Below, piece by piece: positions 1-64,000 of a stretch of DNA of 64,000 nt. The stretch is from NCBI RefSeq assembly GCF_003234175.2, contig NZ_CP126257.1, forward strand, positions 1,922,001 through 1,986,000, in the 5' to 3' direction. This DNA comes from Curtobacterium sp. MCSS17_007 (GTDB lineage Bacteria; Actinomycetota; Actinomycetes; Actinomycetales; Microbacteriaceae). The notes beneath the pieces are model-generated. The model searched no databases and had not been told where the DNA came from. It worked only from the letters and a program-made list of their open reading frames with translations. A program made the translations under genes and the position numbers. The stretch's first letter is position 1. Each line of letters starts with the position of its first letter.

Positions 1-1515
1 GCCTTCGCGTACCGCGAGGAGTTCCACCGCGACGTCGTGATCGACCTCGTCTGCTACCGCCGTCGCGGGCACAACGAGGGCGACGACCCGTCGATGACGC
101 AGCCCCTCATGTACAACCTCATCGAGGCGAAGCGCTCCGTCCGCACCCTCTACACCGAGGCCCTCGTCGGTCGGGGGGACATCACGCAGGAGGAGTACGA
201 CGAGGCGCACCGCGACTTCCAGGACCGCCTGGAGCGCGCCTTCGCCGAGACCCACGAGGCACAGACCGGCACCATGCCCGTCATCACGACGGACGACGAC
301 GGCGCCGTGGACGGCCTCGAGCGTCCGACCGCCCAGCGCGACGACGTCGAGGTGGAGGTGCACGAGACGGCGATCTCCGAGGAGCTCGTCCGGGCCATCG
401 GCGACGCGCACAGCAACCCGCCTGCCGGCTTCTCGATCCACCCGAAGCTGCAGCAACTGCTCACCAAGCGCACCGAGATGACCCGCTCCGGCGGCATCGA
501 CTGGGCGATGGCGGAACTCATGGCGATCGGTTCGGTGCTGGTCGAGGGCAAGCCCGTTCGCCTCGCCGGCCAGGACGCCCGACGCGGCACCTTCGTGCAG
601 CGCCAGGCGGTCTTCCACGACCGGGTGAACGGCCAGGAGTGGCTGCCGCTGGCCAACGTGGCCGAGGACCAGGCCCGCCTGTACATCTACGACTCGTTGC
701 TCAGCGAGTACGCGGCGATGGCCTTCGAGTACGGCTACTCGGTCGAGCGTCCCGAGGCCCTCGTGCTCTGGGAGGCGCAGTTCGGCGACTTCGCGAACGG
801 CGCGCAGACCGTGATCGACGAGTTCATCTCGTCCGCCGAGCAGAAGTGGGGGCAGCGCTCGGGCCTGGTGTTGCTGCTCCCCCACGGCTACGAGGGTCAG
901 GGGCCGGACCACTCCTCGGCGCGCATCGAGCGGTACCTGCAGCTCTGCGCCGAGGACAACATGATCGTCGCGCGGCCCTCGACCCCGGCTTCGTGGTTCC
1001 ACCTGCTCCGCCGCCAGGCCTGGGCGCGGCCGCAGAAGCCCCTCGTCGTCTTCACCCCGAAGGCGATGCTCCGCCTTCGTCAGGCGACGAGCCCGGTCGA
1101 GGCCTTCACGAACGGCTCCTTCCTCGAGGTGCTCGACGACGACCGCGTGGCCGACAAGGGTGCCGTGCGCCGCGTCGTGCTGCACTCCGGCAAGGTGCAC
1201 CACGACCTGCGTGCGGAGCTCGACAAGTCCGGCGCCGCCGACGTCGCCCTCGTCCGGCTGGAGCAGCTCGCGCCGCTCCCCCTCGACCAGCTGCTCCAGG
1301 TGCTGGCGGGGTACCCGCAGGCCGAGGTCGTCTGGGCCCAGGAGGAGCCCGAGAACCAGGGTGCCTGGCCGTTCGTCTGCATGAACCTGTCGCCGCACCT
1401 CGACGGTCGTCGGCTGTCCGTGGCCGCGCGTCCGGCGAGCGCCGCGCCCGCGACGGGTTCGTCCAAGCGGTCGGCGCAGGAGGCGTCGGACGTGATCCGC
1501 AGGGCGCTCGGCTGA
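1..1515 (+). CDS. kgd: 2-oxoglutarate dehydrogenase/decarboxylase E1 (C-terminal part; start outside window)
   Basis: The reading frame is open from base 1 and encodes the last 504 residues of a thiamine-diphosphate E1 enzyme of the TCA cycle. The motif RRGHNEGDDP (visible residues about 20-30) is the conserved E1 signature near the cofactor site. The rest matches the transketolase-like pyrimidine and C-terminal domains of the SucA/Kgd family. In actinobacteria Kgd is a multifunctional fusion of about 1200 residues carrying an N-terminal acyltransferase domain; that half is not visible, so the fusion is inferred from the lineage. The gene ends at a TGA just before a strong palindromic terminator shared with the convergent acetyltransferase gene. 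Confidence 0.93.
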   Translation, partial: AFAYREEFHRDVVIDLVCYRRRGHNEGDDPSMTQPLMYNLIEAKRSVRTLYTEALVGRGDITQEEYDEAHRDFQDRLERAFAETHEAQTGTMPVITTDDDGAVDGLERPTAQRDDVEVEVHETAISEELVRAIGDAHSNPPAGFSIHPKLQQLLTKRTEMTRSGGIDWAMAELMAIGSVLVEGKPVRLAGQDARRGTFVQRQAVFHDRVNGQEWLPLANVAEDQARLYIYDSLLSEYAAMAFEYGYSVERPEALVLWEAQFGDFANGAQTVIDEFISSAEQKWGQRSGLVLLLPHGYEGQGPDHSSARIERYLQLCAEDNMIVARPSTPASWFHLLRRQAWARPQKPLVVFTPKAMLRLRQATSPVEAFTNGSFLEVLDDDRVADKGAVRRVVLHSGKVHHDLRAELDKSGAADVALVRLEQLAPLPLDQLLQVLAGYPQAEVVWAQEEPENQGAWPFVCMNLSPHLDGRRLSVAARPASAAPATGSSKRSAQEASDVIRRALG

Positions 1516-1521
1516 CCGACA

Positions 1522-1579
1522 GCGCCCGGTACGGACGATGCGCCCCGTGGAGACGGGGCGCATCGTCCGTACCGGGCGC
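1522..1579. terminator. Perfect 27-bp inverted repeat between convergent genes
   Basis: The arms 1522-1548 and 1553-1579 are perfectly complementary around a GGAG loop. The repeat lies between the stop of kgd and the stop of the convergent acetyltransferase gene, so it can act in both directions. There is no run of T after either arm. Confidence 0.85.
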
Positions 1580-1633
1580 GGACCGAGGGTGCTGCCCGTG
1601 CGTCGCTGCAGCGCCGGGTGCAGCGCCCGCGAG

Positions 1634-2074
1634 CTACTTGAGCTTCGTGTATCGGACGCCGGCCTCGTGGTAGCCGCGCTTCTGGTAGAAGCGGTGCGCG
1701 CTGTCGGTCGCCGCGGCGGACACGGCGCTGAGGCGGTGCGCACCCTGCTCGACGGCCCACGTCTCGAACACGTCGATGAGCGCGGAACCGGTGCCGTGCC
1801 TCCTGGCCGACGGATCGACGACCAACAGGAGGAGCTGCGCCGTGGGCTCGTCGCTCGCGTACGACCACGTGACCTGCGCGCCGGCGACCGCGACGGCCCG
1901 GCCGTCCTCGCCACGGACGAGCCACGTGCGGTGGCCGGCCTCGGGCACGAGCCGCTCGAGGCGTGCGCGCATGGCGGGTTCGTCGACGACGTGCCCGAGC
2001 AGACGGACGAGGGCGGTGACGTCGGCGACGTCCGCGTCGGACCAGGTGGCGATCGGCTCGGCGGTGAGGGTCAT
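1634..2074 (-). CDS. GNAT-family N-acetyltransferase
   Basis: This 146-residue protein has the single-domain GNAT layout. The acetyl-CoA pyrophosphate-binding loop is RRHGTG at residues 91-96, following a hydrophobic strand (LLLLVVDP), and a C-terminal A-x-x-FYQKRGY segment (126-135) closes the fold. The substrate cannot be told from sequence. The ATG at 2074 is preceded by TAGGGT six bases upstream and has no Shine-Dalgarno sequence, so a leaderless transcript is likely. It is convergent with kgd and lies downstream of the sigma/anti-sigma pair on the same strand, with a 51-base gap. Confidence 0.9.
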   Translation of the reverse strand: MTLTAEPIATWSDADVADVTALVRLLGHVVDEPAMRARLERLVPEAGHRTWLVRGEDGRAVAVAGAQVTWSYASDEPTAQLLLLVVDPSARRHGTGSALIDVFETWAVEQGAHRLSAVSAAATDSAHRFYQKRGYHEAGVRYTKLK

Positions 2075-2080
2075 GGGGCG

Positions 2081-2086
2081 ACCCTA
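2081..2086 (-). promoter_or_regulatory. -10 hexamer TAGGGT, leaderless start
   Basis: On the minus strand TAGGGT ends six bases before the acetyltransferase ATG. This is the spacing expected when transcription starts at the first codon. Confidence 0.5.
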
Positions 2087-2125
2087 CCCAGCGCAGGTGC
2101 CGTGTGACGACCGCGCCCGTGGCGT

Positions 2126-2368
2126 CTAGTGGGTCGCCTGCTCCACGCGGATCCGCGCCAGGATCTCCGTGCGCAGCTGCTCCGGAGCGGTCTCGCGGCA
2201 CGCGCGCTTCACCGTCTCCATGAGCACGACACCCACGCGGTGCTCGCTCGTGCAGTCCTCGCAGGTCTCCATGTGCTCGCGGATGTCCGCGGCGTCCTCA
2301 CGGCAGAGCTCGTCGTGGAGGAACTCCTCGAGCTCGGCCTTCGCCTTCGAGCAGTCGCAGCCGCTCAT
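2126..2368 (-). CDS. rsrA: Zinc-binding redox anti-sigma factor (RsrA/RshA family)
   Basis: This 80-residue protein contains the ZAS signature H-x3-C-x2-C (His32, Cys36, Cys39), with further cysteines at 4, 6 and 22. In the family these residues bind zinc and form disulfides under thiol stress, releasing the sigma factor. Its start overlaps the stop of the sigma gene by ATGA, giving translational coupling and matched stoichiometry, as in sigR-rsrA. Family and partner are clear; the specific trigger (disulfide or mycothiol stress) is inferred from homologues. Confidence 0.93.
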
Positions 2369-3159
2369 CGTGCGTCCTTCCCGTCGGTGCGGCCAGCAGC
2401 CGCAGTCGTCTTCCGACCCCGCCCGCGCATCGTCGCCGTCGACGCTGCGTCCGGAACGATGCCGGTCTCGCGTGCGTGGTCCGCCAGGAGCCCCCGGAGG
2501 AGCCGGCGACCACGGTGGAGACGGCTCATGACCGTCCCCACGGGGGTCTTCATGATGTCGGCGATCTCCTGGTAGGAGAAGCCCTCGACATCCGCGAAGT
2601 ACACGGCCATCCGGAAGTCCTCGGGGATCGACTGGAGCGCGTCCTTCACGGCGGAGGACGGCAGGTGGTCGATCGCGTCGGCCTCTGCGGAGCGCGCGGA
2701 CACGGACTGGGTGACGCTCTCCGCGCCGCCGAGCTGCCAGTCCTCGAGCTCGTCGATGGTGCCCTGGTAGGGGTTCCGCTGGTTCTTGCGGTAGGTGTTG
2801 ATGAACGTGTTCGTCAGGATGCGGTACAGCCAGGCCTTCAGGTTCGTGCCCTGACGGAACTGCCGGAACGCCGCGTACGCCTTGACGAAGGTCTCCTGCA
2901 CGAGGTCGGACGCGTCCGCCGGGTTGCGCGTCATCCGCATCGCGGCGCCGTAGAGCTGGTCCATGAACGGGAGCGCCTGCTCCTCGAACAGTGCCCGCAG
3001 CTCGCCCTCGGACACGGTCTTCTCGTCCGCGGGCTCCGGCTCGTCACCGGATCCGTCATCGGCGTCCAGCGCGGCGGCCTCGTCGGACACCGCGTCGAGC
3101 TGCGCCTCGGTCTCCTCGACCAGGTCGTGCGGTGCTGCCTGCGGTTCGTCGGTCGTCAT
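2365..3159 (-). CDS. sigR: ECF sigma factor, SigR/SigH type (disulfide-stress response)
   Basis: The 264-residue protein has sigma region 2 at about 57-127 (including [11 protein letters not shown] and the helix [13 protein letters not shown]) and region 4 at about 171-225 with its helix-turn-helix around 195-217. This is the layout of the redox-responsive actinobacterial sigma factors that control thioredoxin and mycothiol genes. An acidic, poorly conserved stretch of about 50 residues precedes region 2. The ATG at 3159 is chosen; an in-frame GTG directly before it is also possible. The TAGACT hexamer lies eight bases upstream of the ATG and no ribosome site is visible. The gene overlaps its anti-sigma gene. 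Confidence 0.93.
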
Positions 3160-3167
3160 CACGGACG

Positions 3168-3173
3168 AGTCTA
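3168..3173 (-). promoter_or_regulatory. -10 hexamer TAGACT before sigR
   Basis: TAGACT on the minus strand lies five bases before a GTG and eight before the ATG of sigR. I did not find a convincing SigR autoregulatory GGAAT/GTT pair in this 120-base divergent region. Confidence 0.4.
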
Positions 3174-3279
3174 GGCCGAGCCGGATCGTCGTCCGCACGG
3201 GCGGCAGTGCCGTCCGCGACCGTTCGAGTGTCGCTGTCGCCAATGGTCCTCCCACGGTGTTCAGTACCCTGGTGAACCG

Positions 3280-4641
3280 ATGGCCGAGTCGACGCATTCC
3301 CACCGCCCCGATCCCTGGATCGCACCCCTCGCCCGCGGGCCCCTGCGCGGCGACGTCGCCCTGCCCGGCTCGAAGTCGTTGACGAACCGGGAGCTGGTGC
3401 TCGCGGCGCTGGCTGACGGCCCCTCGACCGTCCGGCTCCCCCTGCACTCGCGCGACTCGGCCCTGATGGTCGCGGCGCTCCGCCAGCTCGGCGTCGGCAT
3501 CGAGGAGGTCGAGCCCGGGGCCGGCGAGCTGTCGAACCCGTACGGCCCGGACCTCCGCATCATCCCGGCTCCCATGCACGGCGACGTCGCCGTCGACTGC
3601 GGGCTCGCCGGCACGGTGATGCGCTTCCTGCCGCCGCTCGCCGCCCTCGCCACGGGCCCGGTCACCGTCGATGGCGATCCCTACGCCCGGAAGCGTCCGA
3701 TGGGGGCCATCATCCGTGCCCTCGCCGACCTCGGGGTCGACGTCACCGACGACGGTGGCGGTGCGATGCCGTTCTCGTTCACCGGGACGGGCTCGGTGCG
3801 GGGCGGGCGACTGTCGATCGACGCGTCCGCCTCCTCGCAGTTCGTCTCCGGGCTGCTCCTGTCGGCGCCACGCTTCGACGAGGGCCTGCACCTGACCCAC
3901 GTGGGCGAGCGGCTGCCGAGCCTGCCGCACATCGACATGACCGTCGAGGCGCTGCGTGCGCGCGGGGTCCGCGTGGACCAGCCGGCGGTCGGCGAGTGGG
4001 TCGTGCACCCCGGGCCGATCGCGGCGCGCGACGTCACGATCGAGCCCGACCTGTCGAACGCCGCGCCCTTCGCGGCGGCCGCGCTGGTCGCGGGCGGCAC
4101 CGTGCGGATCCGCACCTGGCCGGTGGCGACCACGCAGGTGGGCGCCGACCTCGAGACGCTCCTGCCGCTGTGGGGCGCGACGGTCACGCGGGACGGCGAC
4201 GACCTCGTGTTCGACGGCGGCGTCGGGGTGGCGGGTGGGGCCTCCCTGCCGGGTGTCACGCTCGACCTGAGCCGCGGCGGTGAGCTCGCACCGGCGCTCG
4301 TCGCGCTGTCCGCCCTGGCCGACGGCCCGAGCGAGATCACCGGGATCGGCCACCTGCGGGGACACGAGACGGACCGGCTCGCCGCGCTCGCGGCGGACGT
4401 GAACCGGTCGGGAGGCGCGGTGCAGGAACTCGACGACGGCCTGCGGATCACGCCGGCCGCGCTGCACGGCGGCGACTGGGCCGCGTACGACGACCACCGG
4501 ATGGCGACCGCGGGCGCCCTCGTGGGCCTCCTCGTCGACGGCGTCGCCGTCGACGACATCGGCTGCACCGCGAAGACGCTGCCCCAGTTCCCCGGACTCT
4601 GGGCCGACCTCGTGGCGAGCAGCCCGACGAAGGGGAGCTGA
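3280..4641 (+). CDS. aroA: 3-phosphoshikimate 1-carboxyvinyltransferase (EPSP synthase)
   Basis: This enzyme joins shikimate 3-phosphate and phosphoenolpyruvate in aromatic amino acid synthesis. The 453-residue protein has the substrate-binding PGSKSLTNR (29-37), the GLAGTVMRF segment (about 108-116), RPMGAII and the late DDHRMA motif (about 404-409), all standard for class I AroA. It is divergent from sigR. TACCCT lies nine bases before the ATG and no ribosome site is visible. rsgA follows after four bases, so the two are probably one transcript, an arrangement common in actinobacteria. Confidence 0.97.
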
Positions 4642-4645
4642 CACC

Positions 4646-5704
4646 GTGAGCTGGTGGGACGACGTCGACGGCGACGACACCGACGAGGACGAGCCGTACG
4701 GGCAGTACGAGTCGCGGGTCCGCATCCGCCCGAACCCGAAGGGCAACCGCCCGCGCACGAAGGTCCGACCCACCTACGACGACGCCCCCACCGGCTGGGT
4801 GACGAACGTCGACCGCGGACGCTTCGGGGTGCTGGTGTCGGCCGGACAGGACGACGAGCGGGTGATCACGGCGACGAAGGCCCGCGAGCTCGGCAAGAAG
4901 TCCGTCGTGACCGGTGACCACGTGTCGCTCGCCGGCGACGTCTCCGGCGACGCCGGGTCCCTCGCGCGCATCGTCAAGGTCGCGGAGCGCTCGACCCTGC
5001 TGCGACGGAGCGCCGACGACAGCGACGAGGTCGAGCGCGTCATCGTCGCGAACGCGGACCAGATGCTCATCGTCGTCGCGGCAGCCGACCCCGAACCGCG
5101 CCCGCGGCTGATCGACCGGTACCTCGTCGCCGCGTTCGACGCCGGACTCGACCCCGTGCTCTGCGTGACGAAGACCGACCTGGCCGATCCGGCGCCGTTC
5201 CTCGCGCACTTCGCCTGCCTGGACCTGCGGATCGTGACGAGCCGGTCGGACGACGTGCCGTACGAGGCACTGCACGACGTGCTCGACGGCAAGGTGACGG
5301 TCACCGTGGGGCACTCCGGCGTCGGCAAGTCCACGCTGGTGAACGCCCTGACCGGCTCGACGCGGGCCACCGGTGTCGTGAACGCCGTGACCGGGCGCGG
5401 GCGGCACACGTCGTCGTCCTCCATCGCGCTGCGCGTGCGGGAGGGCGGGTGGATCATCGACACTCCGGGTGTGCGGTCGTTCGGGCTCGGCCACGTGCAG
5501 CCGGAGAACGTCTTCCGGGCGTTCGCCGCGCATGCCGTACCCGTGCGCGAGCCCGACGACGGCATCCCGCTGTCGCAGGCGCACGACTGGGAGATCGTCG
5601 ACCGGGTGCACGACGGCGAGCTCGGTCCGACCGGGGTCGAGCGTCTCGAGTCGTTCCGTGCCCTGTTGACGGGCATGGGCGCGGACGACCCCGGCGCGGA
5701 CTGA
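4646..5704 (+). CDS. rsgA: Small ribosomal subunit biogenesis GTPase RsgA
   Basis: This is a circularly permuted GTPase that checks 30S subunit maturation. An N-terminal OB-fold (about 45-110) precedes the GTPase domain, where the G4 motif TKTD (about 174-178) comes before the G1 P-loop GHSGVGKST (about 222-230); that order is diagnostic. The GTG start follows AGGGGAG by eight bases and lies four bases after aroA. The C-terminal domain, which in most RsgA proteins carries a Cys/His zinc site, has no cysteine here. The protein is otherwise full length at 352 residues. Confidence 0.95.
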
Positions 5705-5731
5705 CGCGGCGGCGGCGTGCCGGGGCGGGTG

Positions 5732-5737
5732 TACGGT
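5732..5737 (+). promoter_or_regulatory. -10 hexamer TACGGT, leaderless start
   Basis: TACGGT lies eight bases before the GTG at 5746, and no Shine-Dalgarno sequence is present in between. Confidence 0.45.
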
Positions 5738-5745
5738 TGTTCTCC

Positions 5746-6885
5746 GTGCCCGAAGTTGCAGAACACAACACGCCCCGGCCGGAGTCGGCCCACCACGGTG
5801 ACCACGCGGCGACCCACCCGCAGCGGAGCAGTCGTCGACCGGCGCTCGTGGCGCTCCTGCGGCCCGCGCACCTCGGCGGCAGCCTCCGCTCGTTCGGCTC
5901 CCACATCCTCGTCCCGCTGTTCCTCGCGGTCGGGATGAGCCTGGCCTACCTCGGCGCCTTCCACGCCCCCACCCCGCACGAGCTCCCGGTGGGCGTCGTC
6001 GGCCAGGGCCCGGCCGCGCAGGTCTTCGCCCAGACGGTCACCGACGAGTCGGACGGCGGGCTCGTCGCGCACGTCGTCGGAACCGACACGGAGGCCGAGC
6101 GACGGGTCCGCGACCGGGAGCTCGCCGCGGTGTACGCGCCGGCCACCGACGGCGCGACGCTCTACGTCTCGACCGCCGCGAGCGAGACCACCGCGACCGC
6201 CGCACAGAAGGTCTTCATGCCGATCGCCTTCGCGCAGCACCTGCCGTTCACCGTGGAGGACGTCGTGCCCACCGGCAGCGAGGACCCCACCGGCCAGGGC
6301 CTGTTCTTCCTGCTCGTCGGGTTGAGCGTCGGCGGCTACGCGTCGGCCATCGCGGTCGCCGCGTCCGCCGCGAAGCTCCGAGCGCTGTGGACGGTCGTCG
6401 TCGGCGCCGTCACCGCGGGCGTCGTCGCCGGCATCGGCGTCCTCGTGGCCGGGCCGGTGTACGGGGTGATCCCGGAGCACCGGTGGGAGGTCTTCCTGTT
6501 CGCCTGGCTCTACGACGCCGTCATCGTCGCCCTCGGCGTCGGCCTGCACCCACTGCTCGGCCGGTGGACCACGCCGATCCTCACGATGCTGTTCGTCATG
6601 CTCAACTTCACGAGCTCGGGCGGGATCTTCCAGCCGACGTTCCAGCCGGGCTTCTTCGCCGCCCTCAACACGTTCTGGAGCGGTGCAGCGTGGCTCGAGG
6701 CGGCGCAGGACCTCGTGTACTTCCCGTCGGCGCCCCTCGGCCGTGCATCCCTCGTCCTCGTCCTGTGGCTGGCGGCCGCCGTGCTGCTCGGCGTCCTCGT
6801 GCACGGCCTCGCCGCACGTCGCACCCGCGTCGCCCGCGAGCGCGAGGTGACGCGGCTCGAAGAGGAGGAGGTCGTGGCGGCGTAG
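5746..6885 (+). CDS. Integral membrane protein, ABC-2/YhgE-like
   Basis: The 379-residue protein has a His-rich cytoplasmic N-terminus, one membrane helix at about 46-66, and a soluble extracytoplasmic domain of about 120 residues. A cluster of about five membrane helices follows from residue 185 to 365, and the protein ends in a charged EEEE tail. This layout is typical of ABC-2-type and YhgE/Pip-like membrane proteins, but I see no ATPase partner next to it. The GTG at 5746 is chosen because it begins the conserved-looking protein and has a TACGGT box eight bases upstream. Function unknown; hisN starts 18 bases downstream with its own promoter box. Confidence 0.8.
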   Translation: MPEVAEHNTPRPESAHHGDHAATHPQRSSRRPALVALLRPAHLGGSLRSFGSHILVPLFLAVGMSLAYLGAFHAPTPHELPVGVVGQGPAAQVFAQTVTDESDGGLVAHVVGTDTEAERRVRDRELAAVYAPATDGATLYVSTAASETTATAAQKVFMPIAFAQHLPFTVEDVVPTGSEDPTGQGLFFLLVGLSVGGYASAIAVAASAAKLRALWTVVVGAVTAGVVAGIGVLVAGPVYGVIPEHRWEVFLFAWLYDAVIVALGVGLHPLLGRWTTPILTMLFVMLNFTSSGGIFQPTFQPGFFAALNTFWSGAAWLEAAQDLVYFPSAPLGRASLVLVLWLAAAVLLGVLVHGLAARRTRVAREREVTRLEEEEVVAA

Positions 6886-6890
6886 GACGC

Positions 6891-6896
6891 TAGCCT
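6891..6896 (+). promoter_or_regulatory. -10 hexamer TAGCCT, leaderless start
   Basis: TAGCCT lies seven bases before the GTG of hisN, with no ribosome site between them. Confidence 0.5.
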
Positions 6897-6903
6897 GGCC
6901 CTC

Positions 6904-7686
6904 GTGGACCTCAGCGCCGACCTGGACTTCGCCCGCTCCCTCGCCGACACCGCCGACGCGATCAGCCTCGAGCGGTTCCGTGCCGCCGACCTGCACGTGA
7001 CGACGAAGGCCGACAGCACGCACGTCACCGACGCCGACCAGGCGGTCGAGCGGGCACTGCGCGAGCGCCTGGCGGCCGAACGGCCCGACGACGCGTTCCT
7101 GGGCGAGGAGACCACGGCTGACACCGGCGCCGACGCCCTGAGCGAGGGACACCGCCAGTGGGTGGTCGACCCGATCGACGGCACCGCGAACTACCTCCGC
7201 GGCGTGCCGGTCTGGGCGACGCTCCTCGCCCTGGCCGTCGACGGACGCCCGGTGCTCGGCGTCGTCAGCGCGCCGGCGCTCGGCAAGCGCTGGTGGGCCG
7301 CAGAGGGCCTCGGGGCGCACTCCACCGACGGACCGCTGCGGGTGTCCGGCGTCGCCGACCTCTCGGACGCCAGCCTCAGCTACAACAGCATCCAGCAGTG
7401 GGACGAGGACGACCGGCTGGACGCCCTCGTCACGCTGTCCCGCAAGGTGTGGCGCACCCGCGCCTACGGGGACATGTGGTCCTACATGCTCGTCGCCGAG
7501 GGGGTCCTCGACGTGGCCGGCGAACCCGACCTCAAGCCGTGGGACATCGCCGCGCTGGTCCCCATCGTCGAGGAGGCCGGCGGCCGGTTCACCTCGCTCG
7601 ACGGCGACCCGGGCCCGTGGCACGGGAGCGCACTGGCGACGAACGGGCTCGTGCACGACGCCGTGGTCGACGTCATCCGGCGCTGA
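6904..7686 (+). CDS. hisN: Inositol-monophosphatase-family phosphatase, probable histidinol-phosphatase
   Basis: This 260-residue Mg2+-dependent phosphatase carries all family metal ligands: GEE (67-69), DPIDGT (89-94) and the late WDIAA motif (Asp about 214). Among actinobacterial members the DPIDGTANY form and the overall length fit HisN, which dephosphorylates L-histidinol phosphate in histidine synthesis. An inositol-phosphate role cannot be excluded. The start is GTG, seven bases after TAGCCT. Its 3' end overlaps that of the convergent MFS gene by 14 bases. Confidence 0.88.
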   Translation: MDLSADLDFARSLADTADAISLERFRAADLHVTTKADSTHVTDADQAVERALRERLAAERPDDAFLGEETTADTGADALSEGHRQWVVDPIDGTANYLRGVPVWATLLALAVDGRPVLGVVSAPALGKRWWAAEGLGAHSTDGPLRVSGVADLSDASLSYNSIQQWDEDDRLDALVTLSRKVWRTRAYGDMWSYMLVAEGVLDVAGEPDLKPWDIAALVPIVEEAGGRFTSLDGDPGPWHGSALATNGLVHDAVVDVIRR

Positions 7687-9172
7687 CGTCCGCGTCCGCC
7701 GCCCGACGCGCCGCGCGTCGTCGCACGACCAGGTCGGTGACGGCCAGGGCGAGGGCGAGGGCCATCAGCGACACCGTGAAGGTCGTACCGCTGCGGAACG
7801 CGTCGTGGTAGGCGTCGAGCCGGTCGCCCGAGGACCCGGCTGCCTCCGACCGGACGATGCCGTAGAAGATGCTCGTGGCGACCGCGGTGCCGATCGCCGT
7901 CCCGACGCGCTGCCCGAGCTGCTGCATCGACCCGGCGACACCGGACTGCTCGACGGGGACCTCGGCGAGCGTCAGCGTCTGGTTCGGTGACACGACGAAC
8001 CCGCCGCCGAGACCACCGACCAGGAACGCTCCGGCCATCGCCCACGGCGTGAGCTCCGGCGGGGTGAGGACGGCGGCGAGCATGAGCAGCACGAAGCCGA
8101 CGACGACTGCGCCGAGACCGACCACCACGAGCGATCGACCGAAGCGGTCGACGATGCGACCACCGACGTACGAACCGACCGCACTGGTCGCCGCGAACGG
8201 GATGCTCACCATGCCCGCGAAGAGCGGCTCGAGGCCGAGCCCCTCCTGCAGGAAGAGCGTCACCATGAGGAACGACGCCGGCAGGGCGGCGAAGTAGACC
8301 GCGACGATGGACAGGCCGTTCCGGTAGGACGACAGCCGGAACAACGCGAAGTGCACGACCGGCGAGCGCCCCCGCGCCCTGTAGCGGCGCTCCCACAGCA
8401 CGAAGAGCGCCAGGAACACCGCGAACGCGACCAACCACGCCCACCGCGCCCCCGAGTCCCCCGAGCCGGTCGTGAGCACGAACGGCAGCATGAGCGTGAC
8501 GATCGCGGCGCCGAGCAGCAGGATGCCGACGACGTCCAACTCCCGGTCCTTCGCCGGCCCCTGGACCCCCTTCGGCAGCAGCTTCACCGCGAAGAACAGC
8601 GCCGCGATGCCGAGCGGCACGTTCATCCAGAAGAGCAGTCGCCACCCGGAGGCCTCGCCGCCGATCGCGATGAGCCCGCCGCCGATGGTCGGACCGAGCG
8701 CGGTGGAGATGCCGATCACGGCGCCGAACAACCCGAACGCCCGTCCGCGCTCGGGGCCGCGGAACAGCTGCTGCACCAGGCCGATCACCTGCGGCATCTG
8801 GGTCCCGGCGGCGAGTCCCTGCACGATGCGGGTCACCATGAGCACCTCGATGGTCGGCGCCAGTGCACAGAGCAGGCTCGACACCGTGAACGCCACGAGC
8901 CCGACGATGAAGAGCGCGCGACGGGTCTTGAGGTCACCGAGCCGCCCGGCCGGGACGAGGGCGAGTCCGAAGGCGAGTGCGTACCCGGCGACGATGAGCT
9001 GCAGTGACGAGCTCGAGGCCCCGAGCGACCGCTCGATGGACGGCAGCCCGACGTTCACCTTCGACAGGTCGAGGATGGTCAGGGCCGCGACCGCCACGCA
9101 GACCGCGAACGCGCGCCACTTCGTGCGGTCGTCGATGTCTGCCGAGGTCGGGGGCGGAGTGGGAGTGGACAT
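7673..9172 (-). CDS. MFS multidrug efflux transporter, DHA2/EmrB-QacA type
   Basis: The 499-residue protein has about 14 predicted membrane helices. The segment LDLSKVNVGLPSIERSLGAS after the first helix is the hallmark of the drug:proton antiporter DHA2 group, and a LGDLKTRR loop (motif A) follows helix 2. Substrates are unknown. I start it at the ATG at 9172; an in-frame extension of 16 codons lacks support. The GAGGAG just before the ATG is too close to be a normal ribosome site. Its stop codon lies inside the end of hisN on the other strand. Confidence 0.9.
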   Translation of the reverse strand: MSTPTPPPTSADIDDRTKWRAFAVCVAVAALTILDLSKVNVGLPSIERSLGASSSSLQLIVAGYALAFGLALVPAGRLGDLKTRRALFIVGLVAFTVSSLLCALAPTIEVLMVTRIVQGLAAGTQMPQVIGLVQQLFRGPERGRAFGLFGAVIGISTALGPTIGGGLIAIGGEASGWRLLFWMNVPLGIAALFFAVKLLPKGVQGPAKDRELDVVGILLLGAAIVTLMLPFVLTTGSGDSGARWAWLVAFAVFLALFVLWERRYRARGRSPVVHFALFRLSSYRNGLSIVAVYFAALPASFLMVTLFLQEGLGLEPLFAGMVSIPFAATSAVGSYVGGRIVDRFGRSLVVVGLGAVVVGFVLLMLAAVLTPPELTPWAMAGAFLVGGLGGGFVVSPNQTLTLAEVPVEQSGVAGSMQQLGQRVGTAIGTAVATSIFYGIVRSEAAGSSGDRLDAYHDAFRSGTTFTVSLMALALALAVTDLVVRRRAARRAADADVSAG

Positions 9173-9469
9173 CTCCTCAGTTGGTACACCGACGTCCCGC
9201 CGACCGCTCCCGGCCGGCACCGTACCCCGCTTGTCCCCTGGACGCGACGACCGCCGCTCACCCTGTCCCCCGCACGGGGGGACGGACCCCCCGGACTGGG
9301 GACACCGAGGACGGACATACCCCTGACGGCCCCTCGGGGCCGTCCGATGGACCGGTTATGTTCGACGAGCGGCAGGTCAGGTGTCGCCCGGGTTCCCTAG
9401 ACCCGGGCTGCGTCCGGTCCGCCGTGCAACCTCGTCCGAAAAACCCTGACCCGAGGGGTGGTCCAGACG
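9173..9469. other. Divergent intergenic region with two hairpins
   Basis: This region separates the MFS gene from the regulator. It holds a tight hairpin with 9-bp arms at 9325-9333 and 9336-9344, and another with 8-bp arms at 9386-9393 and 9401-9408. Both could be terminators or operator sites. I see no gene in it. Confidence 0.5.
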
Positions 9470-9691
9470 ATGACTTCATCGTTCCCAGGCGGAACCGAGT
9501 GCATCCGCACTCGTCGTCCGCGTCATCTCACCGACAGTCCTGGTGCGCGCTCCGTCGCCGCCTCGCGTCCGTCCGTCGCCACGGTCACCCGCCGTCCCGA
9601 CGACCGGACCCCGTCCGGCGCCACGGTCACCCGCCGTGCCGTCGACCGGACGCCCACCGCAGCATCCGTCCCCGTCCCCGGGGGCCGGTGA
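9470..9691 (+). CDS. Possible small Arg/Pro-rich leader protein before the LuxR regulator
   Basis: A 73-residue frame starts at ATG 9470, twelve bases after GAGGGG, and ends three bases before the regulator's ATG, a spacing that would couple translation. Third codon positions are clearly GC-biased. It contains a 42-base in-frame duplication (ATVTRRPDDRTPSG and ATVTRRAVDRTPTA). I know no family for it. The alternative is that it is 5' leader sequence and the GC bias is just base composition. Confidence 0.35.
   Translation: MTSSFPGGTECIRTRRPRHLTDSPGARSVAASRPSVATVTRRPDDRTPSGATVTRRAVDRTPTAASVPVPGGR
9578..9651 (+). repeat. Two direct 32-base repeats
   Basis: Copies at 9578-9609 and 9620-9651 differ at two bases and are 42 bases apart, a multiple of three. 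They lie directly upstream of the regulator gene. Confidence 0.8.
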
Positions 9692-9694
9692 GTC

Positions 9695-12427
9695 ATGGCA
9701 CTCACCGGTCGCCGTCTCGAGGTCGACCGGATCGCGACCCTCGCCGTACTCCCTCGTGAGTCCGCGATGGTCGTCGTCGGCGACCCTGGTTCCGGGCGCA
9801 GCAGCGTCCTCGACGCGGTCGCCGACCGCGTCTCCCTCCCCGTCGTGCGGGTCGGTGTCAACGGGAGCGAGTCCCGCTGGCCCCTGGCCGGCGTGACCTC
9901 ACTGTTCACCGCGCTCGACGACCCGCGGGCGACCGCCCACATCGCGCACCTGCTCCAGGCCGGCGGTGCGACGAGCGGACTCGCCGCGGCGCACGACTTC
10001 CTCGAGGCCGTGCAGACCCTGACCCTGCCGCCGACGGTCGTCCTCATCGACGACCTCGACCGCATGGACGCCGAGAGCCAGGAACTCATCGGGTTCCTCG
10101 CCGGTCGGCTCGCCGGGACGGCCCTCCGCCTCGTCGCCACGGTCCGCACGGTGCCGTCCGACGGTCCGCTCGCAGCGCTGCCGGTGCTCCGGCTCGAACC
10201 GCTGGTCGCGGACGAGGCGCTCGCCGTCGCCCGGTCGATGGCACCGGAGGGTGCGAACGACGGTGTCCTCGCGATCCTCGCGGATGCGACCGGTGGCAAC
10301 CCGGGGGCACTCCGCGAGCAGTTCGACGCGCTCACCCGCGCCCAGCTCGCCGGCGCGGAGCCGCTCGTCCTGCCGCTCCGTCCGACCGCCACGACCGAGG
10401 CGCTCGCCGCGCTCACGCTCGACCGCCTCGACCGCCCCGACCCCGAGGTCGGGACGGCAGTCGACGACGGCGGCGACGCGGGACGTGGTCTGGACGTCCT
10501 CGCGCGCCTCGCCCTCGTCCCCGTTGCGAGGACGGCCGCGTGGGACCGCGACGCCGTCGACGACCTCGCCGACGCCGGGGTCGTCGTCGTGCGTGGCCAG
10601 ACCGTCGCGGTCCGTGACCCGCTGCTCCGGTCGGCGCTCCACTGGCGCACCTCGGCTCGGACCCGACGGAGCCTGCACGCCGAGCTCGCCGCGGCGAGCA
10701 CGGAGTGCGACCCCCGCGCGGCGGCCTGGCACCGGAGCTTCGTCGACGACGTCCCGGACGTGGTCGCGCTGCTCGAGGCCGCAGCAGGCTACGTCGCCGA
10801 CGGCGCACCGCACGCCGCGGTCGCCCTGGCCGAACGTGCCCTGCACGTCGGCTCCGGTGGCGAGGACGAGCGTGCGGCACTGCTCGTCGTGACCGAGGCG
10901 TTCCTCGCGCAGCGGCTCCTGGGCCTCGCGGCGCGGTACCTCACCGCCATGCGGCCGTTCCGCCGGCCGACCGACGAGGTCCGACGGCTGCGCGCGCTGT
11001 ACTCCGTGCAGTACCTGCGCGGCGAGACCGTGCACGCCGACGAGCTCCTCGTCCCCGTGGCCGCGGAGGCACCCGAAGCCCCCGCGACCGCCGGGCTGCT
11101 GGCCATGGTGGCGAGCTTCCGAGCGGAGACGTGGGACCTCGAGCAGGCCCGTGACCTCCTCGCCCGCGTGGAGCAGCTCAGTCCGGTCCTCACCCCGCAC
11201 ACCGCGGAGATCGCCGGCGCCGTGCAGTGCCTCGTCGCGGCGCTCGACGGCACGCTACCGGCGGACACCGAGCTGTACGACGGCCTGTCCTCGGCACGCC
11301 TGCTGGCGATGTCGGACCCGGCGCTGCTGCTCGTGGCACACGGCCTGAGCATCGCGGAGCGCCACCGCAGCGCCCGACGGGTGTTCGCGCTCGTGGTCGC
11401 ACGTGGCCAGGACACGGAGGCGGTGTGGGTCGAGGGCGCTCGTTACCTGTCGGCTGAGAACGAGCTCCGCTCCGGCAACTTCCGCCAGGCCCTCCGCGCG
11501 ATCGACGCGTGGGAGGCCGGGAGTGCCCTGTCGGCGCAGCGTCTCCGGGAGCCCTCCCGAGTGGTGGCGGTCGCGTGGCGCCACTTCGCCGAGGGGCGCT
11601 CGCACGACGCCCTCGAGGTCGTCGACCGTTGCCTCGCGCTCCGGTCGACCGCGCTGCTCTGGGGAACGACCGCGCAGCTCCACGCCCTGCGAGGTCGCGT
11701 CCTGCTGCTCGACGGGCGGATCGAGGAAGCGGTGGTCGCGCTCGAGGCCGCGGACGCGGTCGGACGCTCGCTGCGGAACCCGACGGTGCTCAGGCACCTC
11801 GGCGACCTGGTCGAGGGCTACGTCCGCCTCGGACGGCTCGACGACGCGCGTGGCACGGCGGCGCGGCTCGCGGCCGACCACCACGCACGGCCGTCCCGCT
11901 GGGGCGCGCTCGTCCTGGCCAGGAGCCTCGCGCTCGTCGCCGACGACACCACGCGCGAGCCCGCCAGGCGCCGTGCGCTGGAGCTGTTCCAGCCGCACGA
12001 CTCGCAGTACGAGCGGGCGCGCACCTTCGCGGCACTCGCCGCCGTCGGGACCGAGGCGGAGCGACCGCGGCTCGGTGCCGCAGCTGCGGCGGCGTACGAG
12101 GCGGCGGGACTCCGGCGTCCGCTCGCCACGCCGGCGGCGGCCGTCGCCATGCCGTCGTTCGGTGTGCCGACGACACTGCGCTCCGGTCCGGTGCTGTCCG
12201 CGCCGTCCCCTGCCACGCCGCGCAGCGCCCCGGACGCGTCCGCGGTGCTGACGTCGCTGACGACCGAGGAGCGCGCCGTCGTGCAGAAGGTGACCGAGGG
12301 GTACCGCAACCGGGAGATCGCATCGTCGCTGTTCATGTCGCAGCGAACGGTGGAGCTGCGCCTGACGCAGATCTACCGCAAGGTGGGCGCACGATCGCGC
12401 TCCCACCTGGTCGCGCTGCTCACCTGA
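9695..12427 (+). CDS. Large ATP-binding LuxR-family (LAL) transcription regulator
   Basis: The 910-residue protein starts with an AAA/STAND-type ATPase: Walker A GDPGSGRSS (29-37) and Walker B VVLIDDLDRMD (about 115-125). A long alpha-helical TPR-like middle part follows, ending in a LuxR/GerE helix-turn-helix (about 855-910; NREIASSLFMSQRTVELRL is the recognition region). This is the layout of MalT/LAL activators, which bind ATP and an inducer before activating transcription. The inducer and targets are unknown. It is divergent from the MFS efflux gene, a plausible but unproven target. The ATG lacks an obvious ribosome site and may be coupled to a small upstream frame. Confidence 0.9.
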   Translation: MALTGRRLEVDRIATLAVLPRESAMVVVGDPGSGRSSVLDAVADRVSLPVVRVGVNGSESRWPLAGVTSLFTALDDPRATAHIAHLLQAGGATSGLAAAHDFLEAVQTLTLPPTVVLIDDLDRMDAESQELIGFLAGRLAGTALRLVATVRTVPSDGPLAALPVLRLEPLVADEALAVARSMAPEGANDGVLAILADATGGNPGALREQFDALTRAQLAGAEPLVLPLRPTATTEALAALTLDRLDRPDPEVGTAVDDGGDAGRGLDVLARLALVPVARTAAWDRDAVDDLADAGVVVVRGQTVAVRDPLLRSALHWRTSARTRRSLHAELAAASTECDPRAAAWHRSFVDDVPDVVALLEAAAGYVADGAPHAAVALAERALHVGSGGEDERAALLVVTEAFLAQRLLGLAARYLTAMRPFRRPTDEVRRLRALYSVQYLRGETVHADELLVPVAAEAPEAPATAGLLAMVASFRAETWDLEQARDLLARVEQLSPVLTPHTAEIAGAVQCLVAALDGTLPADTELYDGLSSARLLAMSDPALLLVAHGLSIAERHRSARRVFALVVARGQDTEAVWVEGARYLSAENELRSGNFRQALRAIDAWEAGSALSAQRLREPSRVVAVAWRHFAEGRSHDALEVVDRCLALRSTALLWGTTAQLHALRGRVLLLDGRIEEAVVALEAADAVGRSLRNPTVLRHLGDLVEGYVRLGRLDDARGTAARLAADHHARPSRWGALVLARSLALVADDTTREPARRRALELFQPHDSQYERARTFAALAAVGTEAERPRLGAAAAAAYEAAGLRRPLATPAAAVAMPSFGVPTTLRSGPVLSAPSPATPRSAPDASAVLTSLTTEERAVVQKVTEGYRNREIASSLFMSQRTVELRLTQIYRKVGARSRSHLVALLT

Positions 12428-12452
12428 GCGGCACGGCGCGACCGCGCGCGGC

Positions 12453-12488
12453 CGGGAGGCCCGGTACCAGCTGGTACCGGGCCTCCCG
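12453..12488. terminator. 36-bp perfect palindrome (GGGAGGC class)
   Basis: The arms 12453-12470 and 12471-12488 are perfectly complementary with no spacer, 25 bases after the regulator's stop. The core CGGGAGGCCCGGT recurs at other gene ends in this window. Confidence 0.8.
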
Positions 12489-12825
12489 TCCGTCGGTCGT
12501 CGGGTCGGTCGTCGGGTTGCGGGAGTCCGCACCGTCCCGGGGTGCGTCGCACCGCCGACGCGGGGAACCGCAAGAGCGGGAGCGCGGTGTTGTCCCGACG
12601 TCCGGACCGGATGAGGCTTCTCGTGCACCGACCGCCGTGCCCTCCCCGCAGGGCCGGTCCGCACCCCCGACGTCCGGTACCCGAACCGTCGAGCACCCGC
12701 CCGTCCCTGCCTGATCCGTGGACGGTCAGCCGGCCGACGGCCCCGGACATGCGGCAGACCCGACGGCGGTCGGTGCCGCTCCCGGTCCACCTCCGCGGCC
12801 CGGTCCCCCACCGAACGGACACCAG
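12489..12825. other. No gene recognised
   Basis: I see no supported gene here. It begins with short GGTCGTCGG direct repeats. Open frames in it lack ribosome sites and recognisable protein sequence. Confidence 0.5.
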
Positions 12826-12990
12826 ATGTGCGGCATCATCGCCCCGTGGGGCCCGATCGAGGCCGTCGTCCCGCTGCAGGTGCTCGCCCGGGAACTCGCG
12901 CTCCAGCTCGGCTGCGACGTCGACGAGCCCCGCAACCTCGCGAAGTCGGTGACGGACGGATGGCCAGGCACGCCCGCGTCGACCGGCTGA
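12826..12990 (+). pseudogene. Probable glmS remnant (N-terminal MCGI joined to C-terminal SIS end)
   Basis: The 54-codon frame begins MCGIIA, like the catalytic N-terminus of glucosamine-6-phosphate synthase. It jumps at once to [18 protein letters not shown] and [13 protein letters not shown], which match the extreme C-terminus of GlmS (family pattern VPLQLLAYH...[13 protein letters not shown]). About 550 residues in between are missing. The simplest reading is an internally deleted second copy of glmS or of a related isomerase gene. It could still be translated as a small protein. The match is from memory of the family, not from a search. Confidence 0.6.
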
Positions 12991-13127
12991 CGGTGTTCCT
13001 CGCCGTCCTGGCCGGACTCGCCATCGTCACGACGGTCGTCGTGGTGGTGCTCGCCGTCGTGGACACGACGGCCCGGAGCGGGGCGCTCAGACCGCTCTTG
13101 GTGTCGGCTGCGATCCTGGTGCCTTGA
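12960..13127 (+). CDS. Small single-span membrane protein
   Basis: This 55-residue protein has a basic start (MARHARVDR), a long hydrophobic helix (about 10-34, rich in Val/Ala) and a second hydrophobic stretch at its end. It overlaps the tail of the glmS-like remnant in another frame and shares its stop region (TTGA) with the next gene, which implies translational coupling to the M50B-like protein. Function unknown. Confidence 0.5.
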
Positions 13128-13837
13128 GCACCGCAGCCCCGCCCCTCGTGTTCGTCGCCGTCCTGGTCGGCGCCGTCCTGCCGTTCGTCCCGCTGCTCGG
13201 GCGGGTCGCCCGCATCGCCGCGACGATCGTGCACGAGGTCGGCCACTGCGTCGTCGTCGTGCCGTTCGGCGGCCGCATCGAGCGCATCGACCTGCACCCC
13301 GACGGCTCCGGTGAGGCCTGGGTCCGGCTCGGCCGGGTCCCCGGCGGGATCCGGTGGCTCGTCCGCGTGCTCAACCTGTTCGCCGGGTACAGCGCGCCGC
13401 TGTGGGCCGGCGTGCTGCTCGTCACCGGGGTGCTGCACGGGTCGGGATGGTTGCCGGTCGCGGTGCTGGCGGTCGTCGGTCTCGTCGCGCTCGCGTTCGT
13501 CCGGAACTGGTTCGGCCTGCTGGTCGTGGTCGGCTTCGACGCGCTCGCACTCTGGGTCGCGGTCCGGCCGTCGGACGTCACGGTGCTCGTCGTCGCTGCC
13601 GTGGGTGCCGCCTTCGTCGTGGACGGACTGCGCTCGCTCGTGCACGTCGCCCGGTGGCTGCTCACCGGTGCCCGGGTGCAGACCGACTTCCACATCGCCG
13701 CTGCCGAGATGCGCGTGCCGGCGGTGCTCTGGTTCGCGCTGTTCCTGGTCGTGAACGGCGTGGTGGTGTGGCTCGCCCGCGAGCCGCTGCTCGCGACGTG
13801 GGACACCGTCGCCGCCGGGGTGCGCGCGCTGGTCTGA
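13124..13837 (+). CDS. M50B-like integral membrane protein with HEVGH motif
   Basis: The 237-residue protein has about six membrane helices and the zinc-protease motif HEVGH (about residues 38-42) in the second hydrophobic segment. That is the arrangement of peptidase M50B-like proteins, intramembrane metalloprotease relatives common in actinobacteria. A third zinc ligand of the classic NPDG type is not obvious, so activity is uncertain. The start is the TTG at 13124, which overlaps the stop of the small membrane protein upstream. Confidence 0.75.
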   Translation: MSTAAPPLVFVAVLVGAVLPFVPLLGRVARIAATIVHEVGHCVVVVPFGGRIERIDLHPDGSGEAWVRLGRVPGGIRWLVRVLNLFAGYSAPLWAGVLLVTGVLHGSGWLPVAVLAVVGLVALAFVRNWFGLLVVVGFDALALWVAVRPSDVTVLVVAAVGAAFVVDGLRSLVHVARWLLTGARVQTDFHIAAAEMRVPAVLWFALFLVVNGVVVWLAREPLLATWDTVAAGVRALV

Positions 13838-13924
13838 ACCGCTACCGTAACCCGACGCCGCAAAGGCCCACCGACGTGTCCGGCCTGCGAGAGTACCCGC
13901 ACGACGGACACACCAGGAGGACCC

Positions 13925-15328
13925 ATGTCGGACGACGGCCACGGCTTCGCCACGGAACAGGTGCACGGCGGGTTCTTGCCCGACACCGCGCACGGCGCCC
14001 GGGTGCCCGCGATCCACATGTCCTCCGGCTTCCTCTTCGACGACTTCGACCAGGCGCGGGACCGCTTCGCCGGGGTCGACGACGGCTACACGTACACCCG
14101 GCTCGGCAACCCGACGAACGCCGACGTCGAACGTCGCGTCGCCCTGCTCGAGCGGAGTCCCGAGGCGATCCTCGTCGGCAGCGGCCAGGCGGCCGTCACG
14201 GTGGCGCTCCTCGGGCTCCTGCAGGCCGGCGACCACGTCGTCAGCGCCCGGAGCATCTACGAGGGCACGAAGGGGCTACTCCTGCAGAACCTGGCGCGGC
14301 TCGGCATCGAGGTCGACTTCGTCGCCGACCAGCGCGACCTCGAGGAGTGGGCGCGCGCGGTGCGGCCGAACACGAAGGCGTTCTTCGCCGAGACGATCCC
14401 GAACCCGAAGAACGACGTGCTCGACATCGCCGGCGTCGCGGACACCGCGCACCGTGCCGGGGTGCCGCTCATCGTGGACAACACCCTGGCGACGCCGTAC
14501 CTCGTGCGACCGGTCGAGCACGGTGCCGACATCGTGGTGCACTCGGCGTCGAAGTTCCTCTCCGGACACGGCGCGGGGCTCGGTGGACTGGTCGTCGACG
14601 GCGGTCGGTTCGACTGGGCACGGCACCCCGAGCGGTTCGGTCACCTGACCGCCCCGGACCGGGCGCTCGCTGGGCAGAGCTACGTCGAGCGCTACGGCAG
14701 CCGGGCCTTCGTCGTGTACGCGCGCGATGTCGTCGCGTCCCGGATCGGCCCGGCGCCGTCGCCGTTCAACGCGTTCCTGCTCCGTCAGGGCATCGAGACG
14801 CTGTCGCTCCGGGTGGAACGCCACACCGCGAACGCGCTGGCCGTCGCGTCGTTCCTGGAGCAGCAGCCGGAGGTGACGAGCGTCGACCACGCGGGTCTCG
14901 CCTCCAGTCCGTACCACGACCTCGCCCGGCGCTACCTGCCCCGTGGCGCGGGATCCGTGTTCGCCTTCACCCTCGCCGGTGGCGAGCCCGCCGCGCGCGC
15001 CTTCATCGACGGTGTCGCGCTCTTCAGCCGGATGACCCACCTGGGCGACGTCCGTTCGCTCGTGCTGCACCCCGCGACCACGACGCACGCGGGCCGCACG
15101 GCGGCCGAGCGGGCGGAGCTCGGGATCGGCGACGGACTCGTCCGCTTGTCGGTGGGCATCGAGGACGTCGCGGACCTGCTCCGCGACGTGGAGCGCGGCC
15201 TGGCCGCGGTGCGCGCCGCCGCGGATCGTGACACGACCGGCCGGGAGGCGCGTCACACCCCCGCCCCGTCGGTCGCGGCGCTCGCGCACAGCGTCGCGCA
15301 GGGCCACGTCGTCGCCGAGGAGGTCTGA
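13925..15328 (+). CDS. O-acetylhomoserine sulfhydrylase-like PLP enzyme (Cys/Met metabolism family)
   Basis: This 467-residue enzyme belongs to the Cys/Met PLP-dependent family. YTRLGNPTN and the cofactor lysine in HSASKFLSGHG are visible, followed by the conserved C-terminal SVGIEDVADLL. The length and the start FATEQVHGG fit O-acetylhomoserine aminocarboxypropyltransferase (MetY-like), which makes homocysteine from O-acetylhomoserine and sulfide. The ATG has a strong AGGAGG four bases upstream. A flavin monooxygenase gene follows after two bases, so the pair probably feeds sulfur released from organosulfur compounds into methionine synthesis. Confidence 0.88.
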   Translation: MSDDGHGFATEQVHGGFLPDTAHGARVPAIHMSSGFLFDDFDQARDRFAGVDDGYTYTRLGNPTNADVERRVALLERSPEAILVGSGQAAVTVALLGLLQAGDHVVSARSIYEGTKGLLLQNLARLGIEVDFVADQRDLEEWARAVRPNTKAFFAETIPNPKNDVLDIAGVADTAHRAGVPLIVDNTLATPYLVRPVEHGADIVVHSASKFLSGHGAGLGGLVVDGGRFDWARHPERFGHLTAPDRALAGQSYVERYGSRAFVVYARDVVASRIGPAPSPFNAFLLRQGIETLSLRVERHTANALAVASFLEQQPEVTSVDHAGLASSPYHDLARRYLPRGAGSVFAFTLAGGEPAARAFIDGVALFSRMTHLGDVRSLVLHPATTTHAGRTAAERAELGIGDGLVRLSVGIEDVADLLRDVERGLAAVRAAADRDTTGREARHTPAPSVAALAHSVAQGHVVAEEV

Positions 15329-15330
15329 CG

Positions 15331-16635
15331 GTGGGCGACCTGCAGCACTTCGGCTACTTCTTCTCGCGGGGCTTCGGGCCCCAGGCGTGGGGCAGGTCCG
15401 ACTGGGACTGGGGACACGACTGGACGAAGCCGGACCTGTACCAGCAGTCCGTCCGCGCGCTCGAACAGGCCGGCATGGACCTGGTCATCGCGGAGGACGC
15501 GATCTCCCTCGGCAACCCCGCGACGCTCGACCTGCGGATCCGGCAGGCGTACGGCGGACCGAAGCACGACCCGCTGCTCCTCGCGCCGTACCTGTTCGCC
15601 GCCACGCAGCACATCGGCATCGCCCCGACCGTGAACGCGGGCATCACGCCCCCGTACCTGGCCGCCCGACAGGCGGCCACCCTCGCGCACCTGTCCTCGG
15701 ACCGCTTCGGGGTGAACGTGGTGACCGACACCGGCAGCGCCCGGCACGTCGGGGCTGCGCAGCTGCCGCACGACGCCGCCTACGACCGGGCCGAGGAGTG
15801 GATCACGCTGCTCCGTCGCCTCTGGCACTCGTGGGGCGACGGGTACGTCGGGGACCCGTCCGACTGGCACTTCGCGGACGGTGCCGCGCTCGACGCCTTC
15901 CACCACGAGGGCGCCCACTTCACCGCGGACGGTCCGCTCAACGCCCTACCGCTCGAGCGCGACCCGGTCGTGGTCTCCCCCGGAGGCTCCGGACGCGGAC
16001 TCGGGTTCGCCGGGACGCACTCGGACGTGCAGCTGGCGCTCGCACCACTGACGGCCGCAGCGGTGCGTTCCTACCGGTCACGGGTGCTGACGGCAGCGGC
16101 CGACGCCGGTCGCAGCGCCGACGACCTCCGGGTGCTGTTCGTCCTGAAGCCCGTTGTGGTGTCGTCGGCGGACGAGGCCGACCGACTCGTCGAGGCCTCC
16201 CGGCACCCCTCCGACGCGGATCTCCGTGCGGCAGCCGTCGCCTGGTCGAGCGATTCCGAGACGGACCTGCTCACGCTCGACCTCGACGCGCCGATCCCGG
16301 CGGGGACGTTCGGTGAGCACGTGTCCGCGGGCACGGTCCGCGGGCTCGTCGGGGAGACGCCGGACGCGCCGCTCCGCGAGCTCCTCGCGCGGAAGGCGCG
16401 CCTCGGTCGGATCAGTACGCACGAGGGGTTCGTGGGGACCGCCGAGGAGTTCGCCGACTTCGTCGAGGAGCTCGGCGCCGATGCCGACAACGACGGGTTC
16501 ATCCTGTCCGGGGACCTGCACCCCGCGCAGGTCTACCGGATGACGGGCGACCTGGTGCCGGCGCTCCGCAGGCGCGGGCTGCTGCGTCGGGAGTACGGCG
16601 ACGGGGGTCTCCGGGCGAACCTGTTCGACTTCTGA
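15331..16635 (+). CDS. LLM-class flavin-dependent monooxygenase (NtaA/SnaA/DszA type)
   Basis: The 434-residue protein fits the FMNH2-dependent luciferase-like monooxygenases of the NtaA/SnaA/DszA/SoxA group. It has the N-terminal GYFFSRGFGPQAWG, the early IAEDAISLGN stretch, THPPYLAAR-like TPPYLAARQAATLAHLSS, and NVVTDTG. Members oxidise nitrogen- or sulfur-containing organic compounds such as sulfones and chelators. Its GTG start lies two bases after the sulfhydrylase stop, which favours a role in sulfur scavenging. The substrate is not determinable, and a flavin reductase is not adjacent. Confidence 0.88.
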   Translation: MGDLQHFGYFFSRGFGPQAWGRSDWDWGHDWTKPDLYQQSVRALEQAGMDLVIAEDAISLGNPATLDLRIRQAYGGPKHDPLLLAPYLFAATQHIGIAPTVNAGITPPYLAARQAATLAHLSSDRFGVNVVTDTGSARHVGAAQLPHDAAYDRAEEWITLLRRLWHSWGDGYVGDPSDWHFADGAALDAFHHEGAHFTADGPLNALPLERDPVVVSPGGSGRGLGFAGTHSDVQLALAPLTAAAVRSYRSRVLTAAADAGRSADDLRVLFVLKPVVVSSADEADRLVEASRHPSDADLRAAAVAWSSDSETDLLTLDLDAPIPAGTFGEHVSAGTVRGLVGETPDAPLRELLARKARLGRISTHEGFVGTAEEFADFVEELGADADNDGFILSGDLHPAQVYRMTGDLVPALRRRGLLRREYGDGGLRANLFDF

Positions 16636-16653
16636 CCCGGACCCGGTCCCGCC

Positions 16654-17556
16654 CTACTGCTTCTTCTTGCCGGACTTCTTCTCGCGCTTGTCCTTCTTGT
16701 CCGACTTCTCCTTGTCGGACTTCTTGCCGGACTTCTTCTCGCGCTTGTCCTTCTTGTCCGACTTCACCTTGTCGGACTTCTTCTCGTGCTTGTCCTTCTT
16801 GTCCGACTTCTCCTTGTGCTTGTCCTTCTTGCCGGACTGCTCCTTGCCGGACTCCTCTGTGCCGGACTCCTCCTCGGCCTCGTCCTCCGTGCCGGGCTGC
16901 TCCTCGTGGGACCCGTCCTCGTCGTCCGCCTGCGGAGCACGCGCACCGGAGGGCGAGAGCCCGTCGACCGGCTCGACCACGACGGCCGTGCCGGTGTCCG
17001 CGAGCACGTCGACCTGCTGCTCCTCGACCACCGGGGCCAGGGCGTCCTCGACCCGCTCGACCACGAGCTCGGCCCCGTCCTCGGCGAGCCGCAGCAACGC
17101 CTGGGCGGCACGCACCCGCGTGGTGGTCTTCCGAGCGAGCACGTCGGCCCGGGCTCCCTCGAGGAACCCGCGAAGGGCTCGTTCGACGGTCGACCGACCC
17201 CGCGGCGCCGACCGGTCCAAGCGGTCGAGCTCCCCCGCGATGCCCGCGGTGTCGTCCTCGACCCGCTCGTCCCGGACCGAGGCGACCAGCGCGGCGACGG
17301 CAGCAGCAGCACGCTCCACAGCGGCCGAGCGCTGGTCGAGCACGACGAGCATCTCGAAGACGTTGCCGTACGAGACCGTCTCGAGGCGCACGGGCTCGGC
17401 GCCACGACCGCGGACGACGAGTCGTGATCCGGGCGTGGGGAGCCAGGCGACCACCGCGGCGACGGTCGCGACGGACCCCACGATCCGCTCGTACTCCGCC
17501 AGCCCCAGACGGTCCTGCTCTCGCAGACGGACTCGGATCGCGATCTCCTGCACCAC
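16654..17556 (-). CDS. Uncharacterised protein with Lys-rich repetitive tail
   Basis: The 300-residue protein has a globular alpha/helical N-terminal region (about 1-200). An acidic linker (about 205-235) leads into a highly basic tail of degenerate units such as SDKKDKREKKSGKK, about 65 residues long. The tail resembles nucleic-acid-binding or histone-like tails, but I recognise no domain in the N-terminal part. It starts at GTG 17556, and alternative starts nearby are possible. It stands alone between the LLM gene (convergent) and the ssrA region. Function unknown. Confidence 0.7.
   Translation of the reverse strand: MVQEIAIRVRLREQDRLGLAEYERIVGSVATVAAVVAWLPTPGSRLVVRGRGAEPVRLETVSYGNVFEMLVVLDQRSAAVERAAAAVAALVASVRDERVEDDTAGIAGELDRLDRSAPRGRSTVERALRGFLEGARADVLARKTTTRVRAAQALLRLAEDGAELVVERVEDALAPVVEEQQVDVLADTGTAVVVEPVDGLSPSGARAPQADDEDGSHEEQPGTEDEAEEESGTEESGKEQSGKKDKHKEKSDKKDKHEKKSDKVKSDKKDKREKKSGKKSDKEKSDKKDKREKKSGKKKQ
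16661..16860 (-). repeat. Degenerate tandem repeat encoding the Lys-rich tail
   Basis: Units built from TTCTTGTCCGACTTC-type blocks repeat in frame about six to eight times in the 3' part of the lysine-tail gene. Exact unit boundaries vary, so copy number is likely unstable. Confidence 0.8.
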
Positions 17557-17638
17557 GCGTGGGCCTCTCGTTCGGGGACGACGTGGGCCTGCCCCACGCC
17601 TGACCCGGACAGTAGTCCTCGGTCCCCGCAGGAACAGC

Positions 17639-17679
17639 GAACGCCCCGCCGACGTCCAGGGGACGGCGACGGGGCGTTC
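17639..17679 (-). terminator. Terminator downstream of ssrA
   Basis: Arms beginning at 17639 and ending at 17679 form a 10-bp stem (GAACGCCCCG with its complement) that continues with two mismatches. It lies 49 bases beyond the mature tmRNA 3' end. Confidence 0.65.
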
Positions 17680-17727
17680 AGGGGGCGATCTCGGTGATCA
17701 GCGTGACAGCGGCCCGACGTCCGGCGG

Positions 17728-18104
17728 TGGTGGAGATGGGGGGAATCGAACCCCCGTCCATCGCTGAGCTTCGACGTCTTCTACGGGCGTATCCGGATGA
17801 GGCGTTCTGCTCGGCCCCGTCCTTTGCTACCGGCTTCTAGGACGACGGGCCCAGTCTCAGTGCAAGTCCCGCACGGCCCTGAGGCGCAACCGTGCAGCAA
17901 GTCCTCTGGATGACGCCGGGATCAGGTTAGGGGACGGTCACCTGGCCGACGGACTTCATGTGCTGGGCTGCTTACGCAGCGAGAGCGAAGTCAGTGCGCT
18001 TGGAATTGGCACTTGTTGTTTTCCACGGATCGTTCACGAGATGACCGTGGGTCCTCGGCCCGCTTCCCGTCGGCACACAGGCAATGTCGAAACCGATCAT
18101 CCCC
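17728..18104 (-). ncRNA. ssrA: tmRNA (transfer-messenger RNA)
   Basis: The 377-nt RNA has both diagnostic ends. The 5' GGGGATGATCGGTTTCGAC at 18104 pairs with the 3' CATCTCC before ACCA (17728) to form the acceptor stem. The T arm GGGGGTTCGATTCCCCC is intact and CCA is encoded. The tag frame at 18010-17972 (minus strand) reads ANSKRTDFALAA then TAA; the resume codon is GCC. It rescues stalled ribosomes together with SmpB, encoded 151 bases upstream on the same strand. Confidence 0.97.
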
Positions 18105-18255
18105 GTACGGGCCGGAACGTGCGAGCCGCTGTCACGCTGTTGAGTTGCCAATGCTCCTCGGGAGGAGCGGTACCCCAGCCTAGCGGGGTCCGCTGGACGA
18201 TGCCAGCGGTGTTCGCCGTGGGCTCACCCGGCAACGGGCGCGCCCGCCGGACGAC

Positions 18256-18732
18256 TCACTCGCCCAGGCGGTTGCGCGAGCGCATCGCACGCTCGGCCTC
18301 ACGCTTGTCGGTCTTCTCGCGCAGGGCCTGGCGCTTGTCGAACTCGCGCTTGCCCTTCGCCACCGCGATCTCGACCTTCGCCCGACCGTCGTGGAAGTAG
18401 ATCTTCATCGGGACGAGCGTGTAGCCGCCCTGCGCCGTCTTGTGCGAGATCTTCACGATCTGCTGCTTGTGCAGGAGGAGCTTGCGCTTCCGTCGCGGCG
18501 CGTGGTTGTTCCACGTCCCCTCGGTGTACTCGGGGATGTGCACGGAGTCGAGCCATGCCTCGCCGCCGTCGATGAACGCGTAGCCGTCGACGAGGGACGC
18601 CCGCCCCTCGCGGAGGGACTTCACCTCGGTGCCGGACAGCACCATGCCCGCCTCGTACGTGTCCTCGATCAGGTAGTCGTGGCGCGCGCGACGGTTGGTC
18701 GCCACGATCTTCTCGCCGCGTTCCTTCGCCAT
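18256..18732 (-). CDS. smpB: SsrA-binding protein SmpB
   Basis: The 158-residue protein is a full-length SmpB. It has the N-terminal [19 protein letters not shown], the tmRNA-binding core ([16 protein letters not shown]) and the basic C-terminal tail ([13 protein letters not shown] and beyond) that enters the ribosomal decoding site. A good ribosome site (GGGAG) lies five bases before the ATG. It sits between ftsX and ssrA on the same strand, the usual ftsE-ftsX-smpB-ssrA order of actinobacteria. The 151 bases after it contain short hairpins, for example with 7-bp arms at 18190-18196 and 18203-18209. Confidence 0.98.
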
Positions 18733-18802
18733 GGTGACTCCCTTCGGTGACCGAGGTCGGACCCCGGTGCTGCTGCGCAGCCCTACAGCCTAGTGAACAC
18801 GA

Positions 18803-18837
18803 GGACCGCGGCGCACCTTCCCGGCGCGCCGCGGTCC
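18803..18837 (-). terminator. Terminator after ftsX
   Basis: Twelve-base perfect arms at 18803-18814 and 18826-18837 form a hairpin just downstream of the ftsX stop and upstream of smpB. Confidence 0.7.
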
Positions 18838-18851
18838 CGGGGTTCGCGGGG

Positions 18852-19766
18852 TCAGACGCGCAGGTACCGACGGATCGCGATGAGCGCCGAGACCCCGGCC
18901 AGCAGGACGCCGATCACGATCACGGCAGGCACGACGACGGCCGCGTCCCCCATCCCGATGAACGCCGTGCCGGAGAAGCGCTGCGCCAGGTAGTTCCGCA
19001 CGAAGAACCAGACGACGGCGGTGATCGCACCACCGGCGAGCACGGCGCCGATGGCCGCCGCGATGACACCCTCGAGCACGAACGGGGTCTGGATGAACCG
19101 GTTCGACGCGCCGACCAGACGCATGATGCCGAGCTCGCGTCGACGGCTGAACGCGGAGAGCCGGATCGTCGTCGCGATGAGCAGCACCGCGGCCACGAGC
19201 ATGAGCGACGCGATGCCGATCGCCGTGTACGACGAGGCGTTGAGCAGGTTGAAGATCGGCTGCAGGTACCCGCGCTGGTCGACGACGCTCTGCACGCCGG
19301 CGACCTTCGACAGGCTCTCGACGAGGACGTCCGCCTGCGACGGGTTCTTCAGGTTCACCCAGAAGGTCTCGTTGAGGTACTCCGGCTTGACGAACTCGGT
19401 CGCGGGCGAGTCCTTGAACTGCTCCTTGAACCGCGTGAACGCCTGGTCCTGGTCCTCGTAGTACGTCTTCTCGATGTACGGCTTGAGGGTGGACGAGTCG
19501 AGCTGCGCCTGGACCTGCTCACGCTGGTCCTCGGTCGCCTTGGCGCCGGTGCAGTTGCCGGTGGTGTCGGTGTCGGTGCACAGGTAGACCGCGACCTGCG
19601 CCCGGTCGTACCAGTAGCCCTTCATCTGGTTGATCTGCATCTGCAGCAGGATCGCGGTGCCCACGAAGGTGAGCGAGATGAAGGTCACGAGGACGACGGA
19701 CACGACCATCGACGCGTTCCGGCGCAGGCCCGAGCCGACCTCGGACATGACGAGCCCGAGCCTCAT
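18852..19766 (-). CDS. ftsX: Cell-division ABC-transporter permease FtsX
   Basis: This 304-residue protein has the FtsX topology: one N-terminal membrane helix (about 20-45), a large extracytoplasmic domain containing two cysteines (63 and 72 region), and three C-terminal helices with the ...[16 protein letters not shown]... coupling motif. With FtsE it transmits ATP-driven signals across the membrane to activate septal peptidoglycan hydrolases. Its start overlaps the ftsE stop by ATGA. Confidence 0.97.
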
Positions 19767-20521
19767 CGGATGAGCCCCGGGATCGTCTGGATGCCGGTCG
19801 TGTTCGAGACGCCGGAGCCGCGCTGGATCGGGAGCGCCTGCGTCTGGTAGCCGCCGGACTGCTCGTCACGCAGGACCGTGCCGTTCGAGAGCTCGATGAC
19901 CCGGCGCTGCATCTGGTTCACGATGCTGGCGTCGTGCGTCGCCATGAGCACGGTCGTGCCTCCCTGGTTGATGCGTTCGAGGAGCGCCATGATGCCGGCC
20001 GAGGTCGTCGGGTCGAGGTTGCCGGTGGGCTCGTCGGCCAGCAGGATCGCCGGCTTGTTGACCACCGCGCGGGCGATCGCCACGCGCTGCTGCTCACCAC
20101 CGGAGAGTTCGTGCGGCATGCGGGTGGCCTTGCCGGCCAGACCGACGAGCTTGAGCACGTCGGTGACGGCCTCGCTGATGAAACCCTTGCTCTTGCCGAT
20201 CACCTGGAGCGAGAACGCGACGTTGTCGAAGACGTTCTTGTTCGGCAGGAGCCGGAAGTCCTGGAAGACCACACCGAGGTTGCGGCGGAAGTACGGGACC
20301 TTGCGCGACGACAGCGCGCCGAGGCGCTGGCCGAGCACGTGGATCTGCCCGCGGGTCGGCTTCTCCTCCTTGAGCACGAGGCGCAGGAAGCTCGACTTGC
20401 CGGAGCCGGACGCGCCGACGAGGAAGACGAACTCGCCCTTGAGGATCTCGAGGGAGAGGTCGTCGAGCGCAGGACTCGGGTTGCCCGAGTAGACCTTGGT
20501 GACCTGGTCGAATTTGATCAT
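19763..20521 (-). CDS. ftsE: Cell-division ATP-binding protein FtsE
   Basis: The 252-residue ABC ATPase has Walker [10 protein letters not shown] (about 36-44), the signature [14 protein letters not shown] and Walker [13 protein letters not shown]. Compared with Escherichia coli FtsE it carries an extra tail of about 25 residues after the ATPase core. It partners FtsX, encoded immediately downstream and overlapping by four bases. A TACCCT box lies nine bases before the ATG and there is no clear ribosome site. Confidence 0.97.
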
Positions 20522-20593
20522 GACCGGATCAGGGTAGGTCGACCCGGCCGGAAGTCAACCGAGGCGCGCGGCTCAGCTCCCCCGCGAGGACGC

Positions 20594-21703
20594 TCAGGAA
20601 TCGTCGCCCTGCTTGCGCCAGCGGATGCCTGCGTTGATGAAGCCGTCCAGGTCGCCGTCGAACACCGCCGACGGGTTGTTGACCTCGTGCTCGCTCCGGA
20701 GGTCCTTGACCATCTGGTACGGCGCGAGGACGTACGAGCGGATCTGGTCACCCCAGCTCGCCGTGATGTTGCCGGCGAGCTCCTTCTTCTTCGCGTTCTC
20801 CTCCTCCTTCTTCAGGAGCAGCAGGCGCGACTGCAGCACGCGCATGGCGGCGGCGCGGTTCTGGATCTGCGACTTCTCGTTCTGCATCGAGACGACGGTG
20901 CCGGTCGGGATGTGGGTCAGGCGCACGGCGGAGTCCGTCGTGTTGACCGACTGGCCACCGGGGCCGGACGACCGGAACACGTCGACGCGGATGTCGTTCT
21001 CGGGGATGTCGATGACCGCGGTCTCCGGCATGAGCGGGATGACCTCGACCGCCGCGAAGGACGTCTGGCGCTTGCCCGCGGCACCGAAGGGCGACATGCG
21101 GACGAGGCGGTGCGTTCCGGCCTCGACCGACAGGGTGCCGAAGGCGTACGGCGCGTCCACCTCGAACGTCGCCGACTTGATGCCCGCCTCCTCGGCGTAG
21201 GAGGTGTCCATCACGGTGGTCTTGTACCCGTGCTGCTCGGCGTACCGCAGGTACATGCGGAGGAGCATCTCGGCGAAGTCCGCGGCGTCGACACCGCCGG
21301 CACCGGCGCGGATCGTGATGACGGCCGGTCGCTCGTCGTACTCGCCGTCGAGGAGCGTCTGCACCTCGAGGTCACCCATGGTCTTCTGGATCGCCTTGAG
21401 CTCGTCCTGCGCCTCTGCCGCCGAGTCCGCGTCGTCGGCCTCGTTGGCCATCTCGACCAGGACCTCGAGGTCGTCGATGCGCTGCTCGGTGTCGGTGATC
21501 TTCCGGAGCTCGGCCTGCTTGTGGGAGAGCGCGCTCGTGACCTGCTGCGCGTGCTCGACGTCGTCCCAGAGGTCCTGCGCGCCCGCCTGCTCGCTCAGCT
21601 CGGCGATCTCGCGCTGCAGCCGGTCGACGTCGACGACCGAGCGGATGTTGCCGAAGGTCTCGCGGAGGGCGGACAGCTGCTCGGTGAAGTCAAGTTCGAC
21701 CAT
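20594..21703 (-). CDS. prfB: Peptide chain release factor 2
   Basis: The 369-residue RF2 has the stop-codon recognition tripeptide SPF (in [10 protein letters not shown]) and the catalytic GGQ in [10 protein letters not shown]. The frame is uninterrupted, so the programmed +1 frameshift that autoregulates prfB in many bacteria is absent. The ATG at 21703 is eight bases after a TAGGAT hexamer on the minus strand. It lies upstream of ftsE-ftsX, a common actinobacterial arrangement. Confidence 0.98.
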
Positions 21704-21777
21704 GGTCACCGATCCTACCGGCGCACGCCGGTCGCGGCGGACCGGACGGGAGGCCCGGTGCGGGTCCGCCCCGCCGG

Positions 21778-22941
21778 TCACCGTCCGAGCAGCGGCGCCC
21801 TGGACGCCATGCCGGCCCGGCCCGCGCGCGCGACGGCGTCCGGCAGTGCGGCGAGGAAGGCGTCGACGTCCGCGTCGGTCGACGTGTGCCCGAGCGTGAT
21901 GCGCAGCGCACCCCGGGCCTCCTCCTCGGACAGGCCCATCGCGAGGAGGACGTGCGAGGCCTCGGGCACGCCTGCCTGGCACGCCGACCCGGTCGACACC
22001 GCGACCCCGGCCGCGTCGAGCAGGAACAGCAGCGAGTCCCCCTCGCACCCGGGGAAGGTGAAGTGCGCGTTGCCGGGCAGCCGGACGACCGGGTCCCCCA
22101 TGAGCACCGCGGACGGGACGGCCTCGAGGACACCGGCGACCAAGCGGTCGCGCAGCGCCGACGCGTCGTGCACCCCCGCGGCTGCGGCGACCCCGAAGGC
22201 GGCAGCGGCCGGGGCGTCCTGCGTACCGCTCCGCACCTGACGCTGCTGCCCACCACCGTGGATGAGCGGCTCGACGGTGGCCCGCCGTCCGAGGACCAGC
22301 GCACCGATGCCGACGGGGCCGCCGATCTTGTGCGCTGACACGCTGAGCGCGTCGAGCCCGGACGCCGCGAACGAGATCGGGACCTGGCCGTACGCGGCGA
22401 CCGCGTCGCTGTGGACCGGGACCCCGGCGGCGTGCGCCAGCTCGACGATGCGGGCGACCGGCTGCAGGGTGCCGACCTCGTTGTTCGCCCAGAGGAACGT
22501 GACCAGGGCGACGTCCGAGGCGTCGGCGAGCCGCGCCTCCAGTCCGGCGAGGTCCACGCGGCCCTGCGCGTCCAGGGGGACCACGTCGACGACGGCGCCC
22601 TCGTGGCGCTCGAGCCACTCGACCGTGTCGACCGTCGCGTGGTGCTCCCCTGCGGGCACGACGATCCGGGGCCGCGGACGGTCCTGTTGCCGCGCCCAGT
22701 ACAGGCCCTTGACCGCGAGGTTGATGCTCTCGGTGCCGCCGGAGGTGAAGACGACCTCGACGGGCTCGGCGTCGAGCGAGCGTGCCACCGCGGCCCGCCC
22801 GTCCTCGAGCAGCATCTTCGCGCGCTGTCCCGCGCTGTGGATCGACGACGGGTTGCCCACCGTGGCGAGCGCCTCGGTGAAGGCGGCGAGCGCCTCGGGC
22901 AGGATGGGCGTCGTCGCCGCGTGGTCGAGGTAGACCGGCAT
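21778..22941 (-). CDS. Cysteine desulfurase (NifS/IscS family)
   Basis: The 387-residue class V PLP enzyme has the cofactor lysine in [12 protein letters not shown], the His motif GEHHATVDT and the active-site cysteine in STGSACQAG. It takes sulfur from cysteine for Fe-S clusters or for tRNA thiolation. In actinobacteria this isolated IscS-type gene often sits beside the tRNA thiolase gene mnmA; no mnmA is present in this window. The ATG at 22941 follows GGAAGGGG. It is divergent from glgX and 74 bases upstream of prfB. Confidence 0.94.
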
Positions 22942-22988
22942 GACTGCGCCCCTTCCGTGTGCGTTCCCAGGATACCCGCGGCCCCTCG

Positions 22989-22994
22989 TACCCT
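22989..22994 (+). promoter_or_regulatory. -10 hexamer TACCCT, leaderless start of glgX
   Basis: TACCCT lies seven bases before the glgX ATG, and no ribosome site is present. Confidence 0.5.
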
Positions 22995-23001
22995 GGTCGT
23001 C

Positions 23002-25050
23002 ATGCACCGCACCGCGATCGACGAGACCCCCGGCTTCCGCCTCGGCGACGGCGCGCCCCGGTTCTCCGTGCGCTCGGCGACCGCGACCGCGGTGACGCTG
23101 GTGGTCGTCGGGGCCGGCGACGTCGTGACCGAGTTCCCCCTGTCGCAGGTCCCCGGCACGGACCGCTGGACGGCGGACACGCCCGACGTGCGTCCCGGCG
23201 ACCGGTACCACCTGCTCGTCGACGGTCCCGACGGACCGCGGCACGACTTCGACCCGGAGCGCCCGCTGCTCGACCCGTACGCGCGGGGTCTGGAGCCGAC
23301 CGGTGCGGACGCCGTCGGCCAGCGGTGGACCGGTGTCGTGGTCGACGAGTCCTTCGACTGGGGCGGCGTCGGCAAGCCGGCGGTCCCCCGTGACCGCGTC
23401 GTCGTCTACGAGGCGAACGTCCGCACGCTGACCGCCGCGAACCAGGACGTCCCCGAGCACCTGCGCGGTACCTACGCGGGCGTCGCGCACCCGAGCACCA
23501 TCGCCCACCTGCGCCGCATCGGTGTGACGACCCTGGAGCTGCTGCCCGTCCACGCCTTCGACACCGAGGCCTGGCTCTGCGATGCCGGCCGTGAGAACGC
23601 CTGGGGCTACAACACCCTCGGGTTCTTCGCGCCGCACGCCGCGTACGCCTCGCCCGACGCCCGTGCGGCGGGTGCCTCCGCGGTGCTCCGCGAGTGCAAG
23701 GGCATGGTGCGCCTCCTGCACGAGGCGGGCATCCAGGTGCTGCTCGACGTCGTCTACAACCACACGGCCGAGGAGGGCCCCGGCGGACCCACCACGTCGC
23801 TGCGCGGCATCGACGGGGCGAACCGGTACCGCTGGACCGAGGACGGTGCGTCGTACTACGACACCACCGGCTGCGGGAACACGCTCGACACGTCGGTCGA
23901 GGCCACCGCGGACCTCGTCGTCGACAGCCTGCGGTACTGGGCCCGGGAGGTCCAGGTCGACGGGTTCCGGTTCGACCTGATGGCCGCGCTCGCCCGTGAC
24001 GAGCGCCACGTGTTCGACCCCGCTCACCCGCTCCTCGAGCGGATCCGACGGCACCCGGACCTGCAGGACGTGCTCGTCGTGGCCGAGCCGTGGGACGTCG
24101 GCCCCGACGGGTGGCGCACCGGTGCGTTCGGCGAGCGGACCAGCGAGTGGAACGACGGGTTCCGGGACACCGTCCGCCAGTTCTGGCTGACCGACATCGC
24201 CGAGGAACGACGGAACGGCACGCCGCATGCGGGCATCGGTCGCCTCGCGGAGGCGCTCACCGGGTCGCGCGGCACCTTCGGGCAGGAGCGCGGACCGCTG
24301 GCGAGCATCAACTTCGTCACCGCCCACGACGGCTTCACCCTGCTCGACCTGGTGTCCCACGACCGCAAGCACAACGAGGCGAACGGCGAGGACGGCCGCG
24401 ACGGCTCGGACGACAACCGATCGTTCAACCACGGCGTCGAGGGCGACACGGCGGACCGCGGGGTGCGCGCTGCCCGCGGACGCTCGATGCGGAACCTCGT
24501 CGGCACGCTCATGCTCTCGGCGGGTGTACCGATGCTCACCGCCGGTGACGAGCGGAGCCGGACCCAGCACGGCAACAACAACGCGTACGTCGTGACGGAG
24601 GACCTCACACCGGTCGACTGGACCGACGACGAGGACGCCGAGGCCATGACCGAGGCCGTCGCCGCACTCACCCGGCTCCGCGCGGCACACCCGGCGCTCC
24701 GCCCGACACGGTTCGGCGTCGAGGGGCAGGAGACGCCCGGCGCGTCCCGCATGTCCTGGTACGGGCCGGACGGGCATCCGATGACGTCGGAGGGGTGGGA
24801 CCAGCCGATCCACCGCGTGGTGCAGTACTACGTCGAGTCGACGCCCGAGCACGAGCCCTTCGACCGGGTGCTCGTCGTCGTGCACGGCAGCGGGCGGACG
24901 CGGGACCTGACCCTGCCGGTGCGGCAGGACCTGCTCGGGTACCGCCTGGCGTGGTCGAGCGAGAAGCACCGCGACCACGAACGCCTGCGACCGGCGGGCC
25001 AGGTGTTCACGGCCTACGGGCCGGGCATCCACGTCTTCGAGATCGCGTAG
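23002..25050 (+). CDS. glgX: Glycogen debranching enzyme GlgX
   Basis: This 682-residue GH13 enzyme has an N-terminal CBM48-type domain followed by the catalytic barrel. Visible motifs are DVVYNHT (region I), DGFRFDLMAAL with the nucleophile Asp (II), VVAEPWD with the acid Glu (III) and NFVTAHDGFTLLD (IV). These match isoamylase/GlgX proteins that remove limit-dextrin branches from glycogen. It stands directly upstream of glgE-glgB on the same strand but is separated by a structured 339-base gap and has its own leaderless promoter box. Confidence 0.95.
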   Translation: MHRTAIDETPGFRLGDGAPRFSVRSATATAVTLVVVGAGDVVTEFPLSQVPGTDRWTADTPDVRPGDRYHLLVDGPDGPRHDFDPERPLLDPYARGLEPTGADAVGQRWTGVVVDESFDWGGVGKPAVPRDRVVVYEANVRTLTAANQDVPEHLRGTYAGVAHPSTIAHLRRIGVTTLELLPVHAFDTEAWLCDAGRENAWGYNTLGFFAPHAAYASPDARAAGASAVLRECKGMVRLLHEAGIQVLLDVVYNHTAEEGPGGPTTSLRGIDGANRYRWTEDGASYYDTTGCGNTLDTSVEATADLVVDSLRYWAREVQVDGFRFDLMAALARDERHVFDPAHPLLERIRRHPDLQDVLVVAEPWDVGPDGWRTGAFGERTSEWNDGFRDTVRQFWLTDIAEERRNGTPHAGIGRLAEALTGSRGTFGQERGPLASINFVTAHDGFTLLDLVSHDRKHNEANGEDGRDGSDDNRSFNHGVEGDTADRGVRAARGRSMRNLVGTLMLSAGVPMLTAGDERSRTQHGNNNAYVVTEDLTPVDWTDDEDAEAMTEAVAALTRLRAAHPALRPTRFGVEGQETPGASRMSWYGPDGHPMTSEGWDQPIHRVVQYYVESTPEHEPFDRVLVVVHGSGRTRDLTLPVRQDLLGYRLAWSSEKHRDHERLRPAGQVFTAYGPGIHVFEIA

Positions 25051-25389
25051 GACCGTCCCCTCCACGCTCGTCCCGTCGGACGGGAGGCACGTGGCGGCGT
25101 CCCCGCGCGCCTCCCCTCCGCCGCGTCGGGCGAGGGTGCAGGGTCGCGGGCATCGCGGTGGGAGCCGGTCGCCTGGTGGGATCGGGCACCGCTGGCAGGA
25201 ACGGGCGTACCGGGTCGTCCCGCCCCACCAGGTACGCCCGCTACCGCTCGGGATCGCGATCGTCCTGGGAACGAACGGGCACCACCGCACGCTCGTGATG
25301 CCCCTGCACAGGCCGCGTGACGCGCCCGGCCGTGCACAGGGAACGCGTTCCGGGGAACGCGGGCGCGCCAGCCGGGTAGCGTCGGCTCC
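25051..25389 (+). other. Structured intergenic region between glgX and glgE
   Basis: No gene is visible. The region contains competing inverted repeats: 10-bp arms at 25202-25211/25231-25240 and 9-bp arms at 25172-25180/25224-25232, which overlap and so exclude each other. A perfect 12-bp palindrome GGAACGCGTTCC at 25340-25351 lies just upstream of the -35 position of the glgE promoter box and is a candidate operator. A second half copy, GGAACGCG, follows at about 25355. Confidence 0.5.
25377..25382 (+). promoter_or_regulatory. -10 hexamer TAGCGT, leaderless start of glgE
   Basis: TAGCGT lies seven bases before the GTG start codon of glgE and no ribosome site is seen. Confidence 0.5.
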
Positions 25390-27390
25390 GTGGCCACCGC
25401 AGACCGACCCCGCCGACCGAAGATCGGACGCATCCCGATCACCCAACTCGCTCCGACGACCCCGAACGGGTTCCCGGGCAAGGCGTTCGACGGTGAGGTG
25501 ATCACGTTCGGCGCGACCGTCTTCCGCGAGGGACACGGGATCATCGGCGCCGACCTCGTCCTCGAACGACCCGACGGCGGTACCCGCACGGTGCCGATGC
25601 TGCTCGTCGCCGCCGGGACCGACCGCTACGAGGCGACCGTGCAGGTCGACCACGTCGGGGTGTGGACCTGGCACGTGGAGTCCTTCTCCGACGACTGGGC
25701 GACCTGGCTGCACGCCGCTCGCCTGAAGATCGCCGCCGGCGTGGACACCGAGGCGACGCTCCTCGACGGCGCCGTGCTGCTCGACCGACTCGCCGCCGAG
25801 ACGGACTCGACGGCCGCCGTCCGTGCCGCCGAGCAGCTGCGCGACACCGACCTCGAGCCGACCGAGCGTCTCGCCGCCGTCGACGACGCCCGCATCACCG
25901 GCGAGGTCGAGGACTCCCCCCTCACCTCCCTCCGCACGCACTCCCCCACGCAGCTGCTCGACGTCGAGCGCCAGCGTGCCGGGGTCGGTGCCTGGTACGA
26001 GTTCTTCCCGCGGAGCGAGGGTGCGAAGAAGAACCCGGACGGCTCGTGGAAGAGCGGTGACTTCCGCACCGCCGCACGCCGGCTGCCGGCCGTCGCGCGC
26101 ATGGGCTTCGACGTCATCTACCTGCCGCCGATCCACCCGATCGGCACGACCGCCCGCAAGGGGCCGAACAACACCCTGACGCCCGGACCGCACGACCCGG
26201 GCAGCCCGTGGGCCATCGGTGCTCCCGAAGGCGGCCACGACGCCATCCACCCCGACCTCGGCACGGAGGACGACTTCCGCGACTTCGTGGAGACGGCGAA
26301 GAACACCGGGATGGAGGTCGCCCTCGACTTCGCGCTGCAGTGCTCCCCGGACCACCCGTGGGTCGAGCAGCACCCGGAGTGGTTCACGGTCCGGGCCGAC
26401 GGCTCCATCGCCACCGCCGAGAACCCGCCGAAGCGGTACCAGGACATCTACCCGATCCAGTTCGACAGCGACCCCGAGGGGATCGTCGCCGAGGTGCTCC
26501 GGGTCCTGCGGCACTGGATCGCCTTCGGCATCCGGATCTTCCGCGTCGACAACCCGCACACCAAGCCCCTGTGGTTCTGGGAGCGCGTCATCCGCGAGAT
26601 CCGCGACGAGCACCCGGACACGGTGTTCCTGGCCGAGGCGTTCACGCGCCCGGCGATGATGCGGGCCCTGGCCGAGGCCGGCTTCCAGCAGTCCTACACG
26701 TACTTCACGTGGCGGAACACGAAGGAGGAGATCGAGGACTACTTCTCCGAGCTCAGCCACGAGACGAGCGCGTACCTGCGCCCCAACCTCTTCGTGAACA
26801 CGCCCGACATCCTCACCGAGTACCTGCAGTTCGGCGGCAGGGCCGGGTACAAGGTGCGCGCGGCGCTCGCCGCGACCGGCGCTCCGACGTGGGGCATGTA
26901 CGCCGGCTACGAGCTCTTCGAGGACGTCGCCCGCCCGGGCTCCGAGGAGAACATCGACAATGAGAAGTACGAGTACAAGCCGCGCGACTTCGCCCTCGCC
27001 GAAGCCGAGGGCGCGAGCCTCGCTCCGTACGTCACGATGCTGAACCGCTTCCGTCAGGCGCACCCCGCGCTCCGACAGCTGCGGAACCTGCACGTGCACA
27101 GCGCCGAGGACCCGGCGATCACCGTCTACTCGAAGCACCTCCCGGGGGCCTTCACCCGCTCCGGACGTGACGACACGGTCATCGTCGTGGCGAACGTCGA
27201 CCCGCACTCCGTCCGCGAGACGACGGTGCACCTCGACCTCGCCGCACTCGGCCTGTCGACCGAGCAGCCCTTCGACGTCCGCGACGTCGTCACCGGCCAG
27301 CGCTGGGTCTGGGGCTCGTCGAACTACGTCCGCCTGGACGCGTTCCAGGAACCCGTGCACCTGCTCGTCGTGGAAGGACCCCACCGATGA
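25390..27390 (+). CDS. glgE: Alpha-1,4-glucan:maltose-1-phosphate maltosyltransferase GlgE
   Basis: The 666-residue GH13_3 enzyme extends alpha-glucans with maltose from maltose 1-phosphate. Its landmarks are RKIGRIPI-like N-terminal sequence (RPKIGRIPI), [24 protein letters not shown], the nucleophile region [10 protein letters not shown], the acid in FLAEAFTRP, and [10 protein letters not shown]. All are characteristic of GlgE. The start is GTG with TAGCGT seven bases upstream. The stop overlaps the glgB ATG, so the two are translationally coupled. No treS/pep2 pair, which would supply maltose 1-phosphate, is visible here; GlgM-type supply from ADP-glucose is the alternative. Confidence 0.96.
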
Positions 27391-30104
27391 CCGACCGCGA
27401 CCCGAAGGGGACCCCGCCGATGGGCTCCGACCGTCCCACGCCCGCCACGCCCGCCCGAGGCCAGGGACCGAGCGTCCCGCCGGTGCCGCCGCCCCCGCCG
27501 CCGGTGACCCGCGTCCGTGCCCCGGGTGCGGTGCCCGCGGGCGACGAGACCGGTCCGCGGTACGAACCGCGGGTCTCCGCTCCCCACGAGGACCTGCCCG
27601 GAGCCACCCCGGCACCGGAGGAGCGACCCGACCGCGGCGTCCCGGAGTCGGCGACGCTCGCCGGAGCGGACCGTCCCGAGGACCCGACCGTCGTGCCCAC
27701 GGGCGACGCTCCGGCGGACACTCCCGACGACGCGACGGTCGCCCCCTCGGACGGCGCCGACGCTCCGGCGTCCGAGAGTGGCCCCGCGGTCACCCCGACC
27801 GCCGCCGACATCGCAGCGGCTCCGACGGGCGACACGACCACCGGGACGGGCGTCACGCATGCCACCACCCCGGACTCGAGCTCGACTGCCACCGCGACGC
27901 CGACCGCGACGAGTGCACCGTCCCCGGACGGGCCCCGTCCGGCCCCGGTCGAGGACTGGCTCCGCCAGCAGGTCGCCGAGGGCCGGTGGTCGCAGCCGCA
28001 CGACGTCCTCGGTCCGCACCCCGTCGACGGCGGCACCAGCGTCCGCGTGGTCCGGCACCTCGCGACCGCCGTACGCGTCGTCCGCCCCGACGGCGACGAC
28101 GTCGAACTCACGCACGAGGGCGACGGCATGTGGGCTGGCGCCACCGCGGGTACGCTCGGACGCTACCGGGTCGAGGCCGACTACGACCTCGACGACTCCA
28201 CCGACGCCGACGACGCGACGTGGACGACCGACGACGCGTACCGGTTCCCACCGACCATCGGCGAGCTCGACCTGCATCTGTTCGGCGAGGGGCGCGACGA
28301 GCAGCTGTGGCAGCACCTCGGCGCCCACGTCCGGACGGTCGACGGCGTCGACGGCGTGGCGTTCACCGTCTGGGCACCCCGCGCCACGGCCGTCCGGGTC
28401 ATCGGTGACTTCGAGGGCTGGGAGGGCCGGACCACCGCGATGCGGCGGCTCAACGACCTCGGTGTCTGGGAGCTCTTCTGGCCGGGTGCGCTCGTCGGCC
28501 AGCGCTACAAGTTCCAGATCCTCACCGACTCCGGGTGGGTGGAGCGCGCCGACCCGTTCGCCCGTCGCACGGAGGTCCCGCCGGCGACCGCGTCCGTCAT
28601 CACCGCGTCGGACTACACGTGGTCCGACGGCGACGACGCCTGGATGGAGCAGCGCGCGCAGACGACGACCCACGACCGTCCGATGAGCGTCTACGAGGTG
28701 CACCTCGGCTCCTGGCGCCCGGGGTTGTCCTACCGCGAGGCAGCCGACCAGCTCATCGGCCACGTGCAGCACCTCGGGTTCACGCACGTCGAGTTCCTCC
28801 CGCTCGCCGAACACCCCTTCGGCGGGTCCTGGGGCTACCAGGTCACCGGCTACTACTCGCCGACCGCGCGCTTCGGCACCCCGGACGACCTGCGGTACCT
28901 GATCGACCGTCTGCACTCGGCGGGCATCGGCGTGATCATGGACTGGGTCCCCGGCCACTTCCCGAAGGACGAGTGGGCGCTGGCGAAGTTCGACGGCTAC
29001 GCGCTGTTCGAGCACCCGGACCCGCGACGCGGCGAGCAGCTCGACTGGGGCACCTACGTGTTCGACTTCGGGCACCCCCAGGTGCGGAACTTCCTGGTCG
29101 CGAACGCGCTCTACTGGCTCGAGGAGTTCCACATCGACGGCCTCCGCGTCGACGCCGTTGCATCGATGCTGTACCTCGACTACTCCCGCACCGAGTGGCT
29201 GCCGAACATCCACGGCGGCCGTGAGAACCTCGAGGCGATCTCGTTCCTGCAGGAGACGAACGCCACCGCGTACAAGCGCTACCCCGGCATCGTCATGATC
29301 GCCGAGGAGAGCACCTCGTGGCCGGGTGTCACGCAGCCGACGAGCGCCGGCGGGCTCGGGTTCGGGCAGAAGTGGAACATGGGCTGGATGCACGACTCGC
29401 TGCAGTACGTCGAGCGGGACCCGGCACACCGCGCCTACCACCACGACGAGATCACCTTCTCGCTGGTCTACGCCTTCAGCGAGCAGTTCACCCTGCCGAT
29501 CAGCCACGACGAGGTCGTGCACGGCAAGGGATCGCTGTACGGCAAGATGCCCGGCGACGAGTGGCAGAAGCTCGCGAACCTGCGCGCCTACCTGGCGTTC
29601 ATGTGGGCGCACCCGGGCAAGCAGCTGCTCTTCATGGGCCAGGAGTTCGCCCAGCCGTCCGAGTGGTCCGAAGCCCGCGGGCTCGACTGGTGGCTGCTGG
29701 ACGACCCCGGGCACCTCGGTGTCCAGGACCTCGTCGCCGAGCTCAACCGGGTGTACAAGGACACGCCCGCCCTGTGGGCCCGTGACGCTTCCCCCGAGGG
29801 CTTCGAGTGGATCGAAGGCGGCGACGCACCGCACTCCACCCTCGGGTTCCTCCGCAAGGACGGCGACGACCGGATCGCGGTCTTCGTGAACTTCTCCGGG
29901 GTCCCGGTCGAGCGGCGCTTCGGGCTGCCGTCCGCGGGGACGTGGCACGAGGTCCTCAACACCGATGCCGCCGAGTACGGCGGATCCGGGGTCGGGAACC
30001 TCGGATCCGTCACCGCTGAGGAGACGCCGTGGGCCGGTCGGCCCGCCTCGGCACACCTCGTGGTGCCGCCGCTCGGCGCGGTCTGGCTCCGCCTGGCGGA
30101 CTGA
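27387..30104 (+). CDS. glgB: 1,4-alpha-glucan branching enzyme with long disordered N-terminus
   Basis: The enzyme introduces alpha-1,6 branches. After about 185 residues of Pro/Thr/Ala-rich low-complexity sequence come an N1 domain, a CBM48 module ([18 protein letters not shown]) and the catalytic barrel, with nucleophile in [12 protein letters not shown], acid in [11 protein letters not shown] and [14 protein letters not shown]. At 905 residues it is about 170 longer than typical GlgB, the excess being the disordered head. It overlaps glgE by ATGA and ends before a 48-bp palindromic terminator. The head is an oddity that may be a tether or may be dispensable. Confidence 0.96.
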
Positions 30105-30115
30105 GCGGACCACAC

Positions 30116-30163
30116 GACGGACGGGAGGCCCGGTGCCAGCTGGCACCGGGCCTCCCGTCCGTC
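30116..30163. terminator. 48-bp perfect palindrome after glgB (GGGAGGC class)
   Basis: The arms 30116-30139 and 30140-30163 are perfectly complementary over 24 bp. The core is nearly identical to the palindrome at 12453-12488. Confidence 0.85.
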
Positions 30164-30270
30164 CCCCGTCCCTGCTCACGAGCAGGTGTGGTCGGCGGTG
30201 TCGCTCGGCGACCCGCCCCGACCGCCGCGAGACGGTCGGCCGTCACCGGGACACCGTCACTCCCGGACGC

Positions 30271-30384
30271 GTCTCGACGACCCACCGGCGTCTCGACGGC
30301 CCGCCGGGGTCTCGACGGCCCGCCGGGGTCTCAGCGGAACGCCGGGGTCTCGGCGGAACGCCGGGGTCCTGCCGAGAGGCGGGC
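30271..30384. repeat. Six tandem copies of a 19-bp minisatellite
   Basis: Six consecutive 19-bp units of the type GTCTCGACGGCCCGCCGGG fill the gap between glgB and the thioredoxin gene. Units two and three are identical, four and five differ slightly, and one and six are degenerate. No gene is evident in the whole 30164-30449 gap. Confidence 0.85.
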
Positions 30385-30405
30385 GCCGCGCTGACATCCT
30401 ACGAA

Positions 30406-30441
30406 CGACGAGACGCCCCCGTCTCCGGGGGCGTCTCGTCG
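30406..30441 (-). terminator. 16-bp stem terminator after the thioredoxin-TPR gene
   Basis: Arms 30406-30421 and 30426-30441 are perfectly complementary with a four-base loop. The hairpin lies just past the stop at 30450, and there is only a weak T run on the minus strand. Confidence 0.8.
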
Positions 30442-30449
30442 GCCGTGCG

Positions 30450-31460
30450 TCAGTAGAGGGCGCTCGCCAACCGGCGGCGGGCCGCGACCACGCGCGGGTC
30501 GTCGACACCGATCAGCTCGAAGTACTCGACGAGCCGCACGCGCAGCGCCTCGCGCTCGGCGCCGAACACCGTCGGCACCAGGTCGAGCAGACGACCGAAG
30601 GCGTCCTCCACGTGGCCGCCGCTGACGTCGAGATCGGCCACGGCCATCTGCGCCTCGACGTCCTGCGGTGCCGCAGCGGCCGCGCTGCGCAGCTCGTCCG
30701 CAGTCCGCCCGCTGAGCCGGTCGAGCAGCGACACCTGTGCCAGGCCCGCGACGGCCATCTGGTCGTTCGGGTCCTGCGCGATCGCGGTCTTGTACTCCTG
30801 CACGGCCGCGGCGTAGTCCCCGCGCTCGATCGCGTCGTACGCGGCCTGGTGGTGCGGCGGCAGCGGCTCCGGCTCGGCCTCGGCCTGCGGCTCCGGGGCG
30901 CCGGCACCGTCGACCGTGACGCGTCCGGACACGCCGTTCTGCTCGGCAGCGGCGAGGACCTGTTCGAACACGTCACGCACCTGCGCCTCGGGCAGCGCGC
31001 CGACGAAGAGCCCCAGCGGGCGGCCGCCGATGACGGCTGCGACGGTCGGGATCGACTGTGCCTGGAACGCCTGCACCAGCTGCGGGTTGGTGTCGGCGTC
31101 CACCTTGGCGAGCAGGACCCGGCCGTCGTACTCGGCGGTGAGCTGCTCGAGCACCGGTGAGAGCTGCTTGCAGGGGCCGCACCACTCCGCCCAGATGTCC
31201 ACGATCACCGGGACCACCGAGGACAGCTGGAGGACGTCCTGGAAGGTCTGGTCGGTGACGTCGAGGACGAGCGACGGGACCGTCAGGTCACCGCCGGGCG
31301 CACCGGCGTCGACGGGACCGGTCGCACTCGTGGCACCGGCGGGGGCGGTTCCCGCTGCCGGGCCGGTCACGGGCTGCTGCGGCCGCTGCGCGCGGTCGAC
31401 GAGCGACGACAGGTCGACGGCTCCGCGGAGACCGGACGGGGTCGGGGGGACGTTGGTCAT
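30450..31460 (-). CDS. Thioredoxin-domain protein with C-terminal TPR (YbbN/CnoX-like co-chaperone)
   Basis: The 336-residue protein has a proline/alanine-rich head and then a thioredoxin domain (about 65-170) with an intact WCGPC redox centre. A C-terminal region of TPR-like helices (about 195-330) follows. This matches the YbbN/CnoX architecture, proteins that protect and hand over unfolded or oxidised clients. The intact CGPC suggests a genuine redox-active member, as the Escherichia coli protein lacks it. Its ATG overlaps the stop of the upstream membrane-protein gene, so the two are coupled. Confidence 0.9.
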   Translation of the reverse strand: MTNVPPTPSGLRGAVDLSSLVDRAQRPQQPVTGPAAGTAPAGATSATGPVDAGAPGGDLTVPSLVLDVTDQTFQDVLQLSSVVPVIVDIWAEWCGPCKQLSPVLEQLTAEYDGRVLLAKVDADTNPQLVQAFQAQSIPTVAAVIGGRPLGLFVGALPEAQVRDVFEQVLAAAEQNGVSGRVTVDGAGAPEPQAEAEPEPLPPHHQAAYDAIERGDYAAAVQEYKTAIAQDPNDQMAVAGLAQVSLLDRLSGRTADELRSAAAAAPQDVEAQMAVADLDVSGGHVEDAFGRLLDLVPTVFGAEREALRVRLVEYFELIGVDDPRVVAARRRLASALY

Positions 31461-33196
31461 TGCACCTCACTCGCTGCGGTCAGGCCCTGCGTGAACCCGA
31501 GCAGGACCACCTTCTCATCACTGCCGACCGGCGGCACGGAGAACAGCAGCTGCACGCTGTACGTGGCGCTGATCCCCTTGGTGCTCGAGTCGACGCCGGA
31601 GAGCGCCTTGACGGCCCCCTCGGTGTTGACCTCGGCCCCGGCGGCGGTCGGTGTGACCTTCTCGATCTCGTCGAGGTCGGCGGACACGAGTGCCCCCGCT
31701 CCGTCGGTCGCGATCGCGATCGCGCTGTCGTCGGGCACCTCGGACGAGTACTCGATCTTCGCGGTGTCGGGGAGCGACTCCGCCTTCTTGTCCTTGTACG
31801 CCTTGCCGATGGTGGAGCGCAGGCCGTCGCCCTCGGACGCGAACAACGACGCGGAGGACGACTCGCTGTCCTTCGCCAGCACGTCGCCGTAGGCCGCGGC
31901 GATGTCGTCGGGTGCGATGCGCAGGAGCTTCGTGTCGCCGGCGAGCCGGGCGGCCCCGAGCGACGTCGGCGCGAGGCTCGGGATCTCCGCGGCGGCCTCG
32001 AGCGAGACGTCGTAGGCGACCTTGTAGGCGTCGCGCGCGCTGTCCTGCACGAGGGTCAGGGCCTGGGGGGCGGTCTTCGCGTTGCAGTCCTCGGCCACGA
32101 CGGTGAACACCGTACGGGGCCAGGTGTCCGTCTGCTGCGGCAGCGCGACGCACACCTGCGCCGCGGAGATCGCCGGCGGGGCGGTGACGTCGGAGTCCTT
32201 CGCACGGATGGCGTAGTTGGCCTTGCGGAGCTCGAGGGCGGCGCCGGTGAAACGCGACTCGAGGAGCGACGCGTCGCGGTCCGCGTCCGCCTTCGACGCG
32301 ACGGACGCGACCCGCTCGACGATGCGACGGATCTGCTGCTTCGTGGCAGCGGTCGGCGTGGACGACTCGGCGGCACCGGTGGCCGACGCGGTCGGCGTGG
32401 GGGTCGCACCGGAGCCACCGCCCTGCGGCCAGTAGTCCGAGGAGCAGCCCGCGAGCCCGAGCGCGCCGACGAGCACGATCGGGACGGCGACCAGGGACCG
32501 GCGGCCCCGGCGACCGCGCACGGGCACCTGTGCACCGGCGGCAGCGGCACGGCGTGATGCGCGCACCCGAGGCGGCCGGGTCCCGCCGCTCCGGCGACGC
32601 GGGCCGCGTCCGCGACGCTGGTGCAGGAACGCCCAGACGAGGAGCGCCACCCCGCCGGCGAGGAACAGTCCACCGGCCACGAGCAGCGGCCCGACGGACG
32701 GTGTCGCGGTGTCGCGGGGCCAGGTGACGGAGACGTCGGTCGGTGCCGGACGCTCGCCGTCGGCGAGCACCACGACCGAGACGTCGGCGGGGAGCCGGAC
32801 GGTGAACTGCCCGGCGCCGTCCCACTCCTGGTACCAGAGGTCGCTGCCCGACGGGTCCGGGACCGAGTCCTCGGTGCCCGTGGTCCTGCCGACCAGGCGG
32901 TCCTGCTCGGCGTCGAAGCGGAGGGTGGTGTGCTTCGCGTCCCCGATCCAGGCCTCGACGTCGCTCGTCTTGCCGTAGGCGGCGAAGACCGTGCCCGACC
33001 CGGACACGTTGATGCGCTGGTAGCCGGGGTTCGCGTTGAGCGTGGCCCCCGGGATGACGGTCACGGGCGCGGAAGCCTTGCTCGACGACTGGGCGACCAG
33101 CGAAGCGGGCGGCGCGAACACGGTGCGCTGCCCGACCGCGAGCCCGACGAGCAGCAGACCGATGACGAAACTGACGATCGCCAGGACGAATCGCAC
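31457..33196 (-). CDS. Multi-span membrane protein with internal lipobox
   Basis: The 579-residue frame has a membrane helix at 3-21 and an extracytoplasmic beta-rich domain (about 30-160). A second helix (168-191), a very basic cytoplasmic stretch (195-234), and a third hydrophobic segment ending in LGLAG-Cys251, a perfect lipobox, follow. A Ser/Thr/Pro linker and a large exported domain (about 290-579) complete it. The chosen GTG at 33196 follows GGGAGA by six bases. Internal GTG codons at about 224-226 could start a separate lipoprotein in the same frame. Function unknown; it is coupled to the thioredoxin-TPR gene. Confidence 0.75.
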   Translation of the reverse strand: MRFVLAIVSFVIGLLLVGLAVGQRTVFAPPASLVAQSSSKASAPVTVIPGATLNANPGYQRINVSGSGTVFAAYGKTSDVEAWIGDAKHTTLRFDAEQDRLVGRTTGTEDSVPDPSGSDLWYQEWDGAGQFTVRLPADVSVVVLADGERPAPTDVSVTWPRDTATPSVGPLLVAGGLFLAGGVALLVWAFLHQRRGRGPRRRSGGTRPPRVRASRRAAAAGAQVPVRGRRGRRSLVAVPIVLVGALGLAGCSSDYWPQGGGSGATPTPTASATGAAESSTPTAATKQQIRRIVERVASVASKADADRDASLLESRFTGAALELRKANYAIRAKDSDVTAPPAISAAQVCVALPQQTDTWPRTVFTVVAEDCNAKTAPQALTLVQDSARDAYKVAYDVSLEAAAEIPSLAPTSLGAARLAGDTKLLRIAPDDIAAAYGDVLAKDSESSSASLFASEGDGLRSTIGKAYKDKKAESLPDTAKIEYSSEVPDDSAIAIATDGAGALVSADLDEIEKVTPTAAGAEVNTEGAVKALSGVDSSTKGISATYSVQLLFSVPPVGSDEKVVLLGFTQGLTAASEVQ

Positions 33197-33327
33197 GGAT
33201 CTTCTCCCTACCGCGCCGGGGGTGGGGGGATCGGCGCGCGAATCAGCGCTCCAGGATAGCGACGCACCCTGGACATCGCATCCCCCACCGCTGTCCGCGG
33301 TCACAGTCCCGGCGGACCGGCCGCCAC

Positions 33328-33333
33328 TAGACT
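33328..33333 (+). promoter_or_regulatory. -10 hexamer TAGACT upstream of the coiled-coil gene
   Basis: TAGACT lies 48 bases before the GTG at 33382. In contrast to the leaderless genes, this gene has a ribosome site (AGGAG at 33371-33375). Confidence 0.4.
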
Positions 33334-33381
33334 CGTCCGCGGGCCAGACGCTGGCCCTCCGCCGACCCCCAGGAGCAACAC

Positions 33382-35223
33382 GTGGCGAACGACGAGGCCG
33401 AGTTCGGGACCGAGCTGCGCGGGTACCGCCGCGACGAGGTGGACCGCTCGGTGAACGAGCTGCGCCGCGAGCTCATCAAGTCGAACACCGACCGCGCCGA
33501 GGCCGCGAAGGAGATCCGTCTGCTCCAGGCCCGGGTCGCCGACCTGCAGAGCGAGCTCGACGAGGCCGGCACCCCCACCTACAGCGGGCTCGGCACCCGG
33601 CTCGAGTCCACGCTGCGCGTCGCTGAGGAGCAGTCGACCCGCCTCATCAGCCAGGCCGACATCGACGCCCAGCGCCTGCGCGCATCGAGCCGCAACGAAG
33701 CGGAGCGACTCCTGCGCGAGGCCCGGCAGGAGGCCTCCGAGACGCTCGAGGACGCCCGCTCCCGCGCCACCGACGAGCTGACCCGCGCCCGCGCCGAGTC
33801 CGCCGACACGATCGAGCGCGCCCGCGCCGAGGCAGGCCTGCTCACCCAGGACGCCCGCAACGAGGCCGCCGCCGTCCGTGGCGCAGCGGTCACCGAGGCG
33901 GCAGAGGTCCGCTCGGTCGCCATCCGTGAGACCAACGCGCTGCGCGCCCGTGTCGAGCGCGAGGTCGCCGAGCTCCGCGAGGACGCGCAGCGCGCCGCCG
34001 AGGACGCCCGCCGAGCAGCGGCCGACCTCGACCGCGAGACCGAGCACCGCCGTAGCGTGTTCGAGGCCGACCATGCTCGGCGCACCGAGGACCTCGACCG
34101 CGAGGAGACGACGCGCCGCGAAGCGCTCGAGCGCGAGGTCACCGAGGGCCGCGCGACCTGGCAGCGCGAACGCGACGAGCAGCAGCGCGAGCACGCCCTC
34201 GCGATGGAGACGGAGCGGGCCGAGCTCGAGGCCGAGGTGGACCGACGCCGTGCGGCGCTCGAGGCCGAGATCAGCGACCGCCGGCGGGAACTGGACGCCG
34301 AACTCGGCGCCGCTCGGGCACGCTGGGAGCGCGAGGCTGCCGAGGCGCGAACCGCGCTCGACCAGGAGCTCCAGGCCGCACGTGCACAGCTCCGCGTCGA
34401 CCAGGAGCAGACCCGGGCAGAGAACGAACGGCTGGTCCAGGAGACCCAGGCGCGCATCGAGCAGGAGCTCGAGGACCACCGCGCGCGCATCGAGCGGGAA
34501 CGCGCCGAGGCCGACGCGGCCGCCGAGCGCGCGGCTCGGGAGCACGCCGAGGAGCTCGCCGCCCGTCGCGAGCGGGAGCACGCCGAGGTCGACACCGAGA
34601 TCGCCGACCGTCGCGCCGCGGAGCTGACGGCGCTCGAGGCCGAGCGCACGGCGCTCCGCCAGGAGATCGACACCATGCGCGCGGGGCTCGACAAGGAGCG
34701 CGACGAGGTCCGTGCGGAGATCACCCGCGAGCGGGACGAGGCCCGGGCATCGCTCGAGTCGGAGCTCGCTGCGCGCCGTGACGACGCGGAGCAGGAGTAC
34801 CTGCAGAAGCACCACGAGACGGTGACCGAGACGCAGAAGTACCTGGACGAGGCGAACCTGCAGCTCGCCGAGGCGACCCGTCGGGCGACCGAGGCCCGCG
34901 AACGCGCCGAGCGCCTGCAGCAGGAGGCCGACGACCTGGAGCGGACCAGCACTGCTGCGGCACAGGAGCGTGCCCGCACCATCGTCACCGATGCGCAGGA
35001 GCGGGTGCACCGCATGATCGCGGAGGCCGAGGAGCGCACCGCTGCCATCGAAGCGGACTCGGAGGACCGGCTCGCGGCGATCCGGAACGAGCGGGACGCC
35101 GTCGCCGGCTACCTCGAGAACCTGCGGGGCGTGCTCATGCACGCCACCGGTCTGCTGGACGGCACGCCCGCCCAGGCCGAGGCCGGCGCTCCCGCGGACG
35201 ACGAGGACAGCGCCACGCGCTGA
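33382..35223 (+). CDS. Long coiled-coil protein, DivIVA-like N-terminus
   Basis: The 613-residue protein begins with a short segment (FGTELRGYRRDEVDRSVNEL) that resembles the DivIVA lipid-binding head. It is otherwise almost entirely one heptad-rich Glu/Arg/Ala coiled coil, with sub-repeats such as AREHAEELAARRE. Such proteins in actinobacteria act as polar or cytoskeletal scaffolds (DivIVA, Scy, FilP). Which role applies cannot be told. Start GTG 33382 is six bases after AGGAG. A strong bidirectional terminator follows. Confidence 0.85.
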   Translation: MANDEAEFGTELRGYRRDEVDRSVNELRRELIKSNTDRAEAAKEIRLLQARVADLQSELDEAGTPTYSGLGTRLESTLRVAEEQSTRLISQADIDAQRLRASSRNEAERLLREARQEASETLEDARSRATDELTRARAESADTIERARAEAGLLTQDARNEAAAVRGAAVTEAAEVRSVAIRETNALRARVEREVAELREDAQRAAEDARRAAADLDRETEHRRSVFEADHARRTEDLDREETTRREALEREVTEGRATWQRERDEQQREHALAMETERAELEAEVDRRRAALEAEISDRRRELDAELGAARARWEREAAEARTALDQELQAARAQLRVDQEQTRAENERLVQETQARIEQELEDHRARIERERAEADAAAERAAREHAEELAARREREHAEVDTEIADRRAAELTALEAERTALRQEIDTMRAGLDKERDEVRAEITRERDEARASLESELAARRDDAEQEYLQKHHETVTETQKYLDEANLQLAEATRRATEARERAERLQQEADDLERTSTAAAQERARTIVTDAQERVHRMIAEAEERTAAIEADSEDRLAAIRNERDAVAGYLENLRGVLMHATGLLDGTPAQAEAGAPADDEDSATR

Positions 35224-35242
35224 CCTCCCCAGCAGCGGGACG

Positions 35243-35287
35243 GTGAGCCGACCGGGAGGCGCGACACGCGCCTCCCGGTCCGCTCAC
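35243..35287. terminator. Bidirectional hairpin between convergent genes (GGGAGGC class)
   Basis: A 21-bp stem with one mismatch spans 35243-35287. Its inner part is a perfect 13-bp stem (35251-35263/35267-35279) around an ACA loop with the core ACCGGGAGGCGCG. Confidence 0.85.
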
Positions 35288-35356
35288 GTGTCGCGGCACG
35301 TGGTCGGGCAGCAGGGTCACGGGATTGCCCGAGCGTCGTACCCGGACCCGGGACGA

Positions 35357-36085
35357 TCAGTCGTCGACGTGCGTCGGCAGCGGCGCGCTGCCCGGGACCA
35401 CCAGGTCGGCGACCGTGTCGAGGACCGTGCGGACGTACCGCTCCCCCACCCAGAGGTGCTTCGCGCCCTCGACCGGCACGACCTGCACGTTCGGCGCCAC
35501 GGCGAAGCGCTGTGCGGCCTCGTCGGGCCGGAGGAAGTCGTCGTGCTCGGGGACGAGTGCCACGACGGGCACGGGCACCCCGGACCATCGGCGCAGCTCG
35601 TCCTCCGAGGTCCGGTGCAGTGGCGGGGACAGCAGCACGACGCCCGCGACCGTACCGGCGGCGACGTGCTCGAGGGCGTGCTTGAGGACCACCTCGGTGC
35701 CGAACGACCAGCCGAGCAGCCACGGTGTCGGCAGCCCCCGGTCGACCGTCTCATGCACGGCGGCCCGGAGGTCGAACCCCTCGGAGACCCCGTCGCCGAA
35801 GACCCCCTCCGAGGTGCCGCGGGGCGACGTCACCGACCGGAAGTTGAAGCGGAGGACCGCGATGTCGGCGAGGGCGGGCAGTCGCGCAGCGGCCTTCTTC
35901 AGCACGTGCGAATCCATGAACCCCTGCGCCGTGGGCAGCGGGTGGAGCGTGACCAGGGTGCCGCGGGCAGGACGGCCGAGCGGCTCGGCGAGCTCGCCGA
36001 CGAGCGTCAGGTGGTCGTCGGTCACGAGTTCGATCTCGGTCCGGCGGGCGGGGAGTTCCGTGTTCGATCGGATCTCGGTGCTCAT
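35357..36085 (-). CDS. Alpha/beta hydrolase (dienelactone-hydrolase-like)
   Basis: The 242-residue protein has the alpha/beta-hydrolase fold. The nucleophile elbow is GWSFG (serine at about 125), an acid is in PEHDDF and the catalytic His in GAKHLW near the C-terminus. The early VTLHPLPT and RFNFRSV segments match the COG2945-like/KANL3-type hydrolases of actinobacteria, whose substrates are unknown. Its start overlaps the stop of the zinc-ribbon gene upstream (ATGA). Confidence 0.85.
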   Translation of the reverse strand: MSTEIRSNTELPARRTEIELVTDDHLTLVGELAEPLGRPARGTLVTLHPLPTAQGFMDSHVLKKAAARLPALADIAVLRFNFRSVTSPRGTSEGVFGDGVSEGFDLRAAVHETVDRGLPTPWLLGWSFGTEVVLKHALEHVAAGTVAGVVLLSPPLHRTSEDELRRWSGVPVPVVALVPEHDDFLRPDEAAQRFAVAPNVQVVPVEGAKHLWVGERYVRTVLDTVADLVVPGSAPLPTHVDD

Positions 36086-36387
36086 GCGATGCTCCAGCAG
36101 TGCTCGTGCCAGTGACGACGCGACGCCAGGTCGGCCTCGTCGCCGAGGACCCCGTCGGCGCGCCAGACCACCACGTGCGCAGTGCCGGGCATCACGGTCC
36201 CGCCGCAACCCGGGCAGACGTACTCCTTCTGCGCCGACGCGGCGGACACCGGCTGCACGGTGAAGGAACGGCCCCGACGGATCTCGGTCCGCTTCCACGA
36301 GCTCATGAGCCGGTCGAGACCCGTCTCGTCCTCGGACGACTCCGGTCCGCGACCGCGGGGTCGCCGCGGTCGGTTGCTGCGCGGCAC
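36082..36387 (-). CDS. Small zinc-ribbon protein
   Basis: The 101-residue protein has a basic head (VPRSNRPRRPRGR), the motif CPGC at about 58-61 and a closing HWHEHCW. Together these could bind one zinc. Homologues in actinobacteria are commonly labelled 'ATP/GTP-binding protein' without a visible P-loop, and I see none. I chose the GTG at 36387 because the basic head looks conserved; an ATG at 36306 is the alternative. It is coupled to the hydrolase gene downstream. Function unknown. Confidence 0.75.
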   Translation of the reverse strand: MPRSNRPRRPRGRGPESSEDETGLDRLMSSWKRTEIRRGRSFTVQPVSAASAQKEYVCPGCGGTVMPGTAHVVVWRADGVLGDEADLASRRHWHEHCWSIA

Positions 36388-36401
36388 CCCGGTGCTGCCG
36401 A

Positions 36402-37373
36402 TCAGTACCAGTTGTGGGAGACGCTGTGTCCCCAGGCACCGCACGGCGTGCCGTAGACGCCCGAGATGTAGTTGAGACCCCAGGTGATCTGGGTCGCCGG
36501 GTTGGTCTGCCAGTCCGCGCCGGCCGTGGCCATCTTGCTGCCCGGCAGTGCCTGCGGGATGCCGTAGGCGCCGCTCGGGTTGTAGGCGTTGACCCGCCAG
36601 CCCGACTCCTTGTTCCACAGGGACACGAGGCAGTTGTACTGGTCGGCACCCCACCCGCGAGCCGCCACCATCTGCTGGGCGATGGCCTGGGCGCTGCCCG
36701 GGTCGGGCGTCGCGGCGGTGGCGGCGAGCGTGTTCGACGGCGTGACGGCCGCCTTCTCGGTGGACGCACCGTCGTCCTCGGTCGCCGCCGGCGCCTCGAC
36801 CACCTTGGGCTTCGGCAGCGTGACACCGTAGCCGTCGCGCGTCACGTCGAACGCGGCGTAGGTGCCGTGAGCGGTGAACTGCTGCGGCTCGACCGGGGCC
36901 TTGACGAGCACCGGCGCGACGACCGCGGCCTGTGCCACGTCGGGCTGCATCGGGTTGAAGAGCGAACCACCGACGAAACCGAACACCGCGAAGAACGACA
37001 GCGCCGGGATCGTCGCGCGCTTCCGCATGAAGGAGTTGAGCGTCCGCGGGGCCTTCGCCGCCGGGGTCGTGGCGACCGCACGGCGCTGCTTCACGGCACG
37101 GGGGTCGACGGCGCCGGTCGGTGCGAGCGGGCCGCGGACGAGGACCGGGGCCGTGTTCGTCGCGGAGGATGCGACCGGGGTCGGCGCGGTGGAGGGTGCG
37201 CCCGTCGCGGTGGCCGGCAGCGATGCCGTCTCGACCCGCGGGGTCGCGTGGAGGACCGCGTGCTCCGCCGTGCGGAGTCGGTCGCGTGCCGCGCGGCGCT
37301 CACCGACGACCGGACGGTCGAGGTGCTCGCGGGTACCGCGGTCGGAGCTGGAGTCTGCCGTGTGCCTGCCCAT
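36402..37373 (-). CDS. Lytic-transglycosylase-like exported protein
   Basis: The 323-residue protein ends in an SLT-like domain (about 225-323) with the catalytic Glu256 in LWNKESGW, followed by NPSGAYGIPQALPGSKM, the signature of goose-lysozyme-fold transglycosylases. The hydrophobic segment at 121-139 is preceded by about 115 polar residues, so as drawn it is a type II membrane protein. Translation from Met116 (MRKRATIPALSFFAVFG) would instead give a classical signal peptide with AQA as cleavage site. It probably acts on cell-wall peptidoglycan. Confidence 0.85.
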   Translation of the reverse strand: MGRHTADSSSDRGTREHLDRPVVGERRAARDRLRTAEHAVLHATPRVETASLPATATGAPSTAPTPVASSATNTAPVLVRGPLAPTGAVDPRAVKQRRAVATTPAAKAPRTLNSFMRKRATIPALSFFAVFGFVGGSLFNPMQPDVAQAAVVAPVLVKAPVEPQQFTAHGTYAAFDVTRDGYGVTLPKPKVVEAPAATEDDGASTEKAAVTPSNTLAATAATPDPGSAQAIAQQMVAARGWGADQYNCLVSLWNKESGWRVNAYNPSGAYGIPQALPGSKMATAGADWQTNPATQITWGLNYISGVYGTPCGAWGHSVSHNWY

Positions 37374-37433
37374 GAGTCCGTCCAGGATAACGGAACGGTC
37401 ACGGGATGAGAAGCACCTCGTGCCCGCGAGTCG

Positions 37434-37982
37434 TCAGCGGACGGCGAGCATGACCTCGACGACGGCGTCGAGCAGCGCGTCGACCTGGGCTTCGCGGTAG
37501 CCGCCGTGCTTCGGCCGGAACACGACCGAGCGCACCTCGGTCAGGCTGAGCGGCTTGCCGTCGCGGAAGTACCCCGCGAGACGCTCGGCGAACGCGTCGA
37601 CGTCCTTCGGGTGGTAGCCGGTCCCCAGGACGCTCGTGCGGGCGAAGCGCTGGCCGGACGGCCGCTCGAGACGGGCCACCACGTCCGACGCCTTCGCGCG
37701 AGCCTCGGCGTACCAGGCCTTCTGCCCGACCGACGCGATCTCACGCTCGCGCTCACGGGCGGCGAAGGCGTCCTCCAACCGTTCCATCGCGGCGTCGACG
37801 TGGGCCGTGGAGTACCCGCCCTTGCGCATCGAGAACGCGGTCGCACGGATCTTGGCCGCCTCGATGCCCGGTGACGTGTCCCCCGCGGTGTACGCGCGGC
37901 GAGCGTCCTCGAGGAAGCGCTCGACCTCGTCGACGTCGTAGCCGAGTGCCTTGCGGTCTGCGTTGGGGAAGGTGGTTGCCAC
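37434..37982 (-). CDS. Protein with two DivIVA-type repeats
   Basis: The 182-residue protein contains two related blocks. Block one (13-71) has GYDVDEVERFLEDAR and FSMRKGGYSTAHVDAAM; block two (121-180) has GYHPKDVDAFAERL and FRPKHGGYREAQVDALL. Each looks like the DivIVA N-terminal domain (F/GYDxxEVDxFL plus a KGGYxxxxVD motif), so this is a tandem DivIVA-domain protein without the long coiled coil. It may bind membranes or DivIVA partners. The start is GTG 37982, and CAGAAT lies six bases upstream. Confidence 0.85.
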   Translation of the reverse strand: MATTFPNADRKALGYDVDEVERFLEDARRAYTAGDTSPGIEAAKIRATAFSMRKGGYSTAHVDAAMERLEDAFAAREREREIASVGQKAWYAEARAKASDVVARLERPSGQRFARTSVLGTGYHPKDVDAFAERLAGYFRDGKPLSLTEVRSVVFRPKHGGYREAQVDALLDAVVEVMLAVR

Positions 37983-38095
37983 GGCGACATTCTGACAGCA
38001 CCGGACCCTGGCGCCACCTGGACGCGCCCACGCCGGACCGCGTGGTCATGCAGCGGCCGGGCCGCTCGGTACGGGGGACCCTCGGACGGCAGGCC

Positions 38096-39091
38096 TCAGT
38101 GCACGACGATCAGGTACATGACGTACGCGACCGCCGCCGAGGGCAGGATGCTGTCGATCCGGTCGAGCAGTCCACCGTGTCCCGGCAGGAACGACGAGAT
38201 GTCCTTGATCCCGAGGTCGCGCTTGATCATCGACTCGGTCAGGTCGCCGAGCGTCGCCGAGCCGGAGATGAGCACGCCGAGGAGCACACCGGTCCACCAG
38301 GGCAGACCGAGCAGCAGCACGACCACGACGATCCCGACGACGATGCTCGCCGCGACCGACCCGGCGAAGCCCTCCCACGTCTTCTTCGGGCTGATCCGCG
38401 GCGCCATCGGGTGCTTGCCGAGGTTCAGCCCGGTCGCGTACGCACCGGTGTCCACGGCGACGACCACGAGGATGAACGCGATCACCCAGAGCTGGCCGCG
38501 GAGCTGCGCCGAGAGCAGGACCACGCACGCCCCGAGCAGTGAGATGTAGGCCTGCACGAAGAGGCCGTTCGTGAGGTCGCGCACGACGTGCCCGACCGGC
38601 GGCTTGTCGCGCGCCACGGCGACCTCGACCAGGCGCCAGAGCGAGATGAACACGATCCCGCCGAGCAGCGTGAACAGCGCCGCGACCTGGCCGCCGAGGA
38701 AGGCGGCAGGGACGACGGCCACGCTGACGGCGACGCTCGGGATGCGCGGCACGTCACGGCCCGCGAAGCGCATCGCGCTCGCGAGCTCGTAGACGCCCAC
38801 ACCGAGCAGGAACGCGGCGACGACCATGAAGGCCGGCTTCCAGATGAGGAGCGCCGCCAGCATGACGACCGCGAACGCCAGGGCGATCCCGATCGCCGCA
38901 GGCAGGTTGCGACCGGTCCGCGCCGTGAGGGCCTCGTTGCGCGCGCCGAGCTCCGCCTTGCGCTGCTTCAGCTGCGCTTCGAAGTCGGCGCGCGCCGCGC
39001 GGGCACGGGCGTCGAAGTCCTGTCGGAGCCCCTTCTTCGCGGACGGGCGCGGTTCTGTGGGGCGGTCGCCGCCCGGCTCGGGGAGACGCAT
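38096..39091 (-). CDS. cdsA: Phosphatidate cytidylyltransferase
   Basis: This enzyme makes CDP-diacylglycerol from CTP and phosphatidate. The 331-residue protein has a charged cytoplasmic head of about 65 residues and about eight membrane helices. The family signature near the C-terminus is SATLGDLTESMIKRDLGIKD followed by PGHGGLLDRIDS. The ATG overlaps the frr stop by one base. The order frr-cdsA after pyrH is standard in bacteria. Confidence 0.97.
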   Translation of the reverse strand: MRLPEPGGDRPTEPRPSAKKGLRQDFDARARAARADFEAQLKQRKAELGARNEALTARTGRNLPAAIGIALAFAVVMLAALLIWKPAFMVVAAFLLGVGVYELASAMRFAGRDVPRIPSVAVSVAVVPAAFLGGQVAALFTLLGGIVFISLWRLVEVAVARDKPPVGHVVRDLTNGLFVQAYISLLGACVVLLSAQLRGQLWVIAFILVVVAVDTGAYATGLNLGKHPMAPRISPKKTWEGFAGSVAASIVVGIVVVVLLLGLPWWTGVLLGVLISGSATLGDLTESMIKRDLGIKDISSFLPGHGGLLDRIDSILPSAAVAYVMYLIVVH

Positions 39092-39645
39092 CAGACCTCG
39101 AGGAGTTCGGCTTCCTTCTTCTTCAGCGCGTCGTCGATCTGGTCGACGTGCTTCTTCGTGATGACGTCGAGCTCCTTGTCGCCGCGGGCGATCTCGTCGT
39201 CCGAGATCTCGCCCTTGAGCGCGTCGAGGTCGTCCTTCGCCTTGCGGCGGATGTTGCGCACGACGACCTTGTGGTCCTCGCCCTTGCCGCGCACGAGCTT
39301 CACGAACTCCTTGCGGCGGTCCTGGGTGAGCTCCGGGATCGTCACGCGGACGACCTCGCCGTCGTTCGACGGGCTGGCGCCGAGGTTCGGGAACGTCGCG
39401 ATGGCGCGTTCGATGTCCTTCAGCGCGGACTTGTCGTAGGGCGTCACGACGAGCGTGCGCGCCTCAGGCGTCTGCAGGCCGGCGAGCTGCGCGAGCGGCG
39501 TCGGCGTGCCGTAGTAGTCGACCGGGATCTTCTGGAAGAGCGCGGGGTTGATGCGTCCGGTGCGGACGGTCGCGAAGTCGTCCTTGGCGACGTCGACGGC
39601 CTTCGCCATCTTCTCGGTGGCTTCGGTCAGGACATCACTGATCAC
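39091..39645 (-). CDS. frr: Ribosome recycling factor
   Basis: The 184-residue protein is a complete RRF: three-helix bundle with the conserved [11 protein letters not shown] segment early and [14 protein letters not shown] late. It splits post-termination ribosomes with EF-G. GAAGGAGAACC lies before the ATG. It sits between pyrH and cdsA on the same strand, with a 45-base gap to pyrH. Confidence 0.98.
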
Positions 39646-39690
39646 GGTGGTTCTCCTTCGGTACTGCGTCGAGTCTAGTCAGCGTGCACG

Positions 39691-40410
39691 TCAGTTGCTG
39701 ACGACCGTGCCGATCCGCTCCCCACGGATCGCGGCGGCGACGTTACCCTCGCCCTCCATGCCGAACACGTGCATCGGCATGCCGTTGTCCATGCACAGCG
39801 AGAACGCCGTGGCGTCGACCACCTTCAGCCCCTGGAGCAGGGCGTCCTGGTACGTGACGTGGTGCAGCTTCTCGGCCGTGGCGTCCTTCTTGGGGTCGGC
39901 TGTGTACACGCCGTCGACCCCGTTCTTCGCCACGAGGACCTCGTGCGCGTCGATCTCGAGCGCGCGCTGCGCCGCGACCGTGTCGGTCGAGAAGTACGGC
40001 AGGCCGGCGCCGGCGCCGAAGATCACGATGCGGCCCTTCTCGAGGTGCCGTTCCGCGCGACGCGGGATGTAGGGCTCGGCGACCTGGGTCATGCTGATGG
40101 CCGACTGCACGCGCGTCGCGGCACCGGCCTGCTCGAGGAAGTCCTGCAGGGCGAGCGCGTTCATCACCGTGCCGAGCATGCCCATGTAGTCGGCACGCCC
40201 ACGGTCCATCCCGCGCTGGGACAGCTCGGCGCCGCGGAAGAAGTTGCCGCCGCCGACGACGATGGCGACCTCGACGTCCTGCGCGGCCTCGGCGATCTCC
40301 TTGGCGATCGTGCTGATGACGTCGGGGTTCACACCGAGGGAACCCGCCCCGAAGGCCTCCCCCGACAGCTTCAGCAGGACCCGGCGGCGTCCGGTCTTCT
40401 CGTTCGTCAT
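39691..40410 (-). CDS. pyrH: UMP kinase
   Basis: This 239-residue amino-acid-kinase-fold enzyme phosphorylates UMP. It has [10 protein letters not shown] at the start, [10 protein letters not shown], and the [13 protein letters not shown] segment, all typical of bacterial PyrH. I start it at ATG 40410, nine bases after GAAGG. A GTG three codons upstream lies directly against that ribosome site and is less likely. It is separated from tsf by a strong terminator, so it should have its own promoter in the 155-base gap. Confidence 0.97.
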
Positions 40411-40520
40411 GTGGCGCACCCTTCGTCGAATGTCTCGTGGGAATCTACCCGGCCGCAGCCGGTCCGGCGGAGGAGGCCGTGCCTCCGCACCGGTTCCGCG
40501 CGTGTCGCAGCGCGCAGAAA

Positions 40521-40555
40521 ACGGGGCCCGGAACCGATGTGGTTCCGAGCCCCGT
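40521..40555 (-). terminator. Intrinsic terminator of the rpsB-tsf operon
   Basis: Fifteen-bp arms at 40521-40535 and 40541-40555 pair fully in minus-strand RNA (one G-U) with a five-base loop, followed by TTTTCTG. This is the only classical U-tract terminator I see in the chromosomal part. Confidence 0.92.
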
Positions 40556-40565
40556 CACGGGTTCG

Positions 40566-41393
40566 TTACGCGCCGACCTTGACGCGGGCGAAGCCCTGGA
40601 TCGTCAGGCCGGCGTTCTCGGCGGCCTTCGCGACGGACAGCTTGTTGTCCTTGGCGTAGTCCTGCTCGAGGAGCGCGACCTGCTTGCGGTACGCGTTGAG
40701 GCGACCCTCGACGATCTTCGGCAGGGCGGCCTCCGGCTTGCCCTCCTCGCGCGTGATCGCCTCGACGGTCGCGCGCTCCTTCTCGATGGCCTCGGCCGGG
40801 ATCTCGTCGCGGGTCAGGTACGTCGGGTTCGCGAACGCGACGTGCTGGGCGATCGAACGCGCCTCCGCGGCGTCGGAGCCCGCGTACGCGATGACGACCG
40901 CGATCTGCGGCGGCAGGTCCTGGCTGGTCTTGTGCAGGTAGACCTCGAAGGCGTCGCCCTCGACACGGACGACCGTGCGCAGTGCGAGCTTCTCGCCCAG
41001 CGCGGCGGCGGCCTCGTCGATCGCCTCGGCGACCGTCTTGCCGTCGAGCGGCGCGGCGTTGCCGGCCTCGACGTCGGCAGCGCCGGCAGCGGCGACCGCG
41101 GCGACGACCTTGTCGGCGAGGGTGGTGAACTTCTCGTTCTTCGCGACGAAGTCGGTCTCGCTCGCGAGCTCGACCACGGTGGCGGCGCCACCCTCGGTCG
41201 TCGCGACGACGACGCCCTCGGAGGTCGCACGGTCGTCGCGCTTGGCGACGGCCTTCGCGCCCTTGATGCGGAGGAGCTCGACGGCCTTGTCGTAGTCGCC
41301 GTCGGCCTCGACGAGCGCGTTCTTCGCGTCCATCATGCCGGCCCCGAGGTCCTCGCGGAGCTTCTTCACGTCAGCAAGGCTGTAGTTGGCCAT
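40566..41393 (-). CDS. tsf: Translation elongation factor Ts
   Basis: The 275-residue EF-Ts recycles EF-Tu-GDP. The N-terminal UBA-like domain (VKKLREDLGAGMMDAKNAL) and the core motif SETDFVAKNEKF are intact. It follows rpsB, with an 87-base gap containing a hairpin, and ends before a U-tract terminator. Confidence 0.98.
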   Translation of the reverse strand: MANYSLADVKKLREDLGAGMMDAKNALVEADGDYDKAVELLRIKGAKAVAKRDDRATSEGVVVATTEGGAATVVELASETDFVAKNEKFTTLADKVVAAVAAAGAADVEAGNAAPLDGKTVAEAIDEAAAALGEKLALRTVVRVEGDAFEVYLHKTSQDLPPQIAVVIAYAGSDAAEARSIAQHVAFANPTYLTRDEIPAEAIEKERATVEAITREEGKPEAALPKIVEGRLNAYRKQVALLEQDYAKDNKLSVAKAAENAGLTIQGFARVKVGA

Positions 41394-41441
41394 TGGCTGG
41401 AGTCCTTTCTGGACTGTGGTTGTGGAGAGGTGGAGAGTGAG

Positions 41442-41475
41442 CGCGGGCGCCGGCCCCGAGGGACCGGCGCCCGCG
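41442..41475 (-). promoter_or_regulatory. Hairpin in the rpsB-tsf gap (possible attenuator)
   Basis: In minus-strand RNA the arms 41461-41475 and 41443-41457 form a 15-bp stem with one G-U pair. There is no U-tract, so it may reduce read-through or stabilise the upstream message. Confidence 0.6.
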
Positions 41476-41480
41476 GACGA

Positions 41481-42374
41481 TCACTCGGCGGGGGTGGCGT
41501 TCTTCGCGTCGTCGGCGATCGGCTCGCCGATCTCCTTCGCGGCGACCTGCGCGTCGGCGTCGTTCTCCTCGACCGTCGCGCCCTCACCCTCGGTCTGACC
41601 GGCGGCCGGGGCCGACTCGGTCTGACCGGCGAGGAGCTCCTGCTCCCACTCGGCGAGCGGCTCGGCCGCTTCCTCGTCGCCGCCGTTGTGACGGGTCTTG
41701 AGGCCCTCGGCCGCGGCGTCGGCGACGATGCGGGTGAGGAGGCCGACGGAGCGGATCGCGTCGTCGTTGCCCGGGATCGGGTACGTGATCTCGTCGGGGT
41801 CGCAGTTGGTGTCGAGGATGCCGATGACCGGGATCCCGAGCTTCTGCGCCTCGTCGATCGCGAGGTGCTCCTTCTTCGTGTCGACGACCCAGAGCGCGCT
41901 CGGGGTCCGCGTGAGGTTGCGGATACCACCGAGGGTCTTGTGGAGCTTGTCCAGCTCGCGCTTCTTGATGAGGAGCTCCTTCTTGGTGAAGCCCTTCGTC
42001 GTGTCGTCGAAGTCGATCTCCTCGAGCTCCTTCATGCGCGCGAGGCGCTTGGAGACCGTCTGGAAGTTCGTGAGCAGACCGCCGAGCCAACGCTGGTTGA
42101 CGTACGGCTGGCCGACGCGGGTCGCCTGCTCGGCGATGGAGCCCTGCGCCTGCTTCTTGGTGCCCACGAAGAGGATCGTGCCACCGTGCGCGACCGTCTC
42201 CTTGACGAAGTCGTACGCACGGTCGATGTAGGCCAGCGACTGCTGCAGGTCGATGATGTGGATGCCCGAGCGCTCGGCGAGGATGAAGCGCTTCACCTTC
42301 GGGTTCCACCGACGGGTCTGGTGTCCGAAGTGGACGCCGCTGTCGAGCAGCTGGCGGATGGTGACGACGGCCAT
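41481..42374 (-). CDS. rpsB: 30S ribosomal protein S2
   Basis: The protein has the S2 hallmarks: [24 protein letters not shown] start ([17 protein letters not shown]), [16 protein letters not shown] and [14 protein letters not shown]. At 297 residues it is about 55 longer than Escherichia coli S2. The excess is an acidic Ala/Glu-rich tail, common in actinobacteria. It heads the rpsB-tsf operon. Confidence 0.98.
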
Positions 42375-42679
42375 GCCGTCCCTCCTTGTTCTCGGCGCGC
42401 GGCTGTTCGGCCGTGCGCACGGTTGCGGTTGTGTCGGTCACGACCCGGTGGTCGTGGCCCCTGGCGCCCTGTCCACGCGGCCGCCCGCTCGCGAGAGCAG
42501 GACCGGTGGCCGTGGGACGTGTCGTCGAACGAGCGATGGGTCGTTGCACGAGCACTGTGGACACGCGAAGTCAGCGCGCAGGAGCGCGCTGCGGTCGTAA
42601 TGCTAGCAGGTCCGGACGCACGGGAGGCGCGGTGCGGGTCGGACCCGCACCGCGCCTCCCGGCTGGTGGTGACGTCGCG
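42375..42679 (-). other. rpsB leader/promoter region plus terminator of the sugar porter
   Basis: The right part (42621-42661) is a 20-bp inverted repeat of the GGGAGGC class just past the sugar-porter stop, probably its terminator. Left of it, TAGCAT on the minus strand (42600-42605) is a candidate -10 box for rpsB; it would give a leader of about 220 bases, long enough for S2 autoregulation. I see no gene. Confidence 0.5.
42621..42661. terminator. Palindromic terminator (GGGAGGC class)
   Basis: Twenty-base arms (42621-42640 and 42642-42661) are perfectly complementary around a single base. It lies 18 bases after the stop of the sugar porter. Confidence 0.85.
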
Positions 42680-44122
42680 TCAGGACTTGGCGCTGACCGT
42701 GTCCCCCTCGGCCGAGATGCCCATCTCCTCGAGGGAGCGGCCCTTCGTCTCGGGGATCTTGCCGATGACGAAGAACAGGGACAGCAGGGCGAACAGCGCG
42801 TAGATGCCGTAGGTGACCGTCAGGTTGAAGCCGGACAGCACCGGGAAGGTGATCGTGACCAGGAAGTTCGCGATCCAGTTCGCCGCGGAGCCGACACCCA
42901 GCGCGGTCGCGCGGATGCGGTTCGGGAACATCTCGCCGAGCAGGACCCACATGAGCGGACCCCAGGTCGCGCCGAACGAGACGACGAAGAGGTTGGCGAA
43001 GACGAGCGCGATGAGCCCCCAGGCGCCCGGCAGGTTCGGCTCGCCGTCGACGATCGTGGCCTGGGAGAAGGCGATCGCGACCATGGTCAGCGACACGAAC
43101 ATGCCCGAGGAACCGGCGATGAGCAGCGGCTTCCGGCCGAGCTTGTCGACCGTGAAGATCGCGATGAACGTGACGGCGACGTTCACGACGGACGTGATCG
43201 TCGAGATGAGGAACGACTGCTCCTCCTTGAACCCGACCGCCTGCCAGAGGGTCGTCGAGTAGTAGAAGATGACGTTGATGCCGACGAACTGCTGCAGGAC
43301 GGCGAGGATGATGCCGACCCAGACGATCGGCTGCAGGCCGAAGCGGTTGCCCCGGATCGAGCCCTTCTTCTCGTTGGCTTCCTTCTTGATGCCGTCCTGG
43401 ATCTCCTCCAGGCTCGTGTTCACGGTGTCGCGGGGGACGATCTTGCCCATGACCTCGCGGGCGTCGTCCGCGCGGCCCTTCGAGAGCAGGAACCGCGGGG
43501 ACTCGGGCAGCGTGATCGCGAGCACGCCGTAGACCACCGACGGGATCACACCGACGAGGAACATCCAGCGCCAGGCAGCGAGGCCGAGGACCTGCTCGGA
43601 CGCGCCACCGGCGGTCACCGCGAAGATCTGGTCGGACAGCAGCGCGGCGAAGATACCGAGGGTGATGGCGAGCTGCTGGAACGACGCCAGCCGACCGCGG
43701 ATGGCCTTCGGCGAGACCTCGGAGATGTACGCGGGGGCGATGACCGAGGCGGTGCCGATCCCCAGGCCGCCGACGAGACGCCAGATCACCAGGTCCCAGG
43801 TGGCGAAGGCGAAGGCGCTGCCGATCGAGCTGACGAAGAACAGCACGGCCGCCCAGAACATCACGCGGGTGCGGCCCCAGCGGTCCGCGAGGCGACCGGC
43901 GAAGTAGGCGCCGAACGCGCAGCCGATCAGGGCGGAGGCGACCGCGAAGCCGCTGGCGGCCTCGGACAGGCCGAACTCGCCCTTGATCGCGTCGACGGCT
44001 CCGTTGATGACGGAGGAGTCGAATCCGAAGAGGAAGCCGCCGACTGCCGCCGCGACGGCGAACAGCGTGACCTTCCCCTTGAACGCACGGTCCTCGCCGT
44101 GCTGGGTGGACGTGTTCGACAC
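42680..44122 (-). CDS. Sugar porter family MFS transporter
   Basis: The 480-residue protein has 12 predicted helices and the sugar-porter signatures: GGFLFGFDSSVINGA in helix 1, DRWGRTR in loop 2-3, PESPRFLLSKGR after helix 6, DKLGRKPLL in loop 8-9 and PETKGRSLEEM after helix 12. It resembles XylE/GalP/GlcP-type sugar:proton symporters. The specific sugar is not determinable. The start is GTG 44122 with GGAG a few bases upstream. TACAGT at 44223-44228 is a possible -10 box. Confidence 0.92.
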   Translation of the reverse strand: MSNTSTQHGEDRAFKGKVTLFAVAAAVGGFLFGFDSSVINGAVDAIKGEFGLSEAASGFAVASALIGCAFGAYFAGRLADRWGRTRVMFWAAVLFFVSSIGSAFAFATWDLVIWRLVGGLGIGTASVIAPAYISEVSPKAIRGRLASFQQLAITLGIFAALLSDQIFAVTAGGASEQVLGLAAWRWMFLVGVIPSVVYGVLAITLPESPRFLLSKGRADDAREVMGKIVPRDTVNTSLEEIQDGIKKEANEKKGSIRGNRFGLQPIVWVGIILAVLQQFVGINVIFYYSTTLWQAVGFKEEQSFLISTITSVVNVAVTFIAIFTVDKLGRKPLLIAGSSGMFVSLTMVAIAFSQATIVDGEPNLPGAWGLIALVFANLFVVSFGATWGPLMWVLLGEMFPNRIRATALGVGSAANWIANFLVTITFPVLSGFNLTVTYGIYALFALLSLFFVIGKIPETKGRSLEEMGISAEGDTVSAKS

Positions 44123-44412
44123 GGTGCTCCAGGTTCCTGCCGCCGTGCTGGGTGGCGCACGGTGCCCCGGCGGTCGGCTGGTTCGCCGTCCGAGCGGCGT
44201 TGCGTGTTCCGGAGCGGCCCCGACTGTACCCGCTGGCGGCCCGCGGGGCACATCGGCGCCGCGGCGGCGCGGCGGCGCGGCGCCGCCGGGGACCGCAGCC
44301 ACCGGGCCGGGGTGACCGACTCGCTCCTGCACCGGTACGGAGGCACGGCCCACCCTCCACAGGTCGCTCCACCGCAGCCCTCGGTCCGTCCGGTCCGGGT
44401 GACGCTGGTGTC
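44123..44412. other. Divergent promoter region with CGGCGG repeats
   Basis: Between the sugar porter and the M23 gene lies a run of CGGCGGCG repeats (about 44254-44290) flanked on both sides by the palindrome CGGCGCCG. No gene is supported. Confidence 0.45.
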
Positions 44413-45009
44413 ATGCACGCCCCGCTCGTCACCACCACGTCCCGACGACCGACCGCGGCCCCGCTCGGTGTCGCCGCGGTCGCGGCGCTCGTCGTGGCGC
44501 TCACGACCGGCTGCTCGACGCCGCCAACGGGACCCGACGCGGGGGCCGTGCACCACGCGGCGGCTCGGGCGGACGACGGAGACCGCACCCCGACGTGGGT
44601 GTGGCCGACGGGTTCGAACGCAGTGGTCCGGGGATGGGAGCAGCCCGCAGACGAGTACGCCGCAGGGCACCGGGGCATCGACGTTGCGGCGGCGCGCGGC
44701 GCCACGGTGGTCGCGGTGGCGGACGGGACGGTGTCGTTCGCCGGGCAGGTCGCCGGGCGTGGGGTCGTGTCGATCGACCACGGCGGAGGACTCGTCAGCA
44801 CGTTGGACTCGGTCGATCCCCGGGTCGCCGAGGGCGAGGTCGTCGCGCAGGGCGATCAGGTCGGGGCCGTGGCGGTCGGGCACTGCTCGGACGCCGCGCC
44901 GTGTCTGCACCTCGGCGCTCGGCTTGACGGCCGGTACGTCGACCCGATGCCGTTCCTGCCGACGGCGGCCTGGCCGGTCCTGCTCCCCGAGTCGGCGTGG
45001 CCGGGTTGA
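44413..45009 (+). CDS. M23 (LytM-type) peptidase-domain lipoprotein
   Basis: The 198-residue protein has a signal peptide ending in a lipobox (LTTGC, Cys at about 34). A LytM domain follows with HRGIDVAA (H-x3-D zinc ligands) and CLHLG (H-x-H partner: the second His pattern is degenerate as HLG). A YVDPMPFL segment closes the domain, as usual. M23 enzymes cut peptide cross-links in the cell wall. Because the H-x-H motif is not perfect, it may be a regulatory, non-catalytic LytM protein. Confidence 0.8.
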   Translation: MHAPLVTTTSRRPTAAPLGVAAVAALVVALTTGCSTPPTGPDAGAVHHAAARADDGDRTPTWVWPTGSNAVVRGWEQPADEYAAGHRGIDVAAARGATVVAVADGTVSFAGQVAGRGVVSIDHGGGLVSTLDSVDPRVAEGEVVAQGDQVGAVAVGHCSDAAPCLHLGARLDGRYVDPMPFLPTAAWPVLLPESAWPG

Positions 45010-45068
45010 GCCCCCGGGGCGACGGACGCGGAGGGTGCCCGGTGCGGAGCAACCGTCGAGATTCGAAC

Positions 45069-45117
45069 GGCGGTGGGCGGTGGGCGGTGGGCGGTCGGCG
45101 GCCGGCGGTCGGCGGTC
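45069..45117. repeat. G-rich heptamer repeat (GGGCGGT)n
   Basis: Four copies of GGGCGGT-like heptamers grade into GGCGGTC/GGCGGCC variants right up to the stop codon of the xerC-like gene. The runs of three G could form a quadruplex. Confidence 0.7.
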
Positions 45118-46048
45118 AGGCTCTGGGGTGGGCCGTCCGGTAGACCTCGCGGAGCCGCGCGGAGGACACGTGCGTGTAGATCTGCGTCGTCCCGAGGCTG
45201 GCGTGACCGAGGAGCTCCTGCACCGCTCGCAGGTCCGCTCCCCCGTCGAGCAGGTGGGTCGCGGCCGTGTGCCGGAAGGTGTGCGGCCCGTTCGGACCGG
45301 CGCCGGGCAGTCCGTCGAGCGCGCGCGCGACGATCCGGTACACACTGCGGACCCCGATCCGTCCACCGCGGTCGCCGAGGAACAGTGCTGACGGCTCGGC
45401 AGCTCCCGCCCGGGCAGCGAGCGCGGGGCGTCCACGGTCGAGCCATGCCTCGAGGGCGTCGCGGGCAGGCACCCCGAAGGGCACGACCCGTTCCTTGGAA
45501 CCCTTGCCGAGCACACGGACGGTCAGGCGGGTCCGGTCCAGGTCGACCACGTCGATCCCCACGAGCTCGCTCACGCGGATCGCTGCGGCGTAGAGGAGTT
45601 CGACGACCGCCAGGTCCCGGAGCGGACCGGGCTCGTCGGTGTCGGCGAGCGCTCCGAGCTGGTCGAGCACCGTGCGCACCTGGTCGGACGACACGACGCG
45701 GGGCAGGTGCGCGGCGCCCTTCGGTGCACGGAGTCGCGCCCCCGGGTCGGTCCCGAGCACACCGGTCTCGCTCGCCCAGCGGGTGAAGGCCCGTACCGAG
45801 GACGACCGTCGGGCGATCGTGGAACGGGCGAGCCCGCGCTGGTCGGCCTCCCACAGCCAGTCCCGGAGCAGTTCGAGCCCGAGGCCGCGAGCGTCGGTGA
45901 CTCGTCGGCCGGCTGCGAACCGCACGAGCTGGTCGAGATCGTTGGCGTACGCCCGGACGGTCTGCTCACCGAGCCCCCTGGCGTGACGGGCGTGCTCGAG
46001 GAACGACTCCACCGCCGCCGCGAGTCGCCCGTCCGTCTGCTCTGTCAC
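45116..46048 (-). CDS. xerC: Tyrosine recombinase XerC-like
   Basis: The 310-residue protein has the N-terminal SAM-like core-binding domain and a catalytic domain. The catalytic residues are the Arg in [12 protein letters not shown], His-x2-Arg in [12 protein letters not shown], a later His in [15 protein letters not shown], and the nucleophile Tyr in that last motif. Xer proteins resolve chromosome dimers at dif. Its position next to dprA and upstream of rpsB-tsf is the usual actinobacterial location of xerC. The start is GTG 46048 because TACCCT lies six bases upstream (leaderless) and the conserved protein begins there. Confidence 0.92.
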
Positions 46049-46054
46049 GGCTCC

Positions 46055-46060
46055 AGGGTA
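46055..46060 (-). promoter_or_regulatory. -10 hexamer TACCCT, leaderless start of xerC
   Basis: TACCCT on the minus strand ends six bases before the GTG of xerC, and no ribosome site is present. Confidence 0.5.
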
Positions 46061-46089
46061 GGCGCGTCTCCTGCTCCAGCCGTCCTGCT

Positions 46090-47328
46090 TCACGCCCGGG
46101 CCCACCCGCCGACGGTCTGCGCCACCAGGCCCTGCAGCTCTGCCAGCGCGAGTGCGTCGGCAACCTCGCCGAGTGACATCCCCGACCGGACGGCGAGTTC
46201 CTGCTCCCCCGATGCCCGCCGTCCGAGTGCGTCGAGCACGCGCAGCACCCCGGGGTCCTCCCGACCGGAGCGGAGCGGCTCACCGACCCCGGGCTCGCCG
46301 CCGACCCCGGCGGCACTCCCGTGGCCGACGACCGCGTCCACCGGGTCGCCTGGTCGCACCACGATCTGCGCCCGCCCCTCCGCCACCAACCGGTGACACC
46401 CGACCGACGCCGCGGACGAGAAGGCCCCCGGCACCGCGAACACCGGCCGCCCGAGCTGCCCGGCGTGGTGCGCGGTGTTCAGTGCCCCCGACCGCGCTCC
46501 CGCCTCGACCACCACGGTCGCCGCACCCAGGGCGGCGATGAGTCGGTTCCGCGCGAGGAACCGCCACCGTGAGGGCCGCGTCCCGGGCGGGGACTCGGCC
46601 AGCAGGGCGCCCTGCCGCGCGACGTCCCGGAGCAGGTCGGTGTTGCCCACCGGGTAGAGCTGGTCGATCCCGCCCGCGAGCACGGCGACCGTCGGGACGC
46701 CGGCGGCGACCGCGACACGGTGCGCGGTGGCGTCGATCCCGTAGGCGCCCCCGCTCACGACAGTGCACCCGGCGTCCGCCGCTGCCGAGGTGATCTCCGC
46801 CGCCGCCTCCGCGCCCGCGACCGTGTTCGCCCGCGACCCGACGACGGCTAGGGCGGCCGCCGTGGCGCGACGCCCCGACCGGGCCCACAGGACGACCGGA
46901 GCGTGCGGTCCGAGGTCGTCGACGCTCACGGGCCAACCGGGGTGGCCGGGCACGAGCAGCCGTGCGCCGACGGCCCGTGCCGCAGCGGCGACGCCCTGCA
47001 CGTCGCTGCGGTCGAGGCGGGGCGACCAGCGTCGGAGCGCCTCGTCGAGGGCCCGGGCGAACGCCCTGGGTGACTCGGTGCCGGGCAGTCCTGCGTCCCC
47101 GCACGACTCCAGCAGCATCCGGGTCCCGTCGTCGCCGGCCGCGTGGACCAGTGCGAGTGACCGTTCCGCACCGAGCCCCTGCACGAGCACCCCGGCGACG
47201 GCGTCCCCCGGCTCCACCACGGTCGACCACGCCATCCGTGCCGCCGCCTCGACCGGGTCGACAACGGCACAGCCGTCCGGGCCGAGCAGCGCCCGCACCG
47301 TGGGGAGCACGTCGACACCCCCGCTCAC
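46090..47328 (-). CDS. dprA: DNA-processing protein DprA
   Basis: DprA loads RecA onto incoming single-stranded DNA during natural transformation. The 412-residue protein has the Rossmann-like core ([51 protein letters not shown]) and a C-terminal winged-helix (DML1-type) domain. The GTG start overlaps the stop of comM by GTGA, so translation was coupled to comM. That upstream gene is now interrupted by a prophage. Confidence 0.95.
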
Positions 47329-47930
47329 AGGGCGCTCCGGAGGGCCAGGGCGTCGCGCACGTGGCGGTCGTCGGGACGGTCCGCGCCCTGCAGGTCCGCC
47401 AGGGTCCACGCCAGCCGCATGGTGCGGTCCCAGCCACGCATGGTGAGCGTGCCGAGGTCGAGCGCATGGTCGAGGAGTGTGGACGCGCCCGGCACGGCCC
47501 GCCCGGGCCCGCGGAGCCACGCCCCGGAGACCTCGGCGTTCCTGGTCCACCCGGTGCCCGCCAGACGGCTGCGCATCGCCGCCCGTGCCGCCGCGACCGT
47601 CGCACGCGCCTGCGCCGTCGTCGGGGTCGAACCGTCCTCGCCCCGGATGAGCCCGGTCGTGACCCGCGGCACCCGCACGCGGATGTCCATCCGGTCGAGC
47701 AGTGGCCCGCTCATCCGACCGAGGTACCGCCGCACGGTGGCCGGGGGGCACTCGCACGGCTGTCGGGACGACCCGGCGTTGCCGCACGGACAAGGGTTGG
47801 CGGCGAGCACGACCTGACAGCGCGCGGGGAACTCGGCGGCCCCGGCGGCCCGGTGGACGGTGATGCGACCGGACTCGAGCGGCTGGCGGAGCGCGTCGAG
47901 CACGGCGCGCGGGAACTCCGGTGCCTCGTC
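47325..47930 (-). pseudogene. comM: 3' fragment of comM/yifB (Mg-chelatase-like competence helicase), disrupted by prophage
   Basis: The fragment keeps the C-terminal 201 residues. It starts inside the Walker B/sensor region (DEAPEFPRAVLDALRQPLESG) and continues through NPCPCG and the Mg_chelatase C-terminal domain to ALRSAL. The N-terminal domain and Walker A are missing. Homology stops abruptly at the prophage junction. The reading frame stays open into phage DNA up to an ATG at 48059, giving a possible 244-residue chimera whose first 43 residues are phage-derived. ComM is the branch-migration helicase of natural transformation, and its 5' half should lie at the far end of the prophage. Confidence 0.88.
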
Positions 47931-47975
47931 GAAAGTTCGGTATCGCCTTGCGTTGTGAAAATCACCGCCCCTGTT
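47924..47975. other. Prophage attachment-site junction (one hybrid att site)
   Basis: comM homology ends at about 47930, where the expected ...FLDEAPEF coding sequence changes to phage sequence, and GC content falls to the right. The shared core is probably within TCGACGA (47927-47933). The exact crossover dinucleotide cannot be fixed without the other end. Confidence 0.65.
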
Positions 47976-48002
47976 GCCAGCCCCGTCCGGGCGTCCAATC
48001 TC

Positions 48003-48031
48003 TTGCCACGACCGGCCCGATGCCTCATAGT
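48003..48031 (+). promoter_or_regulatory. Integrase promoter (TTGCCA-N17-CATAGT)
   Basis: TTGCCA at 48003-48008 and CATAGT at 48026-48031 are separated by 17 bases and lie 11 bases before the integrase ATG. Confidence 0.6.
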
Positions 48032-48042
48032 GCGGGCCAGCA

Positions 48043-49479
48043 ATGAAGCGAGCAGCCATCTACGTCCGAATCTCTAGGGACCACGCGGGAGCGGGGCTCG
48101 GCGTCGAACGCCAGGAAGCCGACTGCCGGAAGCTGGCGGCGGAACGCGGCTGGGAAGTGGCCGCGGTCCTGTCCGACAACGACATCAGCGCTTACTCCGG
48201 CAAGCGACGACCGGGCTACGAGCAGCTGATCGGCCTGATCCAGACCGGCGACGTGGGCGCGGTGATCTCGTGGAGCCACGACCGCCTCCACCGCAGGCCG
48301 ACGGAACTCGAGTCCTATATAGACGTGTGCGACAAGGCCGGGATCGACACCTACACCGTGAAGGCCGGCCACTTCGATCTGTCCACTCCGAGCGGCCGTG
48401 CGGTCGCGCGTACCCTCGCGGCCTGGGCCGCCTATGAAGTGGAGACTTCAACCGGACGCGTCCTGGCGGCCAAGAAGCAGGCAGCCGAGTCAGGCAAGTG
48501 GCGGGGCGGCCAGCGCCCCTTCGGCTACGACGCTGACGGCATGACCGTAAGAGAGGAAGAAGCGGCGCTCGTCCGGGAGGCCGCGCAGCGGTTCGTACTC
48601 GGCGACTCATGGCGAACGGTCGCCCTCGATTGGAACACCCGGAAGATCGTCACGGCGAACGGCATGGCCTGGAACGCGCTCAAAGTGCGCAACCTCACGA
48701 TTAGGCTCCGGAACATCGGGATCGTCGATCACAACGGCACTGACCGCTACCCGGCCCAGTGGCCCGCGATCATTGATCAGGAACTCTGGGACCAGTTGCA
48801 GACGGCCATCGCGGTGAGCCGCAACGTCCACACGCAGCGCGGACCGTTCAGAAAGCACCTGCTCAAGGGCTTCGCGTACTGCGGAGAGTGCGGCAACCGC
48901 CTCAACGTGTACGGGACGAAGCGGGCTGGCGGACGTTACGAACCGGCCTACGGGTGCAGGAAGAACGACGACGAAAAAGGTCAGGTCGGTTGCGGCTCCG
49001 TAAAGCGCATGCTCGCGGCCGTCGACGATCTGGTTATCGACTCCCTCTTCTACCGGCTCGACACGGAGGACATGCACCAGGTGCTCTCAGACGCGTCTTC
49101 GGACAACGAAGCGCTGTCGACGCACCTTGCAGAGCTGCATGCCGCCACGCAGCGCCTGGAAGAGATCTACGGGCTCTTTGGAGCGGGCGAGATCGACTTC
49201 GCCGAGTACAAGGCGATGAAGGCTGCCGCGCACGAAGAGAAGGAACGCGCGTCACGGAAGGTGAACCAGTCGTCGGGCAAGGGGACCATCGCCAACGTCC
49301 CGGTCGGCAAGACGCTCCGCGAAGCGTGGGACGGCTCGGACCTCCAATGGAAGCGCCAGCTGTTGAGCGTCTTCATCGACCGCGTCGAGATCATGAAAGT
49401 GCCAAAGGGATCACCCCGCACCTTCTACAAGGGGTGGCAGTTCAATCCTGATCTGATTCAGATTCGTTGGAGGGCGTAG
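48043..49479 (+). CDS. int: Large serine recombinase (phage integrase)
   Basis: The 478-residue protein has the resolvase domain with catalytic Ser11 in YVRIS and the arginine-rich SWSHDRLHRRP segment. A recombinase domain and a zinc ribbon (CGECGNRL near residue 280 with further cysteines to about 320) follow, then a coiled coil (about 355-405). This is the layout of unidirectional phage integrases such as those of phiC31 and A118. It lies about 110 bases from the att junction, as usual. Excision would need a recombination directionality factor, which I cannot identify. Confidence 0.96.
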   Translation: MKRAAIYVRISRDHAGAGLGVERQEADCRKLAAERGWEVAAVLSDNDISAYSGKRRPGYEQLIGLIQTGDVGAVISWSHDRLHRRPTELESYIDVCDKAGIDTYTVKAGHFDLSTPSGRAVARTLAAWAAYEVETSTGRVLAAKKQAAESGKWRGGQRPFGYDADGMTVREEEAALVREAAQRFVLGDSWRTVALDWNTRKIVTANGMAWNALKVRNLTIRLRNIGIVDHNGTDRYPAQWPAIIDQELWDQLQTAIAVSRNVHTQRGPFRKHLLKGFAYCGECGNRLNVYGTKRAGGRYEPAYGCRKNDDEKGQVGCGSVKRMLAAVDDLVIDSLFYRLDTEDMHQVLSDASSDNEALSTHLAELHAATQRLEEIYGLFGAGEIDFAEYKAMKAAAHEEKERASRKVNQSSGKGTIANVPVGKTLREAWDGSDLQWKRQLLSVFIDRVEIMKVPKGSPRTFYKGWQFNPDLIQIRWRA

Positions 49480-49996
49480 CTGGCCCCTCATCCAGTCTCT
49501 GCATCGCACGCCTCACATAGGATGCGGCCACGTGCGCGTCGATGCTGGCTTCGATGCCGCGCCGGTCTCCTTCTTCTGCCGCCCATGAGATCGCGAAGAA
49601 CGAGACATCCGCCAACCAGCGCACGCCTCCTTCGCTCATGAATCGACGGAAGTACTCGTCGATCAGCGCGGCTCCGGATCGCTCAAGCCGCTGTACCGTG
49701 CGAACGCTGACGCCGAACCGCTTCGCTACCGACTCGCGTCTGTCCATGAGCGCTTCATTGACGTCAGCCTCCTCATTCAGATGACCGAAGTGAAACGCCG
49801 TCCTAAACGCCTGCACGGACGGGCTGTCAGGCGCGATGCGCAAGAACAGCTCCAGCAGCATGCGAAGCGATCGCTTGTCCGGAACGCCGAACAGCCCGGG
49901 ATCAACCGGGCCGTCGTCCCCGATCGTCCTGCGCATTGCCAGAAGGGTGTCGACCCTGGCCCATTCGGTCCGCTCTTCACTCGCGTCGGTGTCCAC
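49442..49996 (-). CDS. Putative phage immunity repressor/transcription regulator
   Basis: The 184-residue protein contains a helix-turn-helix (about 93-115: RRESVAKRFGVSVRTVQRLERSG). I chose the GTG at 49996 because an excellent promoter precedes it: TTGCCG, 17 bases, TAGCTT, with TAGCTT seven bases from the start, giving a leaderless message. Its divergent position opposite the early operon and beside the integrase fits a lysogeny repressor. I recognise no specific family outside the helix-turn-helix. Its 3' end overlaps the end of the integrase gene by 38 bases. Confidence 0.65.
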   Translation of the reverse strand: MDTDASEERTEWARVDTLLAMRRTIGDDGPVDPGLFGVPDKRSLRMLLELFLRIAPDSPSVQAFRTAFHFGHLNEEADVNEALMDRRESVAKRFGVSVRTVQRLERSGAALIDEYFRRFMSEGGVRWLADVSFFAISWAAEEGDRRGIEASIDAHVAASYVRRAMQRLDEGPATPSNESESDQD

Positions 49997-50003
49997 AGAC
50001 TCA

Positions 50004-50032
50004 AAGCTAGTCGCCCGGACATCGATCGGCAA
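50004..50032 (-). promoter_or_regulatory. Repressor promoter (TTGCCG-N17-TAGCTT)
   Basis: On the minus strand TTGCCG (50027-50032) and TAGCTT (50004-50009) are 17 bases apart. The GTG of the repressor follows seven bases later. Confidence 0.7.
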
Positions 50033-50053
50033 ACAGAGGACCGAGTTTGACTG

Positions 50054-50083
50054 TTGGTGACCAAAACGAGGAACCACTAGACA
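50054..50083 (+). promoter_or_regulatory. Early promoter with overlapping operator-like dyad
   Basis: TTGGTG (50054-50059), 18 bases and TAGACA (50078-50083) form a rightward promoter. The -35 box is part of a perfect dyad TTGGTGACCAA (50054-50064), a good candidate operator for the adjacent repressor. Confidence 0.5.
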
Positions 50084-50132
50084 GATAGCGTCCAAAGCCG
50101 TACGCTTGCGCCACCGATCAAAGGAGCAGGCC

Positions 50133-50369
50133 GTGAAGAAGCAGATCGCCCGGATCATCAGCGACCAGGTCGCCAACGGAGACACGGCCGTCATCGACGC
50201 CTTGCGCCAGCTCGCCGGGATGCCGGTCGGCTCGATCCAGATGGACCGGAGCTACGTGCGCCGCCGCGTCGTGGAGATCCAGCGCGATCAGAACGGCAAC
50301 GTCGTCGGCTCGATCGAACGAATCGAAGAGGCCGAGTCGGGCAGCTCGTCCGGCACCTGGCACCAGTAG
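50133..50369 (+). CDS. Small phage protein, first gene of the early operon
   Basis: The 78-residue protein starts at GTG 50133, seven bases after AAGGAG. It is a mix of a basic helical start (VKKQIARIISDQ) and a likely beta strand region (RRRVVEIQRDQNGNVVGS), ending in a Ser/Gly tail. I recognise no family. It is followed after 24 bases by the next small gene, which has its own ribosome site. Confidence 0.65.
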   Translation: MKKQIARIISDQVANGDTAVIDALRQLAGMPVGSIQMDRSYVRRRVVEIQRDQNGNVVGSIERIEEAESGSSSGTWHQ

Positions 50370-50393
50370 CGCTCACACACCAAGGAGACAGTC

Positions 50394-50591
50394 ATGTTCG
50401 AAACGATCCTCGTCCTCGCCTTCCTCATCGGGGCTGCCTGCCTCGGCGCGATCATCGGTCGCGTCTTCAAGAAGCTCGAAGCGGTCGAGCGCCGCAAGCT
50501 GATCGAGAAGCAGATGCGCCAGCAGATCATCGACGCTGAGAGCGAGCGCATCGCCGCCGAGAAGATCCTCCGTGAGAACGGACAAATCTGA
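50394..50591 (+). CDS. Small membrane protein with coiled-coil tail
   Basis: The 65-residue protein has an N-terminal membrane helix (about 3-23) followed by a charged helix (KKLEAVERRKLIEKQMR and on) that should form a cytoplasmic coiled coil. AAGGAG lies seven bases before the ATG. Its stop overlaps the start of the next gene. It could be a membrane anchor for the ATPase encoded downstream; that is inference. Confidence 0.65.
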   Translation: MFETILVLAFLIGAACLGAIIGRVFKKLEAVERRKLIEKQMRQQIIDAESERIAAEKILRENGQI

Positions 50592-50770
50592 TGAAGAAGG
50601 CGTGGGCGCTTCTCTGGTTCGTGGTCGTCGCGGTCTTCGCGATCTCGATCATCGCGGCCGTCATCAAGCCTTGGATTCCGGCCATCGCCGCGGTGATCGT
50701 CGTCGTCTTCCTGGTCGCCGTGGCGGTCTTCATCTGGCGGCGGTTCGCTGAGCGCCGCCGCTTCTTCTAA
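50591..50770 (+). CDS. Tiny two-span membrane protein
   Basis: The 59-residue protein starts MKKAWALLWF, has two hydrophobic helices (about 5-24 and 29-48) separated by KPW, and ends with the basic tail WRRFAERRRFF. It overlaps the stop of the preceding gene by one base (TGATG). The topology puts both ends in the cytoplasm. It lies directly before the VirD4-like ATPase gene. Function unknown. Confidence 0.6.
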   Translation: MKKAWALLWFVVVAVFAISIIAAVIKPWIPAIAAVIVVVFLVAVAVFIWRRFAERRRFF

Positions 50771-50803
50771 TTCCGCAGGCTACGTGTTTAAGTAGGTGCA
50801 GGC

Positions 50804-53047
50804 ATGAGATTCAAGCGCCAAACTAAAAGGGACGCGAATCGGGACGTATACCTCGTCACCTTCCCTACTGACCTCGCCGCCGAACGGGTGCTCGCCTGGC
50901 TCCGGTCTGTTAGCGGCACCCTTCCCAAACGCACCAACCGCTTCCTCGACTGGTCGACGCTCGCGTTCGAAACGTGGGCGTCGGCCAGAGGGATCGCTCA
51001 CCGCGTGCACGTTCCGAAGAGCGCGTCCGAATACGTGGCCTCCCAGCTGCGCACCTTGGCTCCCGGCATCACCGTGACGAAGGACGCCACCCGCCCCGGA
51101 GAGGACTGGACCGCGGGCCTCGAACTCGGGATGACGAGCCCGACCAGGCAGCTGCGCATCATGAGCCACAACGACCTGTCAGCGAGCGTCCTGGCGTCCG
51201 TTCAGTCCCTGGGATCAGACGAGGCGGTCATGATCCAGTGGGTGCTCGGCGCTGCCCGTCCCGAGATCCTTCCCGCGCGCGACGGCAACAGCCGGTCGGC
51301 CGAGTTCTCGATGAAGGCGTTGATCACTTCCGGTGTCCTGACCGCGCAGAACGACGAGCTCAACGACCGCCGGCAGAAGCTTGAAGAACCGAACCTCCTG
51401 GGCGTCGGCCGCGTCGTGGTGAAAGCGAACAACCCCAGGCGGGCCGGTGAGCTGATCTTGCGCGTCGAGTCTTCCCTTGCAGGAGCGAACAGCCCGGCCA
51501 ACCGGTTCAGGCGCACGGCCGCCAAGTCCGCCCGGGTCATCGCGGACGCGAAGGACGCCGCCACTCCCCTGCTCTTTCCCGGCCAGTTCAACCTCAAGGA
51601 ACTCGCCGCGGTGATCTCCTGGCCGATCGGCCAGCCGTTCGTCGCCGGTCTGCCGCAGGGCTCGACCAGGCACCTCTACGCGAACGAAGACATCGCGACC
51701 GAAGGCATCGTCATCGGCGACAGCAACTACCCGGGGCATGAGCGGCCGATCGCCCTCACCTTCGAGAAGGCCGTCCAGCACGTCTACTACGGCGGCAAGA
51801 CGGGCACCGGCAAGACCGTGGCGATGGCCAACAACTTCGGACAGGTCGTCAAGAACGGCTACGGCGCGATCGTGATCGACGCGTCCAACTCGAACTCGAG
51901 CGAAACCATGTTCAGCCGGGCCCTCAACCTGATCCCATCTGACCGCCTGGACGACGTGATCATCATGAACCCGAGCGAAGACGGGGACATGCCGGTCGGC
52001 TTCAACGTGCTCGACCAGGGAAGGCCGCGCGTCGTGGCCGACCAGATCAAAGACCTGTTCGCGCACCTCTACCAGGACACGGCGGGCGTCTGGACGAAGC
52101 AGCTGCTCTTCCACGGGCTCTACACGCTCGCCGAGCACGACGGCATGACGATCTCCGAACTGATGCCGCTGATCAACCCGCAAACCAAAGAAGAGGTCGC
52201 GTGGGCCGACGAGCTGAGGCGGGGAGTGCGCGACAAGGAACTCCGGAACTTCTGGAACAGGTGGGAGAACTTCAACCAGTCGGAGCGGGACCGCAACACG
52301 CAGCCGCTCATCAACCGCATGTGGCAGCTCGACGCCCGTCCGGAACTGCGCGGGATGCTCGGACAGGCCAAGTCGTCGTTCAAGGTGCAGGAAGTGCTGC
52401 GCGACAACAAGATCCTGCTGATCAGCTTGAACGGCCTGCCTCCCGGCACCGCGTCGATCCTCGGCACGCTGATCGTCAATGCCGTGTGGAGCGGAGCGCA
52501 GACGATGAGCCCCGACCGGCCGAACTTCCTGTACCTCGACGAGTTCCAGGTGATGACGCGGCTTCCGACCGGACTCGACGACATGCTGAACCGCTCGCGC
52601 AAGCATGGCCTCGGCGTCGTCATGGGAACCCAGTACCTCGAAGACGTGCCGGCCGAGTTGAAGAACGCGATCACGAACAACGCCAGGTCGCGGGTGATCT
52701 TCCAGTCCAGCGCGAAGGAAGCGCGCATGTGGAGCAGCGAGTTCGGCCGGACGCTAGACGAGAACGACTTCATGCGGATCAGGCAGTACGAGGCGGTCGC
52801 GGAGATCGCCACGGAGTCGGGCGTGACCGCTCCGGTCACGTTGAAGGCGCGGCCCCCGCTGACGCCGACGGGGCAGGCGAGGGCCGTGCGCGAACTGAGT
52901 CGGAAGACCTACGGGCGGCCGATCGGCGAAGTCGAGGACGACATGGAAAACAGGCGGCAGGCGACGGTCAAGGCCGTGAAGAGCAGGCCGATGATCGGGA
53001 TCAGGGCATGGGACGACGAACCAATAAACGGAAGGAGAACACGATGA
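50804..53047 (+). CDS. VirD4/TraG/HerA-like DNA-translocating ATPase
   Basis: The 747-residue protein has a divergent N-terminal region (about 1-290) and then a RecA-like motor of the type IV coupling-protein/HerA group. Walker A is GGKTGTGKT (about 329-337), Walker B is FLYLDEFQ (about 575-582), and GTQYLEDVP (about 607) matches the sensor glutamine motif. Unlike typical coupling proteins it has no N-terminal membrane helices; two tiny membrane proteins are encoded just upstream instead. The stop overlaps the next start (ATGA). It probably pumps or remodels DNA. Whether for conjugation, replication or packaging is unknown. Confidence 0.85.
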   Translation: MRFKRQTKRDANRDVYLVTFPTDLAAERVLAWLRSVSGTLPKRTNRFLDWSTLAFETWASARGIAHRVHVPKSASEYVASQLRTLAPGITVTKDATRPGEDWTAGLELGMTSPTRQLRIMSHNDLSASVLASVQSLGSDEAVMIQWVLGAARPEILPARDGNSRSAEFSMKALITSGVLTAQNDELNDRRQKLEEPNLLGVGRVVVKANNPRRAGELILRVESSLAGANSPANRFRRTAAKSARVIADAKDAATPLLFPGQFNLKELAAVISWPIGQPFVAGLPQGSTRHLYANEDIATEGIVIGDSNYPGHERPIALTFEKAVQHVYYGGKTGTGKTVAMANNFGQVVKNGYGAIVIDASNSNSSETMFSRALNLIPSDRLDDVIIMNPSEDGDMPVGFNVLDQGRPRVVADQIKDLFAHLYQDTAGVWTKQLLFHGLYTLAEHDGMTISELMPLINPQTKEEVAWADELRRGVRDKELRNFWNRWENFNQSERDRNTQPLINRMWQLDARPELRGMLGQAKSSFKVQEVLRDNKILLISLNGLPPGTASILGTLIVNAVWSGAQTMSPDRPNFLYLDEFQVMTRLPTGLDDMLNRSRKHGLGVVMGTQYLEDVPAELKNAITNNARSRVIFQSSAKEARMWSSEFGRTLDENDFMRIRQYEAVAEIATESGVTAPVTLKARPPLTPTGQARAVRELSRKTYGRPIGEVEDDMENRRQATVKAVKSRPMIGIRAWDDEPINGRRTR

Positions 53048-53319
53048 GCGAGCAGATGAATCAGAACGGCGGGGAAGCCGAGATCGAGCGGGCGCTGTAC
53101 TGGATCGACGAAGGAATCCGCGCGGCGGAAGCTCTGGCGCGCCACCTGCGCATGGCCCGCTCTATGACGGAGGAACTGCGCGAACGGCAGCTCACCGAAA
53201 ACGGGGCGAAGAACATTGAGATTATGGGCAGTGCCATGCGCGTGGTCACCGAACACGTGGAACGCGGATCGAACGGGCTCACGATGTTCTTCAAAAACTC
53301 TAAGAGGACGGGATCATGA
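53044..53319 (+). CDS. Small helical phage protein
   Basis: The 91-residue protein is predicted almost all helical (IERALYWIDEGIRAAEALARHLRMAR and similar), with an acidic start and a basic end. It overlaps both neighbours by four bases (ATGA), so it is tightly coupled to the ATPase upstream and the gene downstream. A role as accessory subunit is inferred only from this. No family recognised. Confidence 0.65.
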   Translation: MSEQMNQNGGEAEIERALYWIDEGIRAAEALARHLRMARSMTEELRERQLTENGAKNIEIMGSAMRVVTEHVERGSNGLTMFFKNSKRTGS

Positions 53320-53903
53320 TCAAGCGGCAGGAAACGCTGTGGGGCGCGAGCATCTACGACGGACTCCAGCACGACCCGAGACACGCGTTCGTCCTGGCCT
53401 CCTACTCCGCCTTCAAGCGCGTCGTAATGAGCCAGTGGACGCAGCTGATCGACGGCGGTTTGAAGTTCGTGGCCAACAAGGACGACCCGTACGCCGACTC
53501 GTCCGAGATGCGCCGCGACGTGGAAGACAAGCTGACGCTCCGGGTCTACGCGGACAACGGCGGCTCGCTTCCTGACGACCATCCGATGCGTCAGAAAGTG
53601 GAGTCGGGGATCGAAGGGTTCGTCGTTCTGAACGACGTCTTCCGCGGCGTGCACGACGTCATGGGACACGTACTCTCGGGCGGCAGCTTCGGACCGAAGG
53701 GCGAGCAGTTGGCGTGGGCGACTCACCGCGACACGATGCCCCGGTTGGCTCACAACGCGCTCTGGTGCGAGACGGTCGGGCAGAACATGTGGACCAACTT
53801 CGCGGGCGATCACGAGTCGCTTCCGATGGCCGAGCGGCCGTTCGGAGAGCAGAAGGCGGGGCTGGTCCCGGCGTTCCTGGTGGAGGCGCGTCTGCACGCG
53901 TGA
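53316..53903 (+). CDS. Phage protein with VHD-x3-H / GE / GQNxW motif domain
   Basis: The 195-residue protein carries FRGVHDVMGH (109-118), SFGPKGEQLAW (124-134) and CETVGQNMW (151-159). The pattern of His113, Asp114, His118, Glu130, His137 and Glu152 suggests a metal site. From memory, this combination recurs in uncharacterised phage proteins and in large polyvalent proteins of mobile elements; I know no assigned activity. It is the last gene of the early operon, coupled to the preceding gene by ATGA. Confidence 0.7.
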   Translation: MIKRQETLWGASIYDGLQHDPRHAFVLASYSAFKRVVMSQWTQLIDGGLKFVANKDDPYADSSEMRRDVEDKLTLRVYADNGGSLPDDHPMRQKVESGIEGFVVLNDVFRGVHDVMGHVLSGGSFGPKGEQLAWATHRDTMPRLAHNALWCETVGQNMWTNFAGDHESLPMAERPFGEQKAGLVPAFLVEARLHA

Positions 53904-53917
53904 GGGGGCGCTACCCA

Positions 53918-54050
53918 CCACTCCCCTACTCCGCCCTTGAAACGCGATGTAATAGGGGTGACACCACTCCCCTACCCTACCGAAGAGGGGTGCGTAACAG
54001 AGGTCAGCGTTGTAAATCCTACAAGTGGGGTAAAAACCGGTAGGGGAGTG
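53918..54050. repeat. Iteron-like CACTCCCCTAC repeats
   Basis: CCACTCCCCTAC occurs directly at 53918-53929 and 53964-53975, and the same 11-mer is inverted at 54040-54050. A partial copy, TAGGGGTG, lies at about 53953. The region is non-coding and lies between the early operon and lsr2. It could be operator sites or an origin. Confidence 0.75.
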
Positions 54051-54051
54051 C

Positions 54052-54089
54052 AAAAAGAGGGGATCGGCCTTCGCCGAACCCCTCTTTTT
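54052..54089. terminator. Bidirectional intrinsic terminator
   Basis: AAAAAGAGGGG... at 54052 pairs with ...CCCCTCTTTTT ending at 54089 (17-bp stem with one mismatch, CTTC loop). Both strands end in a T run. It separates the rightward early operon from leftward lsr2. Confidence 0.95.
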
Positions 54090-54101
54090 GACGTGAACTA
54101 C

Positions 54102-54440
54102 TTACTTGTTCGCGGCGTAGTACGCGTCCTTCACGGACTGTGAGATCCGGCCGCGCGACGACACCTCGTGGCCGTTCGCAGCGGCCCACTCGCGGATGGC
54201 AGTCAGGTCTTCCGAGTTGTTGCGCGCGGGCTTGGAAGCCGAGCCCGACGAACGGCCGACGCGCCGCGCGGAAGCCACGTAGTCGGACAGCGCGTCGCGC
54301 AGCTTGTCCTTGTTCGCGTCGGACAGGTCGATCTCATAGCTGGTGCCGTCGAAGCCGAACTGGACCGTGCCGCCCTTGCCGTCTTCGATCGGCGCGCCGT
54401 CCAGGTCGTCGATGAGCGTCGTGGTGACCTTCTGAGCCAT
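54102..54440 (-). CDS. lsr2: Lsr2-like nucleoid-associated xenogeneic silencer
   Basis: The 112-residue protein has the Lsr2 layout: N-terminal dimerisation domain (MAQKVTTTLIDDLDG, then VQFGFDGTSYEIDLS) and a C-terminal DNA-binding domain (IREWAAANGHEVSSRGRIS) with the minor-groove AT-hook-like RGR at 96-98. Host Lsr2 silences AT-rich foreign DNA; phage copies are thought to modulate that silencing or maintain lysogeny. GAAGGA lies before the ATG. It probably has its own promoter in the 54441-54503 gap (TATGCT is a possible -10 box). Confidence 0.95.
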   Translation of the reverse strand: MAQKVTTTLIDDLDGAPIEDGKGGTVQFGFDGTSYEIDLSDANKDKLRDALSDYVASARRVGRSSGSASKPARNNSEDLTAIREWAAANGHEVSSRGRISQSVKDAYYAANK

Positions 54441-54503
54441 GGTGCAATCCTTCGTTCGATTCCGTGGTCGCGGTCAGCATACATGAAAGCGCGCATATAG
54501 AAA

Positions 54504-54528
54504 GCCGCTCAGAGCGTTTCTGAGCGGC
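54504..54528 (-). terminator. Terminator of the leftward late operon
   Basis: Nine-bp perfect arms (54504-54512 and 54520-54528), followed on the minus strand by TTTCTATAT, lie 76 bases past the lysis gene stop. Confidence 0.85.
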
Positions 54529-54603
54529 CTGTGCTTTGCGGACGGCTACACGTTCATGTTGCGAAGCGAAGCCGCATCCTGGCGCGTCTGCGCACGCGTG
54601 AGA

Positions 54604-54906
54604 CTACTGCTTCGACTTGTAGATGCCGAACATGGTCAGTATGAACGCGCCTGCAGTTGCGAGCAGGCCGCTGAGCGCCACGATGCGGATCAAGTCGGTG
54701 AAGCCGAGCACGACCGCAAGGCCAGGCGCGACCAGACCGAGGCCGATGAGAGAGTCACCGACTACGTAGACGATGACCTTGGTTTTCTTCGAGATGCCTG
54801 ACTGGATCTCCGCTACCACGTCGCTCGCCTGGACGTCGTCAGCGAGCTTCTGCGCGCTCTGTGTTGCTACTTGGAGTTGCTTCTGTTCTGCTTCGCTGAA
54901 TGCCAT
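54604..54906 (-). CDS. Nested holin translated from an internal start
   Basis: In the same frame as the endolysin fusion, ATG at 54906 (MAFSEAEQKQ) is preceded by AAAGGAG (54916-54922) with a nine-base spacing, better than many real starts here. The 100-residue product would be a stand-alone two-helix holin with a coiled-coil head and basic tail. The strong ribosome site inside a proline-rich linker is unlikely to be chance, but translation is not proven. Confidence 0.6.
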   Translation of the reverse strand: MAFSEAEQKQLQVATQSAQKLADDVQASDVVAEIQSGISKKTKVIVYVVGDSLIGLGLVAPGLAVVLGFTDLIRIVALSGLLATAGAFILTMFGIYKSKQ

Positions 54907-55938
54907 CTTGGTTGGCTCCTTTGCTGGTTCGTTAGTAGTTGGTTCTTTCGTCGGTTGTTGAGCCGGTTCAGGCTCATCTGCCGGTGGTTGCTCTGGCTCC
55001 GGTTGAGCGGCCGGTTCTTCCGCGGGCTGTTGCGCGGGCGGAGTCTCCGGCGCCGGCTGTTCGGCCGGTGCGGGCTGAGGCGCTGCAACTGACGGACGCT
55101 TGCCTGGAACGGGAGTTCCGCCGTCGGTGCCCGCGACCTCCGTCGCCTTGGCAATGTCGACCCAAAACTTGTAGACGTTCCATTGGATGAGGGCCAACCA
55201 CATGCCGCCGCTCTGGCCGAGATCAAGCACCTGGTGCTTGCCCGGCAGAACGAATCGAGATCCTGGGTTCAAGTCCTGATCGTCCGTGGCGTAGCCGTCA
55301 GCGTCCACCTCGACGAGCGGTTCGGCCGGCACGCCGTTGTCATCCCAGGTCGGGTCGACAGGGCATAGATCGTTGCTCAACACCTGCCAGAGTCCGCCCT
55401 GTAGCTCGACCTTCGACACCGTGAGCGGGTCGGCGAACTTGATGAACGAACCGACGTCCACGTTCTGATCCGTCGGGTTGCCTACGGGACCCGGAGCGTC
55501 TGAGCCCGCGTAGCGGTAGAAGGTCTGCTCCGGGTAGTCGTTCCAAGCGCGCAGCTGGTCGTAGTTATCGATCTTGATCCCGGCGACCCGGCAGTTGATC
55601 ACCCGATCGGCGTCGATGAAGAACATGTAGTGACCGGCGGCTCCCCCGCTTGCTCCGCGCTTGCCCCAGATCGCAGCGTCGCCTTTCCTGGTGTCGTAGT
55701 TCCCCTGAGCGTTCGGTTTGATCTGCACCCAGCCGTTCGCCTCGAAGTCGCGGAACATCGTGTCCGTGTTGCCGATGCGCAGACCGGCAGGCAGGAGTCC
55801 CGCTGCTTCGAGCGAGAAGTACCCCGCGCTTGAACAGTCGAAGCTGTTCGGACCGAAACGGCTCGTCATCGAGTACGTGATGCCCCGCGCTTGCTGCGTC
55901 AGGTACCAGTTTATTGCTATGTTGAACTTTGCATCCAT
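54604..55938 (-). CDS. Endolysin fused to a holin-like membrane domain
   Basis: The 444-residue protein starts with a peptidoglycan-hydrolase domain of the NlpC/P60 superfamily (Amidase_5-like). Catalytic Cys35 is in FDCSSAGYF and His103 in AAGHYMF, with GDAAIWGKRG between. A middle domain (about 165-270) may bind the cell wall. A Pro/Glu/Gln-rich linker (about 276-344) leads to residues 345-444 with two membrane helices (about 373-395 and 402-424), a holin-like module. The ATG follows AGGAGG by four bases, which overlaps the stop of the upstream membrane gene. Internal initiation at residue 345 looks possible. Confidence 0.85.
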   Translation of the reverse strand: MDAKFNIAINWYLTQQARGITYSMTSRFGPNSFDCSSAGYFSLEAAGLLPAGLRIGNTDTMFRDFEANGWVQIKPNAQGNYDTRKGDAAIWGKRGASGGAAGHYMFFIDADRVINCRVAGIKIDNYDQLRAWNDYPEQTFYRYAGSDAPGPVGNPTDQNVDVGSFIKFADPLTVSKVELQGGLWQVLSNDLCPVDPTWDDNGVPAEPLVEVDADGYATDDQDLNPGSRFVLPGKHQVLDLGQSGGMWLALIQWNVYKFWVDIAKATEVAGTDGGTPVPGKRPSVAAPQPAPAEQPAPETPPAQQPAEEPAAQPEPEQPPADEPEPAQQPTKEPTTNEPAKEPTKMAFSEAEQKQLQVATQSAQKLADDVQASDVVAEIQSGISKKTKVIVYVVGDSLIGLGLVAPGLAVVLGFTDLIRIVALSGLLATAGAFILTMFGIYKSKQ

Positions 55939-55939
55939 G

Positions 55940-56170
55940 TCACCTCCTTTTGATGTCTAGCGCGTGCATGAGCAGCAGCAAAGCGCCGCCGCTCGAGAAC
56001 AGGGCCCGTACGTCCGCGTCCGGCCGGACAATCGCGTTGATGAGCGCAACGATGATCAGATATATGGCGAAGAACGTCAGCCACTTGTAGCGCTTCCGGG
56101 ACGCGTAGACGGCCACGAGCGCGTAAGGCACGAGCCTGATGAGCAGAACGAACGTAAGACTGACCGTCAC
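55940..56170 (-). CDS. Small membrane protein (holin/antiholin candidate)
   Basis: The 76-residue protein has two to three hydrophobic helices (about 3-20, 27-43 and 50-70) and ends LDIKRR. It starts at GTG 56170, overlapping the stop of the preceding gene, and its own stop lies within the ribosome site of the endolysin gene. Size, topology and position in the lysis cassette suggest a holin or antiholin. Confidence 0.7.
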   Translation of the reverse strand: MTVSLTFVLLIRLVPYALVAVYASRKRYKWLTFFAIYLIIVALINAIVRPDADVRALFSSGGALLLLMHALDIKRR

Positions 56171-56514
56171 TGCGACACCCCCTGTCCCACCATGAAGCTG
56201 AGCACTCCGGCCAAAGCCAAGAGCACCGCGACTACCCCGGCCACCAGCTTCTCGTTCTGAAACCACTTGCTCGGGGTGACGACCTGTACAGTCGTCGCGT
56301 TCGGAGCATTGATCTGTTGAGGCTGCTGGTTCGGGTGTTTCTCCTGGTACTGGGCGACTGCTTGAAGGCCGGTCTTCCACTCTTCGATCGAATTCACCCG
56401 GCCGTTCGTCTTCGTTGCCTGAGCTTCGACGCGTTCGAGCTTGCCGTCCATCTGCACGAGGTACACGAGCACATCGGTGATAGTCGGGTTCTGAGGTATC
56501 TGGAAGTCTGACAT
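56167..56514 (-). CDS. Coiled-coil protein with C-terminal membrane anchor (lysis cassette)
   Basis: The 115-residue protein has an N-terminal helix/coiled coil (VQMDGKLERVEAQATKTNGR, then SIEEWKTGLQ). A Gln/Asn/Pro-rich linker and a C-terminal membrane helix (about 89-110) follow. This resembles XhlA-type or holin-accessory proteins. It overlaps both neighbours (fibre gene stop and holin-candidate start) and so belongs to the late operon. Confidence 0.7.
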   Translation of the reverse strand: MSDFQIPQNPTITDVLVYLVQMDGKLERVEAQATKTNGRVNSIEEWKTGLQAVAQYQEKHPNQQPQQINAPNATTVQVVTPSKWFQNEKLVAGVVAVLLALAGVLSFMVGQGVSQ

Positions 56515-57377
56515 TAGAGACCTATGGCGAACCAGTTGAAGGACATGTAGCCGTTCGCCCCGACCGTTGTGAACAGATTGACCGGCATCGAGTCTTTCGT
56601 GACCGTGCCGACGTTGGCATAAATCCCATCAGTATTCGCGTACGGCCCGGATGCCGTAGCAGTCGCGGACTGCACGGCCGTCAAGAAGCCTGCAGGGAAG
56701 TTCACGACGACAGCTATCTTCGTGTTGGCACCACCGGTGTTGTTCTGCTGCGAAGACGTTCCCCATAAAAGTTTCAAACCCCCCAAATTGATGTAGAAAA
56801 TTGTGCCGCCTGCGTTCCCTGAGTTCGTGATAGTCTTCACCGCAACGCCCGCACTAGTCGTAACGAACTGTCGAAGGTCGGCAATATTCGGAGCCGTGAT
56901 TTGGGTTGTTGATGCCGGTACCGCGACCTGAGCCAAGATGATGTAAGGGTTCGCCGCTCCGACAGCGCTCTGAATCTGAGCCGTCGTAGGCACGACCGGT
57001 GAAGAAGCCGGAGTACCCGCGACCGCGACGAACTTCAGCACGTTGTTCGTGTTGTTCACCGGAGACTGGACCGCGGTCACGCTCTTGTCGACGTAGGCGA
57101 CCACGTAGTCGATGCGCGGAGAAGCGGACGCCGTGGCGATCGTCACGGACTCCCCGGCGGTCGTGTCGTGGCTGATCATGTAGTAGTAGTCAGCCGGAGC
57201 CGTGCCGGTAGGGATGCGTCCGGAGCCAGGGTTGACGCGGACAGTCATGTTGGCCGAGCCGTTCGGTACTACGTCGAGGCCCTTGAACACCTGACCGGAG
57301 AACGCTTCGTTGAGACCTTTGAAGGTCGCGTACTCGTCAGATGCTCCCCCGTTGTAGTTGACGACGATTTTAGACAC
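56514..57377 (-). CDS. Tail fibre / receptor-binding protein candidate
   Basis: The 287-residue protein has a beta-rich N-terminal part that continues in Thr/Ser/Val-rich sequence without cysteines. It ends with NGYMSFNWFAIGL, the W-x-AIG type ending typical of gp53-like C-terminal fibre tips. It lies between the tail appendage genes and the lysis genes. The start is GTG 57377. Host range would depend on this protein if the call is right. Confidence 0.7.
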   Translation of the reverse strand: MSKIVVNYNGGASDEYATFKGLNEAFSGQVFKGLDVVPNGSANMTVRVNPGSGRIPTGTAPADYYYMISHDTTAGESVTIATASASPRIDYVVAYVDKSVTAVQSPVNNTNNVLKFVAVAGTPASSPVVPTTAQIQSAVGAANPYIILAQVAVPASTTQITAPNIADLRQFVTTSAGVAVKTITNSGNAGGTIFYINLGGLKLLWGTSSQQNNTGGANTKIAVVVNFPAGFLTAVQSATATASGPYANTDGIYANVGTVTKDSMPVNLFTTVGANGYMSFNWFAIGL

Positions 57378-57437
57378 TTGCGGTTCTCTGTTTAGTTTTG
57401 CTTATGCCATCAATATAAAACACGCTGCGGCTTTTGC

Positions 57438-57860
57438 CTAGGCGATTTGCACGGCTGTCCACGTCGCATCTGACACCGACTGGAAGACGAAACGATAAGG
57501 TACTTGTTCGTCCTTGTTTCTATTGGACTTGATCCACGCGTGCCATTTCTGAACTCCGTTGACAGGCTTGAGCGGAGTGATGATCGCCGGCGACGCCCCA
57601 ACGACCATGTCTATAGCTTCGATGCCGATGACGATCACGGGGTTTGAGATGGCCGACTTGGGAGTGACGGTGACTTCCACGCAAGCGGCTCCTCCGGTCG
57701 GAACGAACACCGTGACGTCCGCCGTCTTTTTGCGCAGCCATCGAACGCCGAAATTACTCGTTCCGAAGGATTGCAGACCCTTCATGTCGTCCAGCGTCTG
57801 ACGCAGGTAATGCAGTCTTTCTACGAGCTGATTTTCGCTCGTCCTGTCCAGGCGCGTCAT
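57438..57860 (-). CDS. Tail appendage protein, paralogue 3 of 3
   Basis: The 140-residue protein has a short N-terminal helix (MTRLDRTSENQLVERLHYLR) and a beta-sandwich-like body (VTVFVPTGGAACVEVTVTP). It is the last of three consecutive genes with the same plan, and overlaps the preceding one by ATGA. It is probably a trimeric or modular tail-tip decoration. No family recognised. Confidence 0.65.
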   Translation of the reverse strand: MTRLDRTSENQLVERLHYLRQTLDDMKGLQSFGTSNFGVRWLRKKTADVTVFVPTGGAACVEVTVTPKSAISNPVIVIGIEAIDMVVGASPAIITPLKPVNGVQKWHAWIKSNRNKDEQVPYRFVFQSVSDATWTAVQIA

Positions 57861-58324
57861 AGGACCCTCGCGACGCTCACGATGACCGGAGTCGTCGCGT
57901 AGGCGATGTACTTGAACCAAAAGCTCTGAGTCGGCGTCGCGGCTCTCGTGGTGATCCGGTAGTAATACTCGATGCTCGACCCGCCGAGTCCCGGGCTCTG
58001 CCCCGCGGTCACGGCCAGCGCGGTAGCGCCGGTGTCTTCGAAGAGGGTTGACTGAGTGGGGGTGAACAGCTGCGGCACCACTTGAGAGTGGAAGCGGGTC
58101 TCTCCGTCCGCAGCGCTGCGCGCGACCGAGAAGATCGCGACCGCATAGTTCGCCCCGGGCGCGGCGTTGAAGGTACCGGACAAATCGAACTGGTTCGCCG
58201 ACTGGGTTTCGTACATCACCGCTTCGACGTATTGATTGCCCGTTTTGAGTTCCCGCACCGCGTCTTCGAGGCTCTTGATGCGGGCTATCAGCGACTCTTC
58301 CTCGCTTCTGTTCAACCTGTTCAT
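57857..58324 (-). CDS. Tail appendage protein, paralogue 2 of 3
   Basis: The 155-residue protein starts with a coiled-coil-like helix (MNRLNRSEEESLIARIKSLE) followed by a beta-rich body with aromatic YYYRITTR and FWFKYIAYAT strands. It overlaps its neighbours on both sides (ATGA). Similar helices begin the flanking two proteins. Confidence 0.65.
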   Translation of the reverse strand: MNRLNRSEEESLIARIKSLEDAVRELKTGNQYVEAVMYETQSANQFDLSGTFNAAPGANYAVAIFSVARSAADGETRFHSQVVPQLFTPTQSTLFEDTGATALAVTAGQSPGLGGSSIEYYYRITTRAATPTQSFWFKYIAYATTPVIVSVARVL

Positions 58325-58803
58325 ACCGCCGTTATCTCCAGCGTCCCTTTACAGGAAGCGATGACGAAGAACTTGAAGGACAGGTTGACCGGTGCAGAAC
58401 CCGCATAGACGTCGATCGTGTAGTCGTATTCTTGCGCGCCGATGGAACTCCACCGCTCGGTCAAGATGCGCGTGTAATAAAGCAGGTACCCCCGGCCCAA
58501 GCTGTCCAGCACTCCGTAGCGTCCGAGCTTGGTCGTGCCGTCGTACACGTCCGCAGACGCCCACACGATCGGCGCGGCTTGTGTACCGTCCGCCTTCCAG
58601 ACGATGCTCCATCGGGCGCTGGTATTGGCCGGGACGGTGAAGTTGGCAACGTCGCGCGTACCTGGCAATGCGGTCTGTACGGCTTTGGTCGTCAGCGTGC
58701 GGGGGATGCTCTGTCGGCTGCGAAGCTCTCGCACGTCGGCGTCGAGACGGTTCATCATGACGCGCAGCGCCTCGTGGTCCTGTCGGTCAACAACGTCACT
58801 CAC
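58321..58803 (-). CDS. Tail appendage protein, paralogue 1 of 3
   Basis: The 160-residue protein has an N-terminal helix (HEALRVMMNRLDADVRELRSR) and a beta-rich body (RWSIVWKADGTQ, YDYTIDVYAGSAPVNLSFKFF). It follows the tail hub gene with an eight-base overlap and precedes its two paralogues. Likely a tail-tip or fibre attachment component. Confidence 0.65.
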   Translation of the reverse strand: MSDVVDRQDHEALRVMMNRLDADVRELRSRQSIPRTLTTKAVQTALPGTRDVANFTVPANTSARWSIVWKADGTQAAPIVWASADVYDGTTKLGRYGVLDSLGRGYLLYYTRILTERWSSIGAQEYDYTIDVYAGSAPVNLSFKFFVIASCKGTLEITAV

Positions 58804-59935
58804 CCTGGCTCACCCCGAACGAGTCGAACGTCAGCTGTACGGCGCTCTCAAAATCGTTCTCGTCGATCGTCACGTCCACCTGTTCGATCCGGTAGAGCCC
58901 GTTCACGTTGTCGAGCCACTTGTGATCCATCACGCGCAGCGGCACGCGGTCGCCGGGAACGAGGAAGGCGTTCGCCGGGATCTCTTTGCCGGTGATCGTC
59001 ACGACGGGAAGCTCGAGGATGTCCTTGGCCTGGTCGACCTCCGTCTGAGTGTTCACGTCCAAGGTGTCCTGCAGGACGACGCTGTTGAACTGGACCACCT
59101 TCTCGCGGACGTAGTAGTTGACCTGGCTGATGACGTCGCCCTTGGTACTGCTCAGCTGGTCGGAGCCGAACCCGGAGCCGACGCCGTAGATCTTGTTGAA
59201 CAGAGTCAACGCGCTGCGGGACATCGCGAAGCCGGCGACGTTGCCGAGCGCTCCCCCGTAGATGAGGTTGACGTCCAGCCGGCGGGCGCCGATCTGCGAG
59301 TAGGTCCGGAAGTTCTTCATGTAGTCGAAGCCGAAGTCGAACGGAGAGTCGCTCAACTGGGCGAGCTCCTGGATCTTGGACTTCACTTCGTCGGACTGGT
59401 AGGTGCGGTCGCTGAGCTTGCCCGTCCCGTACTGATTGGAAGCGATCGTCATACCGACGCTTCCGTTCGGTTGAGCCTGCGTCGTGGCGATGAGGTCGGC
59501 GGCGATGGCCGTGCGCTCGGTCTGCGTGTAGGTCTTCGTCACGTAGCGGTCCTTGAGCAGGTTCAAGTAGCCCGTCGCGGTGATCGTGACGATGTAGTTC
59601 TGACCCGTGCCTCCGATCGATCCGGCGCGCGAGTTGTCCTGCTGGAGGTTGAAGCTGACGTCGACGACCTGCGTGCCGAACAGGTAGACCCCGTTGCGCT
59701 TCACTTTGACGTCGGTGACGTACGGAGCGATGAGCACCTTGGGGTCCGCTCCCCCGAGCGCGTTGGCGCAATAGCTCTCGAACGCGAACAGGTCGAGAGA
59801 GAACGTCAGCTGTTCGGCTTCGTTCCTGGTGAGCGTGAACTGGCGATTGAAGGCGAGGGCGCTGATGTCAGCGATCCTCTGTCCGTCCTTGGTCCATAGT
59901 TCGAACTCGTAGACGCGCTGCTGTCCCAGGTCCAT
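58796..59935 (-). CDS. Minor tail protein / tail hub (Tal-like)
   Basis: The 379-residue protein begins with beta-rich sequence (FELWTKDGQRIADISALAF) and contains the Tal/baseplate-hub style layout: an early VTDVKVKRNGVYLFGTQVVDV segment, a helical linker (about 150-200) and a final VPLRVMDHKWLDNVNGLYRIEQVDV. The position directly after the distal tail protein gene is that of the hub. It has no obvious protease or lysozyme domain. Confidence 0.8.
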   Translation of the reverse strand: MDLGQQRVYEFELWTKDGQRIADISALAFNRQFTLTRNEAEQLTFSLDLFAFESYCANALGGADPKVLIAPYVTDVKVKRNGVYLFGTQVVDVSFNLQQDNSRAGSIGGTGQNYIVTITATGYLNLLKDRYVTKTYTQTERTAIAADLIATTQAQPNGSVGMTIASNQYGTGKLSDRTYQSDEVKSKIQELAQLSDSPFDFGFDYMKNFRTYSQIGARRLDVNLIYGGALGNVAGFAMSRSALTLFNKIYGVGSGFGSDQLSSTKGDVISQVNYYVREKVVQFNSVVLQDTLDVNTQTEVDQAKDILELPVVTITGKEIPANAFLVPGDRVPLRVMDHKWLDNVNGLYRIEQVDVTIDENDFESAVQLTFDSFGVSQGE

Positions 59936-60772
59936 CTAGATGCCCCTGAAGCCGCTTCTCCAAGAGAAGGTGCCCGTTACGGTGTCCGAGCCGTTGGTCG
60001 TCGTCAGCTTGATCGAGTTGCCGCCGGGAAGCAGAGGGAACCAGCTGCTCGTCGGCGTCAGGTAGGCGAGGATCGATCCTCCGTTGAGCAGGACCGTGCG
60101 GTTGTACATGTCGATCGTCACGACGTCGCCCGCCGAAGTGGTGAGCCCCTGCAAGGTAAAGAACTGGTTCGTGCTGACGTTCGTGATCGTGGGGTTCGTC
60201 ATCGGACCGGTGAGCGTGATGACAGGGAAGACGGCGACGTTGCCGGAGTTGACGATGCTCGTAGGGAGTCCGCCCGGACGCCACTTGACCGGGTTCCAGG
60301 CGATAGGCCACACCACGCCGCCGCCCGAGACGGGAGAAATGGCCGCCGTGTTCAGGCCGCCCGAGTTGTCGTAGATGGTCGGATCGGGTGCGACGAGCGT
60401 CAGCGTGAACGGAGCCTGCCGCCACGAACGGACGATCGGCATGTCCAAGCTGTCCAAGTACGCGTAGACGAGGTACTGGTTGCCAGCGTCCGTCGTGATC
60501 GTCAGAAGCACTGAGCCGGTCGCTACGGCCGTTTCGAACGCGCGGCGGGTGTTTTCCAATCCGAACACGTCGTCGGCCCACACGCGGCCCGTGAACGTGA
60601 TCAGGCGCGCTCCGTAGAACTGCGCTCCCACGTAGCCGCCGTTGCGGCCCGAATAATTGCCGCTGCTGGTTCTGACCGGTGCCATAGAGAGCCCTTCGAC
60701 GGGCTCGTCGAGATAGACGCGGTTTGCCGCGCTCGGGTCGTTCAGTTTGAATCCATTTACTCCTACGATCAT
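59936..60772 (-). CDS. Distal tail protein (Dit-like)
   Basis: The 278-residue protein has the two-domain Dit pattern: an N-terminal beta-sandwich (GVNGFKLNDP, LITFTGRVWADDVFG, then FTLTLVAPDP) and a C-terminal galectin-like part with VFPVITLTGPMTNPTI and IDMYNRTVLLNG. It directly follows the tape measure gene with an ATGA overlap, which is the Dit position in siphophages. Confidence 0.85.
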   Translation of the reverse strand: MIVGVNGFKLNDPSAANRVYLDEPVEGLSMAPVRTSSGNYSGRNGGYVGAQFYGARLITFTGRVWADDVFGLENTRRAFETAVATGSVLLTITTDAGNQYLVYAYLDSLDMPIVRSWRQAPFTLTLVAPDPTIYDNSGGLNTAAISPVSGGGVVWPIAWNPVKWRPGGLPTSIVNSGNVAVFPVITLTGPMTNPTITNVSTNQFFTLQGLTTSAGDVVTIDMYNRTVLLNGGSILAYLTPTSSWFPLLPGGNSIKLTTTNGSDTVTGTFSWRSGFRGI

Positions 60773-63435
60773 CGTGTTGCTAGCTTTCGACCGATAAGCG
60801 ACAGGAACTTCTGCTCGTCCAAGTTGTTGTGGATGTGCAGCCCGCCTTCAATGACGAGTCCTCCGCGGTCATTAGTTTGTTGTTGTTTCGGCAGTCCGGT
60901 CGATTGGTCGACGTCCTTCTTCGGCACGACGTACTCGCCCTTGTGAACGACTCCGGCGATCTCATTGACCGGACCCGGACCCGTGTAGCCGCCCGTCGCG
61001 AACTTCGGAATCGGCAGGTTCATCAGCTGCGCGTCCGCTTTGAGCGCGTTCTGCGCGACTTGGTTGTACTTCGCCTTGTAATCGGCCGAATAGACGCCGG
61101 ACGCTTGCACCTGGGCGTTGCGGTTCAAGATGTCCTGAGTCGCTTTGCTGTTGGCGGCAGCCGCGTCCTTGGCTCCTTGGATCGCGGCCTTCATGTTGTT
61201 GTAGGCAGTCATGACCGCCGCGATGGAAACGAGCGCGGCCCCGATCGCGATGGCAGGCATGACCAGCGGCGTGGCCAGGAGTGCCGAGAGTGCGCCCCAC
61301 GTCGCGCTGGTGGTCGCTGCCGCCGTCGCCCACGCCCCGGCTGACAGTCCCGCTTGAGTGACTGCCGCGGCGGTCGTCACGACGAAAGCCGCGACCACTT
61401 TCGGAAGCTCGGTCACGACCCACGCGACTGACACCTTGACGGCGTTGGCGATCCAAGCCGCGCTCGCTACTGCCGCTTGCGCCGTGGCGCTGGCAGCCGT
61501 GGTCACGAAGCCGACGACGATCGTCGGAAGCTCGGTCGTCACCCATGCGAACGAAGATGTGGCTGCGGATGCCACCCAAGCCGCGGAGGCCGCGGCGGCA
61601 TGAGCGACTGATTTGGCGGACGTGAGCAGCGTTGCGGCGACGATCTTCGGAAGCTGCGTGGTCACCCACGCGAAGGAGGCGCGTCCGGCGTTGAGGATCC
61701 AAGCCCAACCGGCGTCCGCAGCATGAGCCGCAACCTTGATCGATGTCACGCTGCTGGAGAGCAGGATCTTCGCGGACTCGAGCGCCCATGCGAGAGAGGC
61801 CTTCGCAGCGTTGAGAACCCAGGCGCTTCCGGCTACGACCGCGTGAGCGGCCATCTTGACCGAGTTCACCGCACCGGACGCGACCGTCTTGGCCAGGTTC
61901 GCTACCCATGCCGCTGACGCCGAAACGGCTCCCGCGACCCAACCCGCGCCGGCCGCGATGCCGGACGCCGCGATCTTGACGCCCTGTACTACTGCGAGGA
62001 CGCCCGCACGGATGAGAGCGGGACCGAAGATCACGCCGAGCGTGATCGCAATGCCCTTGATCCAGCCCTCATACGACTTGTAGAAGTCGATGCCGTCCTT
62101 CACCCGGTCGCGCATCCAGTCGACGGCGTCTCCGCCCGCCTTCATCGCGTCAGAGAACTTGCCCTTGACGAACTCGACCGAGTCGTTCCAAGCGTCTTGG
62201 ACTTGTCCCCACGCGTCCTTGAGCACGTCCGCTGCCTTGCCGACGATGTCGAACTTGGTTTGCAGGTATACGAGCCCGACCGCAAGCGCCGCGGCAGCCG
62301 CGATTCCGAGCGCTATAGGAGTGAGGCTCAGCGCGCTGAGGGCGAGGCCGATGGTCTGAGCGGCTTTGGCGAACGCCACCAGGTCGGTGATGACGTTGCC
62401 GATCTTGAACGCGACGAACGCGGAAGCGACGCCGATCAGTGCGAACTTGATCTCAGGGAGATGCGTGGCGCCCCACTTGATCCACTCGACGAGCTTCTGT
62501 CCAGCGCCTTCGACGAAGTTGGCGAGCCCGTTGCCGATCTGTTTCGCGGCGTTCTTGAGCTCCGGAGTCGACATGGCATCGGAGAAGCCCTGTACTGCCT
62601 TCGTCAAACGGTCGAAGAGCCCGCCCTGTTGAACGAGCACCGGAGAGCCGTCGTCGAACTTCGAGTAGTCGATGCCGATCAGTGAGAACGCGAGGGAACG
62701 GACGGAGCCGGTCAAGCCGCTGAGGCGGCCGGTCATCGTGTTGCTCATCTTCTCGATGGCGTCGGCCGGGACCATGCCGCGCATCGCCTCGTTGAACGTC
62801 TGCGCGGAGATCTCGCCGGCCGCCATCTTGTCGCGGACGTCGGTGATGGACACGCCGAGCTTCTTCGCCAGGGCGGTCGTGATCGGGACGCCGTTCTCGA
62901 TCAGCTGGAGCGCGTCCTGCGCGTAGAGCTTGCCCGCGGCGTTGACCTGGCCGTACACGACGGCGAGGTTCGACCAGTTGGCACCCGTGGTAGCCACGAG
63001 CCCGCCGAGCGTCTGGATGTCGCCCTTCACGTCCTGAGCGGTGCGTCCGTAACCGAGCAGCGTCTTGGCGGCGGCAGTGACGTCAGGGAAGGCGAACGGA
63101 GTGCCGCGCGCGAAGTCGTAGAGATCGGTGAAGAGGTCTTTGGCCGTCTGGGCGTCGCCGGTGAGAGCCCGGAAGGAGGCCGCCGTATTCTGCAGCTGAG
63201 TGGCGCTGGCCAGGCCGAAGCCGACGAACGCGGTAGCGCTTCCGGCGACGATGGCCGTTGCCGCTTTGGCAGCCGTCCCGATGAAGTCGAAGTTGCTTTT
63301 GAAGCGTTCGGCCGCTTGCGAGGCGCTGCCCGTATCGCTCTCGACCTGTTGGAGATTTTTTCGAACCGAATCAGAGGCGGCCTTGCTGCCGCTCTCTTTC
63401 GTCTCAATCAGGATGCCGATGCGATTTTGTGCCAC
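60769..63435 (-). CDS. Tail tape measure protein
   Basis: The 888-residue protein sets tail length. The N-terminal tape-measure domain (about 75-225) includes RALTGDAQTAKDLFTDLYDFARGTPF-type sequence, LLGYGRTAQDV and the segment GVPITTALAKKLGVSITDV. The middle holds hydrophobic helices. Residues about 515-700 are five to six tandem units of about 39 residues with regularly spaced Trp (SAAWV, SFAWVTTELP). The C-terminal part is Gly/Lys-rich with GEYVVPKKDV. The start is GTG 63435. At 888 residues the tail would be about 130 nm at the usual 1.5 Angstrom per residue. Confidence 0.95.
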   Translation of the reverse strand: MAQNRIGILIETKESGSKAASDSVRKNLQQVESDTGSASQAAERFKSNFDFIGTAAKAATAIVAGSATAFVGFGLASATQLQNTAASFRALTGDAQTAKDLFTDLYDFARGTPFAFPDVTAAAKTLLGYGRTAQDVKGDIQTLGGLVATTGANWSNLAVVYGQVNAAGKLYAQDALQLIENGVPITTALAKKLGVSITDVRDKMAAGEISAQTFNEAMRGMVPADAIEKMSNTMTGRLSGLTGSVRSLAFSLIGIDYSKFDDGSPVLVQQGGLFDRLTKAVQGFSDAMSTPELKNAAKQIGNGLANFVEGAGQKLVEWIKWGATHLPEIKFALIGVASAFVAFKIGNVITDLVAFAKAAQTIGLALSALSLTPIALGIAAAAALAVGLVYLQTKFDIVGKAADVLKDAWGQVQDAWNDSVEFVKGKFSDAMKAGGDAVDWMRDRVKDGIDFYKSYEGWIKGIAITLGVIFGPALIRAGVLAVVQGVKIAASGIAAGAGWVAGAVSASAAWVANLAKTVASGAVNSVKMAAHAVVAGSAWVLNAAKASLAWALESAKILLSSSVTSIKVAAHAADAGWAWILNAGRASFAWVTTQLPKIVAATLLTSAKSVAHAAAASAAWVASAATSSFAWVTTELPTIVVGFVTTAASATAQAAVASAAWIANAVKVSVAWVVTELPKVVAAFVVTTAAAVTQAGLSAGAWATAAATTSATWGALSALLATPLVMPAIAIGAALVSIAAVMTAYNNMKAAIQGAKDAAAANSKATQDILNRNAQVQASGVYSADYKAKYNQVAQNALKADAQLMNLPIPKFATGGYTGPGPVNEIAGVVHKGEYVVPKKDVDQSTGLPKQQQTNDRGGLVIEGGLHIHNNLDEQKFLSLIGRKLATR

Positions 63436-63456
63436 TCGTTATTCAATTGACAGTGT

Positions 63457-63723
63457 TTAGTTGTTGTTTCGCGCTTTCTGTCTTTCTTCGTCCAATTTAA
63501 CACGCTCCTGGTCGAGTAGACAGAACCAAATGAACTCGTCCACGGCCTCTTCCGGCTCGCGCTCAAATTGAAGACGGGAGAGGTGAAACCTCTCCCTGTA
63601 GCGGTATTCGAGAACCGCGCGCACCACTTCCGGATCGGCGGAGTCGAGTTCGTTCCGTACGACGACCTTGCTGTATTGCTCCCAAAGGTCCGCGAACTGA
63701 CGCCGCTGATCCTCTAGGCTTTT
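63457..63723 (-). CDS. Tail-assembly chaperone -1 frameshift extension
   Basis: Immediately before the stop of the upstream chaperone frame lies the canonical slippery heptamer C-CCA-AAA (63726-63720, minus strand). After a -1 slip the ribosome reads 87 further codons (SLEDQRRQFADLWEQYSKVV...) to TAA at 63459-63457, just before the tape measure gene. This open frame has no start codon or ribosome site of its own in a suitable place. Such a G/GT pair upstream of the tape measure gene is a conserved siphophage feature. Confidence 0.85.
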   Translation of the reverse strand, partial: KSLEDQRRQFADLWEQYSKVVVRNELDSADPEVVRAVLEYRYRERFHLSRLQFEREPEEAVDEFIWFCLLDQERVKLDEERQKARNNN

Positions 63724-64000
63724 GGGGCGACGAACTTGCTCTGCGTGATCGTGGTGAAGATGTCAGTCAGGACCACTTTGCCGAAGTCGTCGAGGTCGTC
63801 GACCTCGGCTTCCACGTGCTCGCCGTCCACGACGACCGTGCCGCCCTTGAACGCGTGCTTCGCTGCTTCGCGGAAGACTTCTACCGTTCCGGCTTCGTCA
63901 TCCTTGTGCAGCTTCTGCAGTTTGGCCTGCACCTCGTTGCTGTAATCGTTGCTCAAGGGTTGAAAACGGATGAACGTCTGGTCGTCGAATCCGTCGGCCA
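63714..64000 (-). CDS. Tail-assembly chaperone, zero-frame product (5' end beyond window)
   Basis: The frame is open from the right window edge to TAG at 63716-63714. Its C-terminal part (VQAKLQKLHKDDEAGTVEVF..., DDLDDFGKVVLTDIFTTITQ, SKFVAPKA) is a small acidic helical protein. A TTG at 63956 is an alternative start, but the frame continues upstream with protein-like sequence (ADGFDDQTFIRFQPL), so the start probably lies outside. It carries the slippery heptamer just before its stop. Confidence 0.8.
   Translation of the reverse strand, partial: ADGFDDQTFIRFQPLSNDYSNEVQAKLQKLHKDDEAGTVEVFREAAKHAFKGGTVVVDGEHVEAEVDDLDDFGKVVLTDIFTTITQSKFVAPKA

What the first reader, a model, noticed from the sequence alone, without database searches (positions are those of the whole stretch)
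50133..53903. Phage early operon built around a VirD4/HerA-like ATPase with separate tiny membrane proteins
Seen: six rightward genes, the second and third abutting and the last three joined by ATGA overlaps. Two encode 65- and 59-residue membrane proteins, one a 747-residue coupling-protein-like ATPase without its own membrane helices, then a 91-residue helical protein and a VHD-x3-H domain protein. Where replication genes are expected next to the repressor, this operon is found instead. Inference: the membrane anchor normally fused to such ATPases may be supplied in trans, forming a phage-encoded DNA-pumping machine for replication, superinfection control or cell-to-cell transfer of the prophage. 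I know no described system with exactly this set.
Basis: partly seen in the sequence, partly recalled or inferred. Interest (0 to 1): 0.8.

Follow-up and report, generated by a model that had tools for sequence, protein, structure and literature searches.

The report
Phage-borne DNA pump and relaxase module
A group of bacterial viruses lodged in actinobacterial chromosomes carries a membrane DNA pump together with a matching DNA-nicking protein, the same set that forms the core of small mobile elements in related bacteria, so these viruses may copy or perhaps even pass on their DNA in a plasmid-like way.

The parts
47325..48059 (-). C-terminal half of a ComM/YifB-like gene, cut by the prophage (N-terminal half at L035:7174-8436, minus strand); left end of the ~43-kb prophage is near 47930-48043 (inferred)
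   Evidence: ComM name recalled from the sequence, no profile run
48043..49479 (+). serine integrase (Resolvase + Recombinase + Zn ribbon)
   Evidence: PF00239 1.7e-27; phrog_95 2.3e-102
49442..50194 (-). putative repressor, weak HTH; true start probably further in, as the frame overlaps orfA
   Evidence: best HTH_23 E 0.0079, below cut-off
50133..50369 (+). orfA, small soluble protein (78 aa from GTG 50133)
   Evidence: position-matched, weakly similar frames from 7 other loci aligned
50394..50591 (+). B: 65-aa single-pass membrane protein with a charged helix after the membrane segment
   Evidence: one-pass B-like frame in 15 of 16 loci, a 104-aa two-TM frame in L050
50591..50770 (+). C: 59-aa membrane hairpin with a basic-aromatic C-terminus
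   Evidence: two-TM C in 12 of 16 phage-type loci and in 21 of 21 element-type loci that have Replic_Relax and hold 600 or more bases upstream
50804..53047 (+). ATPase (747 aa), TrwB/VirD4/VirB4-type motor; G331 G334 G336 K337, D579 E580 and R599 invariant in 55 aligned proteins
53044..53319 (+). 91-aa helical protein, no known family
   Evidence: a small protein in the same place in L042 (homology not tested)
53316..53903 (+). VHD protein: stand-alone copy of a domain found in large polyvalent phage proteins; H89, H113, D114, H118, H137, E152 invariant in 23 sequences, perhaps a metal site
54051..54090 (.). hairpin with A/T-rich flanks, possible bidirectional terminator between operon and Lsr2
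54102..54440 (-). phage Lsr2, facing the operon; start of the leftward genes
   Evidence: PF11774 4.9e-27

Best explanation
The operon is the motor half of a relaxase-translocase module carried by temperate phages of actinobacteria. Shown by computation: the ATPase is a TrwB/VirD4/VirB4-type motor whose relatives co-occur with a Replic_Relax (MOBC-superfamily) protein; in this prophage that protein is encoded 29 kb away beside a DnaA box; small one- and two-pass membrane proteins B and C go with the ATPase. Inferred: after excision, Replic_Relax nicks the origin beside its own gene; B and C dock the ATPase hexamer at the inside of the membrane; the ATPase takes up the nicked strand or relaxosome and pumps DNA. 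The most likely use is conjugation-like mobilisation of the excised phage genome (alone or through a channel of another element), because the same set is the core of small integrative elements in which I recognised no virion gene, and because the prophage also encodes a protein with the ssDNA-binding ArdC-N domain that is frequent in conjugative elements.
Against: No mating-channel gene was recognised, though only part of the prophage's proteins was scanned; the phage has virion genes and does not need conjugation; an exact DnaA box 136-210 bp upstream of Replic_Relax in 6 of 13 phage loci, and its place beside early recombination genes, fit a replication origin at least as well; PHROG names its relatives replication initiators. 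The ATPase tree also agrees moderately with the integrase tree (r 0.51, 15 of 1000, n 8), and Lsr2 is short, so its tree is noisy. The metallopeptidase part of the ArdC-N protein is below its cut-off (24.0 of 27.5). No oriT was identified.
Confidence: 0.45

Rival explanations
1. Replication and segregation module: Replic_Relax is the phage's nicking replication initiator at a DnaA-box origin; the membrane-docked ATPase clears, tethers or segregates replicating phage DNA. No cell-to-cell transfer.
For: Exact TTATNCACA 136-210 bp upstream of the conserved Replic_Relax start in 6 of 13 phage loci (background 28 in 333,275 bp of loci held, duplicates included); in the window prophage it is the only exact one and 4 of its 18 TCCACA motifs lie within 120 bp there; phrog_9381 'replication initiation by nicking' 2.7e-9; no polymerase, primase, helicase or other initiator among the right-arm proteins scanned.
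Against: The elements in L088-L092 keep ATPase, Replic_Relax and C with no exact DnaA box beside Replic_Relax (L089 has two elsewhere in its 20 kb); a VirD4-type pump is not otherwise needed for replication (established knowledge); the ArdC-N protein points to ssDNA entry.
Confidence: 0.33
2. Superinfection exclusion or anti-phage defence: a translocase plus a PD-(D/E)XK-type nuclease, like HerA-nuclease pairs, sits at the membrane and attacks or blocks incoming DNA.
Against: The other eight of ten proteins scanned gave no PADLOC match; Replic_Relax belongs to a relaxase superfamily (PMC5357655 and PMC12857230, passages); the module lies near integrases in L088-L091.
Confidence: 0.12
3. Remnant of a captured integrative element with no present function in the phage.
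For: Phages of this group are mosaic (Lsr2 and late-gene trees disagree with the ATPase tree).
Against: Walker A/B and R599 invariant in 55 aligned proteins; intact frames and tight gene coupling; correlated evolution with Replic_Relax over 29 kb.
Confidence: 0.05

Closest known systems
Bacillus Tyroviruses (Thrax phages): gp17 type IV secretion protein, gp18 replication-relaxation protein
   Same: temperate phage with a T4SS-type protein and a Replic_Relax protein, read by the authors as acquired possibly from a conjugative plasmid (PMC9703825, passages)
   Different: 160-170 kb Bacillus phages with their own replisome and ParM; genes adjacent by number; no B/C cassette mentioned in the passages read; no sequence inspected
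Bacillus pumilus phages Novomoskovsk and Bolokhovo: TrbC/VirB2, Replic_Relax, FtsK/SpoIIIE
   Same: small T4SS-type protein, translocase and Replic_Relax in one phage (PMC9658697, passages)
   Different: FtsK-type motor; other hosts; the authors suggest lost plasmid-prophage ability
CloDF13-type MOBC mobilisation (MobC relaxase, MobB coupling protein)
   Same: MOBC relaxase (PMC12857230, passages) with its own T4CP (PMC7431656 seen in the search listing only; role otherwise recalled)
   Different: plasmid of Enterobacter; no B/C cassette known to me
Actinobacterial element-type loci found here (L088-L092 at 20 kb; L004-L030 at short range)
   Same: C, ATPase and Replic_Relax; in the 20-kb stretches also a methylase with a DPPW-type motif (MT-A70 by Pfam in L088), B and an A-like frame in L088, L089 and L091, and in L088-L091 a serine or tyrosine integrase
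   Different: relaxase gene directly after the ATPase; no virion gene recognised; ATPase mostly 26-30% identical to the window's
AICEs (FtsK/SpoIIIE type) of Actinobacteria
   Same: DNA transfer by a single motor in actinobacteria (PMC3218068, abstract and passages)
   Different: FtsK/SpoIIIE motor for double-stranded DNA; that survey limited its T4SS-type search to MOBF relaxases, so loci like these were outside it

Membership tests
VirD4/TrwB type IV coupling protein | conserved nucleotide-binding domain with Walker A and B | tested here: met
   G331 G334 G336 K337, D579 E580 invariant in 55 sequences; PF10412 42 bits, cut-off 20.5; TraD models only below cut-off, E 5e-6 and 9e-6
VirD4/TrwB type IV coupling protein | helical (all-alpha) domain inserted in the motor, TrwB-like fold | tested here: met
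VirD4/TrwB type IV coupling protein | N-terminal transmembrane domain (in most members) | tested here: not met
   none in this protein; 30 of 107 homologues have a hydrophobic helix in the first 45 residues
VirD4/TrwB type IV coupling protein | cognate relaxase | tested here: met
   by co-occurrence only: Replic_Relax in the same prophage and in genomes; no biochemical test
VirD4/TrwB type IV coupling protein | works with a T4SS channel | tested here: inconclusive
   none recognised among the proteins scanned; not all prophage proteins were scanned
VirB4 (T4SS assembly ATPase) | VirB4 sequence profile | tested here: inconclusive
HerA/FtsK translocases | Pfam HerA or FtsK profile over cut-off | tested here: not met
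Phage large terminase | is the packaging motor of this phage | tested here: not met
   separate TerL at L033:9486-11024 (phrog_2 3.1e-20). Against: phrog_2666, labelled terminase, matches the ATPase at 1.1e-10 (best stretch 566-648); its best PHROG is phrog_5156, unknown function, 8.8e-42
MOBC relaxase superfamily (Replic_Relax) | PF13814 over cut-off | tested here: met
   71.3 bits, cut-off 25.3
MOBC relaxase superfamily (Replic_Relax) | PD-(D/E)XK-like acidic residues (motif recalled) | tested here: met
   in the alignment PD is in every row; E.D and a following E in all rows but L077 and the truncated L078
MOBC relaxase superfamily (Replic_Relax) | nicks a defined oriT | not testable with these tools
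   no oriT identified
MADS defence system (mad8) | the other mad components present | tested here: inconclusive
   of ten proteins scanned only the two ATPases match, with mad8 or HerA; the rest of the prophage and elements was not scanned against PADLOC

The most novel reading that the evidence does not exclude
These are temperate phages with a second route of spread: a minimal self-transfer machine (one ATPase, two tiny membrane proteins, one MOBC-type relaxase) that can move the excised phage genome between touching cells without a virion, the same machine being the whole transfer apparatus of ~9-kb actinobacterial integrative elements.
Probability: 0.22. Interest if true: 0.87.

Novelty: new variant of a known kind. 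Interest (0 to 1): 0.62.

Why it matters
It turns an odd phage operon into a testable relaxase-pump pair shared by a phage lineage and by small integrative elements. If it moves DNA between cells, phages would have a virion-free route and actinobacteria a very small conjugation machine; if it serves replication, it would show how a nicking initiator can work with a membrane pump. Either way it suggests a role for ATPases now filed as 'unknown function' (phrog_5156) and for the small membrane proteins beside them.

Tried and rejected

Iteron idea: CACTCCCCTAC twice direct and once inverted at 53919-54050, no other exact copy in the prophage; not looked for in relatives. An inverted repeat upstream of Replic_Relax in the window phage was not seen conserved in two relatives aligned. 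Among 50,697 named phage records only 4 match the ATPase, at 21.8-26.3% identity over 31-50% (two records are phage G); among plasmids 47 records, all below 60% identity, none covering 80%, many haloarchaeal; this phage's Replic_Relax had no match in the phage records. Neighbours of the phage G and Goe26 matches show no annotated Replic_Relax. The homologue search scored only 7992 candidates. Homology of phage C and element C rests on weak profile matches of membrane sequences (hhalign probability 91) and on position. Papers: searches (open-licence library only) listed none on this module in actinophages, judged by titles and abstract starts; on MADS found nothing.
Full report
WHAT IS THERE. 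The window lies at G000:C1:1922001-1986000 of a 3.31-Mb genome. A serine integrase at 48043-49479 sits against the C-terminal half of a ComM/YifB-like gene whose N-terminal half is at L035:7174-8436, so the prophage spans about 43 kb, of which the window shows the first 16. Beyond the window it has terminase, portal and head genes (the tape measure gene is in the window), a D12-class methylase, then Replic_Relax leftward at L033:18084-18914 and, rightward, ERF, a protein with ArdC-N (its metallopeptidase part is below cut-off) and a PDDEXK nuclease.

THE SMALL MEMBRANE PROTEINS. Sixteen loci of the window's type hold sequence upstream of the ATPase: window, L001, L034, L037-L043, L045-L050 (L044 held only 9 bases there and appears to repeat L039). 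Eight of them are virus records (L001, L043, L045-L050); of the other eight, the window and all but L037 also match phage genes of the window's prophage such as Lsr2; L037 does not, and is called phage-type by its place in the tree. A one-pass B-like frame is present in 15 and a 104-aa two-TM frame in L050; a two-TM C in 12, a divergent membrane frame at that place in L040, L041 and L046, none in L039. Nine of the 16 ATPases have a predicted N-terminal helix (L034, L038, L040, L041, L043, L045, L047, L048, L049) and still keep B and a C or C-like frame. So the small proteins are not just a cut-off anchor. TM calls are by hydrophobicity only.

THE PARTNER. Replic_Relax (PF13814) was found in 14 of 17 genomes or records holding the ATPase, 7 of 9 virus records and 7 of 8 genomes, and in 0 of 14 control genomes. 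PF13814 is the MOBC superfamily in work on streptococcal IMEs (PMC5357655, passage); MOBC relaxases are related to PD-(D/E)XK restriction endonucleases (PMC12857230, passages). In the same 398 genomes of the family an ATPase relative is in 29 and Replic_Relax over cut-off in 27 (30 at E 0.001); comparing the lists, all 27 are among the 29, the two without being G266 and G328. In L004-L030, 24 of 27 loci gave both frames; Replic_Relax follows the ATPase on the same strand in all 24, 67-238 bp downstream in 23 and overlapping in one. Across 296 genomes of the class, 50 of 54 listed ATPase matches of 200 bits or more have Replic_Relax within 3 kb downstream. In the window's phage the distance is 29 kb.

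DO THEY BELONG TOGETHER IN PHAGES? Trees of both proteins split phage-type from element-type loci (36 pairs, distance correlation 0.93). Deep splits inflate that number; the test that counts is within 12 phage-type loci: ATPase-Replic_Relax r 0.71 (0 of 1000 permutations reach it), against ATPase-Lsr2 0.15 (187 of 1000, n 11), ATPase-integrase 0.51 (15 of 1000, n 8), and 0.05 and 0.30 for two leftward genes of the late region (n 6 each); on the same subsets ATPase-Replic_Relax is 0.73-0.78. Limits: small subsets, Lsr2 is short, and the integrase value is not low.

THE ELEMENTS. Five 20-kb stretches show a methylase with a DPPW-type motif, C, ATPase and Replic_Relax in one direction, with B and an A-like frame upstream in L088, L089 and L091 (in L090 and L092 my frame caller gave no B); MT-A70 was confirmed by Pfam in L088. 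A serine recombinase lies in L088, L089 and L091 and a tyrosine integrase in L090; in L092 two proteins were scanned and neither is an integrase. I recognised no virion gene by eye, nor among 14 proteins scanned. In L088 the set spans about 9 kb from the recombinase to a divergent gene; the ends were not mapped. A two-TM frame of at most 90 aa lies upstream of the ATPase in 21 of 21 loci that have Replic_Relax and hold 600 or more bases there, against 35 of 960 random windows. L028 and L029, which lack Replic_Relax, lack it too, though L028 holds only 339 bases upstream (L029: 810).

AN ORIGIN BESIDE REPLIC_RELAX. The one exact TTATNCACA of the 43-kb prophage is at L033:18918; 4 of 18 TCCACA motifs lie within 120 bp there. 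Among 13 phage loci an exact box lies 136-210 bp upstream of the conserved Replic_Relax start in 6, a TCCACA at 134-172 bp in 3 more, neither in 4; background 28 exact boxes in 333,275 bp of phage loci held, duplicates included. In L088-L092 no exact box lies beside Replic_Relax, though L089 has two elsewhere. This speaks for an origin and is the main reason why I keep the replication reading close behind transfer.

VHD. The VHD protein is a stand-alone copy of a domain found in large polyvalent phage proteins: 22 matches at E 0.001 or better among viral models, a few so named, and 200 named phage records, 187 of Mycobacterium; no solved structure matches. Of 27 module-bearing genomes only the window's own has it by profile. 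Polyvalent proteins are thought to be delivered with DNA by conjugation or phage injection, and ArdC-N to bind ssDNA (PMC5512222, passages).

HOW IT MOST LIKELY WORKS. Nick by Replic_Relax at the origin next to its gene; docking of the ATPase at the membrane through B and C; pumping of DNA. Every step after the pairing is inference. I put transfer at 0.45, replication or segregation at 0.33, defence at 0.12, remnant at 0.05.

NOVELTY. A T4SS-type protein with a replication-relaxation protein in phages is in print for Bacillus Tyroviruses and, with an FtsK-type motor, for B. pumilus phages. What my searches did not list (open-licence papers, listings and passages only) is this actinophage lineage, the A-B-C cassette, the separation of relaxase and motor by 29 kb with correlated evolution, and the link to small actinobacterial elements. 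New variant of a known kind.

Noticed in passing
window 47325-48059 and L035:7174-8436: The prophage interrupts a ComM/YifB-like gene next to a DprA-like frame (46090-47793): a competence-type locus as attachment site. Names recalled from sequence.
   Followed up: partly
window 53919-54050: CACTCCCCTAC twice direct and once inverted between the VHD gene and the terminator; no other exact copy in the prophage.
   Followed up: partly
L033:18870-18990: Cluster of DnaA-box-like motifs upstream of Replic_Relax; an exact box in a similar place in 5 of 12 other phage loci.
   Followed up: yes
L088:6969-16121: Possible very small integrative element: serine recombinase, Replic_Relax, ATPase, C, MT-A70 methylase, a 192-aa protein, B and a small upstream protein. 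Ends not mapped.
   Followed up: partly
window 54604-55938: Endolysin (Amidase_5, ZoocinA_TRD) with a hydrophobic C-terminal stretch, perhaps membrane-tethered.
   Followed up: no
G308:C3:521065-523275 and G308:C4:28600-30810: Two ATPase copies (44% identical to the window's) with the same score in one genome, each with a Replic_Relax on its contig.
   Followed up: no
window 50804-53047: PADLOC mad8 (MADS) matches both the phage and an element ATPase: the defence protein may be a relative of this motor group.
   Followed up: no
L037: One of the six genome relatives is labelled an Acidobacteria MAG, the others are Actinobacteria; perhaps a misplaced contig.
   Followed up: no
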